Shown: positions 1 through 46,725 of the stretch, piece after piece
Position numbering within the stretch: the stretch's first letter is position 1
Layout: each line of letters opens with the position of its first letter
Virus record (IMG/VR): IMGVR_UViG_3300026097_000035
Span: 1 to 46,725 of that record
DNA length: 46,725 bases
Strand: one strand, 5' to 3'
Source: a virus
Position numbers and translations under genes: made by a program
The notes under the pieces: generated by a model
What the model was told of the DNA's origin: nothing
Databases searched by the model: none
What the model saw: only the letters and a program-made list of their open reading frames with translations

Positions 1-146
1 GCTACCAAATCGGTAACTTCAGCATTGTTTCTGTAGCTTTCCAGCAGAGCGACAAATTTGCCACCTGCACCTGCCACTGTGACCACATCAACACTTGTCA
101 GCGGGTCTTCGACCAGCGACTCGATGATTGGTCCTTGTCTACCCTC
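1..146. repeat. Terminal direct repeat, left copy
   Basis: Bases 1-146 are identical to 46580-46725. The repeat lies inside an intact protease reading frame that joins in phase across it, so it marks closure of a circular assembly (circularly permuted or terminally redundant virion DNA). It need not be a biological terminal repeat. Confidence 0.95.
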
Positions 147-524
147 TGCCTCGCCCATGTAGCTGTTGCCCATGGCGTGAATTGACAGACCAATGTCATC
201 TGCCATTTCTTTTATAATCGGCGCATAGTGTGAGTAGAATTCAACGTCAGCATACAAAGCTCCTTCTTTGAAGTATGAGTTGCTGACAAGCTTTCCTGCT
301 AGTTGGTGAACATCCCTCTCTGGTCGATCAGTGGACTCAGTAGCACTTGGGTGGTTCATGAAGACCTTAGTTCCCTCTTTGAAAACCTGAGGTCCATAGT
401 TGCGGAGCATGTCTGCTGGGTAGTATCCTGAGGATCCCCAGCCGGATTCGATAACCTTGACACGCCATTTATTTTTAGAGTCGGCAGTATAAAGCCGTGC
501 TGACTCGTTCAGCTTTGTGGTCAT
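1..524 (-). CDS. Prohead (capsid maturation) protease, 5' part
   Basis: Start codon complement at 524-522; the frame is open to base 1 and resumes at the other end of the contig (46579 down to 46138), giving a 321-residue protein on the circular molecule. The N-terminal half looks like a herpesvirus-assemblin/HK97-type prohead protease: a histidine in NHPS (about residue 58) and a serine in GLSIHAMG (about residue 114) have the position and spacing of the catalytic His/Ser pair. The C-terminal half is acidic and helical, like a scaffold (see 46138-46725). It follows the portal after 50 bp and precedes the decoration and capsid genes, the usual order. Role: cleaves scaffold and capsid delta domains inside the procapsid. 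The truncation is only the arbitrary contig opening. Confidence 0.85.
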   Translation of the reverse strand, partial: MTTKLNESARLYTADSKNKWRVKVIESGWGSSGYYPADMLRNYGPQVFKEGTKVFMNHPSATESTDRPERDVHQLAGKLVSNSYFKEGALYADVEFYSHYAPIIKEMADDIGLSIHAMGNSYMGEAEGRQGPIIESLVEDPLTSVDVVTVAGAGGKFVALLESYRNNAEVTDLV

Positions 525-574
525 ATCACTCCATAACAGAATTATCTAATAGAAATGATATCACAATGGCTTTT

Positions 575-1993
575 CTAGGCGATTGGATCATTATCGGCAT
601 CACGCAAGTCATTAGCCTGATCCTGCATAGAACCTACTGCTCCAGACTGACCTTGAGCTGGAATTGGACTACCGTCATCATCACCTGTGTATGGGTCATC
701 ATCACGAGGCGGTGCAGTGTCGTGCATCTTAGGCACATCCAAAGTCTCGATAACTGCAGCACGGTATTCGTCATCCCAGATGGCGTTTGTCTCACGAGCA
801 AGTGCAAGAGCCTGCATTAGTCGCTGTGATGGCTCAACCTCGATCTTTGGCCATGCCACATCCTGAGTAGGTGCACCCATCCAGCGCAAAACTCTCTGGT
901 AGAACTGAGTCCAGACTGCCTGACGGGATTCCATTGACTTCAAGGTTGGAATATCCAGTGTCGCTGCTGTTCCGTAAGATCCACCGCTACCGGGGTTACT
1001 CAAAAGGGTAATCACAGAAACCTCAAGTGCCGAGGCAACCATCGCAGCAAGTGGACGACCAGTTTCTAGATCGACACTGTTTGAGCGAGGCAGGCTTGAT
1101 AGCTCCATGCCGTCACCGGTTACTGCAGTTGAACCTGCGGTTGAGGGAGTAGCCACACTAGCGGCAGCTGCAGTCGCACCAGCTTTAGTCTTTGTGCGTA
1201 GTTGCCACGCAAACATAGCTAGGGACTTCAAAAGGCGTGAACCGTCTTTGAGGTACTCGTTGTAGGCATGTGCCCATGGGAGTGCTGGTAATGCGTCTGG
1301 AACTCCCCAGATTCGACCCGCACGACGATTCACACGACTGTAGAACATTGTTTTGCTTGGATCAACAGGCTGGTTCTGGATTGTGCGTGCAAACCTGCCT
1401 CTTGGCTGGTAAGTGTCAACTGGGTACCATACATCCTTAGCGATCAAGCTCTGCTGGTTTGTAGGAAAGTCCATGTCGGTCTGGTTCCAAGTCCTGCGGA
1501 TGTAGCGAATACGCTCACCATCATCAGGGTCGGTAACAGCACCTGTGATCTCATCAAATGGAATTCTTTGCAATTCTTTGGTTTGGTTGTCTGCAAGGAT
1601 AAAGAACTGACCGTCGGTAAAGTGGCTACGCTCGTTGATCATCTGTGCTTCTGAGCTAAACAGTACATCTTGGTTCTGTGGGTTCTCAATTAGTCGCTTG
1701 ATACGAGGTGGCTGATCGCCAAAGCTCACTCCACGACCAAAGATGTAGCTGGTACGCATTGCAGAGCCACGCTTTAGAATTGGGTTACCTTCTGTGACCT
1801 CACGGATCTTAGAAGCTGCTACTCGCAATTCGGTCAGTGTAAAACCGCTTTGTCCAAAGTGTGTGCCTAGTGGATTCCAACCATCGTCATCAAACTGAAT
1901 GATTGCTTGAGCCATCGAAGCGTAAGATTCTCTAAGCAGTTCATTTTCTGCCGTCATCGCCTCAAATTGCTTTAAAAAGTCATTTTTGTCCAT
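575..1993 (-). CDS. Portal protein
   Basis: 472 residues. It lies 10 bp after the large terminase and directly before the prohead protease, the standard portal position. The sequence fits actinophage-type portals: a mixed alpha/beta body, a Trp/Arg-rich central region (RRTWNQTDMDF, RFARTIQNQP), then a GSGGSYGTAATLD stretch followed by a helix (SRQAVWTQFYQRVLRWMG). The acidic, Asp/Pro-rich tail (PPRDDDPYTGDDDG) is typical. The dodecamer would form the DNA entry vertex, dock the terminase and nucleate the procapsid. The ATG at 1993 has no strong SD in the short gap, so it is probably translated by re-initiation after TerL. Assigned from length, position and composition; no single signature motif exists for portals. 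Confidence 0.85.
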   Translation of the reverse strand: MDKNDFLKQFEAMTAENELLRESYASMAQAIIQFDDDGWNPLGTHFGQSGFTLTELRVAASKIREVTEGNPILKRGSAMRTSYIFGRGVSFGDQPPRIKRLIENPQNQDVLFSSEAQMINERSHFTDGQFFILADNQTKELQRIPFDEITGAVTDPDDGERIRYIRRTWNQTDMDFPTNQQSLIAKDVWYPVDTYQPRGRFARTIQNQPVDPSKTMFYSRVNRRAGRIWGVPDALPALPWAHAYNEYLKDGSRLLKSLAMFAWQLRTKTKAGATAAAASVATPSTAGSTAVTGDGMELSSLPRSNSVDLETGRPLAAMVASALEVSVITLLSNPGSGGSYGTAATLDIPTLKSMESRQAVWTQFYQRVLRWMGAPTQDVAWPKIEVEPSQRLMQALALARETNAIWDDEYRAAVIETLDVPKMHDTAPPRDDDPYTGDDDGSPIPAQGQSGAVGSMQDQANDLRDADNDPIA

Positions 1994-2003
1994 AAAATGG
2001 ATT

Positions 2004-3515
2004 CTACCACGTCCAGTTTGTATAAAAAGGGTCTGAATTTGTTAAAAATTCGGGATCAGAGTAAACTTTGTCCCCCGGTTTCATGTCACCATATGGCGAT
2101 GCGATCAAGTGATCTAGGTTCACAGTCGCATAAACAGCAGCATCCAACTGGTCAGGGGACTTGACTCCACGAGATCGCATGTCATCTTTGCTCTCGATCT
2201 GGATTGACCCAAGCTGGGAAAACTTATACCTGAGCATCATCATCTCGTCAAATAGCTCTTTGTCGTCTGGATCAACATCTATCTTGCCGTTTAGCATTTG
2301 CTCACGCATCGAATCAAAGTTATACGCCCTAGCGTTGTAGTAACGTGACTTATCGGGGCTGGCAGCAGATCCCATCATTGAGATTACTGTATATTTTCCT
2401 TCCGCCAGTACAGCGAGCTGGTCAATAACCGGACCTCCAAGACCCGCACCATCAACACGAACTTGAGACGCTCCCGTCTCGATAGCTGCTTGGTGGACCC
2501 TGTTCGCCGACTCAACCGAGGTTGCTTTGCTCCATTTGGCATAACGCCTTAGCCTTCCGTTGTTATTTAGATAGATAACACTGTCGTCTTCACCAAAGCG
2601 TGCCAAGTCGACTCCAAGCACTGTCATAGCCTCTGTGTCTTCTTCGATCTCGGTGTCTAGACCTTTATCAATTGCTTGCTGGCTAAAAAACGCTGTATCG
2701 TCTTCGTCTGGGAACTCGCCGAGTACCTTTGACTTGAATCTGGCTGAGTCTTCGCCCCAAGCAATTTTCTGCCTGTCAACCCAAGTGGGCTGGATCAGTA
2801 GTGGCTTAACATCCTCCGGGACCCACTCGCCAGTGAAATTAGGGCTATCATAGGCAGATATCTTAATTTTATTCCACGTTTCATCTTCCCTGAAAATCCT
2901 GTGGAACTCGGTGCCTCGACGGTCCGGATTACCAATGGCAAGTACCCTCGAGTCCGCAGACGTCGTAACAGCCTCAGCTGCTGTATAAAGGTCGGGAGGG
3001 ATACCCCCAGCCTCATCCAGAATGACAAATACAAAGCGTCTGTGGATTCCTTGGAACGCAGAAACAATATCCGTATCTGAGGGCCTCCGCCCAAATCCAA
3101 GGAGTGTTCCGAACTCGTCATTTAGTTTCCATTCTTCAGACTGGTTGATATGACCGGGGAGCGGATACCCTCTAAGCTTCGCTGCCTTGTGGTTATCCTT
3201 TAGTTCCCTAAATAATACACGAGCAATCTGTGGATAGGTCGGTGCCGAGGCAATCAGGGCTACTTCATAAGGATCATTTGTAGCGACCCACCAAGCCCCC
3301 AAGATACCTGCAGTCGCAGACTTACCGGCTCCGTTACAAGAAACCACAGCTGTGTGCGTATTATCTACAATCGAGCCAGCGATCTCAGCCTGCTTTGACC
3401 ACATGTGTTTTCCGAGAACATCACTAGCCCAAGCGACGGGATCTTGTTTATAAATAGAGTTTTTGCTCCTGCGTCGCATTTCTGCAAGAGCACCATCAAT
3501 TGCTGATTCAATCAT
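2004..3515 (-). CDS. terL: Terminase large subunit (packaging ATPase/nuclease)
   Basis: 503 residues, normal for the family. Walker A variant SCNGAGKSA at about 59-67 and Walker B VFVILDEAG at about 162-170 form the packaging ATPase. The RNase H-like nuclease begins at VLGVDLARFGEDDS (first metal-binding Asp about 303) and ends with KSPDQLDAAVYA near 455. The protein cuts concatemers and pumps DNA through the portal. The ATG overlaps the stop of the upstream zinc-ribbon gene (ATGA), implying translational coupling. Packaging type cannot be stated from sequence alone; the circular contig would fit headful or cohesive-end packaging. Confidence 0.95.
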   Translation of the reverse strand: MIESAIDGALAEMRRRSKNSIYKQDPVAWASDVLGKHMWSKQAEIAGSIVDNTHTAVVSCNGAGKSATAGILGAWWVATNDPYEVALIASAPTYPQIARVLFRELKDNHKAAKLRGYPLPGHINQSEEWKLNDEFGTLLGFGRRPSDTDIVSAFQGIHRRFVFVILDEAGGIPPDLYTAAEAVTTSADSRVLAIGNPDRRGTEFHRIFREDETWNKIKISAYDSPNFTGEWVPEDVKPLLIQPTWVDRQKIAWGEDSARFKSKVLGEFPDEDDTAFFSQQAIDKGLDTEIEEDTEAMTVLGVDLARFGEDDSVIYLNNNGRLRRYAKWSKATSVESANRVHQAAIETGASQVRVDGAGLGGPVIDQLAVLAEGKYTVISMMGSAASPDKSRYYNARAYNFDSMREQMLNGKIDVDPDDKELFDEMMMLRYKFSQLGSIQIESKDDMRSRGVKSPDQLDAAVYATVNLDHLIASPYGDMKPGDKVYSDPEFLTNSDPFYTNWTW

Positions 3516-3685
3516 TTATCAGTCGAGTAAAACCCGCCCCCATTGAATGTCACCTGAGGTGTGCCAAACTGCTTAGCCATCTCTTTATGACATTTTTCGC
3601 ATAAAATCGTCGGCTCGTTCACAAATCCGTGGATAATCTCTTTGACGTTGCCACAGTCACACTTATAGTCATACATCGGCATCAT
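3512..3685 (-). CDS. Small zinc-ribbon protein (57 aa)
   Basis: Start chosen at 3685 because ATGA overlaps the stop of the upstream terminase small subunit; the stop overlaps the TerL ATG in the same way. CDCG near the N-terminus and CEKC about 18 residues later form a two-knuckle zinc ribbon, then a Gly-rich tail (NGGGFYSTDK). Small FmdB-like zinc ribbons often sit beside terminase genes in actinophages, with unknown role; an accessory packaging or DNA-binding role is an inference. The coding evidence is the two perfect 4-base overlaps and the conserved-looking Cys pairs. Confidence 0.8.
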   Translation of the reverse strand: MMPMYDYKCDCGNVKEIIHGFVNEPTILCEKCHKEMAKQFGTPQVTFNGGGFYSTDK

Positions 3686-4185
3686 TCAGTCTCCGCTTCC
3701 AACTCGCCCTTGGCTCTTACTAAGCCTTCCATGATCAGCTCATCTAGCTCATCTTTGTCAACTTCTGGGTATCTAACCTTCAACTCGCCCTTTGCAAAGT
3801 TCAAAGCGGCGTCCATAGCCTTCAGCATAATCCGCTGTTGGTACTCGCTGAGCTTGATAATGTCCACATCGAGGCGTTCCCTCTCTGAGTCAAGCCTGCG
3901 ACCAATCTCCTGCAAGACTTTCAGCAGCAACCTAGCCGAGTCTTCGTCACGCATTTCGATTGCACGCTGAGATAGGCTGTCTTTTAGTTCGTTTAGCTCA
4001 AACAGCAACAACTGCCGACGTTCGACCTCGTTCCAGATATCTCTGTTTGAGAGCAGCTGCTTTACATGGAGCACAGCTTGTGCGGCTGGGATGCCAGTCA
4101 GTGCTTCCATCTCATCGCCAGACTTACCGCTCGCAGCGGCTTTGATCAGGGTTTCATCTAAAAGGGAGACGGCATTTTGTGACAT
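3682..4185 (-). CDS. Probable terminase small subunit
   Basis: 167 residues from the ATG at 4185. An upstream in-frame TTG at 4218 is rejected because that TTG is the start of the promoter -35 box. N-terminal residues form a probable helix-turn-helix (DETLIKAAASGKSGDEMEAL followed by TGIPAAQAVLHVKQLL), and the rest is long, charged coiled-coil helix, the usual shape of TerS oligomers that recognise the packaging site. It overlaps the zinc-ribbon gene by 4 bases and lies just before TerL. No Shine-Dalgarno precedes the ATG; a TATAAT box ends 6 nt upstream, so translation is probably leaderless. Function rests on position and architecture. Confidence 0.65.
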   Translation of the reverse strand: MSQNAVSLLDETLIKAAASGKSGDEMEALTGIPAAQAVLHVKQLLSNRDIWNEVERRQLLLFELNELKDSLSQRAIEMRDEDSARLLLKVLQEIGRRLDSERERLDVDIIKLSEYQQRIMLKAMDAALNFAKGELKVRYPEVDKDELDELIMEGLVRAKGELEAETE

Positions 4186-4191
4186 AGGGAC

Positions 4192-4218
4192 ATTATACGC
4201 TGTCTTTATCGTCGTCAA
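4192..4218 (-). promoter_or_regulatory. Promoter for terminase operon, leaderless start
   Basis: On the minus strand TTGACG (4218-4213), a 15-nt spacer, then perfect TATAAT (4197-4192). The TerS ATG (4185) follows 6 nt after the -10 box, where transcription would begin, so the mRNA would start at or beside the AUG. The box overlaps the last codons and stop of the preceding 55-aa gene. The short spacer is a weakness, but the perfect -10 is strong. Confidence 0.7.
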
Positions 4219-4360
4219 GTCCTAAGGCATGGAGAATTTTGTCAATTTTGCCTTCTACCTGCTCTAAGTATGCTCCGAGCGAGTAAACCATCTCCAAAAC
4301 GGTCTTATTGTCTACTTCTGGCTCTTCTGGCGTGTAATCGTCAGTCAATCCTCTTGCCAT
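4193..4360 (-). CDS. Small acidic protein (55 aa), first part of late operon
   Basis: ATG at 4360 with an AAGGA ribosome-binding sequence 8-9 nt upstream, stop at 4193. Acidic N-terminus (DDYTPEEPEVDNK) followed by an amphipathic helix (LEMVYSLGAYLEQVEGKIDK) and an Asp-rich end. Not recognised. It precedes terminase in the same direction, and its 3' end contains the TerS promoter. A small packaging or head-assembly accessory is possible from position only. Confidence 0.6.
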   Translation of the reverse strand: MARGLTDDYTPEEPEVDNKTVLEMVYSLGAYLEQVEGKIDKILHALGLDDDKDSV

Positions 4361-4413
4361 ACCCGTTTTTCCTTAAATTTAATCAAAAAATTTTTTTATT
4401 TGGGGTCTTAGCC

Positions 4414-4629
4414 CTATTTTATGCCGTTTTGAATTGTTTCAAGGGCAACTTGGATCAGCTCAAGTGGCTCAGTGTCCACGCTGGACTCAAAATACTCGAT
4501 CTGAAGCGGTCCGTCTTCGTCGTTGAGTGACGCACACATGACATTGAAGTCAATGCCGGGGTCCGTCTGCTCAATGCACAGCTCAAGGACCTCGTTATCC
4601 ATAGTGATGGTACAAATGATCTCGTTCAT
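4414..4629 (-). CDS. Small acidic protein (71 aa)
   Basis: The frame extends upstream to 4848, but that extension runs through a strong terminator (4750-4774) and into the preceding gene, so I take the internal ATG at 4629 (MNEIICTITMDNEVLELC). About one residue in four is acidic; predicted beta strands then helix (SVDTEPLELIQVALETIQNG). Not recognised. A -10-like TAAGCT lies 7 nt before this ATG with TTGCGA 16 nt further up, suggesting a leaderless first gene of the late block. Confidence 0.6.
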   Translation of the reverse strand: MNEIICTITMDNEVLELCIEQTDPGIDFNVMCASLNDEDGPLQIEYFESSVDTEPLELIQVALETIQNGIK

Positions 4630-4636
4630 AGGCAAA

Positions 4637-4664
4637 AGCTTAGCACGAAATTTGGGGATCGCAA
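4637..4664 (-). promoter_or_regulatory. Candidate leaderless promoter upstream of the 71-aa gene
   Basis: Minus strand: TTGCGA (4664-4659), 16-nt spacer, TAAGCT (4642-4637), then 7 nt to the ATG at 4629. Each hexamer matches consensus at 4 of 6. It follows the terminator at 4750-4774, where a new promoter is needed. Confidence 0.4.
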
Positions 4665-4749
4665 GGCGAATTGCATACGGTATGTATCCCCTACCTATCT
4701 CTGTAAATTTCTGGATTTTTTGATTTCTTTCGCCATACCATCGGGCAAG

Positions 4750-4774
4750 AAAAAACCCGCCATTTCTGGCGGGC
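4750..4774 (-). terminator. Rho-independent terminator of the leftward early operon
   Basis: Minus strand: CCCGCCA stem, GAAA tetraloop, TGGCGGG, then six T residues. It lies just past the stop of the 4791-5174 gene and separates the leftward early operon from the late block. Confidence 0.9.
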
Positions 4775-4790
4775 TTCTCTGTTTGGCTGG

Positions 4791-5174
4791 TTATGCTGTG
4801 AAGTGCTTTAGTGCCTCGTTGCAGTTGTCGCAAGCTTTCCAAAAACATTCCTCGCCTTCGTGTGCTTTTACTTTGCAGTCTTGCAAGCTGGTACTAAATT
4901 GGTGGTGTTCGCACAAAAACGGGTCACTAATTGCCTCGGCGTTGTCGGTTAGCATTTCGTGGCACTTGGCTAGTATCTCGGTGTAGGCTTTGGCTTGTCC
5001 AAATTCCAAGCTCGCATTTCTTAACATTGTCCATTTGCTGGTGCTGTCTAGCCCTATGGTCTGGCTCTCATTCAAAAAGTGCCTCGCCATTGTTTCGGCT
5101 CGTGTCCTGCCGTTGTCTGCCGTTGCGATTACCTCTCGAATTGTGTCAATGTCCCAATTGTTTAGTTCTTCCAT
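4791..5174 (-). CDS. Cys/His-rich protein of unknown function (127 aa)
   Basis: Acidic helical N-terminus (MEELNNWDIDTIREVIATAD), then a C-terminal part with seven Cys/His in spaced pairs (FLCEHHQF, DCKVKAH, ECFWKACDNC), which suggests a zinc-bound fold. No family recognised. The RBS is AAGAAAGGGAAGAA directly upstream of the ATG, and a sigma70-like promoter lies at 5203-5232. It is the last gene before the terminator at 4750-4774. An early host-interaction role is possible but only from position. Confidence 0.7.
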   Translation of the reverse strand: MEELNNWDIDTIREVIATADNGRTRAETMARHFLNESQTIGLDSTSKWTMLRNASLEFGQAKAYTEILAKCHEMLTDNAEAISDPFLCEHHQFSTSLQDCKVKAHEGEECFWKACDNCNEALKHFTA

Positions 5175-5202
5175 TTTCTTCCCTTTCTTTCTTTGTGCTT
5201 CT

Positions 5203-5232
5203 ATTGTATCACTATGTAGTGTAATAGTGCAA
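5203..5232 (-). promoter_or_regulatory. Leftward promoter for the 127-aa gene
   Basis: Minus strand TTGCAC (5232-5227), 18-nt spacer, TACAAT (5208-5203). The spacer contains the dyad CACTACATAGTG, a possible operator. Transcription would start about 20 nt before the AAGAAAGGGAAGAA ribosome binding site. Confidence 0.6.
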
Positions 5233-5248
5233 CCCTATCAGGGCATTA

Positions 5249-5270
5249 TTTGGTAACGGTTTGGTAACGG
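5249..5270. repeat. Tandem 11-bp repeat upstream of leftward promoter
   Basis: TTTGGTAACGG occurs twice head-to-tail (5249-5259 and 5260-5270), 17 bp upstream of the -35 box of the 5203-5232 promoter. An 11-bp period puts both copies on the same DNA face, as for an activator or repressor site. Confidence 0.6.
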
Positions 5271-5322
5271 TCTAGCGTTCCATTATGTCGCTATGTAATC
5301 AAATCCCTACTTGGTAGGGTGT

Positions 5323-5415
5323 TCAGATTATGCCCAAGCCCTGCCCTATGAATAACAAAATCAAAGGCAAGCCCATTGCAAAAATCATTGCTGTTTCTTT
5401 TATCCATCTAACCAT
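5323..5415 (-). CDS. Tiny single-pass membrane protein (30 aa)
   Basis: ATG at 5415 overlaps the end of the 5408-5614 gene and follows a good SD (GGGAGG about 7 nt upstream). Residues 1-9 (MVRWIKETA) are polar and basic; residues 10-30 are one uninterrupted hydrophobic helix (IFAMGLPLILLFIGQGLGII). It is too short for ordinary gene callers. Phages use such peptides as superinfection-exclusion, antiholin or lysis proteins; which applies here is unknown. A competing 38-codon frame from an ATG five bases further on is less convincing. Confidence 0.5.
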   Translation of the reverse strand: MVRWIKETAMIFAMGLPLILLFIGQGLGII

Positions 5416-5614
5416 TGTCCGCCCTCCCTAGATATTCCATCGTGTGGCTACACTCTGGCACACTCTCCGCACAATTGCAAGAACTGAAACTCTTCAAGTG
5501 CTTGGGGCAATTCTCTCCAGTTTGAAAAGCGTTATAAATCTCTTCCGCCTCTTCTTCACTATCTGCCGAAATCTCGACTTCTTCACAAACTACTAACGCC
5601 CTAAAGTTCTTCAC
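5408..5614 (-). CDS. Small Cys-rich acidic protein (68 aa)
   Basis: GTG start at 5614 overlapping the upstream stop (GTGA). The N-terminal half has the pattern beta strand, then SADSEEEAEEIYNAF; the same pattern (ESREEAEEIAQN) appears in the 53-aa gene at 8476-8637, suggesting a shared small alpha/beta fold. The C-terminal half carries four Cys plus His (ENCPKH, SCNCAE, ECSH), a probable metal site. Function unknown; part of the leftward early operon. Confidence 0.65.
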   Translation of the reverse strand: MKNFRALVVCEEVEISADSEEEAEEIYNAFQTGENCPKHLKSFSSCNCAESVPECSHTMEYLGRADNG

Positions 5615-5823
5615 GCTTTCGCCTCCATTGTCTGCAAGATTTCGCCCTTGTCATTGGTTAGCACAATCTCACCAATTGCCCAACTGCTTTTGGTGTCTTT
5701 GTGTGCCTTGTCCATAATGTGGCCAATGGCCTCCAGTGTGGCAACATCGTCACGACTTGCCCAAACTGTTTTGGTGTTTGTCTTTCCGTTTAGCTTTGCT
5801 TTTAGTGTGTATGGCTTCAACAT
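5611..5823 (-). CDS. Small protein, first gene of leftward early operon (70 aa)
   Basis: MLKPYTLKAKLNGKTNTKTVWASRDD start with RBS AAGAAAGGG 12 nt upstream. Predicted compact alpha/beta protein with alternating strand patterns (WAIGEIVLTNDKGEILQTME). No family recognised. Lies directly downstream of the promoter at 5854-5883 and is coupled to the next gene by GTGA. Confidence 0.65.
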   Translation of the reverse strand: MLKPYTLKAKLNGKTNTKTVWASRDDVATLEAIGHIMDKAHKDTKSSWAIGEIVLTNDKGEILQTMEAKA

Positions 5824-5853
5824 TGTTTTACCCTTTCTTTATGTTGTAATCAA

Positions 5854-5883
5854 AAGTTAGCACAACGGGCAAACACTTGTCAA
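5854..5883 (-). promoter_or_regulatory. Main leftward early promoter
   Basis: Minus strand perfect TTGACA (5883-5878), 18-nt spacer, TAACTT (5859-5854). Transcription should start near 5847, giving a short leader with the RBS AAGAAAGGG. An A/T tract (AAAAAAACTTTTTTT on the minus strand) upstream could act as an UP element. Confidence 0.7.
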
Positions 5884-5917
5884 GCATTTTCTAAAAAAAG
5901 TTTTTTTCTTTTTCAGC

Positions 5918-5946
5918 TTGACAATCTCCAAAACCTCCCCTAATGT
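5918..5946 (+). promoter_or_regulatory. Promoter of the hairpin RNA
   Basis: Perfect TTGACA (5918-5923), optimal 17-nt spacer, TAATGT (5941-5946; keeps the T-A-n-n-n-T positions). Predicted start is near 5953, three bases before the hairpin. No gene lies between it and the terminator, so its only product would be the small RNA. Confidence 0.6.
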
Positions 5947-5952
5947 TTTCAA

Positions 5953-6010
5953 CGGGTCGAGTGCTTGAAACTTCTTCCCCCTTTCTTGTTTCAAGCACTC
6001 GACTTTTTTT
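5953..6010 (+). ncRNA. Probable ~57-nt hairpin RNA with SD-complementary loop
   Basis: A perfect 16-bp stem (GTCGAGTGCTTGAAAC at 5956-5971, its complement at 5988-6003) closes a 16-nt all-pyrimidine loop (TTCTTCCCCCTTTCTT, 5972-5987) and is followed by seven T. A promoter ends just before it, so the whole transcript would be promoter, hairpin, stop. The loop is complementary to the RBS of the first rightward gene (AAGAAAGGGG, 6436-6445, 10 nt), of the 5823 gene (AAGAAAGGG) and, with a two-base bulge, of the 5174 gene (AAGAAAGGGAAGAA). That suggests a trans-acting regulator of early translation. The alternative is a plain terminator for read-through from the left. Confidence 0.55.
5956..6010 (+). 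terminator. Rightward intrinsic terminator (same hairpin)
   Basis: The 16-bp stem plus TTTTTTT at 6004-6010 is an unusually strong rightward terminator. The minus-strand side has no T run, so it acts only on plus-strand transcription, where no upstream gene exists. Confidence 0.8.
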
Positions 6011-6110
6011 ATGCCTGAGATGGATCACTAAGAAAAAAACCCTGAGATAAAAACCGCTCAAAAAACCAGAGACAAATTCGTGTCGTGGAATGAATTTGTT
6101 CCAGACCTAA

Positions 6111-6171
6111 TTCTCTCTCTCTAACTATTAGTAATAATAATATATATATATATAATCTAGGAGAGAGAGGG
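6111..6171. other. AT-rich unwinding-type tract flanked by CT and GA runs
   Basis: A pure A/T stretch of about 25 bp (TAATAATAATATATATATAT core, 6130-6156) sits between TCTCTCTCTCT (6112-6122) and GGAGAGAGAGGG (6160-6171), which are imperfect inverted complements. AT unwinding elements next to repeated motifs are typical of replication origins; that function is an inference. Confidence 0.45.
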
Positions 6172-6258
6172 CTTGTAAAAATCGCCTTTTTGAACCGTAT
6201 TTGCACAATTCTGCGTACAAATTCGTCTAAATAATCGTATTTGCACCAAATCCCAAAA

Positions 6259-6342
6259 CACTACAACGCTATACATTACATAAAACGCTATTTCAAAATA
6301 GTATTTCTGCAGCGAAATAAAATAGTGTATAGTGTTGTAATG
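6259..6342. repeat. 84-bp interrupted inverted repeat
   Basis: Outer arms of 17 bp (6259-6275 and 6326-6342) match with two mismatches: CACTACAACGCTATACA against the complement of TGTATAGTGTTGTAATG. Between them lies a second dyad (TATTTC at 6302-6307 and GAAATA at 6314-6319 around CTGCAG). No T run follows, so it is not an ordinary terminator. It may be a cruciform-forming origin element or a regulator site. Confidence 0.55.
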
Positions 6343-6392
6343 TTTTCAAGTTGCGTACAAATTCGTTTATTTGAACGAATTTGCCCAATTAC

Positions 6393-6421
6393 TTGACAAC
6401 ATAATTACAAACCGTTATAGT
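6393..6421 (+). promoter_or_regulatory. Rightward early promoter
   Basis: Perfect TTGACA (6393-6398), 17-nt spacer, TATAGT (6416-6421). Transcription should start near 6428, giving a leader of about 24 nt that holds AAGAAAGGGG at 6436-6445. The palindrome 6358-6383 lies directly upstream of the -35. No comparable promoter is visible for the next 14 kb, so it probably drives the whole early operon. Confidence 0.8.
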
Positions 6422-6451
6422 CAAAACTAGGTACAAAGAAAGGGGCAAAAA

Positions 6452-6799
6452 ATGCCACAACTAAAAGTAAACAACAGAGAATTCAACATTGAATTCGATG
6501 GCTCAATGCAGGGGTTCAGAATGAATGCCAGTGAATGGGACGGTTCCAATTGGCAGGATATCGAGTATTTCACTTGGGATATTCAGCGAATTGGGCAGAC
6601 ACAATTCGAGGCTCTATGCGACTTGTCCAGTGAGCTATTCAGAGAGGCAGTTTATGCTGAAGATTTTGCCATAACTCTTGGCGTTGATATCCGTTTCTCT
6701 GATGATGTTGATTGCAGAGATTGTGACTATTTCGGAAACTATTCAGAGATGGCAGAAGTAGATGATGAGTATCTCTGCCTAGATTGCGAGGCAAAATAA
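6452..6799 (+). CDS. Early protein with C-terminal zinc knuckle (115 aa)
   Basis: First gene of the rightward operon, ATG preceded by AAGAAAGGGG at 7 nt. The body is acidic with aromatic-rich strands (EWDGSNWQDIEYFTWDIQ); the C-terminus has CRDC and CLDC about 22 residues apart, a probable zinc ribbon. Not recognised. Its stop overlaps the next start (TAATG). As the first product of infection it may be a host-takeover protein. Confidence 0.75.
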   Translation: MPQLKVNNREFNIEFDGSMQGFRMNASEWDGSNWQDIEYFTWDIQRIGQTQFEALCDLSSELFREAVYAEDFAITLGVDIRFSDDVDCRDCDYFGNYSEMAEVDDEYLCLDCEAK

Positions 6800-7200
6800 T
6801 GAAATCACTACAACCACGACAAACTGAATTCGGCTTAGGCGTATTCGAGGGCTTAGAGATAGTAGCGGTATATAAGCCAAACTATTTGCAGTCACCAGAG
6901 GATATTGGTGCTGAACTTGAGCCAATGCAGGTACAAGCGTGGAAACAGAGTTACTGGTGCTATGCAGACTTGACTATCCAAGCCCGTTTCGAGGGAATGA
7001 TATTAGGTGAGATCGAGAGAGAGAACTTTATCTATGGACAATTTCCAGACCCTGACACTCGGCAATTGCTTGATTTCAGCGAACACAACTTTTGGCAACC
7101 GGTGAGAGATGAACTGATTGAAGATAACCAGCACAAACACGCCATATTCGAGGCTAAGGCTTTTTTGAATAGGGCAAAGAAACTAATGGAGGCAAACTAA
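6799..7200 (+). CDS. Unknown early protein (133 aa)
   Basis: ATG at 6799 in a TAATG junction is preferred over an in-frame ATG 15 bases upstream inside the previous gene. Mixed alpha/beta sequence rich in aromatic and Glu residues (YWCYADLTIQARFEGM, LLDFSEHNFWQPVRDEL), with a Lys/Ala helix at the end. No domain recognised. It immediately precedes the ssDNA-binding gene and ends in TAATG with it. Confidence 0.7.
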   Translation: MKSLQPRQTEFGLGVFEGLEIVAVYKPNYLQSPEDIGAELEPMQVQAWKQSYWCYADLTIQARFEGMILGEIERENFIYGQFPDPDTRQLLDFSEHNFWQPVRDELIEDNQHKHAIFEAKAFLNRAKKLMEAN

Positions 7201-7559
7201 TGAACACACAAGTAACACTGACTGGCTTAGTTGCGACTACGCCTAGACAAACCAATGGACAAACCCGTTTCAGGCTGGTAACAGTCGAGGGCGAGGGAAA
7301 CGACCACCTAGCTAGTGATGGTTCATCACACAGCACAAATTGGTTCACCATAAAATGCCCTGTTTCAATGGCAGACAATGTTTTACAGTCAATTCAGAAA
7401 GGCAACAGGGTAATTCTCACTGGAGATTTGCAAGTCAATGAATGGGACAATGGCGAAATGACTGGCACAACAGTTGAGATAGTCGTGTCTGCAATTGGCT
7501 ACGACCTAACCTATGGCGTTTCAGAGAACACGAGAATATTCAAAACGGAGGATAACTAA
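7200..7559 (+). CDS. ssb: Single-stranded DNA-binding protein (OB fold)
   Basis: 119 residues with bacterial SSB-like order of strands: MNTQVTLTGLVATTPR at the start, TRFRLVTVEG, then NWFTIKCPVSMADNVLQSIQKGNRVILTGDLQVNEWDNGE with the diagnostic KGxRVxVxGxL strand-loop. It is shorter than host SSB (usually 150-180) and lacks the long disordered linker and the acidic DDxxPF tip, so it may not recruit the host SSB interactome in the usual way. Coats ssDNA during replication and recombination. Linked by TAATG on both sides. Confidence 0.85.
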   Translation: MNTQVTLTGLVATTPRQTNGQTRFRLVTVEGEGNDHLASDGSSHSTNWFTIKCPVSMADNVLQSIQKGNRVILTGDLQVNEWDNGEMTGTTVEIVVSAIGYDLTYGVSENTRIFKTEDN

Positions 7560-7744
7560 TGAAAACAGTGAATGACTTAGTGGCTAAAATGCTTGAGCTT
7601 TTTCCCTATTCAAATATTGAAGAAGATAGAAATGGCGAGCTAATTGTATATACAGCCCTAACAGCCGATGAAAGTGAAAATTTGGTTGAGATCGATCAAG
7701 ACACGCAACTGGAAAACAGTTGGGAATTATGGGAGGAAAGCTAA
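7559..7744 (+). CDS. Small acidic protein (61 aa)
   Basis: MKTVNDLVAKMLELFPYSNIEEDRNGE start; a helix followed by strands and a strongly acidic second half (about one residue in four Asp/Glu). Not recognised. TAATG at both ends fixes the boundaries. Confidence 0.65.
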   Translation: MKTVNDLVAKMLELFPYSNIEEDRNGELIVYTALTADESENLVEIDQDTQLENSWELWEES

Positions 7745-7872
7745 TGCAGATATTAGATATTTGTGATGATTTTGCACCCGATACCCTAGCCCCTGATGAG
7801 GGTGATGGATTTGATTACACGCTAATTTGTTCCAGTTGTTTCTGGCACAAAGACGACCATAAGAAAGGATAA
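7744..7872 (+). CDS. Tiny Cys-containing protein (42 aa)
   Basis: ATG at 7744 shares its A with the previous stop. Acidic half (CDDFAPDTLAPDEGDG) then ICSSCFWHKDDHKKG: Cys-x2-Cys plus two His suggest a single zinc knuckle. Unknown role; recognised as a gene by the overlap chain. Confidence 0.55.
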   Translation: MQILDICDDFAPDTLAPDEGDGFDYTLICSSCFWHKDDHKKG

Positions 7873-7875
7873 CTA

Positions 7876-8037
7876 ATGAGTGAATACACGCCAACAACAC
7901 CTGCAACTGCCGAGGCTTTTGACTATGGCTACGCAAAGGGAATTGAGGACACGCTTTACGACCTACAAGCGATATACCCCGAAATCAAGAACAGCGACCT
8001 ATGGAAAGAATACATAGAGAAAGGCGTAAGACAATGA
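7876..8037 (+). CDS. Small protein (53 aa)
   Basis: ATG at 7876, with GGAT/AAAGGA about 8 nt upstream, ending in ATGA with the next gene at 8034. The sequence is one long amphipathic helix region (ATAEAFDYGYAKGIEDTLYD) followed by LWKEYIEKGVRQ. The segment resembles short phage proteins of unknown function. Confidence 0.6.
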   Translation: MSEYTPTTPATAEAFDYGYAKGIEDTLYDLQAIYPEIKNSDLWKEYIEKGVRQ

Positions 8038-8342
8038 TAAGCAAAAAGTATGTATTTATTTATAGCTACGACCACGAGTACGACAAGACACCCGTTGTCG
8101 AGGTATTTGAAACTGAACTAGACACAGACACCGGTTTGGATCAAGTAGGCACAATGGTTGAGCAACACAAGTTCACAGATAGTGAGTGCCACTGGATTGA
8201 CAACAGAGAAGGCAGAACATTCTTAGGGCAGTCAAGCTGGTACGAGATATTGACAACAGAGGACAATTGGCAAACCCAATTCCCCGAAACTATTGTGCAG
8301 AAGTTAGAAAGTCTGCCAGAGTACGAAAGGTTAGAGATATGA
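8034..8342 (+). CDS. Unknown early protein (102 aa)
   Basis: ATG at 8034 chosen from the ATGA overlap with the previous gene. Beta-rich start (KKYVFIYSYDHEYDKTPVVEVFET) and many Glu/Asp. No known motif. Stop overlaps the ATG of the next gene. Confidence 0.65.
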   Translation: MISKKYVFIYSYDHEYDKTPVVEVFETELDTDTGLDQVGTMVEQHKFTDSECHWIDNREGRTFLGQSSWYEILTTEDNWQTQFPETIVQKLESLPEYERLEI

Positions 8343-8479
8343 GAACAGTTAGGTTATCTGGCAATGATTTTGCCGAGATAAGGCGAATTGTCGAGTTATA
8401 TGTTCTTGAATGGGAACTACTAGGCAAAGAGCCACCAGAAGAAGCACAGACACTATATAGAAAGTTGAGAAATCAATGA
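8339..8479 (+). CDS. Tiny protein (46 aa)
   Basis: MRTVRLSGNDFAEIRRIVELYVL: a basic N-terminus and one amphipathic helix, then EPPEEAQTLYRKLRNQ. Boundaries set by ATGA overlaps on both sides. Could be a small DNA- or protein-binding helical peptide; unknown. Confidence 0.6.
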   Translation: MRTVRLSGNDFAEIRRIVELYVLEWELLGKEPPEEAQTLYRKLRNQ

Positions 8480-8637
8480 AGGAGTATCTGGTAGTGATAA
8501 TGCTTGAGGGAACTTTAGATATGAGCGTATTTGCCGAGAGTAGAGAAGAGGCAGAGGAAATAGCACAGAACACTAAGTTCCACTTGGATCAAGTTCACGA
8601 GTGGGACACAACAATAACCATAACCGAGGAGGAATAA
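8476..8637 (+). CDS. Small acidic protein (53 aa)
   Basis: Strand, then FAESREEAEEIAQNTK helix, then strand (TTITITEEE). The SxEEAEEI segment resembles that in the 5408-5614 gene of the leftward operon, so the two may be diverged paralogues of a small alpha/beta family. ATGA upstream and TAATG downstream. Confidence 0.6.
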   Translation: MKEYLVVIMLEGTLDMSVFAESREEAEEIAQNTKFHLDQVHEWDTTITITEEE

Positions 8638-8771
8638 TGGTTGAGATAGCACAACACTTAGGACACAAAATCTATGTAGCCAGATATGGATATGCAGATA
8701 GCACACACCACCACGCAATTGAATGTATGGATTGTATGGAGATAATCATTGACGATGAAGGAGAAGAATAA
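8637..8771 (+). CDS. Tiny His/Cys protein (44 aa)
   Basis: MVEIAQHLGHKIYVARYGY, then HHHAIECMDCMEIIIDDEGEE. THHH plus CMDC forms a plausible metal site. TAATG at both ends. Function unknown. Confidence 0.55.
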   Translation: MVEIAQHLGHKIYVARYGYADSTHHHAIECMDCMEIIIDDEGEE

Positions 8772-8911
8772 TGCGAGGATATGTTGAAGCACTAGAGAAT
8801 GCACAAATTAGTAACCCTAACGCTGGCTATGACGAGGTTATGGAGAACTACTACGAGGCGATTGATATCGCCAGAGATAATGCCAAATACGAGCCAGAGG
8901 AGGACGACTAA
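8771..8911 (+). CDS. Tiny acidic protein (46 aa)
   Basis: Mostly helical, Asn/Glu/Asp rich (NPNAGYDEVMENYYEAIDIA) with an EPEEDD tail. Bounded by TAATG overlaps. Not recognised. Confidence 0.55.
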   Translation: MRGYVEALENAQISNPNAGYDEVMENYYEAIDIARDNAKYEPEEDD

Positions 8912-9423
8912 TGGGATTAGACCAGAGTTTCTACCTAAGAAAATGGGTTAGCTCGATTGACTGGATCAAGACCAATGGAGGCGACTTAGTTGATAATGAT
9001 GAATATGACAAGCTCACTTATCACTTTATGCCAGAGGATATTGACAAGCACGCTAGGCACAAGTCTGCACACATTGAAGTCAAGCTAATTGACTTGAGAA
9101 AGCTATATCCGCTTGAAGAGTGGTTAGACGCCAATTGTGAGTTTGCAGAGGGCAGAGATGAATTCGAGATCTCGCTGGACGAGTTTGAGAACTTAGCCAA
9201 AGCTTGTAGAGAAGTTGTGCAAGCGTCAGAGAGAGGGCTTGAAGATGAATATTTCACAAACCGCTTTTTCAACTATTTCGGAAGTGTGAGAGATTACACC
9301 ACAAGAGATATTGAGTATTTCGTGGAACAGCTTGACAAGCTTGCCGATTGCATTGACGACACACTGAAGCTAACTAAGAGAGATGGGTTTCACTACGAGA
9401 TCAGGTATTCGAGGAGCTACTGA
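8911..9423 (+). CDS. MGLD-type phage protein of unknown function (170 aa)
   Basis: Begins MGLDQSFYLRKWVSS, resembling a widespread class of uncharacterised phage proteins that start MGLD followed by a tyrosine-rich strand. Central part has many His/Lys and acidic helices (EEWLDANCEFAEGRDEFEISL), the end is aromatic (HYEIRYSRSY). No catalytic motif is evident. Starts in TAATG and ends in TGATG with the next gene. Confidence 0.75.
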   Translation: MGLDQSFYLRKWVSSIDWIKTNGGDLVDNDEYDKLTYHFMPEDIDKHARHKSAHIEVKLIDLRKLYPLEEWLDANCEFAEGRDEFEISLDEFENLAKACREVVQASERGLEDEYFTNRFFNYFGSVRDYTTRDIEYFVEQLDKLADCIDDTLKLTKRDGFHYEIRYSRSY

Positions 9424-9782
9424 TGGAATATACATTCTTTACATACAACGAAAATGGCTATGCAGTCGCTGAAGCGTATGTAGGCAATAATCAACCAGTT
9501 CACACGCTGAAGCTACCGTTGCAAGAATTTTATGCAGAAGAAGTTGCATATCTACTTGACAACGAGGACTGGATGGACGATGCTGAGAATTATGAACACT
9601 ATAAAGAGATGAACTGGAATGGTTTCACAGCTGGTGACACACCACCGCTCGTGAAATGGTGGCTTGCAAGCCTCCCCACACCAACAAAGAAACAAAGGAG
9701 AGATACGTGGATAGAACCGAGCAAGAGTATGCCCTTATGGAGATGGCTACTTGGATTGATACGGTGGCTAAGACTGAGTTAG
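9423..9782 (+). CDS. Unknown early protein with basic amphipathic tail (119 aa)
   Basis: ATG at 9423 overlaps the previous stop (TGATGG). Residues 1-90 are acidic and aromatic; the last 17 residues (MPLWRWLLGLIRWLRLS) form a very hydrophobic, Trp/Arg-rich amphipathic helix that could insert into a membrane. The final 76 bp also encode the start of the next gene in another frame. The tail may be functional or an accident of a lost upstream stop. Confidence 0.6.
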   Translation: MEYTFFTYNENGYAVAEAYVGNNQPVHTLKLPLQEFYAEEVAYLLDNEDWMDDAENYEHYKEMNWNGFTAGDTPPLVKWWLASLPTPTKKQRRDTWIEPSKSMPLWRWLLGLIRWLRLS

Positions 9783-9934
9783 AACTTGGGCTGGCTACAC
9801 ACACAGCAAAGATTGCACTCGATCAGGCGATTGACTTTATTGAGAGAAACATTGCTGAAAACCCTGACAGGCACAAAACTGTCGTTCAACTAATGAAAAC
9901 AAGAATAAAGATTTCGGAGAAACTATATGAATAA
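9707..9934 (+). CDS. Small helical protein (75 aa), GTG start
   Basis: The longer frame opens at 9656, but GTG at 9707 follows AAAGGAG at 6 nt, the best SD here. The product is almost all helix (ALMEMATWIDTVAKTELELG, ALDQAIDFIERNIAENPD) ending KTRIKISEKLYE. Not recognised. Overlaps the preceding gene by 76 bp and the next by 8 bp. Confidence 0.6.
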   Translation: MDRTEQEYALMEMATWIDTVAKTELELGLATHTAKIALDQAIDFIERNIAENPDRHKTVVQLMKTRIKISEKLYE

Positions 9935-10319
9935 GCAAATACTAAACGATGTAATGGTTGAGGTATGGGACGCCGAGAATGGCGTTGATATGTACGATGA
10001 CGACCTAGACAATGTTGATTTGAGATTGACCGTCTATAAAGCGTATGACAGCAACTACACCGAGGACTATATGAGTATGTATAAGTCAGAACAGTTGGGC
10101 GTGGATCAGTTTGCCGAGGCTATGGGCAGAGATATGGAGAGTGCCATTGGGTTTACAGAGTGGATGACTGCACTGTATGCACTAACCCAATACAACTTCC
10201 CCAAAGATATTCAGAACTTTATTATCTACACAATTGCCGAACAAGAAGGCGTTACCGTTGGAGAGATTGAGCAGATGATCGCACACGAGAAGAATGAGTT
10301 AGCAAAGCTAGGGGTTTGA
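9927..10319 (+). CDS. Acidic early protein (130 aa)
   Basis: ATG at 9927 overlaps the previous stop. Very acidic N-terminal third (WDAENGVDMYDDDLDNVDLR), then helical segments rich in Met and Tyr. High negative charge resembles DNA-mimic or host-inhibitor proteins, but nothing specific is recognised. Confidence 0.65.
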   Translation: MNKQILNDVMVEVWDAENGVDMYDDDLDNVDLRLTVYKAYDSNYTEDYMSMYKSEQLGVDQFAEAMGRDMESAIGFTEWMTALYALTQYNFPKDIQNFIIYTIAEQEGVTVGEIEQMIAHEKNELAKLGV

Positions 10320-10321
10320 CA

Positions 10322-10516
10322 ATGACACAGTTTTACTTTGACACAGATGGCAACTATGGCGAGGCCGATGACTTGATCATTGCTCACACAGACCAGTTTG
10401 ATGAAGATGACTGGGCAATGATTGAGCAAGCACCAGCTGACCTAAGAATTCACGTTGTCGAATTGATTCTAAAGACTAAGACAGGCACACAGACAAGGAC
10501 ACTAAAAGGATTATGA
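10322..10516 (+). CDS. Small acidic protein (64 aa)
   Basis: ATG at 10322 is preferred to the in-frame TTG at 10316. Acidic front (DTDGNYGEADDLI, QFDEDDWAMIEQ), basic end (KTKTGTQTRTLKGL). Stop overlaps the next ATG (ATGA). Unknown. Confidence 0.6.
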   Translation: MTQFYFDTDGNYGEADDLIIAHTDQFDEDDWAMIEQAPADLRIHVVELILKTKTGTQTRTLKGL

Positions 10517-10782
10517 GTACCTACGATGTAAAGGTGACCGGTGATCTCAACAAGGTCGGAACATTCCTAGCAGACTTGCTGGAGCGACAGATAACACCTT
10601 TGAACCTGAAATACCACAACCTAAAGATTGATGACCTAAAGTGGATGACACTTGAGAATGGCTCATCAGAAACTAACGGGCGAATTCACGTCCACGAGGA
10701 CAAGATCAAGAGATTGCACTTGACCCAAATAAACACACAATACAGAATAAAAATTACAGCAAAGAAAGTAGAAAACAAATGA
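10513..10782 (+). CDS. Unknown small basic protein (89 aa)
   Basis: MSTYDVKVTGDLNKVGTFLADLLERQ, then a Lys/His-rich second half (HVHEDKIKRLHLTQINTQYRIK). In contrast to its acidic neighbours it is basic, so nucleic-acid contact is possible. ATGA overlaps on both sides. Confidence 0.6.
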   Translation: MSTYDVKVTGDLNKVGTFLADLLERQITPLNLKYHNLKIDDLKWMTLENGSSETNGRIHVHEDKIKRLHLTQINTQYRIKITAKKVENK

Positions 10783-11255
10783 ACCTAAGCACACAGGCAA
10801 AGAACGCATTAGACCGAGTAGTAAACACCCACGTTTCTTATAAAATCGCCAGAGAGGGCTTTGAGCGTGAGTTACAGGCAGAACTACAAGAGAAGCTAAA
10901 AGAGTTTGTTGAGCAACGCAACAGGGCTGTGATTATGGCTGATAAGGCTGGAGTGCCGAGAACACAAATTGGCAAGGCAATGGGAACAACCAATTACAGA
11001 ACTGTGCAAGAGATACTAGAGGAAGCTGCTGACAGCGTGGACTTTGTCGCTGGTGAGAATGATAACTGGGCGATCAATAAGGTCGAGAACGGCTATGAGC
11101 TTTCGATTATTGAGCTAGGTGCAGGAGCGGTTAGCGGTACAGCAATTGTGCGTGTCAATGACGGAGAGCTGGAGTTTGTTCAGGGAGATCCGTTTGTAGT
11201 GCCACAGGTTTACCGCAACAACATTGCACCTGAGATCATTCAGGCGATTGCTTGA
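10779..11255 (+). CDS. Probable helix-turn-helix DNA-binding protein (158 aa)
   Basis: A charged N-terminal helix (FERELQAELQEKLKEFVEQRN) leads into a helix-turn-helix-like segment: ADKAGVPRTQIGKAMGTTNY followed by RTVQEILEE (about residues 46-75). The C-terminal half is beta rich (WAINKVENGYELSIIELG). It is a candidate binder of the repeated motif at 6072-6383, but that link is only inference. Confidence 0.6.
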   Translation: MNLSTQAKNALDRVVNTHVSYKIAREGFERELQAELQEKLKEFVEQRNRAVIMADKAGVPRTQIGKAMGTTNYRTVQEILEEAADSVDFVAGENDNWAINKVENGYELSIIELGAGAVSGTAIVRVNDGELEFVQGDPFVVPQVYRNNIAPEIIQAIA

Positions 11256-11454
11256 TTTTGGCATAGCTTTCTCACTTTTTGGATTACCTTTACTTGCTGT
11301 TGCCTATGGATTTATATCTCACTACATAGACAGCAAGAAGTATCCAAAGGTTGAGCAAAAGCAAACAACTGTAAGCAATGACAACCTTTACTTGAAACAG
11401 GAGCCATACAACCGTTATGACGGAGGAGATTACAACCACGCTGAAACCCTATGA
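11248..11454 (+). CDS. Small membrane protein (68 aa), TTG start
   Basis: TTG at 11248, overlapping the end of the previous gene by 8 bp, places a transmembrane helix (IAFSLFGLPLLAVAYGFISH) right after LDFG; an ATG at 11224 in the same frame is possible but buried deeper in the upstream gene. The rest is polar (DSKKYPKVEQKQTTVSND) and would be cytoplasmic or periplasm-facing. Its last 38 bp overlap the helicase gene. Confidence 0.5.
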   Translation: MLDFGIAFSLFGLPLLAVAYGFISHYIDSKKYPKVEQKQTTVSNDNLYLKQEPYNRYDGGDYNHAETL

Positions 11455-12817
11455 TTATCAGGAGCGTGATATACAAAAGATAATCAACAACGATGGAACT
11501 GGGATCATCGCAACACAAGTTGGTGGAGGTAAGACCTTAGTAGCAATTGAAGTTGCCAGAAGACTGAGAACTGAAACCAATATGGTAATTGCACCTAAGG
11601 GAACTCACAAAAGAGCTTGGGAGAAAACGATCAAGCGACAGATACCAGAAGCTAAGGTGAAGTATGTAAACAGCACCAAAGCTGGTAAAGAAGCTTGGGA
11701 TGACTTAGCCAATGAAGTGCCTAGCTGGTACATATTGTCGCCAGAGTATTTTCGCAAGTTCCACTGGGGATCTGTGAAGCCGGACTTTGCAGTGTTTGAT
11801 GAAGTTCACAGAGCTAGTAACCGCAAAGCTAAGACTTCCACAGCCTTGTCCACGCTAAAGGCTAAGAGCAGACTTGCTATGAGTGGAACAATAGCTGGAA
11901 ATAAGATAGAAGGTTTCTGGTCTGTGCTTAGGTGGGTCTATCCCGAAATAGCTGGCAGAAGCTTTTGGAAGTGGGTTGATAAGTATTGCATTACTAAGTT
12001 TGATCCATTTGCTGGCAAGGTGATTGCTGGTGAGAGAGTTGCAGGAGCAATTGTGGACTCGATCCCTTGCTACATTCGCCATCTAAAGAGGGAGCGTTGT
12101 TGCTCATTCCATCCTGAGGGTATGGATGCCGAGCTACCTAGAGTTGTGCAAGAAGAAAGAGTTGTGCAGTTATCTCCAGAGCAGAAGCGTATCTACAAGA
12201 AGTTTGAGAAAGACTTGCTTGTGTTCTTGGAAGGTAACCCGATGGTTGCTGAGGTGCCAGTGGCAAGCCGAATTCGACTGAGACAGATAACTCTGGGAGT
12301 TCCGACAGTCACCGATGAAGGTGAGGTTACCTTTGCTGAGGATTGCAAGTCATCCAAGTTGGACGAGCTGAAGTCAATTATCGAGGACTCGCCAGATGGT
12401 GAGCCAATGCTGATCTTGACTCACTCTCAGAAGTTTGCTGAGGTTACTGCTAAGCGATTAGGCGAGAAAGCGTTTGAGTGGTCTGGTAAGAAGTCTCAGA
12501 AGCTGAGAGATGAAGCATTAGAAAAGTTTATTGCTGGCGACTTGCAGTACATAGTTGCAGTGATTAGTGCCATTGGTGAGGGAACTGATGGCCTACAGGA
12601 GCGTTGCTCCACCGTAGTTTGGCTAAGCCGAGATGACAACCGATTGCTCAATGAGCAAGCAGCTGGTCGTTTAGATCGTCAAGGTCAGAAATCTTCTGTG
12701 ACTAGTTTTGACATTATCGCAGAGGACACATATGATGAAGGACAGCTGAGCAAGTTGGTGCTTGACCAGTTGAAGATGAACCAATCACTAAGGAGAGAAG
12801 ATGAGCAGGATAACTGA
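11417..12817 (+). CDS. SNF2/DEAD-type helicase
   Basis: 466 residues. Helicase superfamily 2 motifs in order: Walker A TQVGGGKT (about 33-40), motif II DEVH (about 128-131), motif III SGT (about 156-158), and the second RecA lobe with motif V (AIGEGTDGLQ) and motif VI EQAAGRLDRQGQ. This is the SNF2-like helicase found next to phage replication genes; it translocates on duplex DNA and may assist origin opening or fork remodelling. It overlaps the upstream membrane protein and the downstream gene (12801), so it is co-translated. SD is weak (AGGAG 13 nt upstream). Confidence 0.9.
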   Translation: MTEEITTTLKPYDYQERDIQKIINNDGTGIIATQVGGGKTLVAIEVARRLRTETNMVIAPKGTHKRAWEKTIKRQIPEAKVKYVNSTKAGKEAWDDLANEVPSWYILSPEYFRKFHWGSVKPDFAVFDEVHRASNRKAKTSTALSTLKAKSRLAMSGTIAGNKIEGFWSVLRWVYPEIAGRSFWKWVDKYCITKFDPFAGKVIAGERVAGAIVDSIPCYIRHLKRERCCSFHPEGMDAELPRVVQEERVVQLSPEQKRIYKKFEKDLLVFLEGNPMVAEVPVASRIRLRQITLGVPTVTDEGEVTFAEDCKSSKLDELKSIIEDSPDGEPMLILTHSQKFAEVTAKRLGEKAFEWSGKKSQKLRDEALEKFIAGDLQYIVAVISAIGEGTDGLQERCSTVVWLSRDDNRLLNEQAAGRLDRQGQKSSVTSFDIIAEDTYDEGQLSKLVLDQLKMNQSLRREDEQDN

Positions 12818-13046
12818 ATTTGATGAGGCTGAGATACCAGAGATCAGATCAAGAGTGCTAAGTATGGATGAGGCGGCTCACCATTACTACAGTGCATATA
12901 AAAGAGGATTAGCAGAAGGCAAGAGAATAGCCAAGCAGGACATTGCAGAGGCTAAAGATCAGCTAAAGAAAGAAGCAGGCAATATGCCCGGACCAGTTTT
13001 TATGGGCGTATTGAACTGGCTGAACGCTTTAGAGTCTAAGTACTAA
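12801..13046 (+). CDS. Helical protein (81 aa)
   Basis: MSRITEFDEAEIPEIRSRVL start with AGGAGAG 5-6 nt upstream inside the helicase gene. Central Lys/Ala/Glu helix (AYKRGLAEGKRIAKQDIAEA) then MPGPVFMGVLNWLNALESK. Unknown; overlaps the helicase end by 17 bp. Confidence 0.65.
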   Translation: MSRITEFDEAEIPEIRSRVLSMDEAAHHYYSAYKRGLAEGKRIAKQDIAEAKDQLKKEAGNMPGPVFMGVLNWLNALESKY

Positions 13047-13105
13047 TTTTAGATTTTGGTATGTCATTAGATAGTTAAGCTGATATTATATGCCAAACTA
13101 TTTTG

Positions 13106-13399
13106 ATGGCTCCTAAAATTCGATTAGACGAATCTGCACTATGGAAATCAAGAGATGCTCAACAAAAATGGAGAAAGCTCGTTGAGGAGCAACACAAACT
13201 TGATAGCACAAAGTGCCAGATCCTACCAGAGCCATTCACAGACTTCCCACAAATTATTAGCGATGACCACGCTGAAGAGCTGTGTCATAAATGTCCGTTG
13301 CTAAAACTATGCTACGACTATGCAGTAGCCAATGATGAGACTTGGGGTATTTGGGGTGGCGTAAATTTCACAGACGCAACACAACATATACAGGAGTAA
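13106..13399 (+). CDS. WhiB-like iron-sulfur regulator 1
   Basis: 97 residues from ATG 13106 (TTG three bases upstream is also possible). Four Cys at about 37, 60, 63 and 69 in the Wbl pattern C-x22-C-x2-C-x5-C, followed by the signature turn GIWGGV (81-86). Wbl proteins bind a [4Fe-4S] cluster and the domain 4 of the primary sigma factor; phage Wbl proteins can down-regulate the host WhiB2 system. The basic C-terminal DNA-binding tail is missing: the protein ends soon after GIWGG (NFTDATQHIQE). No SD is visible; an AT-rich TATTAT lies 16 nt upstream. Confidence 0.9.
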   Translation: MAPKIRLDESALWKSRDAQQKWRKLVEEQHKLDSTKCQILPEPFTDFPQIISDDHAEELCHKCPLLKLCYDYAVANDETWGIWGGVNFTDATQHIQE

Positions 13400-13401
13400 G
13401 A

Positions 13402-13755
13402 TTGTCACTCATACTTGAGGCATTCAAAAAATTACAAGAAGATAAAGAATTAGATTGGACAAAAGAAGCAGCTTGTGCAGAGACAGATCCGGAAGCATTT
13501 TTTCCAGAGAATATGTACTTTGCAAAAGAAGCAATAGCAGTGTGTAACAGTTGTCCAGTTATGGATCAATGCTTGAACGAAGCCTTGAGCATGGAAAACC
13601 CAGCAGGAGTCTGGGGTGGAGTTGACTTCACAGTTAGAAGTCGTACAAGTGGAAGAAGAATAAATGAAGCAATCAGACTTCGACTCAGCGGACTTAGCCC
13701 TAAGGCTGTTGACACAGAGATCAGAAAGAGATCTACAAAAAACCGTTGGGGCTAG
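13402..13755 (+). CDS. WhiB-like iron-sulfur regulator 2
   Basis: 117 residues from TTG 13402, chosen because AGGAG lies 5 nt upstream and directly after the first Wbl stop. Cys at about 25, 48, 51 and 57 (AACAETDPEAFFPE, VCNSCPVMDQC) and GVWGGV at 69-74 are canonical. Unlike copy 1 it has a basic C-terminal extension (RSRTSGRRINEAIRLRLSG, IRKRSTKNRW), the part that contacts DNA in host Wbl proteins. Its last 92 bp overlap the exonuclease gene in another frame. Confidence 0.9.
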   Translation: MSLILEAFKKLQEDKELDWTKEAACAETDPEAFFPENMYFAKEAIAVCNSCPVMDQCLNEALSMENPAGVWGGVDFTVRSRTSGRRINEAIRLRLSGLSPKAVDTEIRKRSTKNRWG

Positions 13756-14404
13756 TCAGATTGGTGATCCTTGCACTTACCACTTAGCTCAAGCGATGTT
13801 GCCTCGTGAAGATGAGGAGCACGAGAGTACTTATTGGCTAGGTGCAAAGATTGGCACTGCCATTCACTACTTGCTTGAGAGTCTTGTTGAGACTGCAGAC
13901 TTAGATGAATTCCCAGAGCTAAAAGGTGCAAAGGTGGAAGAGAAGATTCACTTAGGCACAATCGAAGGCTACGGGGAAATAAACTCGAAGCCAGACTTAG
14001 CACTTGTAGAAGAGAACCACTTGATCGACTGGAAGACAACAAGCAGGGCAAAGAGTAAGAAGTTGCAGTTTGCTTTTGATTATCCAGACAGAGCCGATGC
14101 AGACTCTCTCTACACTGTGCAGAAGTACACAGCACAGACTCAGCTTTACGGTTGGGGATTGAATAAAGCAGGGATCCAGATAGACAAGCTAAGCCTTGTG
14201 TTCATAAATAGAGATGGCACATCAAGCAAAGATATCTGGGCAACAACATTTGATTATTCCGAAGAGTATGCACTTGCAGTTTGGGAAAGATTTGAAAATA
14301 TCTGGACTTTGCTACAAGATTATGCAAACATGGAGGATATGGCGAGACACCCAAGTTGCTTCAAGTGTAAATCGAGCAACACGCCGAGTCTCATCATCAC
14401 GTAA
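13664..14404 (+). CDS. Cas4/RecB-like PD-(D/E)XK exonuclease
   Basis: 246 residues. Nuclease core: SQIGDPCTYHLAQAML (Cys about 37), a helix ending IGTAIHYLLES, then the metal site SKPDLALV (Asp about 111) and HLIDWKTTS (Asp 122, Lys 124), then QTQLYGW, the family's QxxxY motif. HPSCFKCKSS near the end together with Cys37 could hold an iron-sulfur cluster as in Cas4, although a fourth ligand is not clear. It would resect DNA ends for the annealing ATPase encoded next. SD GGAAGAA; starts inside the Wbl 2 gene (92-bp overlap). Confidence 0.85.
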   Translation: MKQSDFDSADLALRLLTQRSERDLQKTVGASQIGDPCTYHLAQAMLPREDEEHESTYWLGAKIGTAIHYLLESLVETADLDEFPELKGAKVEEKIHLGTIEGYGEINSKPDLALVEENHLIDWKTTSRAKSKKLQFAFDYPDRADADSLYTVQKYTAQTQLYGWGLNKAGIQIDKLSLVFINRDGTSSKDIWATTFDYSEEYALAVWERFENIWTLLQDYANMEDMARHPSCFKCKSSNTPSLIIT

Positions 14405-14450
14405 GACAAATACGTGCTAACTTAATACCACACGACACGAGGAGGTTGAA

Positions 14451-15188
14451 TTGTCGGAAACTAAGTTCCCAGCTTTGGCGTTCGCAAAGGCGATCAAAAA
14501 AGCGGAACAACTAAACACACCTAAGTCAATTTTGATTTACGGTGACCCAAAGAACGGTAAGACTTGGTTGGCAGCTAGTGCCAGCGAGATTGCCGATCTA
14601 AGTCCAGTTCTACTAATTGACGTTGAGGGTGGAGCAAGTGCTATCGCCCGTGACTGGAAAAATGTAGACGTTCTAGCTGTCGATACGCACGAACAGCTAG
14701 ATATGGCAATCGAGCAGCTAGTGAATGAAGAGCACGGCTACAAGACTGTCATCATTGACACCTTGGGTGTTGCAATGGATAGAGCAGAGAAGGTCTTTGA
14801 GCAGAAGCCTGAGAATATCAAAAACACTTTTGGTAAGTGGGGCGATCTCAAAGAGTGGGCTAACGATGCGATTCGTAAGCTACACCACGCACCTTTTATG
14901 GCTGTGTTTATTGCACACGCACAAGATGAAAAGGATCAGTCAACAGGCTCAGTAAAGACTGTGCCAATGTTGCCGGGATCAATGCGTAGCACACTACCTG
15001 CAATCCCAGACATTATTGGTTATATGACCAGTGAGAGGAATGAGGATAGCATCAAGCGTTCCATCATTTTGCAGGGAAGTGATCGACTTGTATCAGGTAA
15101 CCGCTTTGGTCTACCAGCCCGTATGCAAGATCCATCGATGAAGAAAATCATCACAACAATTGAGAAGATAGGAGAAGCTAAGAAATGA
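14451..15188 (+). CDS. Sak4-like RecA-fold recombination ATPase
   Basis: 245 residues from TTG 14451 (GAGGAGG 5 nt upstream). Walker A YGDPKNGKTWLA (about 30-41), Walker B TVIIDTLG (about 99-106), and a late beta strand/loop region (HAQDEKDQSTGSVKTVPMLP). This is the short RecA-core family known as Sak4 in phages, which promotes single-strand annealing with a partner SSB. Neighbours support this: an exonuclease upstream and a DUF669-like ssDNA-binding protein overlapping downstream by 4 bp. Confidence 0.85.
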   Translation: MSETKFPALAFAKAIKKAEQLNTPKSILIYGDPKNGKTWLAASASEIADLSPVLLIDVEGGASAIARDWKNVDVLAVDTHEQLDMAIEQLVNEEHGYKTVIIDTLGVAMDRAEKVFEQKPENIKNTFGKWGDLKEWANDAIRKLHHAPFMAVFIAHAQDEKDQSTGSVKTVPMLPGSMRSTLPAIPDIIGYMTSERNEDSIKRSIILQGSDRLVSGNRFGLPARMQDPSMKKIITTIEKIGEAKK

Positions 15189-15634
15189 GTTTCACAATCA
15201 ATGTACCTGAAGATGCAGGTACCACACAACCACAGAGCGACCTCGGTCCTCTACCAGCAGGTACTTACGCTTGCACAATTTACGATGCAACTGCCGAAGA
15301 GGTTCGCTCTGGAGCAAATGCAGGCAAGCCACGTTGGAACGTCCAGTTCCGAGTAACCGAAGGACAGTACGAGAACCGTCGTCTATTCGCTTACATACCA
15401 CTTTACGTTGCCGGAGACTTCTGGAAGACTCAGGCTTTCTTTACCGCACTTGGCTACGATGTCAAGGGCGAGTTCAAGGTGCCAGACATCAGAGACGTGC
15501 AAGGCAAGTCTGTCGATGTAAAGGCAACTGTGAGGGAAGCAAACGGTGACTACCCAGCAGACAACAATGTCGCTGGATTTATTAAGTCAACCTCCTCATC
15601 AAGCTCAGAGTCAAAAGATCTCTGGGTAGACTAA
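15185..15634 (+). CDS. DUF669-like ssDNA-binding protein
   Basis: 149 residues. Matches the general DUF669 pattern: disordered start, PAGTYACTIYDATAEE strand, KPRWNVQFRVTEGQYENRRLF strand pair, a helix (WKTQAFFTALGY), then GKSVDVKATVRE and a Ser-rich linker (STSSSSSESK) ending in the acidic tip DLWVD, like an SSB tail. ATGA-type overlap with the Sak4-like gene. Likely the dedicated ssDNA binder for that recombinase; this makes a second SSB beside the one at 7200. Confidence 0.8.
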   Translation: MSFTINVPEDAGTTQPQSDLGPLPAGTYACTIYDATAEEVRSGANAGKPRWNVQFRVTEGQYENRRLFAYIPLYVAGDFWKTQAFFTALGYDVKGEFKVPDIRDVQGKSVDVKATVREANGDYPADNNVAGFIKSTSSSSSESKDLWVD

Positions 15635-15635
15635 C

Positions 15636-15669
15636 GGGCGGTAGGGGTGCGACTACCATATCAACGCAC
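15636..15669 (+). promoter_or_regulatory. Possible H-type pseudoknot in primase leader
   Basis: Hairpin GGTAG (15640-15644)/CTACC (15653-15657) has the loop GGGTGCGA, whose GTGCG (15647-15651) is complementary to CGCAC at 15665-15669. Together they make an H-type pseudoknot of two 5-bp helices. GGGC at 15636-15639 could also pair with GCCC at 15671, competing with the tRNA-like fold downstream. Confidence 0.4.
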
Positions 15670-15670
15670 A

Positions 15671-15731
15671 GCCCCTGACTGGTGTAACAAGCTTTTCTTG
15701 GTTTAGTTTGGTTCGATTCCAAACAGGGGCA
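15671..15731 (+). ncRNA. tRNA-like element without a D-arm
   Basis: A perfect 7-bp acceptor-type stem GCCCCTG (15671-15677)/CAGGGGC (15724-15730) plus an unpaired A; directly 5' of the 3' strand is a perfect T-arm, TTTGG-TTCGATT-CCAAA (15707-15723), with the conserved TTCGA loop. The remaining 29 nt form only one weak hairpin (CAAG-CTTTT-CTTG) where a tRNA has both D- and anticodon arms. Total 61 nt, too short and without a proper anticodon loop, so not a decoding tRNA. It lies in the 108-nt gap before the primase-helicase, and its last helix ends 2 nt before the SD (AAGGAGG, 15733-15739). May be a translational switch, an RNase P substrate or a remnant of a host tRNA. Confidence 0.5.
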
Positions 15732-15742
15732 CAAGGAGGATA

Positions 15743-17944
15743 ATGAAAGCCAAAGATTTTTTTGAGAGCATCTTTGAACAGGGCATGGGATATGCAACTG
15801 TTGTTACCAAAGATAATAACGGTCAACCGACTGTGCAGAAGTGGTTTAGTTATCCTGAGCAACTCCAAGATATGGTCGAGTATGCTGAGAAGTTTGAAGA
15901 CCAAGACGTTTACTTTTCCCCAATTCTTTTTGACGACAAGCGTCGAATAAGAGAGAACGCAAAAGCGGTTTCAGTAGTTTACTCAGATGCCGATACCTGC
16001 CACCCAGACAACTTTAGATTGCCACCGAGCATCACTGTGCAGACCAGCAATGGCAGATGGCACGCTTATTGGATGCTAGAGAATGTCGGCGATCCACAGA
16101 GAGTTGCCCAGCTCAGTAAAAAGATTGCCTACGCACACAAAGATCAAGGCTGTGACTTATCTGGCTGGAATCCAACAAAGCTATTGCGAGTACCCGGAAC
16201 TAGCAACACAAAGTATGAAATGCCAGAAGAGGTTTGGGCAGAGGCTAGTGGTTTGGTTTATGGGATCTCAGACCTAGAAGCTGTTTATGTAGATGTAGAA
16301 GTAGAGGATGTTCCTGTTGCAGTAGAGAGCAAAGATGCTCCAGAAGATGGACCAAAGCTGATCGATGTGCTTGGCAAGATCCCAGCAAGCGGAAACATTA
16401 TGGAGCTTTACACCGAAACTCCTCCCCCGACTGCGGATATGTCAAAGAGGCTTTGGAGACTGGAGCTAGAGCTATTTAGAGTTGGCTTGACTCGTGAAGA
16501 AGTTTATGTAGTTGCCAAGAACGCAAAGTGCAACAAATACCACCACCCAGAGAGACCACGCAGGATGGATCCCGATGGCGATTTGTGGCGTGAGGTTCAA
16601 AGGGCAGAGCAAAGCTACCAGATTATTGACGATGAGCCTTTGGAAGAGATCATTGAGCATCGTGAACAGAAAAAGGAAATCTCTTTTCTTGATGAGCAAG
16701 AACGTGAACTTGTAAAAGGCACAACTACTTTTGTAGATAAGTATGTTGAATGGACTCGCAAAAAGACTGATGGTGCTGTTGAGTTTCAGATCGCCAGTGC
16801 CTTTACTATTTTGTCTGCTGCCTTTTCTGACACGGGTCACGGGACTCCACGCTACGGAAAGCTTGGACTAAACCTTTGGTTTATGGTGCTGGGTGAAACG
16901 ACTCTTAGTCGTAAGTCAACATCGAGACAGCTTATGTTGCGAGTCTTGAGAGCTTACGAAAGTTATGTCGGATATCAGATTGACATCGGTTCAAACGTAA
17001 CTGCAGAAGGTTTGGTAAAGCACCTATCTGGTCGAGATGGAATGACTAGCTTGTTCCACCGAGATGAGGTGCAGGGTATGTTCAAAGAGTTTATGACTAA
17101 GACTTACATGGCAAACGCTGCAGATCAGTTTACGGAGCTTTACGATGGCTCTGTGCCAGTTGTTATTCGATCAACTGGAGCATCTAGTGGCACAAGTGCT
17201 GTGCAGTCAGACAGAGCAGAGACACACTTCCTGATGTACCTTATGGGTATTACCAGCAAGGTCAGCGAGATCTTGACAGTTGATTATTTCCGCTCTGGTT
17301 TCTTGGCGAGGTTTCTTTACGCTGTGGCTGATGCTCCACCAAGAACTTTTGAAAAAGAAGCGATAGACCAAGCACCGGAAGAAGAAGTCATTGCAGTGCA
17401 AGACTTTGAGATGGATGAGATTGTGCGATCTTTGTATGACGCCAAGTTGTTCTGGGAGAAAAAGGGTGCACCATTCCCAAGACCAGTAAGAATGACTGAA
17501 GAAGCACTGGAGCGTTTCAATGCCTTCAAGTGGGACATGGGAACTTGGGTAGAGGGACACCCGAACGAAGAAAGTATTGAGCCATCCAGACAGCGACTTG
17601 CATTGTCAATTTGGAAGGTTGCTATCTTGATTGCGATGTATGAAAAGTCCTCTGTGGTCGAGACCAAGCACGTTTTGATTGCGATCAACTATGCAGAAGG
17701 ATGGTTTGAGTCTTTGGTCAGGATGGCTAATTCGATCAGCGAGTCCGAGTGGCAAAGAGAGCTTGATTCCTTAGAAGCCTTTGTAACCAACAAAGGTGGC
17801 AAGGTCAGGTTCGATGAAGCGTTCCGTAGGTTTGGATCTAAGCGTAAGCGTGAATTTGACGAAATGATTGAGTCGCTTAGGTCGCAAGGAAGATTAAGAA
17901 TGTATGTAGACACAAACAAGACATATTTGGAGACACAATTATGA
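15743..17944 (+). CDS. Bifunctional primase-helicase
   Basis: 733 residues, SD AAGGAGG. The N-terminal ~170 residues look like an archaeo-eukaryotic-type primase: VVYSDADTC (Asp 82 and 84), NGRWHAYW with His 107, and LLRVPGTSNTK (147-157), matching the DxD, sxH and final basic/aspartate motifs. A linker with PriCT-like helices follows. The C-terminal part is a DUF3987-type helicase: Walker A variant VLGETTLSRKSTSRQL (about 383-397, lacking the usual GKT but with RKST) and FHRDEVQGMF as the Walker B/acidic motif. It would lay primers and unwind at the fork. Preceded by the structured leader; overlaps the next gene by 4 bp. Confidence 0.85.
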   Translation: MKAKDFFESIFEQGMGYATVVTKDNNGQPTVQKWFSYPEQLQDMVEYAEKFEDQDVYFSPILFDDKRRIRENAKAVSVVYSDADTCHPDNFRLPPSITVQTSNGRWHAYWMLENVGDPQRVAQLSKKIAYAHKDQGCDLSGWNPTKLLRVPGTSNTKYEMPEEVWAEASGLVYGISDLEAVYVDVEVEDVPVAVESKDAPEDGPKLIDVLGKIPASGNIMELYTETPPPTADMSKRLWRLELELFRVGLTREEVYVVAKNAKCNKYHHPERPRRMDPDGDLWREVQRAEQSYQIIDDEPLEEIIEHREQKKEISFLDEQERELVKGTTTFVDKYVEWTRKKTDGAVEFQIASAFTILSAAFSDTGHGTPRYGKLGLNLWFMVLGETTLSRKSTSRQLMLRVLRAYESYVGYQIDIGSNVTAEGLVKHLSGRDGMTSLFHRDEVQGMFKEFMTKTYMANAADQFTELYDGSVPVVIRSTGASSGTSAVQSDRAETHFLMYLMGITSKVSEILTVDYFRSGFLARFLYAVADAPPRTFEKEAIDQAPEEEVIAVQDFEMDEIVRSLYDAKLFWEKKGAPFPRPVRMTEEALERFNAFKWDMGTWVEGHPNEESIEPSRQRLALSIWKVAILIAMYEKSSVVETKHVLIAINYAEGWFESLVRMANSISESEWQRELDSLEAFVTNKGGKVRFDEAFRRFGSKRKREFDEMIESLRSQGRLRMYVDTNKTYLETQL

Positions 17945-18324
17945 AACTACAAGAGAAACTAGCAGCGATAGCTTTGGCAATAAACATTCGTGATAACGGA
18001 TCTTCAATGCAACCAGACAAGCTAAAGGAAAGCCTAAAAGAGCTGAACAAGTATCAGATGTTTTCGATCAGACAGATAGGCAACATTGCAGACAAACCAG
18101 CAAGTAGCCTCTACCGCTTTTTGCAAAAAGAGGATAGATATGGCGGAAAGCTAAACCCTGCACACTTAGAAACACTTAGGTCACTGATCTTCCAGAATGA
18201 TAGGGGAGAGGTTGATTATCACGCAGCTGGCAAGATGGTAAAGGAGGGGACTAGCATTGACACCATTCACAAGTTTACGAATATCCCAAAGTCGACAATC
18301 TACAGGAAGTGCAAAGATGTCTAA
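17941..18324 (+). CDS. Double helix-turn-helix protein (127 aa)
   Basis: Two homeodomain-like segments: MFSIRQIGNIADKPASSLYR followed by FLQKED (about residues 41-65) and GTSIDTIHKFTNIPKSTIYR followed by KC (about 103-125). Both show the pattern helix, turn with Ala/Gly, recognition helix with SxxY. This is a resolvase- or transposase-like DNA-binding arrangement without a catalytic domain. Between primase and resolvase it may bind the origin or recombination intermediates. Confidence 0.7.
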   Translation: MKLQEKLAAIALAINIRDNGSSMQPDKLKESLKELNKYQMFSIRQIGNIADKPASSLYRFLQKEDRYGGKLNPAHLETLRSLIFQNDRGEVDYHAAGKMVKEGTSIDTIHKFTNIPKSTIYRKCKDV

Positions 18325-18757
18325 GTTAGTTTCTGTGGATCCCGGAGTGACTACTGGGGTTTCGTTTATCTCTTACGATGACGACAGCGTTCAGCTTGAA
18401 GAGGCATTTCAGATCGGAAATGGTCGAAGAGGCTTTATTGACTTTTTATATCGAGAGATCAAAAACCCTTCTATGGATGTGGAAACCTTTGTGTGCGAAG
18501 ACTTTATTCTTAGACCCGGAGTGCATGGTGCAAACATTGAGCCAGCTTTTATAATCGGTGCCATGGAAGGGATCCTAGAAAACTACAAAGTCAACATGCA
18601 AGAAGCAGGTTTGAAGAAGCTTGTAAACGATGAACGACTAAAGAAAATGGGCATGTTTAAGACCGGTTGGCCTCATGCAAATGATGCAACACGACACGGT
18701 ATAATTTACTTACGGAATAAAAAACATATGCCAACGTTGTTGAAAGGCTGGGACTAA
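18317..18757 (+). CDS. RuvC-like Holliday junction resolvase
   Basis: ATG 18317 (8-bp overlap with the previous gene) puts the family start at the N-terminus: KLVSVDPGVTTGVSF with Asp 8, then VCEDFIL (Glu 61) and HANDATRHGIIYL (Asp 123, His 127), the RNase H-fold acidic set of phage RuvC relatives. 146 residues, close to the usual 150-170. Cleaves four-way junctions and branched concatemers before packaging. A longer frame from 18257 is rejected because it adds a basic stretch unrelated to the family. Confidence 0.85.
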   Translation: MSKLVSVDPGVTTGVSFISYDDDSVQLEEAFQIGNGRRGFIDFLYREIKNPSMDVETFVCEDFILRPGVHGANIEPAFIIGAMEGILENYKVNMQEAGLKKLVNDERLKKMGMFKTGWPHANDATRHGIIYLRNKKHMPTLLKGWD

Positions 18758-19912
18758 GTGCCCTACTATATCTCAGAAAATCATCCAGACTGCTCAAACT
18801 GGGCTGTCGTGAAGACCGACTATGAATTAGTTGCTTGCCACGACACAAAAGAATCTGCAATCTCACAAATGGTTGCATTGAGCCAAGAAGAAGACCTAGA
18901 ACCCGGTGGGACTCACCCAAGAGACGAACGCAGTTCAGAGGCAAAGAAGCCTAAGCGTAAGTTCAAGGTCAGCGAAAAGACAAAGATTGCACTTGAGTCT
19001 AAAGTAAAAGAACACAACGAGAAAATGCAAAAGGCTGGTAAGCCAGAGCACACTCTTGTGAGCTATAAACAACTTGATCGTGTTTACCGCAGGGGTGCAG
19101 AAGCTTATGCAGTTTCTCACCGTCCGGGAGTTAGTCGTGCTGCTTGGGCAATGGCAAGAGTAAATTCTCACCTTTACCTACTTAGAAACGAAAAACCTAA
19201 AGATCCAAAATATACAGCAGATAACGATCTTCTAGCAGAGAGTCACCCGATGTCAAACAAGTCAAGCAAACTAAAAGAAGTCATGGACAGAGATTTATAC
19301 AGCCAGTTGCAAGGTGATGAAAAAGCCTTAGTTGATGCGATGTATGCAATTGTGCAAGAGTATGGTCGCTTTGGTGACGAGGACAGCACAGTTTACGTTA
19401 GCTACCAGTCGCCAGCTCAGAACGACAACAAAGATAACGGTATCAAGTGCGGTAACTGCGTGTTCCACTACGAAGCCGAGGATGGACTTGCTTGTTCTGC
19501 AGTTAACGCAGAAATCCAAGACGGTGGCTTGTGCCGACTAGCGATGATCCCACCGGGATACTTTCAAGAAACAATCAAGGTTCGTGAAGCCGAGAAGATG
19601 TACAAAGTGCCAGAAGGCGTACAAAACGCAGCCAAGAGAGCACAAAAATGGATCGGTGACGGCAAGGCAGGGGATGGATTTACTGATACTGGTCGTCGGC
19701 GTGCCTCCCAGCTTGCAAGCGGAGGTTCTGTCAGTCTAGATACTGTCAAGAGAATGAAGTCTTATTTTGCAAGGCACGAAGTCGACAGGAAGGCAACGGG
19801 ATTTAATTCTGGCGAAGAAGGTTACCCTTCTGCTGGCAGAGTCGCTTGGGATGCATGGGGCGGCGATGCAGGTAGGACTTGGGTAAATCGCCTGAATCTC
19901 GAAGATGACTAA
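18758..19912 (+). CDS. Multidomain Cys-containing phage protein (384 aa)
   Basis: GTG start immediately after the resolvase stop. Three visible blocks: (1) about 70-145, a basic helical domain (KPEHTLVSYKQLDRVYRRGA, AWAMARVNSHLYLL); (2) about 225-268, a four-Cys block CGNC, then AC and LCRLAMIPPGYF, suggesting an Fe-S or zinc site; (3) about 285-384, KVPEGVQNAAKRA then MKSYFARHEVDRKATGFN and AWDAWGGDAGRTW. Blocks 1 and 3 resemble small modules I have seen in other phage proteins, including portal or protease fusions, but I know no proven role. Here they stand in a replication operon, which is unusual. Confidence 0.7.
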   Translation: MPYYISENHPDCSNWAVVKTDYELVACHDTKESAISQMVALSQEEDLEPGGTHPRDERSSEAKKPKRKFKVSEKTKIALESKVKEHNEKMQKAGKPEHTLVSYKQLDRVYRRGAEAYAVSHRPGVSRAAWAMARVNSHLYLLRNEKPKDPKYTADNDLLAESHPMSNKSSKLKEVMDRDLYSQLQGDEKALVDAMYAIVQEYGRFGDEDSTVYVSYQSPAQNDNKDNGIKCGNCVFHYEAEDGLACSAVNAEIQDGGLCRLAMIPPGYFQETIKVREAEKMYKVPEGVQNAAKRAQKWIGDGKAGDGFTDTGRRRASQLASGGSVSLDTVKRMKSYFARHEVDRKATGFNSGEEGYPSAGRVAWDAWGGDAGRTWVNRLNLEDD

Positions 19913-20646
19913 TGAATATCCTCTTTATAGACATTGAGACCACACCGATGACCGCATACACTTGGGGTCTGTGGCAACAGAATGTCTCACTGAGTCAAAT
20001 TATTGACTCCACTGAAATGATGTGCTTTGGTGCTCGCTGGTATGGCGAGAAGAAAGTGCACTTCAAATCTATTCACCATCACGGCAAGCAAGAGATGCTT
20101 GACTCTGTGCACCAACTACTAGACGAAGCTGATGTAGTTGTTGGATGGAATTCAGCGTCATTTGACAGCAAGCACCTAAAGCGTGAGTTGTTGGAGGCTG
20201 GCATGATGCCACCGTCTCCATACAAAGACATGGACTTGATGAGAACAGTAAAGTCTCAGTTTAGGTTTCCAAGCAACAAGCTTGACTACGTAGCACAGAA
20301 GCTAGGAGTAGGTGCAAAGGTGCAGCACTCCGGTTTTGAGTTGTGGGTCAAGTGCATGGCTAACGATAAAAAAGCTTGGGCAGAGATGAAGCGTTACCAA
20401 ATTCAAGATGTGAACTTGTTGATTGATCTTTACGAGAAGCTAAAGCCTTGGATCAAGAATCATCCTAATGTGGCTCTTTATGATGGCCTTGAAGACGGTT
20501 GCACTAACTGTGGTTCTATGCATCTGCAGAAGCGTGGAGTAGAGAGAACCTCAAGCTCTAGTTACCAAAGATATCAGTGTCAGAGTTGCGGTAAGTGGTT
20601 AAGGGGCACAAGTCTAATAAGTAAGACTGCGAAAAGGTCAATCTAA
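19912..20646 (+). CDS. DEDDy 3'-5' exonuclease with zinc ribbon
   Basis: 244 residues. Exo motif I FIDIETT (Asp 7, Glu 9), motif II WNSASFDSKHL (Asp 85), motif III YQIQDVNLL (Tyr and Asp about 165-169): a complete DnaQ/PolB-type proofreading exonuclease fold. The C-terminal 50 residues carry CTNC and CQSC about 22 apart, a zinc ribbon. No polymerase domain follows, so it is a stand-alone nuclease for end trimming, host DNA turnover or recombination. ATG overlaps the previous stop; the stop overlaps the next ATG (TAATG). Confidence 0.85.
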   Translation: MNILFIDIETTPMTAYTWGLWQQNVSLSQIIDSTEMMCFGARWYGEKKVHFKSIHHHGKQEMLDSVHQLLDEADVVVGWNSASFDSKHLKRELLEAGMMPPSPYKDMDLMRTVKSQFRFPSNKLDYVAQKLGVGAKVQHSGFELWVKCMANDKKAWAEMKRYQIQDVNLLIDLYEKLKPWIKNHPNVALYDGLEDGCTNCGSMHLQKRGVERTSSSSYQRYQCQSCGKWLRGTSLISKTAKRSI

Positions 20647-20933
20647 TGTTTGGCTGGTTCAAAAAGCGTGGCAAGAAAAATGAGATGCCAGCTGATCCTT
20701 TTGATGGACTAGATGACGCTGGTCCTGAGTTTGTAGTTGAGCAATATTTTGATGAAGAACGTGGCTTGACAATATGGGTTGAGCTTGTGTGCACCTGTGG
20801 TTTACCAGTTGCGAGAAAAGGCGAAGATAGCTTTTACTGCCTACACTGCGACGAAGGTTGCGAAGAAGATGCAGCTCGCTGTAAGTACTGTCAATACGCC
20901 ATGATGGACAGAGAACAAGAGGATGAATTCTGA
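20646..20933 (+). CDS. Cys-rich zinc-ribbon protein (95 aa)
   Basis: Basic N-terminal helix (MFGWFKKRGKKN), acidic middle, then CTCGLP, CLHCDEGC and CKYC: seven Cys in pairs, likely two zinc sites. Last gene of the rightward operon, followed by hairpins at 20927-20973. Unknown role. Confidence 0.65.
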   Translation: MFGWFKKRGKKNEMPADPFDGLDDAGPEFVVEQYFDEERGLTIWVELVCTCGLPVARKGEDSFYCLHCDEGCEEDAARCKYCQYAMMDREQEDEF

Positions 20934-21147
20934 GCGTTCACGCAGAATATGACAAAAATGTCATAATTTTATTGCACTACAATGCAAAATATGCGTGTTC
21001 GCTAATATACATTTTGCAGGGGTTCTACTATACATTCCACAAATGTCCGTCTGAAAGCTCCCTAAATGACCGTCTAGTGTAAAACGGTATTGTTTGGAGC
21101 GACAAAATAGTAGCGTAGAGTTGACTTTAGCAAATGTAACTTATAAG
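20934..21147. other. Gap between converging early and late transcripts
   Basis: 214 bp without a protein gene. It holds several hairpins: 20927-20948 (ATTCTG/CAGAAT with inner CGT/ACG), 20948-20965 (TATGACA, AAAA, TGTCATA), TTGCA/TGCAA around 20972-20987, and a longer GCAAAATATG / CATTTTGC pair spanning about 20984-21018. A near-direct repeat (AAATGTCCGTCT, 21041-21052; AAATGACCGTCT, 21064-21075) lies 23 bp apart. An 18-bp perfect palindrome TGTAACTTATAAGTTACA (21135-21152) covers the stop of the last late gene. Confidence 0.6.
20948..20973 (+). terminator. Terminator of the rightward early operon
   Basis: 7-bp stem TATGACA/TGTCATA with AAAA loop followed by ATTTTATT. The stem is AT rich, so efficiency is uncertain, but it is the first such structure after the operon end and is reinforced by the hairpin just upstream. 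Confidence 0.55.
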
Positions 21148-21381
21148 TTACAGCTCATAGATGTCTGGGTTCTTTTTGGTTTCTGTCGGAGCCTTCTGAG
21201 TAATGATCGAAGTCAAGATAGACAGAAATGCAGCTCCAAGCGATACGCTAAGCATGTTGGCCCAGTTGACTTCAAACAGTCCAACGGTTCCAGTTCCTAA
21301 GAAAGCCAAAGCAGCCTGTGCCCAAGTCTTTACGGCACGCTCTCCGGCGTAGTTCAAAAATTCTAAGCTAAATAGTTTCAT
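21148..21381 (-). CDS. Holin (r1t-like)
   Basis: 77 residues: a short amphipathic start (FLNYAGERAVKTWAQ), transmembrane helix 1 (AALAFLGTGTVGLF), then helix 2 (MLSVSLGAAFLSILTSIITQ), and a charged tail (KAPTETKKNPDIYEL). The ERAVKTxAQ entry and the NWANMLSVSLGAAFLS helix match actinophage r1t-type holins. Forms membrane holes that release the endolysin. Last gene of the late block; its stop lies inside an 18-bp palindrome. Confidence 0.8.
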   Translation of the reverse strand: MKLFSLEFLNYAGERAVKTWAQAALAFLGTGTVGLFEVNWANMLSVSLGAAFLSILTSIITQKAPTETKKNPDIYEL

Positions 21382-21680
21382 GGTTCAATGTCCAAATCTT
21401 TGTTGATCTTATCATCTATTGTACTACCTGCCACATAAGCAGATACTATTATCGAGAGAAGCGTGACACCACCTGTGATAAGCGTCGTCGCCACTTCAGG
21501 GTAAATAAAGAACGCCACTCCACCAAAGACAACCATAAATACAGAAACACGATATGAACCATAAATTAGTCGTCTCCGAAACTTCCAGCGATCTTTGGGA
21601 TCATCGTCTTTACCAGAGATAAAGAACAATCCATCCCACGCAACCTGCGCGTATTTCTTTAGAGTGGCTTTCCGCAGCAT
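21378..21680 (-). CDS. Two-helix membrane protein, lysis accessory
   Basis: 100 residues. Basic N-terminus (WKFRRRLIYGSYR), helix 1 (VSVFMVVFGGVAFFIYP), helix 2 (LITGGVTLLSIIVSAYVAG) and an acidic tail. Lies between endolysin and holin with overlaps on both sides (22 bp and 4 bp), as expected of a second holin, antiholin or lysis accessory. Family not recognised. Confidence 0.7.
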   Translation of the reverse strand: MLRKATLKKYAQVAWDGLFFISGKDDDPKDRWKFRRRLIYGSYRVSVFMVVFGGVAFFIYPEVATTLITGGVTLLSIIVSAYVAGSTIDDKINKDLDIEP

Positions 21681-22342
21681 TTGCAGACCTCTCCATCTGG
21701 CTTTTTAGCCCAAACCTTGCTCAAAAGGCTCCAGATCGATTCTGACGGCTTTTCTACCTTCTCGGGTGCAACTACCTTAGAAGGCTTCTGTTTTGCCGGC
21801 TTAGAGGAATCTGTTAGCTCTTTTTTTTCTTCTTTTTCTTTTTTCCCTTGTAGTTCATGCTTCTCCCATGCTTTTATCTTTTGGTCAATAAATTTCTCAG
21901 GATCAAAGGTTTTTGCATATCTTGGGTCTGGAGTCTTGTGAGCTGTGAGATGAACGTGGTCGCCTTTACTGCAGGTTCCGCTATTGCCCTGACGACCTAC
22001 TGGTTGACCAACTTTAACTTTGTCGCCAACTTTTAGTTTGCTCATGCAAGTTGATCCATCCTCGTGATCTTTGCCATTGCACTCAGTTGTATCGTGCTTG
22101 TTGCAGTAAAGATGAGAATAGCCAAAGTAAACAGCATCTTCGTCTGTCTTGATAACTACGTACCAACCGAGGCATTTCGAGTAATCAATCTTTGCAACCT
22201 CAGCGTCGCTTACAGCACGAAGTAATTCTTTTTTATTAGGACTTGCGTAATCGCAACCACGATGTGGCGACTTTCGATTCTTTGTTGCGCCAAAACGTGA
22301 AGTTATTGTCTTTTTTGGAAGAGGGTGTTGCCATTTGTTCAT
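21659..22342 (-). CDS. Endolysin, M23 metallopeptidase
   Basis: 227 residues. LytM-type zinc peptidase: SPHRGCDYA gives His 27 and Asp 31, and GDHVHL gives the HxH pair (130, 132); GYSHLY and GQPVGRQGNSGTCSKGDH fit the core strands. Extra Cys pairs inside the catalytic domain (CNKHDTTEC, TC) may form disulfides or a second metal site. A Lys/Glu/Pro linker (about 157-200) ends in KPDGEVCKCCGKPL, a small Cys cluster that may bind wall or metal. Cuts peptidoglycan cross-bridges. No signal peptide, so a holin is needed. Confidence 0.88.
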   Translation of the reverse strand: MNKWQHPLPKKTITSRFGATKNRKSPHRGCDYASPNKKELLRAVSDAEVAKIDYSKCLGWYVVIKTDEDAVYFGYSHLYCNKHDTTECNGKDHEDGSTCMSKLKVGDKVKVGQPVGRQGNSGTCSKGDHVHLTAHKTPDPRYAKTFDPEKFIDQKIKAWEKHELQGKKEKEEKKELTDSSKPAKQKPSKVVAPEKVEKPSESIWSLLSKVWAKKPDGEVCKCCGKPL

Positions 22343-22345
22343 TTG

Positions 22346-22594
22346 TTATCCCATCATTTGCATTGTTGCAACAACCGCAGCACCCACACCCGCAGTCAGG
22401 GCAGCATACGCAACTTTTTCGATCCATGCTGTTTTCGCTTCCTGTAGTTCTAATTCACGAACTCGCTGTGGCAATTGCTCAATGGCGGTTAGCCTTTGTG
22501 ATAACTCAATGAGCAAACGCTCGTTCTCCAACTGCTTTTCATAAAGCATGTTCATGGTTACACGAGCATGTGGTTGCTCACTGGTATTACTCAC
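22346..22594 (-). CDS. Coiled-coil plus membrane-anchor protein (XhlA/BhlA-like)
   Basis: 82 residues: a coiled coil (LENERLLIELSQRLTAIEQL, then RVRELELQEAK) followed by a C-terminal transmembrane helix (VAYAALTAGVGAAVVATMQMM). This layout is shared by haemolysin XhlA- and BhlA-type holin-like proteins next to endolysins. Probably part of the lysis cassette; the family call is by architecture only. Confidence 0.7.
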   Translation of the reverse strand: MSNTSEQPHARVTMNMLYEKQLENERLLIELSQRLTAIEQLPQRVRELELQEAKTAWIEKVAYAALTAGVGAAVVATMQMMG

Positions 22595-22604
22595 GGGCTA
22601 CTCC

Positions 22605-22970
22605 TTAGCTGTAATTGCTTGCTATCCAGTCGATTCTTAAAGCTGAATCTGCGCCCGTTCCGCTTAGTCTGTGCACACGAGCTGTGAAGCCAGTCGTGCT
22701 TGGTGCACCTGAGAGAGTTACTACATATCCACTGGCAGAAGCACTGCCCTGAACATTTGCTACAACCACTGGTGTGCCCGTAAGTGTCGCTCCGTAGCTG
22801 ACAAATACATCAACTGGCGTGATTGTATCACTTGGTCCAGTAAATAGCTCTGATCCAGAAAGCACACCAGCATTGTCGGCTGAGTTAGCCAAGTTTGCAA
22901 AGTGAGTTTCAAGAGGTGCAATGTTATCGCTCGAAGTCGGGTAAATTACACCTTTAGTAGTGGTTGCCAT
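22605..22970 (-). CDS. Small virion/tail-tip protein (121 aa)
   Basis: Thr/Ser/Ala/Val-rich beta protein beginning MATTTKGVIYPTSSDNIAPLE, a start often seen in small actinophage minor tail proteins, with strands such as VDVFVSYGATLTGTPVVVAN. Sits between the S74 fibre and lysis genes. Probably a tail-tip or fibre-associated subunit. Confidence 0.65.
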   Translation of the reverse strand: MATTTKGVIYPTSSDNIAPLETHFANLANSADNAGVLSGSELFTGPSDTITPVDVFVSYGATLTGTPVVVANVQGSASASGYVVTLSGAPSTTGFTARVHRLSGTGADSALRIDWIASNYS

Positions 22971-22974
22971 GTGA

Positions 22975-23106
22975 CTATTCTACCTCATCATTATCTTGTG
23001 ACATTGCAGCAATAGTTGCCTTGAGAATTGCTATCTCTCCAGCTTGATTTGCAATCTGCTCTTTTAGTGCTGCTACCACTACGTTAGGGTCAATTTGTTG
23101 CGCCAT
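22975..23106 (-). CDS. Tiny coiled-coil protein (43 aa)
   Basis: ATG 23106, overlapping the fibre gene by 17 bp, stop 4 bp before the next gene. MAQQIDPNVVVAALKEQIAN then a heptad-like QAGEIAILKATIAAM and acidic end. Short coiled coils of this type accompany S74 fibres in many phages; role unknown. Confidence 0.65.
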   Translation of the reverse strand: MAQQIDPNVVVAALKEQIANQAGEIAILKATIAAMSQDNDEVE

Positions 23107-24097
23107 TTTCTAATTCCTTTACTCGTTCGTTTAGTTCCTGCACACTCTTGTGTAAGAACATATATAGCTTGTCATACCTAAGCCCCTTATATTTGTCAAC
23201 TTCATTTGCAGGTATTACTAGATGCTCACCAAGCCCAATATCTTCAAAGTTTTCCAATATAAAACCAAGAGAAGTTGTTTGTGCCTCTTCGTCGGTTCTC
23301 ACCGCTTCACGCTTGTAGTTGAACGTAACTGGATTGACGGACATAAAGGCATCTGTGTCAAAAGTAAACTCTGTAATATTCTCTTTAGCCTCAATACTAG
23401 AAATGGTTGGATTTCTAAACATTGTGCCCGAGCTATTGATAAACAAGTTTCCGTTGAAGCTTGTAGTCGTATTGTTTGCTACAAAACTGTTTCTTAAGGC
23501 TTGTAAATCTTGGTCAACTTGAATAATACCGCAGTCAATCTGGGCAACATCTACAATACCGCCAGAGGTAAAGTCAGAAGCTGAAATGCTTACACCAGAT
23601 ATATTGACACCAGAAATATCGCTTGCGTCTATTGTTCCACCAGAAATCCTGTCAGCGGTAAGAGATCCAGTTGTTATGTTGCTTGCGTTTAAATTTGTAA
23701 CCGTTATCTCACTTGCATCAATTGTTCCAGCAGTAATTTGATTAGCACTAATTTCACCTGCGTAAACATAGTCGGCGTCAATCTGAGTTGCAGTAACAGA
23801 GCCAACAACCAAGTTAGCACCGTCTACTTCATAGTCTCCACCGGGTGTGCCTAGTCCAGTTAGTCCATTGATTGCATCAAGTGCGTCAGACGCAGCTTGT
23901 TGCGCATCAGCTGCAGCTTGCTGTGTTTCTAGGAATGTTGCGTCTAGTCTGCGAAAGCTTGCAGCTAACTGATCATCACGAGTTGTATTGTTGACCTCAG
24001 CTGACCGGAATGCCGTCTCTAGGTTTGCTACTCGCTTTTGAACTTCTCTAGCCCAAGGTTGCGACTGTGCCGATAAGTAGTTTCTACTAAATGTCAT
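23090..24097 (-). CDS. Tail fibre with S74 intramolecular chaperone
   Basis: 335 residues. N-terminal coiled coil (TQQAAADAQQAASDALDAIN), a repetitive triple-beta shaft with ISANQITAGTIDASEITVTN-type repeats, then a C-terminal S74 chaperone: SSIEAKENI supplies the Ser/Lys self-cleavage pair, followed by NPVTFNYK, LGFILENFEDIG, YKGLRYDKLYMFLHKSVQEL and a terminal coiled coil. The chaperone trimerises the fibre and is then cut off. Likely host receptor-binding fibre at the tail tip, since it follows the hub gene. Confidence 0.85.
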   Translation of the reverse strand: MTFSRNYLSAQSQPWAREVQKRVANLETAFRSAEVNNTTRDDQLAASFRRLDATFLETQQAAADAQQAASDALDAINGLTGLGTPGGDYEVDGANLVVGSVTATQIDADYVYAGEISANQITAGTIDASEITVTNLNASNITTGSLTADRISGGTIDASDISGVNISGVSISASDFTSGGIVDVAQIDCGIIQVDQDLQALRNSFVANNTTTSFNGNLFINSSGTMFRNPTISSIEAKENITEFTFDTDAFMSVNPVTFNYKREAVRTDEEAQTTSLGFILENFEDIGLGEHLVIPANEVDKYKGLRYDKLYMFLHKSVQELNERVKELENGATN

Positions 24098-25695
24098 GAT
24101 GCCTCCATAAGTGGTATCACAGTGAACTCATTGAATTTCATCGCCTGATCTCCGTAAGTTGCTTGATCACCAGCTCTTGCAGTAAACTCTGCAAAGGTCT
24201 TGCCGGTCCAGATGTTTGTAAAGTCTGTAAAGTTTGCACAAGCCTCAGCAGTCAAGTCTACCTGTGCATCACTAAAGGTTGCGTTTATGATTCTAAACTT
24301 GTTTTGCTCATCATAAAAGATTTGGCCAATGCTTTCACCAAATGATCCGCTTTCAGCAAGAGTAATGTTCATTTGCACATCAGGACCACAAGCTGCTTGA
24401 GATGCAGCAACGCCCCTGCAGGAAACATCAAAGTCTTTGTTCATAAAGACATTATCTATTTCGCTACCTTCTTCTTGAGCAATGTACTCAATCGGAGCAC
24501 CAGACAGAAAAGTCTTGCTCTGAGTTTCAAAGAATACTCCTGTGCCAGTTATGTACAAAGCTGGGTAGTCCTCTTCACCAGAACTTTCAACACCGATCTT
24601 ATAAGGTCCAAGGGTTACTGTTTGTGGGTCATCTGCAGTTGGCAGCTCTGTTGCAGGAGGTGCGACAATAACAATTTCAATCTCATTTGGATTCTCGGTC
24701 AAAGAAACAGTCAAACTGCCGCCTTGAGCTTGCCATTGAGCCGGGAGCACAGGTAAGTCATCGCTACCGACAACAACATACTCGCCAGTTGAACCAGTGT
24801 ATGGCAAAGTAGAAATAGCAGAAACGTTTACTGGTTGGTTGACAGACTCAAGCGAAGCATTTATTTCAAAGCGTTTGATAACGGTTTCTCCGGGATCAAC
24901 CTGCATCCTGTCGTCAATGGTTACGTTTTCAGTTGCTCCGCTAAGATCTTGTCTATCTCTTTCGGCAATAACTTGATTCACACCATAGCTTGTGCGATAA
25001 ACGGTAATCTGCTTGCTTTGCTCTGCTTCTAAGTTTGTGACGTTGACGGTCTTTGAAATAACATCATCGCCAAGAGTTATCTGACGGTTTTTAGCTTCAC
25101 GAAACTCAAGCTCGTTTTCGTTGATGAACATCTCAAGTCCGATGTTGTCAGTGTCGCTAAGCGAAACAGCAGCACACAAAGCCTTTAGGTTTTCCCACAG
25201 GTTGCCCTGCCAGCCGATAAAGTTTACGGGGATTGCATCTAGTGTCGTCTGCAGGCTTGAGCTGATCACTGGAGTGATGTTGACCAAGTTGCAGTAAGTA
25301 ATGATTGCAGTCCACAAAGTAGAGCCAGATCCGCCATGAGGAGGAGCTGTGACCTCGACATTTAGTCGACCCTGAATTGTGTTGCCTGTCACAGAAACTA
25401 CATCGTCGACAATGCTGACATCTCTGCCGATAAACTCTACCGCACCGTATCTGTCATCTTCTAGACGCAAAGTGTTGTTGATCAGTAGCTTGCTGCTTGG
25501 GTGAAGATTGCCGGTGACATTGTTCTGCCTAGCACGAATAGCAGTGAAGCTAACCTGCCCAGCACCACCAGTCAAGTCATCTGGTTCAAGTGAGGTGACA
25601 TCCTCAGTGTAGGAAAACATCATGAGCGAGTTAGGCTCGATAGTTCCGCTTCCAGTAAGGTTTGTAAGTTTGGTAGCCACTAGACCTCCTGCCAA
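24094..25695 (-). CDS. Minor tail protein, hub/tail-associated
   Basis: 533 residues, directly after the distal-tail protein. Beta-rich with long strands, resembling baseplate hub proteins of siphoviruses (VEFIGRDVSIVDDVVSV, FREAKNRQITLGDDVIS with a central domain after about 160). Several paired Cys (SCRGVAASQAACG, AEACANF) may make disulfides. No lytic motif is visible. Role by position: tail-tip hub that carries the fibre. Confidence 0.7.
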   Translation of the reverse strand: MAGGLVATKLTNLTGSGTIEPNSLMMFSYTEDVTSLEPDDLTGGAGQVSFTAIRARQNNVTGNLHPSSKLLINNTLRLEDDRYGAVEFIGRDVSIVDDVVSVTGNTIQGRLNVEVTAPPHGGSGSTLWTAIITYCNLVNITPVISSSLQTTLDAIPVNFIGWQGNLWENLKALCAAVSLSDTDNIGLEMFINENELEFREAKNRQITLGDDVISKTVNVTNLEAEQSKQITVYRTSYGVNQVIAERDRQDLSGATENVTIDDRMQVDPGETVIKRFEINASLESVNQPVNVSAISTLPYTGSTGEYVVVGSDDLPVLPAQWQAQGGSLTVSLTENPNEIEIVIVAPPATELPTADDPQTVTLGPYKIGVESSGEEDYPALYITGTGVFFETQSKTFLSGAPIEYIAQEEGSEIDNVFMNKDFDVSCRGVAASQAACGPDVQMNITLAESGSFGESIGQIFYDEQNKFRIINATFSDAQVDLTAEACANFTDFTNIWTGKTFAEFTARAGDQATYGDQAMKFNEFTVIPLMEAS

Positions 25696-26555
25696 GTGAC
25701 GCTCATGCCGATTCGACCCTCGCCAATGTTAGCTGAGTAGTACTCAATCTGCGGAGCGGATGCAAACTCCAATCCTGTCGTTCCTCGACCAGAAATAAAT
25801 CCGCCCGTTGCTGGGAAGTTGCTTCCCTCTAGTAACTGAGCAATCATTCCGCTCACAGTAAAGACTGATGCACCAGTGTCTGGCTTGTAAAGGTAAATCT
25901 CGACCTTAGAGTAAACATCTCCAGAAACGGCTACGTTTGTGCGGTTACTAGAGGTGACGCCAATTACGTTCGCATCTACTGTTGTTTGTGTGCCATCGGT
26001 TCTGGCATAACGCTTGATTCGCACACCGCCATCACCTGACCCAACCTCACCATGCCAACCGAAGTGCAAAGTGTGCCCAGTAGGGATAATAATTGTTAGC
26101 TTGTCGGTGCTTTCGATTTCGCCAGTGCCTAGTGAGTACTTAGCTGAAATAGTTGGGTAATCGTTTATGTTGTTTGCTGTGTCTACAAACTCGCTTACTG
26201 CAAAGCTTGCAATCTCTGGCCAGTCCTTGCGAGTGATTCCGGGAGCAGCCCAGCTAGGTGGCAACAAGTTAGTTGTTGTTGCGTAAGGATCATTCCAGTA
26301 GTAAGGGCCGTCACCATAAACGCCGTCAAAAAAGTCCTTGATGGTCTGTAGGCTGTCTTCCATCTCTGGTGCGTTCATTGGTCCCAGCCAACTAGCATCA
26401 AAACGCCTTGAGCTGCCCTGTGAGCGGATTATAGATGTCTTACCTGTAAGTAGCATGTTCTCGACAAAACGACCCGTTGCAGAGGCTTGTAGCCCCGTTT
26501 GCGGTGCAGGTATGTAAAGCTGCTTGCTTGCATTGCCAAAATAGACTTTACGCAT
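25680..26555 (-). CDS. Distal tail (Dit-like) protein
   Basis: 291 residues. N-terminal part has the distal-tail pattern with strands and a FFDGVYGDGPYYWNDPYA motif; the rest is a jelly-roll-like carbohydrate-binding-type domain (YSLGTGEIESTDKLTIIIPT, VEIYLYKPDTGASVF). Follows the tape measure with a 1-base overlap and overlaps the hub gene. Links tail tube to hub; the extra domain may contact sugars. Confidence 0.75.
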   Translation of the reverse strand: MRKVYFGNASKQLYIPAPQTGLQASATGRFVENMLLTGKTSIIRSQGSSRRFDASWLGPMNAPEMEDSLQTIKDFFDGVYGDGPYYWNDPYATTTNLLPPSWAAPGITRKDWPEIASFAVSEFVDTANNINDYPTISAKYSLGTGEIESTDKLTIIIPTGHTLHFGWHGEVGSGDGGVRIKRYARTDGTQTTVDANVIGVTSSNRTNVAVSGDVYSKVEIYLYKPDTGASVFTVSGMIAQLLEGSNFPATGGFISGRGTTGLEFASAPQIEYYSANIGEGRIGMSVTWQEV

Positions 26556-29500
26556 TAGTTCAATCCTCGCTGTGACAACATCACGTTCCCTGCGTTTGCA
26601 GACTGTGCAATCTTACCGTTGTCTGCATACAAGTTTACTGGACGATCTGCAACCTGTCTTAGCAAGGCACGATCTTGTGGCGATAGGTAAACAATGTTGC
26701 TTCCGCCGCCTGCTACGCCGTTTGTTGCATTAGAAGGCATTGATGCCATTGGCAGTCTTTGCTGGTTTAGGGCATTCATAAAGTCGACACCGTAGGATCG
26801 CACAGCAGATGCTTGAACAACGTACTCGCCGTTAGAAAGCATGGTTGGGATGCTGTCGCTAGTTGGTCCACCGGGACCACGAACTCTGCCGCCGTTTTCC
26901 ATACTGCCAACGTAACCGCCTGCTGCGAAACGCACAGGAGCTTCCCCAGCTGAAGATCCAGATCCACGTATTTGACCAGTAATTGTTCTGAAGGTTCTGT
27001 AATCGACACCGTAAACGGCTTTGTAGAAGTCAGACAAAGAAATAAGTCCTCTGTCAAGACCCATCCTAAATAATCGAACATCGCTACCGTTAATAATTGG
27101 TCTTAGCTGTGATGCAACACTCGGAACTTTTGTTTCAATAGTTGTGCGTGCAACAAACCCATTTATAGACTTTAGACTTGCTTCGTACTCGTTCAGTGCT
27201 TGTTCAGCGGCACTAATGTTTGAGTCAAACTCAATATCCACTCTTGGATCAACCTTGTCTACAGTTTTTATGAAGCCATCAAAAATGCCCTCGTACTTTT
27301 CAAGTTCTTCTCTTGAGTATCCGACTTCAGTTGCTTGAGCCATAAACTCTTCTTTTAGGGACCTTATGTAACCCTCGAGCTCTTCGCCTTCCATGCCTGA
27401 TTCAATTGCTGCTTGAATTAAATTGCCGTACTCGCCAACCAGCCCGATTAAAGCACTTCTGTTTTCTTTCGCTGCCTCACTAGTTCCCTTTAGGGTCATC
27501 TCTGATTCAGCTTGTGCTTCTGCTAAGTTTTCGTTTTCGTCAGCAAGCTTGTTGTCAATTTTTGCAAGCTTTGCACGAATAACCGCAGCTCTTTGCTCGT
27601 CACCATAACGCTGAGCAACAGATAGCTGATATTCAAGAACGTCTCTGTCTGCAGTCAGCTCTAGGATTTCAGCATTGGCATCTCTAATGGCTTCTTCGGC
27701 TTTTTCTGCGTTTTCTGCAATTTTTTCCCAGCCATCGGCAATGTCATCTTGAACTTCGATCTCGCCAAACTCGATGCCCATAATTCGATCAAAAATGCCA
27801 CCGATGTCCTTCGAGTAATCAGTTACATCTCTTAGTGCCTTGCCTACGCCCCTAATACTTTCAGCACGATCATCATTTGCTTCAGTGTCTGCTTGACTTC
27901 CTGCAGTCAGCGCTTGCACAGCCTCAAATGCGGCTATGTTACCTTCGGTAATTCCATCAATTGCAATAGCCTGTTGCAAGTAAAGGCCAATAGCTCTTCT
28001 AGTTGCACCATTTGCATTGGCTTGCTCATCGGCAGTTCTTTTTAGGGCACCTATTTCCACAGCTCTACCAGTGTTCACATCGAACAAAAGAGTTGCGAGT
28101 CTTGCATAAAATTGTTGCTGTTGAGTTCCTGCGCCTTGTTGCAAAGCGTCAAGCTGATCTAGAGGTGTTACTTCTAAGAATTCTTGAACTTGCTCACGAA
28201 GTGTGTCCAGTGCTCCAGAACCGGGATCCTGCATGGCTGCTTCAATTAAGCTGCCGAAGTCTAAGTCTGAGCTTGTGAGGGTTTCGCCAAGTCGTAGTCC
28301 CGCTTCATTTGCAGAATCAAACATCTCTGTAAACTGCTCAGTGTTGACCACAGCTTGACCGATTGCTCTAGCAAAGTTTTCGCCAAGTGCAACCGTGTTG
28401 TCGTCAATGGCTTGCGTGGAGTCATCGAATGCATCTTTTACATCACCCTGCGAGTTGACAATCTTACTTGCTGCAGAAGCTGCTCCTGATGAAAGGCTGC
28501 TGGTTTTATCTAGCTTTGTGTTGTGCAGGGCAATTGCTTCACCGGACTCACGGAAAGCTTCAGTATCCGCCTTGATAGCATCGCTTAGCGTTCTTGCTCC
28601 ACCAGCTGCAGCTTCTAGATCTACTTGCGTTCTACCTAGCGAACTAAGAGTCGAGACCAATCCAATCACAGTAATTGCAGCAATTGCAGCACCTAAGATT
28701 CCAACAGCTCCAGTCAAGCCTCTTGTGGCGACTGTAGCTTGATTGGTTGCTATGATTTCCGCACGCCTTTCAGCAGTCATGGCTTTAGTTGCAACCATAT
28801 TGTCTAGCTGCTTCTTTGTATAAAACTCCATTGCTCCAGACGCACTTGTTGTGGCAAACAAGGTTCCACGAATTGCGTTTGTCAATCCAGCTATTGGGTT
28901 CATTGCGGTCAGTGCACCTTGACCTGTTTTGATCATTGCAACTTGCAAGGCTAGTATCTGAGCCGTTGCGATCTTTGAGGCAAAAGTGACTCCAGCAAAA
29001 ATAGCAATAAAAGCAGACAAGCTTGTGACAATTGGGATTACAAATTGTCCAATATCTGTTGCTGCAAAGTTTTCAATCTGATTTACAAAAGCAATTAGCC
29101 CTTCGATGATTGGCTTTAAGAATTCTCCAAATCCAGCACCAGCAGTTGCAGCAAGAGCCTCAAAAGCGTTGATAAGCCTTTGAACTTTAGCTTCTAAGTT
29201 ATCTGCAGTGTCTGCATAAGCTTCCGACAAAGCTGTGCCCTCGGTGTAAGATTCGTTAGCATCACGCAGTGACTTAGTGTAAACATCCATGTTTCCAGAA
29301 AGCCTTTGCAAAACGTTGATCTCACGAGTTTCGACAATGCCAAGGTTATCTAGCACAGCGGTAAGATTGTCCACTTCGCTCAAACCGCCAACAAATGCAC
29401 TAAAGAATTGCTCTGGGTTTGTGCGGAATAGATTTCTGGCAGCCTCTTCAGTTGTGCCCATTACTGAAGCGAACTCGCCGATTTTGTCAGAGCTCCCGTC

Positions 29501-30757
29501 GACTGCACGCTGGATGTCATTGAACAAACGCAAGATAACACCACGAGCTTGCTCTGGTGGAATCGCCAGTGAGGACAGTGCTGTTGACAAACCGATGATT
29601 TGGCTTGCAGAATATCCAGCTGTAGTGGCGGCTCCAGCGATAGACTCTGCCATCTTTAGAATTTCTTTTTCAGTTGCTACAGCATTGAATCCAGCAAAAA
29701 TAACTGCAGATGCTAGGTTTTCAAACTGATCACTAGGCACATTGGCAAGTGAGCTTAGTCGACCAAACTTTTCTGCAGTGTCATCAATTGTGTTGCCGGT
29801 AACAGCTGCGAATGCCGCAATCTGCTCAGTAAAGGCAGCAAGGTCTCCAGTTGCAATACCCATCTGAGCACCAAGCGTTGCAATCTGGCTAATTTCGGCA
29901 AAGGTCACAGGGATCTGTGTGCTTAGATCGATTAACGCTTCACGAACTCTTTCAAATTCATCACTGCCAAGGTCTAAAGTTGCAGCTCTTTCAACCGCAG
30001 TAAATGCAGACTCATACTCTGCAAAAGAAACAACTGCTTGAGCGCTGGCTCTAGCAACTTGGATTGCTCCTGTTGCAATCTGCCTGTAAAGATTTGCCAC
30101 GTCGTACAAAGCATAACGACCAGTAATCATCGCCTCTGTTTGATCACGGTTTGCTCTAGCAACTGCAGCAGCGGCTGTTCTTTGTTCTTTTACAAGTCGA
30201 TTTTGTTCTCTCTGGCTTTGTATAAGCCCGTCCATTGTCGATTCTTGTTTCCGCAATGGGCCAAAGGCAAGCTTGCCTTCTTGCACATACTTTTGCTGAA
30301 GAGCAACTCGTTTTTGCTCTTGTATAACTTGCTTTTTAGTTTCGGCAGCTATACGGTTCTTCTGCTGTATTACCTGCCTTTGAACTGAAGCTTGTTCTTT
30401 TTGCTGCCTTAGAATCTTTGCTTCTTGATTGGCAGGTAAGTTTTCTGGACCCAGCAAGGCCCTCTTTGGCTTTATAGCCGCTTGAGCTTGTTTTTGACCT
30501 TGAAGCCTAGCTTGGTTTTCCTGCTTGATGTTCTCCATTTCTTTACGATGGAGTGCTTCGAGAGCTTGCTCAGCTTGTTGTTGTGTGCCCTTTTGTTCTT
30601 TACGCTTTTTGCTCTCTGCAGACTTAGCGCCAGATGCACCTTCTACAGCTTTTTGACTTTTAGTCAGTTCCTGCAGTGCTTGATTGGCTTGTTCAACCTG
30701 CTGGATAAACTGACGAGCGTCCGCTGTGATTTTTGCGTGGAAACTCGCATTAGCCAT
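26555..30757 (-). CDS. Tape measure protein
   Basis: 1400 residues, the longest gene, directly after the tail assembly chaperones. Coiled-coil Gln/Lys-rich N-terminus (about 1-190), a TP901-type tape measure core (ISQIATLGAQMGIATGDLAA, VSDQF-like helices, about 270-500), hydrophobic segments FVIPIVTSLSAFIAIFAG (about 560) and VGILGAAIAAITVIGLVS (about 685), and long helices to the C-terminus. At about 1.5 angstrom per residue it predicts a tail near 200 nm. GGYVGSMENGGRVRGPGGPT near the end is typical of actinophage tape measures. Confidence 0.92.
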   Translation of the reverse strand: MANASFHAKITADARQFIQQVEQANQALQELTKSQKAVEGASGAKSAESKKRKEQKGTQQQAEQALEALHRKEMENIKQENQARLQGQKQAQAAIKPKRALLGPENLPANQEAKILRQQKEQASVQRQVIQQKNRIAAETKKQVIQEQKRVALQQKYVQEGKLAFGPLRKQESTMDGLIQSQREQNRLVKEQRTAAAAVARANRDQTEAMITGRYALYDVANLYRQIATGAIQVARASAQAVVSFAEYESAFTAVERAATLDLGSDEFERVREALIDLSTQIPVTFAEISQIATLGAQMGIATGDLAAFTEQIAAFAAVTGNTIDDTAEKFGRLSSLANVPSDQFENLASAVIFAGFNAVATEKEILKMAESIAGAATTAGYSASQIIGLSTALSSLAIPPEQARGVILRLFNDIQRAVDGSSDKIGEFASVMGTTEEAARNLFRTNPEQFFSAFVGGLSEVDNLTAVLDNLGIVETREINVLQRLSGNMDVYTKSLRDANESYTEGTALSEAYADTADNLEAKVQRLINAFEALAATAGAGFGEFLKPIIEGLIAFVNQIENFAATDIGQFVIPIVTSLSAFIAIFAGVTFASKIATAQILALQVAMIKTGQGALTAMNPIAGLTNAIRGTLFATTSASGAMEFYTKKQLDNMVATKAMTAERRAEIIATNQATVATRGLTGAVGILGAAIAAITVIGLVSTLSSLGRTQVDLEAAAGGARTLSDAIKADTEAFRESGEAIALHNTKLDKTSSLSSGAASAASKIVNSQGDVKDAFDDSTQAIDDNTVALGENFARAIGQAVVNTEQFTEMFDSANEAGLRLGETLTSSDLDFGSLIEAAMQDPGSGALDTLREQVQEFLEVTPLDQLDALQQGAGTQQQQFYARLATLLFDVNTGRAVEIGALKRTADEQANANGATRRAIGLYLQQAIAIDGITEGNIAAFEAVQALTAGSQADTEANDDRAESIRGVGKALRDVTDYSKDIGGIFDRIMGIEFGEIEVQDDIADGWEKIAENAEKAEEAIRDANAEILELTADRDVLEYQLSVAQRYGDEQRAAVIRAKLAKIDNKLADENENLAEAQAESEMTLKGTSEAAKENRSALIGLVGEYGNLIQAAIESGMEGEELEGYIRSLKEEFMAQATEVGYSREELEKYEGIFDGFIKTVDKVDPRVDIEFDSNISAAEQALNEYEASLKSINGFVARTTIETKVPSVASQLRPIINGSDVRLFRMGLDRGLISLSDFYKAVYGVDYRTFRTITGQIRGSGSSAGEAPVRFAAGGYVGSMENGGRVRGPGGPTSDSIPTMLSNGEYVVQASAVRSYGVDFMNALNQQRLPMASMPSNATNGVAGGGSNIVYLSPQDRALLRQVADRPVNLYADNGKIAQSANAGNVMLSQRGLN

Positions 30758-30787
30758 ATTACCGCCTAAGGATACAGATTACTAGGT

Positions 30788-31213
30788 CTATTCTACCGCA
30801 TCGCCCTGTGCTAAATTCTCGTAGAACGAACGACGACTGGGCATGTCAGAGTCGTCATAAGTGTAAGCCAGCACATACGGGTACTCTCCGTAACGCTTTT
30901 TCTTACTCTTGGACTTCTCTTCTTTTTCGTTCCACTTGTCAAGTTCCGCTTTAGCAAAGCACTTTGCAGTCTTTACCTTGAACCCGACATTGCTTGCTTC
31001 TTCGTTGCGACAGATCCAAATCGGATTACCGCATTCGTTACAGGTTTCATCCTGCAATATCTGGTAAGCCTCTAGTAATAAAAAGTCAAACTCGTTCCAA
31101 GGCTCACTTGGCTGTTCATGAAAAAGCATTGAGCAGGGCCTAACGTTGGCACTAATCGCAGCTTTGATCTTTACAACGTAGCCACGATTACCCGGCCACG
31201 TTAGGACTTCGGT
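30788..31213 (-). CDS. Tail assembly chaperone, frameshift extension (T part)
   Basis: Made only as the C-terminal part of a -1 frameshift fusion with the gene at 31201-31797. After the slippery site the -1 frame reads TEVLTWPGNRGYVVKIKAAI and continues without a stop into CSMLFHEQPSEPWNEFDFLL, giving a 336-residue fusion. The extension contains CNEC and CRNEE knuckles and a Lys-rich run. A stand-alone ATG at 31129 is not needed. The fusion is a minor product that helps polymerise the tail tube on the tape measure. Confidence 0.85.
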   Translation of the reverse strand, partial: TEVLTWPGNRGYVVKIKAAISANVRPCSMLFHEQPSEPWNEFDFLLLEAYQILQDETCNECGNPIWICRNEEASNVGFKVKTAKCFAKAELDKWNEKEEKSKSKKKRYGEYPYVLAYTYDDSDMPSRRSFYENLAQGDAVE

Positions 31214-31797
31214 AAAAAACCTGCGTCTGTCAGCCCCTTAAAGTAGCCAGTTGCCAAAGTTAGCTTCTGCATTGTTGACACTAGCAAGCCCCATGAGTCA
31301 CCGGGCAAGTTGTTTCGCACAGTCAGCATGTCTTCGTACTCGTAGTGTGACTCGTCGACATTGCCATCTGCGTCTGTGACTCGCACAACGTTAGATGCAA
31401 CCAGTGAAGTGACGTAGAACTTGAACCAGTCTGACCCATATTCTTCGTCATCTGACTTTGGCTTCTTGTAAAGCTGATCAGCTTTCTCTGTGATTCGCTC
31501 TACTTCGCCTTGACCAATTCCACGCATGTGGAAGGTCAGCTTTGACTTCTGCACACGGGTAGCAAGCTCATTAGCTCTGGACTCTAGCTTTTTGTACTCT
31601 TCACCAGCTTCAGTCATTTCATTCATCTGATCTTCGATTTCGATCAGCTCAAATGCTGCTTCAGCATCAGTGTAGACAGTTACGTCCTTAGTTGGGTAGC
31701 CTCTGCCTTTGATTACTTCAGCGAGATTGAATGTGCTTTGCTTCTGTGCATCCTTGACCATCTCAAGGGTTTCTTCAGTGAGTTTTTCTTCGCTCAT
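31201..31797 (-). CDS. Tail assembly chaperone (G part)
   Basis: 198 residues, acidic helical protein (MSEEKLTEETLEMVKDAQKQ, then ESRANELATRVQKSKLTFHM), ending GYFKGLTDAGFLPKS. Lies between major tail protein and tape measure, the universal position. Stops just after the T TTT TTA slippery site, so most ribosomes make G and a fraction makes the GT fusion. Confidence 0.88.
   Translation of the reverse strand: MSEEKLTEETLEMVKDAQKQSTFNLAEVIKGRGYPTKDVTVYTDAEAAFELIEIEDQMNEMTEAGEEYKKLESRANELATRVQKSKLTFHMRGIGQGEVERITEKADQLYKKPKSDDEEYGSDWFKFYVTSLVASNVVRVTDADGNVDESHYEYEDMLTVRNNLPGDSWGLLVSTMQKLTLATGYFKGLTDAGFLPKS
31213..31219 (-). promoter_or_regulatory. Programmed -1 frameshift site
   Basis: Minus strand T TTT TTA in the X XXY YYZ phase of the G frame (codons 194-195, Phe-Leu), 12 nt before the G stop codon. 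It leads into the open T frame. This is the canonical arrangement of lambda gpG/gpGT-type chaperones. Confidence 0.9.
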
Positions 31798-31829
31798 TAT
31801 CTTTTGCCGTTCTCACCCGTTACTTAGAA

Positions 31830-31868
31830 GCCCCAGCTAGGCGAACGGGCGCAAAACCTAGCTGGGGC
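31830..31868. other. 12-bp perfect hairpin between major tail protein and chaperone
   Basis: GCCCCAGCTAGG (31830-31841) and its complement (31857-31868) close a 15-nt loop. No T run follows in either direction, so it is not a complete terminator; it could attenuate, protect the major tail protein mRNA 3' end, or be a processing site that lowers chaperone levels. Confidence 0.7.
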
Positions 31869-31877
31869 CGTCTATAG

Positions 31878-32960
31878 TTACGCTACTGTGTCTACCTGCA
31901 CGTTGACTTTACCCTGAGGTGCGAAGTTCACCATGAACTTTACGCTGTCTTCACCCTCGGTGTCATCCATGAAAGCGTCAGCAATGAACTTGAATGCTGA
32001 TACTGTCTGGGTTGCAGCTAGTGCTGTAGTTGCTGGAACGTTGCATCGCATAACCAAGAATCCGTTTGGACGGGTTCCATCGGTCGATGCCTTGAACGCC
32101 TCGTAAGCCTCGTAGTAAGCACCAGTTGATTCTGATGTGATACCACGGAACATTGTTAGGTTTCCAGTAAACTGTGCGAATCCACGGCTCTCAACCTGAG
32201 TGGTGTCTAGGATGGAGCGGTCTTCGATACGGTTTGAATCCTGTGAACCCAAGTCGAATCCGTCGAAAGCAATTGCTTCGGTCAAATCAACTGATCCAGT
32301 TGCCTCGATGTCTGCAACCTTTGGAGCTGCTAGGAAGTCATCTTCGGTTCCGGTTACGTTGTCTAGTGGGACCCAGTAAACCTTGATCTTACCGTTTGAG
32401 GTTGACTTGGTTCCGACAATGCTCTTTAGCTCTGGACCAGATCCAGCGGTTCCTGCAGGCACTGCATAGTTGATTGTAATTTTTCCTGTGACCAAGAAAC
32501 GTGCACCAAGGCGGATCATTTCTCCATCGCCAACAATGTCGATTGGGAAGTCAGTGCGAACACCGTAAACGCTGATCTCCTGACCTTCTGCGAAGGCTGC
32601 ATCGTGTGCATAACCAATACGCTTGATTAGGAAGTACTCAACGTCTGCAGCCTTGAACAAGTCGTATGCCTTGTTGTAAACAGAATCTGCAGCTAGGTTC
32701 TCGTCACGGAAGCAGTCCATGGAAGCTTCGTAGTTGAAGTAGGTTGGTGTCTGAACATCAGCGTTATCAACAATGGCGAGTGAGTCGTCAGAGTCTGATT
32801 CGGTCTGGTTCAGTGTGTAGTCGTCGGTAACGGCTGGCGAAATGTTGAACACCTTAGTGGCATCCGTCAACTCTTCAAGCGTTGGTGCGCTCCAGTCGGC
32901 GAAAGCATCGGCAGTAGCAACATAAATGCCAACGTTAGGGCGAAGCATCTTAGTAGCCAT
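31878..32960 (-). CDS. Major tail protein
   Basis: 360 residues, upstream of the chaperones. N-terminal tube domain (about 1-175) with RPNVGIYVATADAFADWSAP and strands ending LVTGKITINYAV; C-terminal part is a second beta domain, perhaps surface decoration. Acidic and moderately rich in Thr/Ala. Rings of six form the tail tube. No SD conflict: ATG 32960 follows the 69-aa gene after 4 bp. Confidence 0.85.
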   Translation of the reverse strand: MATKMLRPNVGIYVATADAFADWSAPTLEELTDATKVFNISPAVTDDYTLNQTESDSDDSLAIVDNADVQTPTYFNYEASMDCFRDENLAADSVYNKAYDLFKAADVEYFLIKRIGYAHDAAFAEGQEISVYGVRTDFPIDIVGDGEMIRLGARFLVTGKITINYAVPAGTAGSGPELKSIVGTKSTSNGKIKVYWVPLDNVTGTEDDFLAAPKVADIEATGSVDLTEAIAFDGFDLGSQDSNRIEDRSILDTTQVESRGFAQFTGNLTMFRGITSESTGAYYEAYEAFKASTDGTRPNGFLVMRCNVPATTALAATQTVSAFKFIADAFMDDTEGEDSVKFMVNFAPQGKVNVQVDTVA

Positions 32961-32964
32961 TTAT

Positions 32965-33174
32965 TTATTCCTCGTTAGTTTCGATATCGATTTCTGGAGC
33001 AGGCTGCTCCTCTTCTGTTTTTTCAGTCGCAAAGTACGACTTTTTTTCTTTCTTCGGAGCAGCCGAAGAAACTTTATTTAGCTCAACTAGATCGCCGCCA
33101 AGAACGGGGTGACCTACATAATGCTCTGGAACATTTACAATTTTGCCAGTTCTAATGTTCTTCACAAGAGGCAT
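32965..33174 (-). CDS. Small protein before the major tail gene (69 aa)
   Basis: MPLVKNIRTGKIVNVPEHYVGHPVLGGDL compact start, then a disordered Lys/Glu-rich end (APKKEKKSYFATEKTEEEQP). Similar short basic-acidic proteins stand between tail terminator and major tail protein in many actinophages. Probably a tail or head-tail accessory; function unproven. Confidence 0.65.
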   Translation of the reverse strand: MPLVKNIRTGKIVNVPEHYVGHPVLGGDLVELNKVSSAAPKKEKKSYFATEKTEEEQPAPEIDIETNEE

Positions 33175-33197
33175 TTGAGTCCTTTCAATACTACATA

Positions 33198-33632
33198 TTA
33201 TGATATCACAGTGTTTACTGCGAAAGTAAAGCCAACCTCGCTTGCATAGCGAACTGGACGTGATCCAGTGTCGGGCACAATATAAGGTTTTCCGGTTGTT
33301 TCTGGGAACAAAGTACCAGCGTCTGTTGGCTGGAATCCTGTAAGCTTATCGACCACCAGATCAGCCACCTGACGAACTGTGCGTTCATTTGGACCCATGC
33401 ACACACACTCAACGTAACTACGTCCTAGATCCTCTCTAGGGCCAGTCAGACCACGTTCTGTCGAAGGCTGGATGAAGCCAGCGTAGCGAATGATAATGTA
33501 GGGCAACATAACGCCGTCAGGACTGTAATTTAGGCTAGAGTCTTCGGGCACACCGTTATCATAAACATCTTGATTCAGCTCACGAAGTTTGGTCGTAATT
33601 TGATCCTGAATCGGAAGCATAGACAATGCCAT
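33198..33632 (-). CDS. Tail terminator
   Basis: 144 residues, position between the HK97 gp10-like neck gene and the tail tube. Helical start (LPIQDQITTKLRELNQDVYD), strands YIIIRYAGF and SYVECVCMG, helix RTVRQVADLVVDKL, last strand VGFTFAVNTVI: the tail-terminator fold that caps the tube and joins it to the head. Confidence 0.75.
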   Translation of the reverse strand: MALSMLPIQDQITTKLRELNQDVYDNGVPEDSSLNYSPDGVMLPYIIIRYAGFIQPSTERGLTGPREDLGRSYVECVCMGPNERTVRQVADLVVDKLTGFQPTDAGTLFPETTGKPYIVPDTGSRPVRYASEVGFTFAVNTVIS

Positions 33633-33658
33633 TGGTAATCCTCAATTCTGCTTAGTAA

Positions 33659-34159
33659 CTATTGTACTTTGAATCCGTACTTAACCATCTGACTGCGAAG
33701 TCTGGCAACCATTTGCTCTTTAGACTTCTTGTAGCTGTTCATAGCTGGAGTTGGACCTTTGACACCGTTATCTGGCTGGTAGCTACCTATTTCTTGTTCC
33801 ATAAAATACTCTGGTCCGTTCAGCGGCAAACCATAGCTACCTTGTACAACTCCAAAGCTTATTTGCTTAGCAGGTTCGGAGTTTACCGAGTTGAGCATAT
33901 TGCCACTGTCAACACGAGCACCAAACTCATTGCCACGCTGTTCGTTGATGTTTACATGCCACTTAGATCCAGTTGGACTGCCTTTTAGGATAGCTTCATT
34001 CTTTACAGCCTCTGCGCCAGCCTTGGAAGCCTCTGTGACGGCATCTGCAACTTTCTTGACACCTTCATCGGCATGTTTACGCATAATGCGATTTACGCCT
34101 TTGTGGTTTATGTTCCAGTTGACTTTAGGGCTATAAGACACGCTTTGCCTCCAAGTCAA
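33659..34159 (-). CDS. HK97 gp10-like neck protein
   Basis: 166 residues: helix (VKKVADAVTEASKAGAEAVK), then the gp10-like arrangement of VNINEQRGNEFGARVDSGNML and YGLPLNGPEYFMEQEIGSY, ending in a helix of a size fitting head-tail joining proteins. Overlaps the previous connector gene by 29 bp. Confidence 0.7.
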   Translation of the reverse strand: MTWRQSVSYSPKVNWNINHKGVNRIMRKHADEGVKKVADAVTEASKAGAEAVKNEAILKGSPTGSKWHVNINEQRGNEFGARVDSGNMLNSVNSEPAKQISFGVVQGSYGLPLNGPEYFMEQEIGSYQPDNGVKGPTPAMNSYKKSKEQMVARLRSQMVKYGFKVQ

Positions 34160-34607
34160 CCTCGCACAGAAGCATCTTGCCCCAAGGGTTAGAAGTTGAA
34201 ATGGAGCTGCGCACAGTAAGAATATAGTTTTCTAAGGTTTCGTCATAAGGCGAGTCAGTTACAAAAATCTGGTGGTTAGGACGAATGTCTGGCATTGTGC
34301 CTTCTGATCCAGTCAATGTGTTGCCACGCATGTCAATGTGAACCTCTAGCTCTTGCAAGTTAGTTGGGTTATTGTCATTAGCTTGACGAGTAGAAGACCG
34401 GACTGCTTGAAGGCGGGCTTTGCCCTGCCACAGCACAGTACGTGCTGAAGTAAAAGTGTTAGTAGCGGCGTCGTAAGAACCGTCAGTAATTTCTGGATCA
34501 TAGATCTCGACGGTAGCCAAATGAAAGCTTGACTCAACGTTATTGTTGTGAGTAAGCCACTTAGGGTGAATAGCAGGTCGAGTGTTTAGAGCCAAGAATT
34601 CTCCCAA
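34131..34607 (-). CDS. Head-tail stopper-like connector
   Basis: 158 residues, beta rich: TVEIYDPEITDG, TVLWQGKARLQAVRSS, LEVHIDMRGNTL, ENYILTVRSSISTSNPWGKM, typical of the small barrel-like stopper family of actinophages (DUF6093 type). Overlaps the next gene by 29 bp and the adaptor by 22 bp. Confidence 0.7.
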   Translation of the reverse strand: MGEFLALNTRPAIHPKWLTHNNNVESSFHLATVEIYDPEITDGSYDAATNTFTSARTVLWQGKARLQAVRSSTRQANDNNPTNLQELEVHIDMRGNTLTGSEGTMPDIRPNHQIFVTDSPYDETLENYILTVRSSISTSNPWGKMLLCEVDLEAKRVL

Positions 34608-34987
34608 GACTCAGTGTTGCCGACTACGGTGAATGTATCGTTTGCATCCTCGTATTCGTCTTCAACAGCTTCCTGTCGCAATTGTTTTGCTTGTTCACGC
34701 AATTCTGCGCCAAGCTTTGCGCCGTCCGTCTTGAGATCGTATGTGCTAATTACTTTGTTGATTAAAGCTTCGCTGGTAGCGAGAGTTAGTTTAGCCTGTG
34801 CCGCAGCACGCTTTACGCTGTTTGAATACAGCGTTGCAAACGCTTGAATCTGTCCATCGCTAAAAATGTACTGCGCTGTGGCAGTAGGGTCTGCTGGATC
34901 TTCAAGCTGTTCCACATCTGGGATCAGCAAGCGGATTTGACCTATTACTGTCGAATAGTCTGGGGGAGAAACGTCTGGAGCTGCCAT
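34586..34987 (-). CDS. Head-tail adaptor
   Basis: 133 residues, all helical: DYSTVIGQIRLLIPDVEQLE, FSDGQIQAFATLYSNSVKRA, ATSEALINKVISTYDLKTDG, then a helix rich in Gln/Glu. This is the gp6-type adaptor pattern that binds the portal. First of the connector genes; preceded by the fibre/adhesin island rather than by the capsid gene. Confidence 0.78.
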   Translation of the reverse strand: MAAPDVSPPDYSTVIGQIRLLIPDVEQLEDPADPTATAQYIFSDGQIQAFATLYSNSVKRAAAQAKLTLATSEALINKVISTYDLKTDGAKLGAELREQAKQLRQEAVEDEYEDANDTFTVVGNTESWENSWL

Positions 34988-35001
34988 AAGGCTATTCTAC
35001 C

Positions 35002-35352
35002 TTACTCGAAGATTTGTGCTTCCCAATCGCCCTGCTCTTCGTTCCATGAATAAATTAGACCATCTTCTGGATATGGCACAGGTGCTGTCCAGCGACAAGT
35101 CTCTTCGTCAAGGATCCATGAGTCAAAAGGCTTGGGAGGAATGAAAGCATCACGCTCTTCGTCGTAAGTAAAGCCGATCCCTGCGTAATTTTTGCGGATG
35201 TTTCCGTTGTAAGAGGTTCGCTTGCAAGTCTGACCTCTGAAGTTTCCATACCAAGTTTCTGGGTCAAGCCCTTCGATTAGTTCGGTTTCGTCAATGCCAG
35301 CGATGACTTCGGTGACAATGTTATTTGCGTCTAAAAATGCGTAGTATGCCAT
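35002..35352 (-). CDS. Aquatic-phage conserved virion protein (116 aa)
   Basis: MAYYAFLDANNIVTEVIAGI start and SYNGNIRKNYAGIGFTYDEE followed by FIPPKPFDSWILDEETCRW match from memory a protein very common in cyanophages and other marine myo- and siphoviruses, usually near fibre genes. It is rich in Trp/Tyr and probably a small surface domain. Molecular role unknown. Confidence 0.75.
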   Translation of the reverse strand: MAYYAFLDANNIVTEVIAGIDETELIEGLDPETWYGNFRGQTCKRTSYNGNIRKNYAGIGFTYDEERDAFIPPKPFDSWILDEETCRWTAPVPYPEDGLIYSWNEEQGDWEAQIFE

Positions 35353-37112
35353 TAGCTAAAGCTCACATTCCCTGTGCCTGCGGTTATTGTTGTGACTTTT
35401 TTGCTTCCAACAGTTGTTGTTGAACCAGTCAAACCAGCTGCAAGTGTAATTGTGTAATCAGTTGCATAGCGAAGAATCACAACTCCAGAGCCACCAGCTC
35501 CTCCATTGGTGTTGTTTGGAGATGCTCCACCTCCACCTCCAGTGTTTGCAGTTCCATTTTGACCGCTAGTATTTGAGTTGAAGCTTCCTCCATCTCCGCC
35601 ACCGCCATTTCCGCCAGCTCCTGCTCCAACTCTTCCAGCTCCACCACCTCCGCCTGATCGAAATGTGGCTGAGCCTGTTATAGATGAGGAGATTCCATCT
35701 CCTGCATCGCCTGAAACTCCTGAAGCTGCATTTTGACCAACTGTCGATGCTCCACCGCCACCTCCACCTTCTAAATTGTTTGGAGAATCTCCACCATCAA
35801 AACCTTGATTTGCAGTCCCAGTGCCTCCATTTGCTGATGTGTTACCACCACCGCCGCCTCCAGAACCTCCATTGAGACCATCGCCAAATCCTTCAGTCTC
35901 AGAACCCCCACCGCCACCGCCTGTGGATGTTATCGTTGTAAAAACAGAATTTGAACCGTTGTTCCCTTTTTCGTTTCCAGCGATTGCTCCTCCACCACCA
36001 GCTCCAATGGTTACTGTGTAATTTGTGCCTGGGTCTAGTTCAAGGATAGATTCTGCAGAAGCACCACCACCTGAAGATTCTCCTGAAACAGAAGAGCGAT
36101 AACCACCTGCACCACCTCCACCAGAAGCTCGGTCTCCAGACCGACCACCACCGCCGCCTCCTGCGATGACTAGGTATTCGACATCAATAGTAGGAATAGC
36201 TGCAGTAAATGTAAATTCTCTGTCAACAAAGTTGCCACCTTCATCAGTGGCACGAATTGTAAATACATTTACATCGCCATCTGAAGTAGTAGGTGTTCCA
36301 GAAATTTCACCAGTGGATCCGTTTAGTGATAATCCACCGGGTAGTGTGCCTGATTGCAGTGAGTAAGAAACAGTCCCATCAGCGTCAGTTGCACTTAGGG
36401 TAATGCTTACAGCAGCGCTAGGGTTGTACTCTTGTGCAGCTGCAGTTACCCAGCTTGGGTTTGCACCAGCTGTGATCGAATTAGGCAGCAAGTGAGCACT
36501 AGATCCAGTGGGTTCAGCGACACCGGGGTTTACAACTTTGACAGTGTATGGGGAGTCTGTAGCGTCGAGCGCATCTGGTCTAGTTGCAATAAGCTCAGTG
36601 CTTGAGTTTCTTGTAAGTGACTTGGCTTCAAGCTGAACATTGTCTTGTCCAGTGAAAAATACCTGCACATCAGCTGCAAAGTTACCGCCAGTAATTGTAG
36701 TTGTGTCATCAAGAGTTGGCATTGAGCTAACGCTAACTGAGGTGATAAAAGCACCAGCGGATGCAACATCACCTTTAGAGCTTGGAGAAACTGAAGTTTC
36801 GCTGCCACCGGCAACCGTGAAAACAATATTTTCAAAAGTGATCACTTCATTGTCTGCAGCACCAAGCACAACAATTTCGTTTATCGGTGCGTTTGCAGTA
36901 AGGGTTACACCGTTTGTGTAGCCAACGTTTGTACCGTCTGTTCCGATTGCGTAGATGTCGTAAGTAGTATCCCCGCTAGAAAATTCAATTGTGTAGTCAC
37001 CAGCTGGGAAAGTCTGATCAAGAATGTATGTTGTGTTACCAGATGTGCCTACTGTTAGGCTAAACCGATTGACCTGAGTCTTTGCTTCAGGCTTTAGTGA
37101 TTTGAATCCCAT
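35352..37112 (-). CDS. Glycine-rich adhesin with Ig-like domains
   Basis: 586 residues. Strand-rich N-terminal domain (TTYILDQTFPAGDYTIEFSS), an IPT/TIG-like segment around 110-210, then a He_PIG-type Ig domain (PSWVTAAAQEYNPSAAVSI, LPGGLSLNGSTGEISGTPT) at about 215-310, then a long glycine-rich region with GGGGGG tracts (about 310-545) and a short beta tip. Glycine-rich domains of this kind form polyglycine-sandwich receptor tips in T4-like phages. Candidate receptor-binding or head fibre. Confidence 0.75.
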   Translation of the reverse strand: MGFKSLKPEAKTQVNRFSLTVGTSGNTTYILDQTFPAGDYTIEFSSGDTTYDIYAIGTDGTNVGYTNGVTLTANAPINEIVVLGAADNEVITFENIVFTVAGGSETSVSPSSKGDVASAGAFITSVSVSSMPTLDDTTTITGGNFAADVQVFFTGQDNVQLEAKSLTRNSSTELIATRPDALDATDSPYTVKVVNPGVAEPTGSSAHLLPNSITAGANPSWVTAAAQEYNPSAAVSITLSATDADGTVSYSLQSGTLPGGLSLNGSTGEISGTPTTSDGDVNVFTIRATDEGGNFVDREFTFTAAIPTIDVEYLVIAGGGGGGRSGDRASGGGGAGGYRSSVSGESSGGGASAESILELDPGTNYTVTIGAGGGGAIAGNEKGNNGSNSVFTTITSTGGGGGGSETEGFGDGLNGGSGGGGGGNTSANGGTGTANQGFDGGDSPNNLEGGGGGGASTVGQNAASGVSGDAGDGISSSITGSATFRSGGGGGAGRVGAGAGGNGGGGDGGSFNSNTSGQNGTANTGGGGGASPNNTNGGAGGSGVVILRYATDYTITLAAGLTGSTTTVGSKKVTTITAGTGNVSFS

Positions 37113-37438
37113 TATGCATTTACCTCAGTACCAAATACGCTAAAGGACAAGTCTGCTGATGAAGCATAAATCTTTATGACATCGCCTGTTGCAGCTGTGA
37201 TACCAGCTGAGATCTGAGTTGTGTCGCTTGCTGCTACTGTAACGTCATAAGCAATGTAGTGCTGGTTTCCAAAAGTTTCACCAGAAGGCACAACGGCTAC
37301 ACGGAATGTTGCATCAGTAGCTGCCCTGTTAGCAATAAATACGCTTGAGACAACGGCCTCTTTGCTTGCTGGCACAGTGTAAATATCTACGTTAGTGGTA
37401 GCAGCTGGTGCTGACTGGCCCAATACTTTGTAACTCAA
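37112..37438 (-). CDS. Small virion beta protein (108 aa)
   Basis: MSYKVLGQSAPAATTNVDIY then TVPASKEAVVSSVFIANRAA and strands to the end. A common short jelly-roll-like protein of aquatic phages, generally encoded among fibre genes. Exact role unknown. Confidence 0.7.
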   Translation of the reverse strand: MSYKVLGQSAPAATTNVDIYTVPASKEAVVSSVFIANRAATDATFRVAVVPSGETFGNQHYIAYDVTVAASDTTQISAGITAATGDVIKIYASSADLSFSVFGTEVNA

Positions 37439-37439
37439 T

Positions 37440-37598
37440 TTAATCTCCCATCAAGAGCAAAATGTCCGGAATACCTGCTCCGCCTGCTGCGGCTACACCA
37501 GATGAAACCCAATAAGATCCGTTCCATGTCCAAGTCTTTTCGCCGACGGTGACCGTCTGGTTCAGTGTCGGTGAGTCTGGAAAGTCGATTGCAGCCAT
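37440..37598 (-). CDS. Small fibre-associated protein (52 aa)
   Basis: ATG 37598, stop 1 bp before the next start. MAAIDFPDSPTLNQTVTVGE then KTWTWNGSYWV, a frequent short module in phage tail fibres (the same type of phrase occurs inside longer fibres), here as a separate protein. Unknown function. Confidence 0.65.
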   Translation of the reverse strand: MAAIDFPDSPTLNQTVTVGEKTWTWNGSYWVSSGVAAAGGAGIPDILLLMGD

Positions 37599-37613
37599 AG
37601 TGACTATTCTACA

Positions 37614-37856
37614 CTATTTAGTGATGGCTGCGATCTCTTCGGGTGTCAATCCGAGAGCTGCTAGTTTCTCATGAGCCGCTGTTTTAGCTGCTTCCTGAGC
37701 TGCTTGAGCTTCTTCATCAGCGATACGCTGAGCCTCAGCCTCAGCAGCACGAACTTCACGCTCTGCGATCTCTTCATCAGTCAATTCAACGACTGTCTCT
37801 CTCTGCCCTTTGGGCTTCGAAAGGTCAACCACAATTTTAGTAGGTCTGTCTGCCAT
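37614..37856 (-). CDS. Glu/Ala-rich coiled-coil protein (80 aa)
   Basis: A beta start (MADRPTKIVVDLSKPKGQRE), then TDEEIAEREVRAAEAEAQRI continuing as one long coiled coil to LTPEEIAAITK. Such proteins in fibre clusters resemble fibre-assembly chaperones of aquatic phages. Confidence 0.65.
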   Translation of the reverse strand: MADRPTKIVVDLSKPKGQRETVVELTDEEIAEREVRAAEAEAQRIADEEAQAAQEAAKTAAHEKLAALGLTPEEIAAITK

Positions 37857-37890
37857 TTTAGTTCCTTACGTTATCTTGTCTTATTATATT

Positions 37891-38409
37891 CTAGGCTGTC
37901 GTTACTGTCCCAGAGCCTCCAGCGGTGACTCCATATAGTGATGCTGTTGAACCTGCTATGAAATTAGTGCCCTTAGCCATTGTGATAGTAATTGAGTTTA
38001 CAGCGGCTGTATCGCCCCATAATCCAGCAGCAATATCTTGAGATGCGAAACTTACATTATTTTCAGTGACGTTATCAACGCTATAGGCTTTTTCCGTAGG
38101 CCGTGTGTAGTTGGATATATACAATTTTTGTGAAGAAAAAGTATTTGCTTGTGTACTAGCTGCTGTCGTAAATCCAGCAAACCCAGGTGGGTTTACAATT
38201 GAAAGCACTGAGCTACTATTGCCGAAAAGCCTAACAATTGACAAATTAGAAGTGGATGAGTTAAAACTAATTAAGGAGTCATCATCCGTTCTATTGTTGT
38301 CAGTCCTTAGCGACATCAACAACACTAAGTCATCATAATCCTGAGGTATAGAGCTAAAGGTGAAGCTTGCTTGTGAGCTAGTTAGTTCGATTGTTTCGAT
38401 GTGTTGCAT
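37891..38409 (-). CDS. Jelly-roll-like virion protein, paralogue 1
   Basis: 172 residues; the family pattern is IELTSSQASFTFSSIPQDYD, LVLLMSLRT, NLSIVRLFGN, GLWGDTAAVNSITITMAKG and GSTASLYGV. Same order of motifs as the next two genes. A family frequent in marine phages, likely forming receptor-contact or capsid-surface trimers. Confidence 0.7.
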   Translation of the reverse strand: MQHIETIELTSSQASFTFSSIPQDYDDLVLLMSLRTDNNRTDDDSLISFNSSTSNLSIVRLFGNSSSVLSIVNPPGFAGFTTAASTQANTFSSQKLYISNYTRPTEKAYSVDNVTENNVSFASQDIAAGLWGDTAAVNSITITMAKGTNFIAGSTASLYGVTAGGSGTVTTA

Positions 38410-38429
38410 AATTCTTTTCTCTCTTTCGG

Positions 38430-38921
38430 CTAGCTAGCTATTCCATAGAGGGCGAAGGTTGAGCCTGTAAGAATATTAGAGCCGTTCTGAGTGTCAATGG
38501 TTATAGTTGTGACTGCGGCTGTGTTTGCCCAACGATAAGCATAGGCTTCGACTTCATTAGGTGTGTTGGCGTTAGTTCTTTGTAATGCTGTCTTGTGCTT
38601 GTCTGTCGCACTGTAATCCATAATCTGCAAGATAGTCAGTGCCTCAGTTGATGATGTATAGCTAGAAGCAATATTAAAAAATGCTGCATTAGAAGTGCCA
38701 CTTCCACTTCCCGCAGCTGAGCCATTTCCTCGCATAAACACTCTTGAATAGTTACTGCCTGTGTCGTTGTTAAGTCTCCACTGACCATAGTTCCCAGCAG
38801 GTTTCCAATTCGCTACAAGCACTAAATCTCTAAAGCTTTGATCTATTGAAGCAAATTCAACAGTAGACACATCAGAGCCTAGTGTGATTGAGGCTATTGC
38901 TGTATAGGTAGGAGTTGCCAT
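38430..38921 (-). CDS. Jelly-roll-like virion protein, paralogue 2
   Basis: 163 residues with the same blueprint: ITLGSDVSTVEFASIDQSFR, LVLVANWKP, NDTGSNYSRVFMRGNG, LQIMDYSATDKHKTALQR, TAAVTTITIDTQNGSNI, GSTFALYGI. Separated from paralogue 1 by 20 bp and adjacent to paralogue 3, so tandem duplication is likely. Confidence 0.7.
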   Translation of the reverse strand: MATPTYTAIASITLGSDVSTVEFASIDQSFRDLVLVANWKPAGNYGQWRLNNDTGSNYSRVFMRGNGSAAGSGSGTSNAAFFNIASSYTSSTEALTILQIMDYSATDKHKTALQRTNANTPNEVEAYAYRWANTAAVTTITIDTQNGSNILTGSTFALYGIAS

Positions 38922-39485
38922 TTATGCCGCCTTTATTCCATAGAGGGAGAAGCGAGAGCCAGTTGCAAAGTTCGTTCCTCCTCCATTTGCAAATTCAATA
39001 GATGTAATTGCATTTGTGCTGTTGTAAAGGCCAGAAGTCAAGGCAATTTGAGGCGAAGTCGGTTCTGAAGTTCCATACAGAGCTCTTGTTGTTGTGTTTT
39101 TTGAGGTGCTTGAAAAATCTAAAATGTCTAAAACGCTTGCCCCAAAAGCATCAGTTGGATTTGGGTCATTACTTAGGCCACAAAAAATATTTGCTCTGTT
39201 TATGAAATCATCAGAGATAACCGAAGAGCCAGTTCCAAAAAGCCTATGCGTTGCGTAGTTGTTAGCAGTGTCACTATTGAATGTTGCAATTATTGAGTCT
39301 GGAGAACTGCCAGAATTTTGTGCAACCATCCTTATCTGCAAGTGCTTATATTCTGTATAAGCTCCTAGTCCTGTAAAGCTAACCGAAGATGCAGAAGATG
39401 TTAAGACAGTTGTCTCAAGCAATTCATAAGTACCTGCAACTCCTGCACCGCTAGCAGCTAAGATCCCTAAAGGAAATGGTGACAT
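38922..39485 (-). CDS. Jelly-roll-like virion protein, paralogue 3
   Basis: 187 residues: a 16-residue extra N-terminus (MSPFPLGILAASGAGV), then TTVLTSSASSVSFTGLGAYT, LQIRMVAQN, NSDTANNYATHRLFGTG, VLDILDFSSTSKNTTTRALY, NAITSIEFANGGG, GSRFSLYGI. Closest of the three to the version common in marine phages. Its start overlaps the stop of the upstream fibre gene. Confidence 0.7.
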   Translation of the reverse strand: MSPFPLGILAASGAGVAGTYELLETTVLTSSASSVSFTGLGAYTEYKHLQIRMVAQNSGSSPDSIIATFNSDTANNYATHRLFGTGSSVISDDFINRANIFCGLSNDPNPTDAFGASVLDILDFSSTSKNTTTRALYGTSEPTSPQIALTSGLYNSTNAITSIEFANGGGTNFATGSRFSLYGIKAA

Positions 39486-40210
39486 TAGGCAAGATCTCCT
39501 ACTAGGTAAGCAGTGCTTGCATCTGCAAAGAAAATACTGGCAGCGGCATATTGTGCAGAAGTGCTTAGCGCACCTCCCTTGCTGTTTATTGTGACACCAG
39601 CACCAGCAGCAAATGTAATTGGATCAGCAGCGTCTTGAATAAAGTCAATTCTGTGACCTGCGCTAAAGACTGCATCTGGCACAGTTAGGGTCACTGCGTT
39701 TACGGCAATGAGTGTTTTCTGAGCGTCTGTGATGTCTAGCGTGCGAGAGGTTGTCTCAACCCCTACAGTTCTTTGTAGTGGCTCTTTAGAATCTAGCTGT
39801 GTCTGAATATCTGATGTAACACCGTCAACGTAGTTAAGCTCTGCAGTAGTTGCGGTCACTCCGTCAAGAAGATTAATTTCAGCAGTAGTAGCGGTTACTC
39901 CATCAAGGATGTTTAGCTCGGCAGCAGTAGCTGTAACATCACTAATCTGAGAGGCTGTGATGCTGATTGCTGACTCATCAATACCTACAGTCTGCGTACC
40001 TGAATCGTAAGTGATAGGCGCAGTGGCAGTTGCAATACCATCTTCACCCTGCAGGCCACCATATGGTCTAACGCTCCAAGCATCGGCACCATTACCAATC
40101 TTAAATTGATCAGTGTCTGTTTCAATTCCAATTTCTCCAACAGCAAGGACTGGATTAGCTGCAGTCCACTCGGCTGCGGTTCCTCGCCTGAGCTGAATGT
40201 TTACAGCCAT
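39485..40210 (-). CDS. Fibre with Mtd-N-like module
   Basis: 241 residues. N-terminal module IQLRRGTAAEWTAANPVLAV followed by GEIGIETDTDQFKIGNGADA resembles the N-terminal domain of the major tropism determinant class of fibres. Then the shaft repeats LDGVTATTAEINLLDGVTAT and a C-terminal beta domain (VNAVTLTVPDAVFSAGHRID) like the tips of many marine phage fibres. Confidence 0.78.
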   Translation of the reverse strand: MAVNIQLRRGTAAEWTAANPVLAVGEIGIETDTDQFKIGNGADAWSVRPYGGLQGEDGIATATAPITYDSGTQTVGIDESAISITASQISDVTATAAELNILDGVTATTAEINLLDGVTATTAELNYVDGVTSDIQTQLDSKEPLQRTVGVETTSRTLDITDAQKTLIAVNAVTLTVPDAVFSAGHRIDFIQDAADPITFAAGAGVTINSKGGALSTSAQYAAASIFFADASTAYLVGDLA

Positions 40211-41368
40211 TTATACGCCTCCTGCGTCGATAGGTTCTATTCCAGTATAGTTGGTATCAGGCTCTCCGCCATCAACGTTATTGAAAGCCTGACCGTCAGC
40301 TCCAGCTGGTCCTGCTAGCTGAGGTGCGGCTTCTACCCAGAATCCGTCATAGTATATAAATAGGGTACCAGTTTCTGAGTTCCACCATAGCTGTCCAGCT
40401 TCCGGAGTAGATGGTGGGGATACGGAAGTGGTAGTGCCGGGTGGCACTTCAAAATCGTCTAGAGTATCAAGTGCAGCCTGAACTGTGTCATCAGCTCCGC
40501 TAAGAATCCCATTGAAGTTTGTAGTGTCAACTAAAACTGCGCTTGCTTCGGTAGAGACAACTACAGTTGCTGGCACAGGGATCAAAGTTCTTACAGGATT
40601 GCTACCACCGAACTGGAAGTCGTACTCAGCCCCAGCTCCGTCAACTACATTCCCGTAGTATTTGATCACAATTCTGTCAGTTGCTGTAACCGTGCCAAAC
40701 TGCACAAAAGCACTAGCACTAAATTCTTGGTACTCGTTTAGGTTTGTTGGATTTACTTCACCGCTGTCATCAGAGGTTCCAACTAAAGTCTCAGTTCCGC
40801 TTGAGTTTCGCACATAAACTTCAAAATAGAAAGATGCTGACTGATTTGCGTTACCAGCGGTTTTGCGAATGTTTCCAATTGTAGTAACTGTGATTGGATC
40901 AACCTGACCCTCAAACAACCCAGCATCAGCTGCTAGGGAAGCAATCAACTGACCATCTGCGTTAATAGCACCAGTTGCAACGTTTACAGCGGTTGTGTCA
41001 AAGTCTGGATCCTCAACTGAGCTGACCAATGCGCTGTAACCTGCGATATCACTAGCTGCACTTGTCGCAAACACTGCCAAGTTTGTAGACAGCTGGCTAA
41101 CATCAGCTTTTGTCAGACTTAATTCATCAAGTGCACCCTTGACCGTAGTCGCAAGTAATTCTGCATCTACATTGTCATAAGTAATCTCAGCGGCAGTTCC
41201 GGCACCAGATGCGTACTCAAGCAAGCTCCAAGTAGATGTTCCGTCACCAACTTTAATTTTGGCTGTGTCGGTTTCAAATGCAATTTCACCCGCAGCTAGA
41301 ACAGGGTTGACAGAATCCCAATTTGCTTGGGTATCCCTACGGATTTTGATTACTGTCTGAGCTGGCAT
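40211..41368 (-). CDS. Fibre with Mtd-N-like module, long
   Basis: 385 residues. Opens with IKIRRDTQANWDSVNPVLAA then GEIAFETDTAKIKVGDGTST, paralogous to the genes at 39485 and 42626. A helical shaft (about 60-120), a beta domain with SASFYFEVYVRNSSGTETLV, and a C-terminal PPSTPEAGQLWWNSETGTLF module (a common fibre phrase ending in DGFWVEAAP). Likely host-contact fibre. Confidence 0.75.
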   Translation of the reverse strand: MPAQTVIKIRRDTQANWDSVNPVLAAGEIAFETDTAKIKVGDGTSTWSLLEYASGAGTAAEITYDNVDAELLATTVKGALDELSLTKADVSQLSTNLAVFATSAASDIAGYSALVSSVEDPDFDTTAVNVATGAINADGQLIASLAADAGLFEGQVDPITVTTIGNIRKTAGNANQSASFYFEVYVRNSSGTETLVGTSDDSGEVNPTNLNEYQEFSASAFVQFGTVTATDRIVIKYYGNVVDGAGAEYDFQFGGSNPVRTLIPVPATVVVSTEASAVLVDTTNFNGILSGADDTVQAALDTLDDFEVPPGTTTSVSPPSTPEAGQLWWNSETGTLFIYYDGFWVEAAPQLAGPAGADGQAFNNVDGGEPDTNYTGIEPIDAGGV

Positions 41369-41398
41369 AAAGTTTCCTTATTGTCTTAGGTAATTATA

Positions 41399-42610
41399 TC
41401 AGGCTGAGCCGCCGTCAATCTGTACGATTGCGGTCTCGTCAAATCCTATAGTTGTTGTAGCTACATCATATGTGACAGGTGACGTAACTTGCAAGCCATC
41501 TAGAGATCCTGTCTCACCTTTAGGGATCTGAAAGTCGAAAATTGCAGCACCTGTAGTACCACTGTTTGTGATCGTCGCTGGTTGATTTGGAGCTACTGTG
41601 CTTACGGTTCCGACATTGATCGTTGCAGCGTCTCCTTGAGGTCCCTGAGGGCCTGTGTCGCCCCTTGGGATCGTAAAGTCAAGGATTGCATCACCAGTTG
41701 TACCAGAGTTCGTTACAGAGGCGTTTGTGCCTTCTGAGCCGGTAGTGGTCGTGCCTACGTTAATCGTAGCTGCGTCACCCTGTGGACCTGTCGCTCCAGT
41801 GTCGCCTTTAGGAATTGTAAAGTCAAACACAGCATCTGCCGTTGTGCCAGAGTTTACAACTGTTGCGTTTGTTCCTTCAGCTCCAGTTGTTGTTGTTCCT
41901 GCGGTTACTGTCGCAGCTTCACCTTGTGGGATCTCAAAATTAAAAACAGCGTTTGTTGTATCACCAGAGTTTGTAACTGTAGCTGGATCATTTGGCGTAA
42001 CTGTGCTGGTTGTTCCAACGGCAATTGTAGCGGCATCACCTTTTGGCACACCAAAGTCAATTGTTTGCGAAGGGGCAGTACCGGTAATGTCAACAGTTGC
42101 ACTTTGACCAGCGTCAAGAGTTGTAACAGTGCCTACAGTTAGTTCATTAGCTGGTCCAGTTGGTCCGACTAAGTAGTAAGTACCATTTGCATCGGGCACA
42201 GGAGTCAAAGTAGTTAGATCAACTGTTTGTCCTGCTGGCAGTGAAAAGCTAAAGCTTGCAATGGGAACTGGAACATCTTGCTGGTCTGTAAGCCTAAACT
42301 CAACACTCCAAGTCCAGTTCAATGGGTTTAGGTCAACATCATCAGTTGCAACTAGCCTTACGCCACGCTCACCTGAGTAACCTTCGATGTAACCTTCGTT
42401 ATCAAGTTGAACTTCGACAGTCTGTGGCACAACGGTGACTGGGTTAGGGGTAGAGGATGCGTTTAAAAGTTTTGATGGTGACGGTGTAAAAAAGATTGAG
42501 CCTTTAGCTGGCTGACCGTCGGGAAAGAGATCAACATCATTGCTGTCGGCATACGCAAGTAAGAACTGTCCAACGACAGTTCCGTAATCAACATTGCTAG
42601 GTAGGGCCAT
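41399..42610 (-). CDS. Repeat-bearing fibre protein
   Basis: 403 residues. N-terminal beta domain (about 1-150), followed by at least four tandem ~48-54-residue repeats of the type VGTTTTGxEGTNATVxNSGT then xxAVFDFTIPKGDTG, each closed by a short collagen-like GPQG. The C-terminus ends QIDGGSA. The repeats give a variable-length triple-helical or beta-helical shaft. Repetitive DNA here can recombine and change length. Confidence 0.75.
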   Translation of the reverse strand: MALPSNVDYGTVVGQFLLAYADSNDVDLFPDGQPAKGSIFFTPSPSKLLNASSTPNPVTVVPQTVEVQLDNEGYIEGYSGERGVRLVATDDVDLNPLNWTWSVEFRLTDQQDVPVPIASFSFSLPAGQTVDLTTLTPVPDANGTYYLVGPTGPANELTVGTVTTLDAGQSATVDITGTAPSQTIDFGVPKGDAATIAVGTTSTVTPNDPATVTNSGDTTNAVFNFEIPQGEAATVTAGTTTTGAEGTNATVVNSGTTADAVFDFTIPKGDTGATGPQGDAATINVGTTTTGSEGTNASVTNSGTTGDAILDFTIPRGDTGPQGPQGDAATINVGTVSTVAPNQPATITNSGTTGAAIFDFQIPKGETGSLDGLQVTSPVTYDVATTTIGFDETAIVQIDGGSA

Positions 42611-42625
42611 TATATATCCATTCTA

Positions 42626-42823
42626 TCAGGCAGAGCCACCGTCAATTTCTTCAGCTACGCCCGTTAAAGGCGCATAATCTAGGCCTGACCAAGTTGTTAC
42701 TCCGTCGCCTAGCTTGACTTTGCCCGTATCTCTTTCAATGCCCATTTCACCTTGTGCCAAAACAGGATCGGCAGAAGTCCAATTAGCTGCTGTGTCATTT
42801 CTTAGCTGTATCTGAACTGCCAT
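42626..42823 (-). CDS. Stand-alone Mtd-N-like module (65 aa)
   Basis: [20 protein letters not shown] then GEMGIERDTGKVKLGDGVTT: the same domain as the first 50 residues of the genes at 39485 and 40211, but ending after the module with EIDGGSA. It may be a minimal assembly or cap subunit, or the relic of a fibre. Stop and start abut neighbouring genes, and the reading frame looks intact. Confidence 0.7.
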   Translation of the reverse strand: MAVQIQLRNDTAANWTSADPVLAQGEMGIERDTGKVKLGDGVTTWSGLDYAPLTGVAEEIDGGSA

Positions 42824-43551
42824 TAGAACGTACTCGCATTTCCACCCACAAGAGGGTTGACTCCACCATAAACACTATCAGCTCTACCGCCATCGGCATA
42901 GCCTACACTTTCTCCAACAAGACTATCAAGCCACTCTGCCTCAGTCCCCGTAAACCCATTAGCCTGTGCAACTTGGTACGCACTTAGTCCAGTTAGACCT
43001 TGTGGACCAGTGTCACCTTGCAAACCTCTAGGTCCCTGTGGTCCTTCGGGTCCTACATCACCTTGAATACCTTGTGGACCTTCGGGTCCAATGGGGCCAG
43101 TCTCACCTTGGATACCCTGAGGTCCCTGCGGACCAGTTGCACCAGTTTCACCCTGAGGTCCTTGAGGCCCTTGAGGGCCAGCTGGCCCGATTGGTCCAGT
43201 TTCGCCCTGAATACCTTGCGGTCCAGTAGGCCCTGTTTCACCCTGAATCCCCTGCGGGCCTTGTGGTCCAGTCTCACCCTGAATACCTTGTTCACCTTGG
43301 ATTCCCTGTGGACCTTGAGGACCGACTGGTCCAGTTTCCCCTTGTGGCCCCACGGGTCCGTCCGGACCAACGGGGCCTTGGGGACCCTGAATACCTTGAG
43401 GGCCTTGCTCGCCTTGCTCACCTTTTAGACCCTGAGGTCCAACCTTGCCACGCTTGCGAGCAATCTTGTCTAAGGCACTGACTTCATCTTCAACCTTTTC
43501 TGCCCACTCTCTGGAGCGGATAGGCAAATTGTGGTCAGGCCAAATGATCAT
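42823..43551 (-). CDS. Collagen-like fibre protein
   Basis: 242 residues. Short N-terminal helix ([20 protein letters not shown]), about 45 Gly-x-y triplets from residue ~36 to ~183 ([15 protein letters not shown]), then a globular end ([20 protein letters not shown], a known fibre module) and a Gly-rich tail. Would form a collagen-like triple helix, as in many phage fibres. The ATG lies 7 nt after a TATACT box, so a leaderless start is likely. Confidence 0.85.
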
Positions 43552-43558
43552 AATTACA

Positions 43559-43564
43559 AGTATA
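43559..43564 (-). promoter_or_regulatory. Leaderless -10 box for the fibre operon
   Basis: TATACT on the minus strand, 7 nt before the ATG at 43551 and just after the terminator 43579-43617. A clear -35 is not seen. Gives a new start point for the 8.5-kb adhesin island. Confidence 0.55.
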
Positions 43565-43578
43565 CCTTAGCAAATAGA

Positions 43579-43617
43579 AAAACCGCCTCTGGAGAAACAC
43601 TCGACAGAGGCGGTTTT
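43579..43617 (-). terminator. Terminator after glutaredoxin (bidirectional type)
   Basis: AAAACCGCCTCTG (43579-43591) and its perfect complement (43605-43617), 13-nt loop. T-rich ends on both strands (TTTTTC on the minus strand), strong stem. Confidence 0.88.
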
Positions 43618-43670
43618 ATCACACACAACACAAGTAACGTATAAGGAGGACACGCTACGAGATTAGTGTA

Positions 43671-43889
43671 TCACACGAGTTTTTGCAAGCTGTCCAATCT
43701 AAACCCTGACCAGCTCGTGTCGCCAGCGACAACCACAGGAGCTTGAGTGTAGCCCATCTCACGGACTTTATCTAAAGCTTCGGTGTTATCGGACATATTG
43801 ACCTCTGTAAACTCAATCCCATTTTTATTCAAATAACGCTTTGTGGTTTCGCACTGGACGCAAGCTGGGAGAGAGTAAAGAGTGATCAT
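43671..43889 (-). CDS. Glutaredoxin (NrdH-like)
   Basis: 72 residues: ITLYSLPACVQCETTKRYL with the CVQC redox pair (10 and 13), then NGIEFTEVNM and the cis-Pro loop TQAPVVV and GFRLDSLQKL, the thioredoxin fold. NrdH-type redoxins feed electrons to ribonucleotide reductase; phage copies support dNTP supply, but no reductase gene is present here. SD AAGGA. Stands alone between two terminators, so a moron. Confidence 0.88.
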   Translation of the reverse strand: MITLYSLPACVQCETTKRYLNKNGIEFTEVNMSDNTEALDKVREMGYTQAPVVVAGDTSWSGFRLDSLQKLV

Positions 43890-43914
43890 AATATTTCCTT
43901 GTCTAAAAAACGGG

Positions 43915-43946
43915 GCAAAAAATCCCCATCGGGCTGACGGGGATTT
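43915..43946 (-). terminator. Terminator after the HNH gene
   Basis: Minus strand AAATCCCC, 11-nt loop, GGGGATTT, continuing into a run of six T. Separates HNH nuclease from glutaredoxin. Confidence 0.85.
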
Positions 43947-44015
43947 GAGTGTATAGCAAGTATAGCAAAAAGCAAAATCGCTTTTGCAAAGCCGAACTTT
44001 GCTATATTGTGATGT

Positions 44016-44588
44016 CTAAATACTATTGGTTTTTCTTAGGTTGCACAGACCGTGTGCCGGTATAAGGTTTTCGATCCTGTCGTCTCCGCCTTTTGATAAC
44101 GGTACAACGTGATCAAGCTGCAGACCTTGTTCCCAGCCCTCTACGCCAACTCGTCTTGCTGCTTCTAAGTCAATTGGTTCGTTGCAGATGTGGCAGTCAG
44201 TGCCGTAAAGCTCCATAACCATTTGCTCGGTATAAGGCTCAGTGCCGTTTTCAAACTTTCTTGCACGACGGCGATTGGCGTGGATCCTTCCAAGTTCTGC
44301 GTACTTTTCGGGTTTCTTTTCTCTTGAAGCTCTTACCCTAGAATTCCAAACATCTTTGTTTGCCTGATAATATTTTTTATTTGTTTCTTTGCGTCTATCG
44401 GGATGTCTCTCGTTATATGCTTTTGTTTTTTGTCTATTTTTATCTGGGTTTTTTCTAGTCCATTGAGTTGCAGCTGCTTTTTTACAGGGCTTGCACATTG
44501 TGTCTAATTTATCCCTTGTTTGTTTATGTGGATAAAACTCAGAAACTGGTTTTTCATTTTCGCATGTTTTGCATTTTTTTACTGTCAT
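44016..44588 (-). CDS. HNH endonuclease (homing-type moron)
   Basis: 190 residues from ATG 44588; an ATG at 44630 would lie inside the terminator and is rejected. N-terminal zinc ribbon (CKTC, then CKPC), a basic linker (RKNPDKNRQKTKAYNERHPD), and an HNH core: CHICNEPID, LQLDHVVPLSKGGDD and NLIPAHGLCN with the Asp-His pair and second His. A TATGCT box lies 6 nt upstream of the ATG, with TG one base before it, suggesting a leaderless transcript. Confidence 0.82.
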   Translation of the reverse strand: MTVKKCKTCENEKPVSEFYPHKQTRDKLDTMCKPCKKAAATQWTRKNPDKNRQKTKAYNERHPDRRKETNKKYYQANKDVWNSRVRASREKKPEKYAELGRIHANRRRARKFENGTEPYTEQMVMELYGTDCHICNEPIDLEAARRVGVEGWEQGLQLDHVVPLSKGGDDRIENLIPAHGLCNLRKTNSI

Positions 44589-44594
44589 CTTACA

Positions 44595-44600
44595 AGCATA
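44595..44600 (-). promoter_or_regulatory. Extended -10 box for the HNH gene
   Basis: TGC-TATGCT on the minus strand, 6 nt before the ATG 44588. Directly downstream of the capsid terminator. No clear -35. Confidence 0.4.
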
Positions 44601-44606
44601 GCATAA

Positions 44607-44641
44607 AAATAAACCCCTTGGGGTTGCCAAGGGGTTTATTT
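44607..44641 (-). terminator. Terminator after major capsid gene
   Basis: 15-bp perfect stem (44607-44621 with 44627-44641, core AAACCCCTTGG), 5-nt loop, followed on the minus strand by TTTTTATG. Ends the high-level head gene transcript. Confidence 0.9.
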
Positions 44642-44654
44642 AGGGGACTAGGGT

Positions 44655-45758
44655 TTAGGAACCAGCGCCTGTCGACATAATGGTACCAGCAGGAACCAAG
44701 AAGCCTCCTGTGGCAATGTGCCTAATGCGCATTTCCCAATCGTCATTATCGAAGCTGCCCTCACGAGCTGGTACTTCGCCTCCGCCGAGGTAGAGTCCAC
44801 CGTTTGACTTGATGCGCAACTCAGGAGTCTCGTATCCACGAAGGAATCCGAGGCTAACACCTGGGTTCAGTGCCTGTGATGGAACTGGAATCAAGAACCA
44901 GTAGTTGCCTGCACCTGAGTTGATGCGGGTTAGCCAGTCGTTTACCACAACGTTGATTGAGGTAGCGATTGGGTTTCCGCTGATGGTGGTCTGAGTCACA
45001 GAGTTGATGGTCTGCTCAGTGCGTACTTCCTGAATTGCAAGGATCTTGCGAGCCTGTAGTTCAAGTGAACGTGGTACAACCAATGCGAACTGAGTAATTG
45101 GGTTGATCAGTTTGCCGTTGTAGGTCTGACGGTTTACAGCGTCAATTGCATCCTCTAGAGCGTCTAGAGTCAATGCAGGGTTTCCGCTGATTACGTTCTG
45201 GTTGGTAGCGTTGAAGTTAGTGGTGTTTACACCGCTTGAGGTGACCAACTGCTTGGTAACTTCCTCGTCTTCCTTACCAGCGGCCTTCTGAGCCATTTCG
45301 ATAGGTAGACGCTCCAACAGTCCAATCTGACCGTCGTTTACGATTGTCTCCCAGCTGAAGCGAATCCTCTGACCAGCTTTCTTGACCTGTAGGGTCTGCT
45401 CGCTGGCATCGAAGAATCCGGCAGTTGGGTACTCGTCGTACTCGCCAACGGTTGGTAGTGAACCATCACGGAAGGTGTCTCCCTGATTGTCCTCACCAGC
45501 GTCGGTGTACTGAAGAGTCTGGAAGCGTACGGGACGGAAGTCGTCCATTACCAAACGGGTTGAAAACTCGTTCCAAACTCGTGGCTGGTACTCGTACTCT
45601 TCCAAGAGGATTTTGTTTAGGGTAGGCACAAGTAGCTCTGGTAGGTCGCTTGTTGCGATACCTTCCTGAAGCTTTAGCTTGTCCATCCTGTCGCCACGAA
45701 GCGCACCTTCGAAAAGCTTGGCTGCTTCAACGTGACGTGAAGTGATGTTCTTAGTCAT
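44655..45758 (-). CDS. Major capsid protein (HK97 fold)
   Basis: 367 residues. Short helical N-arm (SRHVEAAKLFEGALRGDRMD), then the E-loop region with FRPVRFQTLQYTDAGEDNQG, spine helix (LLERLPIEMAQKAAGKEDEE), P-domain strands and A-domain (ALVVPRSLELQARKIL, then GGLYLGGGEVPAREGSFDND). Strong GGAATAAAG-type RBS after a decoration-protein gene and a strong terminator behind: both fit a very abundant protein. Builds the icosahedral shell. No separate delta domain is obvious; scaffold is supplied by the protease gene. Confidence 0.9.
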   Translation of the reverse strand: MTKNITSRHVEAAKLFEGALRGDRMDKLKLQEGIATSDLPELLVPTLNKILLEEYEYQPRVWNEFSTRLVMDDFRPVRFQTLQYTDAGEDNQGDTFRDGSLPTVGEYDEYPTAGFFDASEQTLQVKKAGQRIRFSWETIVNDGQIGLLERLPIEMAQKAAGKEDEEVTKQLVTSSGVNTTNFNATNQNVISGNPALTLDALEDAIDAVNRQTYNGKLINPITQFALVVPRSLELQARKILAIQEVRTEQTINSVTQTTISGNPIATSINVVVNDWLTRINSGAGNYWFLIPVPSQALNPGVSLGFLRGYETPELRIKSNGGLYLGGGEVPAREGSFDNDDWEMRIRHIATGGFLVPAGTIMSTGAGS

Positions 45759-45776
45759 TCTTTATTCCTTTTCTAA

Positions 45777-46127
45777 CTATGCGCTCTGGATTAGGCGAAC
45801 GTGCACCTGAGTGGTTCCAAGCTTGGTAACGTGACCAACTACCTTGTCAGTGTCGGTGTCGCTTACCTCAGCAATGATGCCTGTTGTGCCATCTGCTGAT
45901 CCGTATGCAACATCTCCAACTGCCAAAGCTGAACCATCGGCTTCTGTGAATGCGAATACGCCGTCCATCTTCAAGGTGGCGTAGGTGTTGCCATCCTCAC
46001 CTGTGACGGCATCGTTCTGGGCTACTCCGACGATCTCGCCAACCTGTACAAAGTCACCACCGGTAACGCTGGTGTGTACTGGGAAGACTAGCTCGCTGCC
46101 CTTGGTGTAAATCTCGTTTTCTGACAT
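45777..46127 (-). CDS. Capsid decoration/cement protein (DUF2190-like)
   Basis: 116 residues: GSELVFPVHTSVTGGDFVQV, GEIVGVAQNDAVTGEDG, VGDVAYGSADGTTGI, strands throughout. The small beta-barrel of DUF2190-type proteins, between prohead protease/scaffold and capsid. Stabilises the expanded head. Confidence 0.78.
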   Translation of the reverse strand: MSENEIYTKGSELVFPVHTSVTGGDFVQVGEIVGVAQNDAVTGEDGNTYATLKMDGVFAFTEADGSALAVGDVAYGSADGTTGIIAEVSDTDTDKVVGHVTKLGTTQVHVRLIQSA

Positions 46128-46137
46128 TTACCTTTCC

Positions 46138-46725
46138 TTACTTTCTCTTGATGCGTGACACAACTGCGTCAAACTCATCTGCGGTGGTTGAGGTCTGTGC
46201 CTCGTGGACAACACCCTTCGTGTCGATTTCTGATGCAGCTACAGACTCTTTGAGTGAGTCTGCGTAAGCTTTCTCGTCTGCAATCAGCTCGTCAACAGTC
46301 TTGGCGTTCTGGTCTGACTTCATGGTCTCTGCTACACGCTGTAGCGCAACCTTTGGAAGTCCTGACTCGTTGAACTTCTCTGCAACTTCAACTGGGTCGA
46401 TGGCTGGAGCTTCATCCTCCACGGCCTCCTCCACAGCTTCAGCTGACTCCTCTACGAGCACAGATACTGACTCTCGCAAAGGAGCTAGAGCGTCAACAAA
46501 GGTTTCTTTGAGATCAGCTAGTGCTGCCTCAAACTCTTCCTTAGTAATTGACATTTCTTTTCCTTCCGTATTGGATTCTGCTACCAAATCGGTAACTTCA
46601 GCATTGTTTCTGTAGCTTTCCAGCAGAGCGACAAATTTGCCACCTGCACCTGCCACTGTGACCACATCAACACTTGTCAGCGGGTCTTCGACCAGCGACT
46701 CGATGATTGGTCCTTGTCTACCCTC
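46138..46725 (-). CDS. Prohead protease, 3' part, with nested scaffold
   Basis: Continues the protease that starts at 524 (bases 46580-46725 repeat 1-146). After the protease domain the sequence becomes an acidic, coiled-coil scaffold domain (EEFEAALADLKETFVDALAP, VEESAEAVEEAVEDEAPAID). An internal ATG at 46554 (MSITKEEF) follows GGAAGG at 8 nt and opens the same frame, so a 138-residue scaffold could be made separately, as in lambda C/Nu3. The end is basic (SRIKRK), suited to bind capsid subunits. Confidence 0.82.
   Translation of the reverse strand, partial: EGRQGPIIESLVEDPLTSVDVVTVAGAGGKFVALLESYRNNAEVTDLVAESNTEGKEMSITKEEFEAALADLKETFVDALAPLRESVSVLVEESAEAVEEAVEDEAPAIDPVEVAEKFNESGLPKVALQRVAETMKSDQNAKTVDELIADEKAYADSLKESVAASEIDTKGVVHEAQTSTTADEFDAVVSRIKRK
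46580..46725. repeat. Terminal direct repeat, right copy
   Basis: Identical to bases 1-146; see left copy. Indicates a circular assembly with a unit of 46579 bp. Confidence 0.95.

Follow-up and report, generated by a model that had tools for sequence, protein, structure and literature searches.

The divergent early region and its hairpin unit

The window analysed here is the entire virus record IMGVR_UViG_3300026097_000035 (G000), a stretch of 46,725 bases. Its first and last 146 bases (1-146 and 46580-46725) are identical, which suggests that the contig is probably a complete genome, either circular or terminally redundant. PHROG family matches in the window include portal, terminase, helicase, primase, tape-measure and capsid proteins. 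Protein comparison places it, among named phages, nearest mainly to those of Arthrobacter, Microbacterium, Curtobacterium and Clavibacter, at about 33-46% identity, and to judge from these protein relatives the host is probably an actinobacterium. Clavibacter phage CN1A and the window have the same layout, with replication in the rightward arm and structural genes in the leftward one. No DNA-level relatives of the 5918-6010 region were found among named phage records.

The leftward early genes (from 5823 down) and the rightward early genes (from 6452 up) are separated by a gap that contains a promoter, a hairpin and a T-run in direct succession (Table 1). The initial annotation had described this unit as a consensus promoter leading into a perfect 16-bp hairpin and seven T with no gene between. 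The spacing, the stem and the T-run are as it claimed, and no supported ORF crosses the hairpin. "Consensus" was an overstatement: the -10 box TAATGT agrees with TATAAT at only three of six positions (T1, A2 and T6), and a simple sigma-70 scan misses the promoter. The pattern TTGACA-N16-18-TAnnnT nevertheless occurs only six times in the 46.7 kb, three of these being the leftward, hairpin and rightward promoters of the divergent region. The hairpin and leftward promoters are arranged back-to-back, with -35 boxes at 5918-5923 and 5883-5878, and have an A/T tract in common. A coding explanation for the region was set aside, as it is crossed by short minus-strand ORFs only, both here and in the relative described below.

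The stem is a perfect 16-bp helix that extends to 18 bp in the predicted fold by two outer G-U pairs. The fold has a predicted energy of -28.5 kcal/mol, where shuffled sequences average -8.5 (z -8.5; -7.6 for the predicted ~58-nt RNA). It is the only perfect stem of at least 16 bp (loop of 20 nt or less) in the window, and none was found in 40 dinucleotide shuffles of the genome. The UUCUUCCCCCUUUCUU segment of the loop is unpaired in both the MFE and the centroid structures, which places a UCCC motif in an unpaired loop. The G+C-containing stem followed by T7 has the composition of an intrinsic terminator, with a 16-nt loop that exceeds the limit of 8 in the terminator scanner used. With its own promoter (TTGACA-17-TAATGT, kept in the relative) and no supported ORF, the unit has the make-up of an independent small RNA gene. 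With a start some 7 nt past the -10 box, near 5953, the RNA would consist essentially of the hairpin and a U-tail, about 58 nt in all.

Table 1. Features of the divergent early region, with C-run-loop terminators of distant relatives
Feature	Position	Strand	Basis and remarks
A/T tract between back-to-back -35 boxes, UP-element-like	5884..5917	.	Sequence; same architecture in L078; putative function
Promoter of hairpin RNA	5918..5946	+	-35 TTGACA 5918-5923, 17-nt spacer, -10 TAATGT 5941-5946; sequence and L078 comparison
Predicted ~58-nt small RNA	5953..6010	+	Predicted from promoter and terminator; start ~7 nt after -10, end at T-run
5' stem arm GTCGAGTGCTTGAAAC	5956..5971	+	Perfectly complementary to 5988-6003; compensatory changes in L078
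Loop TTCTTCCCCCTTTCTT, 16 nt, anti-Shine-Dalgarno-like	5972..5987	+	16/16 in L078; complement of early RBSs
3' stem arm GTTTCAAGCACTCGAC	5988..6003	+	Complementary to 5956-5971
T7 tail of intrinsic terminator, TTTTTTT	6004..6010	+	7/7 kept in L078
Leftward early promoter TTGACA-18-TAACTT	5854..5883	-	Back-to-back with hairpin promoter; kept in L078
RBS AAGAAAGGG of first leftward gene 5611-5823	5831..5839	-	9-nt exact match to loop complement
First leftward early gene, 70 aa, predicted target	5611..5823	-	No family match
RBS AAGAAAGGGAAGAA of leftward gene 4791-5174	5176..5189	-	Pairs with both loop halves; duplex -18.3, rank 1/71
Leftward gene, 127 aa, predicted target	4791..5174	-	No family match; behind own promoter-like sequence, read by eye only
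Rightward early promoter TTGACA-17-TATAGT, near-consensus	6393..6421	+	Promoter scan and pattern; kept in L078
RBS AAGAAAGGGG of first rightward gene 6452-6799	6436..6445	+	10-nt exact match to loop complement; duplex -15.6, rank 2/71
First rightward early gene, 115 aa, predicted target	6452..6799	+	No family match
C-run-loop terminators	L022:757-798, L024:6954-6999, L028:6573-6613, L030:1805-1840, L031:1249-1282, L035:3554-3588		Distant relatives
C-run-loop terminators, continued	L039:6786-6828, L046:6662-6707, L048:7121-7162, L049:7109-7151, L072:6868-6901		Distant relatives

The stretch at 6072-6384 resembles an origin or operator region. It carries three repeats of the form ACAAATTCGT-spacer-ATTTG (at 6072, 6217 and 6357), an A/T-rich palindrome CTCTCTCTC...GAGAGAGAG at about 6104-6172, and 61-nt arms at 6218-6278 and 6323-6383. 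Positions 6071-6103 are identical in L078 (33/33), and parts of the region recur in many relatives. Elsewhere in the window, strong hairpins are found in the late region at 44607-44641 (15-bp perfect stem, loop GGTTG), 43577-43619 (15 pairs with one G-U, 13-nt loop) and 31830-31868 (12-bp perfect stem, 15-nt loop). These three are probably terminators between late genes.

Conservation in a divergent relative

The unit was compared with its counterpart in one divergent relative from the viral collection, IMGVR 3300007609_000057 (L008/L078, hereafter L078); a further record, IMGVR 3300007609_000073, is 100% identical over the compared stretch and represents the same phage. L078 and the window agree at 94% in terL and 86% in the helicase, and at 79% of nucleotides over 640 bp of the hairpin region. 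In L078 the hairpin promoter retains the -35 box at 6/6 and the -10 box at 5/6 positions (TAGTGT), with the spacer length kept while five of its 17 bases differ. The back-to-back arrangement with the leftward promoter across the A/T tract is also retained, and neither the loop nor the T-run has changed. The 60 nt 3' of the T-run are only 54% identical (34/63 columns).

The stem has behaved differently from the loop. No change was counted in its outer seven pairs, and in the inner part four pairs have had both partners replaced and still pair (a fifth is gained by shifting one gap manually), and one A.A mismatch has been added. Sliding the partner by 1-3 columns as a control gave no two-sided compensated pairs, and 36 of 500 column shuffles reached the observed stem covariation, a figure that comes from a single two-sequence comparison, as only two independent phages carry the hairpin. 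A changed stem with a fixed loop, promoter and T-run is the pattern predicted for an RNA with a working loop, and the comparison thus lends good support to the small-RNA reading of the initial annotation, which had itself called for a search of relatives for stem covariation. That annotation had held that a stem kept in related phages around a loop unrelated to their RBSs would speak against the idea; the opposite was found.

The loop 16-mer occurs at least 167 times in the fetched viral and bacterial loci and, among the matches listed, lies in a hairpin only in these phages. Searches with the adjacent proteins, with the loop, stem and operator sequences and with a relaxed stem-loop pattern found no third lineage. 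One step further out, in L009, L013, L015 and L087, a rightward gene replaces the divergent region and no hairpin is found.

Among more distant relatives, the leftward early operon ends about 0.85-1.4 kb before terL in a terminator whose loop carries a run of C (TCCCCC, CCCCC, CTCCCCC etc.) and whose stem has diverged (Table 1), and 11 of 30 distinct short terminator loops in these phages contain CCCC. Other members have GCAA or TTCG in the loop at this position, and the counterpart in the window (~4750-4775, minus strand) has AGAAAT. The C-rich loops were rejected as homologues of the hairpin: their place is the 3' end of the leftward operon, some 1 kb upstream of terL, their orientation is the opposite one, and few RBSs with GGGG occur in those distant phages. 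An element close to AAAGAAATCATTTTATTA is conserved within about 100 nt after the C-loop terminators and before the terminase operon in L022, L024, L028, L030, L046, L048 and L072. It is possibly a phage late promoter or factor site; no close copy was found in the window.

Complementarity of the loop to ribosome binding sites and to the 16S tail

Outside the hairpin, exact complements of the loop of at least 9 nt occur at three places on the two strands of the 46.7 kb (6436-6445, 5831-5839 and 5181-5189). Each of the three is in sense orientation and coincides with the RBS of a promoter-proximal early gene, and the only additional 8-nt complement in the window is also in an RBS (7861-7868). 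The matches given in the initial annotation are correct; at the third site, AAGAAAGGG (5181-5189) overlaps GGGAAGAA. Its statement that genes further inside the operons use GGAGG-type sites does not hold for all of them, since the RBSs at 7876 (AAGAAAGGA) and 8034 (AGAAAGGCG) are near the early type. The SD regions of the three target leaders are predicted to be mostly unpaired (0.72, 0.85 and 0.91).

The three early RBSs rank 1, 2 and 4 of 71 by energy of the duplex with the loop, a measure that ignores the strain of pairing inside a closed loop. Random RBS triples are equally good at a frequency of 4-5e-5. The comparison with shuffled loops, also proposed in the initial annotation, calls for caution: 12 of 1000 shuffled loops reach the mean duplex energy, and when the flanking genes of both phages are taken together 31 of 5000 do so. 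Because 754 of 20000 composition-matched shuffled loops (3.8%) match all three RBSs with at least 9 nt, the complementarity alone is modest evidence. The match is significant, not overwhelming, and the SD-likeness of purine-rich RBSs explains part of it. A full-genome scan also returns strong pairings with the loop outside RBSs, for example at 9226-9250; energy alone is insufficient and the targets are singled out by their position at an accessible SD.

In the 21.4 kb of L078 that was read, the only 9-nt complement is again the RBS of the left promoter-proximal gene (L078:5329-5337, the same 9-mer). The gene behind it is unrelated to that of the window, and the RBS 9-mer is kept nonetheless; neither of the window proteins 5611-5823 and 6452-6799 has a match in L078. 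The right-hand gene of L078 has a 7-nt match only (AAAGGGG, rank 8/35), and the gene at L078:3761-4096, behind the homologue of the 5174 promoter, has an unrelated RBS (duplex -8.1). The proposed targeting of early RBSs thus finds support in both phages, but only moderately, given the shuffles, the near-identity of the loop to the 16S anti-SD core, the short match on the right and the unmatched further promoter-proximal gene in L078. Early genes have been swapped behind conserved promoters. An SSB-like gene, for example, is in the rightward arm of the window (7200-7559) and in the leftward arm of L078, where it is the gene at 3761-4096.

The loop also resembles the anti-SD tail of 16S rRNA. 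The tail used for comparison, GGATCACCTCCTTTCTAAGGAG, was read directly from a genome recorded as Microbacterium. Over the anti-SD core the two are identical at nine of ten positions (CCCCCUUUCU in the loop, CCUCCUUUCU in 16S); the one difference is a U-to-C change, and further pyrimidines flank the core in the loop. At AAGAAAGGGG the 16S pairing has a G.U where the loop has a G-C, and at GGAGG sites the loop gives an A.C mismatch. As a result the loop is the stronger partner on the early RBSs, with loop/16S-tail duplex energies of -18.3/-9.4, -15.6/-11.7 and -12.6/-9.2. The order is reversed at GGAGG sites (-6.6/-11.3 at 5408 and -7.2/-12.2 at 24094).

This resemblance could mean that the RNA is a general anti-SD mimic that pairs with many, mainly host, SDs and depresses host translation, the fit to phage RBSs being a by-product of their SD-likeness. 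The near-identity to the 16S core agrees with such a role, as does the correlation of loop and 16S-tail energies over the phage RBSs (r 0.62-0.68). There are also precedents, in that the mycobacterial B11 RNA acts on many host genes (PMC10470900) and cluster A mycobacteriophages make an abundant, host-toxic non-coding RNA from an early promoter (PMC5712189). However, the U-to-C change weakens pairing at canonical GGAGG sites, and once 16S-tail energy has been regressed out, ranks of 1, 2 and 5 of 71 remain for the three early RBSs. A general, host-directed action is on this balance improbable. Ribosome mimicry as such, which the initial annotation had listed as an alternative to antisense pairing, is not distinct from it in practice, because pairing with SDs is also the way in which a copied anti-SD acts.

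A candidate switch for early translation

The best explanation, to which we give slightly better than even chances, is that the phage encodes a self-contained, trans-acting sRNA of about 58 nt whose anti-SD loop blocks translation of early mRNAs. Transcription from the promoter back-to-back with the leftward early promoter would run straight into the stem-loop, which would form the body of the RNA and also terminate it. On both arms the loop would pair with AAGAAAGGG(G), the RBS type of the promoter-proximal early genes, and the paired RNA would compete with the 30S subunit at these sites. As the RNA builds up, early proteins would be turned down. The U-to-C change would allow the loop to outbind the ribosome tail at early RBSs while binding GGAGG-type RBSs more weakly. 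A more specific form of this proposal is offered tentatively: the phage may have taken the anti-SD of the ribosome into the loop of a hairpin and adjusted it by a single base (U to C), with the result that the loop outcompetes the ribosome at early RBSs of the phage itself (AAGAAAGGGG) and spares the GGAGG RBSs inside the operons. This would give a single RNA that switches translation of the promoter-proximal early genes on both arms, retained while the genes behind the RBSs were swapped.

The hairpin could instead act only as a terminator or insulator that keeps rightward transcription out of the operator- and repeat-rich stretch at 6070-6385, a likely replication origin, with an incidental loop. 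It is indeed a strong intrinsic terminator facing that stretch, and ordinary terminators are found in the same genome section in other members of the phage group. But there is no rightward gene upstream, a conserved promoter directly precedes the hairpin, and a plain terminator needs no invariant 16-nt loop on a stem that has changed. We regard this function on its own as unlikely. In another reading the unit is a 5' attenuator or replication-control RNA, and the hairpin governs occasional read-through of the 5918 transcript into the rightward operon or the origin-like region. The location of the hairpin would suit such a role, as it borders a stretch rich in repeats and in A/T that holds three operator-like repeats, one of which is fully kept in the relative. 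This reading has little probability, as the rightward operon has its own near-consensus promoter, sequence past the T-run is poorly conserved and no loop complement of 8 nt or more is found within the origin-like region. A DNA-level element, bound by protein or extruded as a cruciform, is highly improbable: the arms form a perfect inverted repeat and other palindromes are nearby, but the loop is conserved and asymmetric, the T-run is directional and a promoter is present, all of which point to RNA, and protein sites usually keep the sequence of their arms, whereas here the inner arms changed around a fixed loop.

If it acts as a trans-acting anti-SD RNA, the hairpin RNA is akin in its predicted action to several known SD-blocking RNAs, and it is a member of no known family. 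No Rfam family, including 6C RNA (RF01066), reaches its gathering score in the window, and the RF01066 covariance model has no match at E<=10 in 5850-6060. The best weak bacterial scores are far below threshold (Pseudomon-1/ErsA 20.7 of 50 bits, LhrC 16.4 of 110 bits). In the UCCC-motif sRNAs of Firmicutes, such as S. aureus RNAIII and others and Listeria LhrC, an unpaired UCCC loop is aimed at the SDs of several mRNAs. The phage RNA likewise has an unpaired UCCC-containing loop in a stable hairpin, but the Firmicutes RNAs are larger, multi-domain host RNAs and the phage hairpin is smaller and single. The C-rich loops of the B11/6C sRNA pair with RBSs and repress (PMC10470900). The phage RNA resembles it as a small hairpin RNA with a C run in its loop, complementary to G-rich RBSs, in the actinobacterial setting of its likely host. 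It differs in having one stem-loop with a five-C run in a 16-nt loop instead of two stem-loops with about six C each, and in being phage-encoded, with a loop extended to read AAGAAAGGGG, whereas 6C/B11 is a host gene.

Among phage RNAs, the c4 RNA of P1 and P7 has loops complementary to the RBS region of a phage mRNA and blocks its translation (PMC12197685), a pairing of the kind predicted here. However, c4 serves the ant operon and immunity and comes from the leader of the very operon that it regulates, whereas the present hairpin is located between divergent operons with an independent promoter and would have three or more leaders, spread over both arms, as its targets. Having no Rfam match, one hairpin and not two, and its own promoter in place of a leader, it is outside both the 6C and the c4 types. 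Lambda OOP and P22 sar are short phage antisense RNAs that lower phage gene expression (PMC12197685); they are cis-antisense RNAs overlapping their target, whereas the hairpin RNA would act in trans on several RBSs. In mycobacteriophages L5 and D29 the early promoter Pleft yields a non-coding RNA in abundance (PMC5712189), a parallel to the early-promoter actinophage RNA predicted here. That RNA is about 500 nt long, lacks an evident stem-loop terminator and is not known to have a pairing target, as opposed to the predicted 58 nt or so with a terminator.

Little is known of trans-acting sRNAs with which a phage targets more than one early gene of its own, and the least where, as here, the hosts are probably environmental Actinobacteria. 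The present case suggests screening phage early regions for units of a promoter and a long-loop terminator. If the interpretation is true, the RNA would be a minimal (~58 nt) multi-target translational switch with its specificity in one base of an anti-SD loop, and a post-transcriptional end of phage early expression would become testable with simple reporters.
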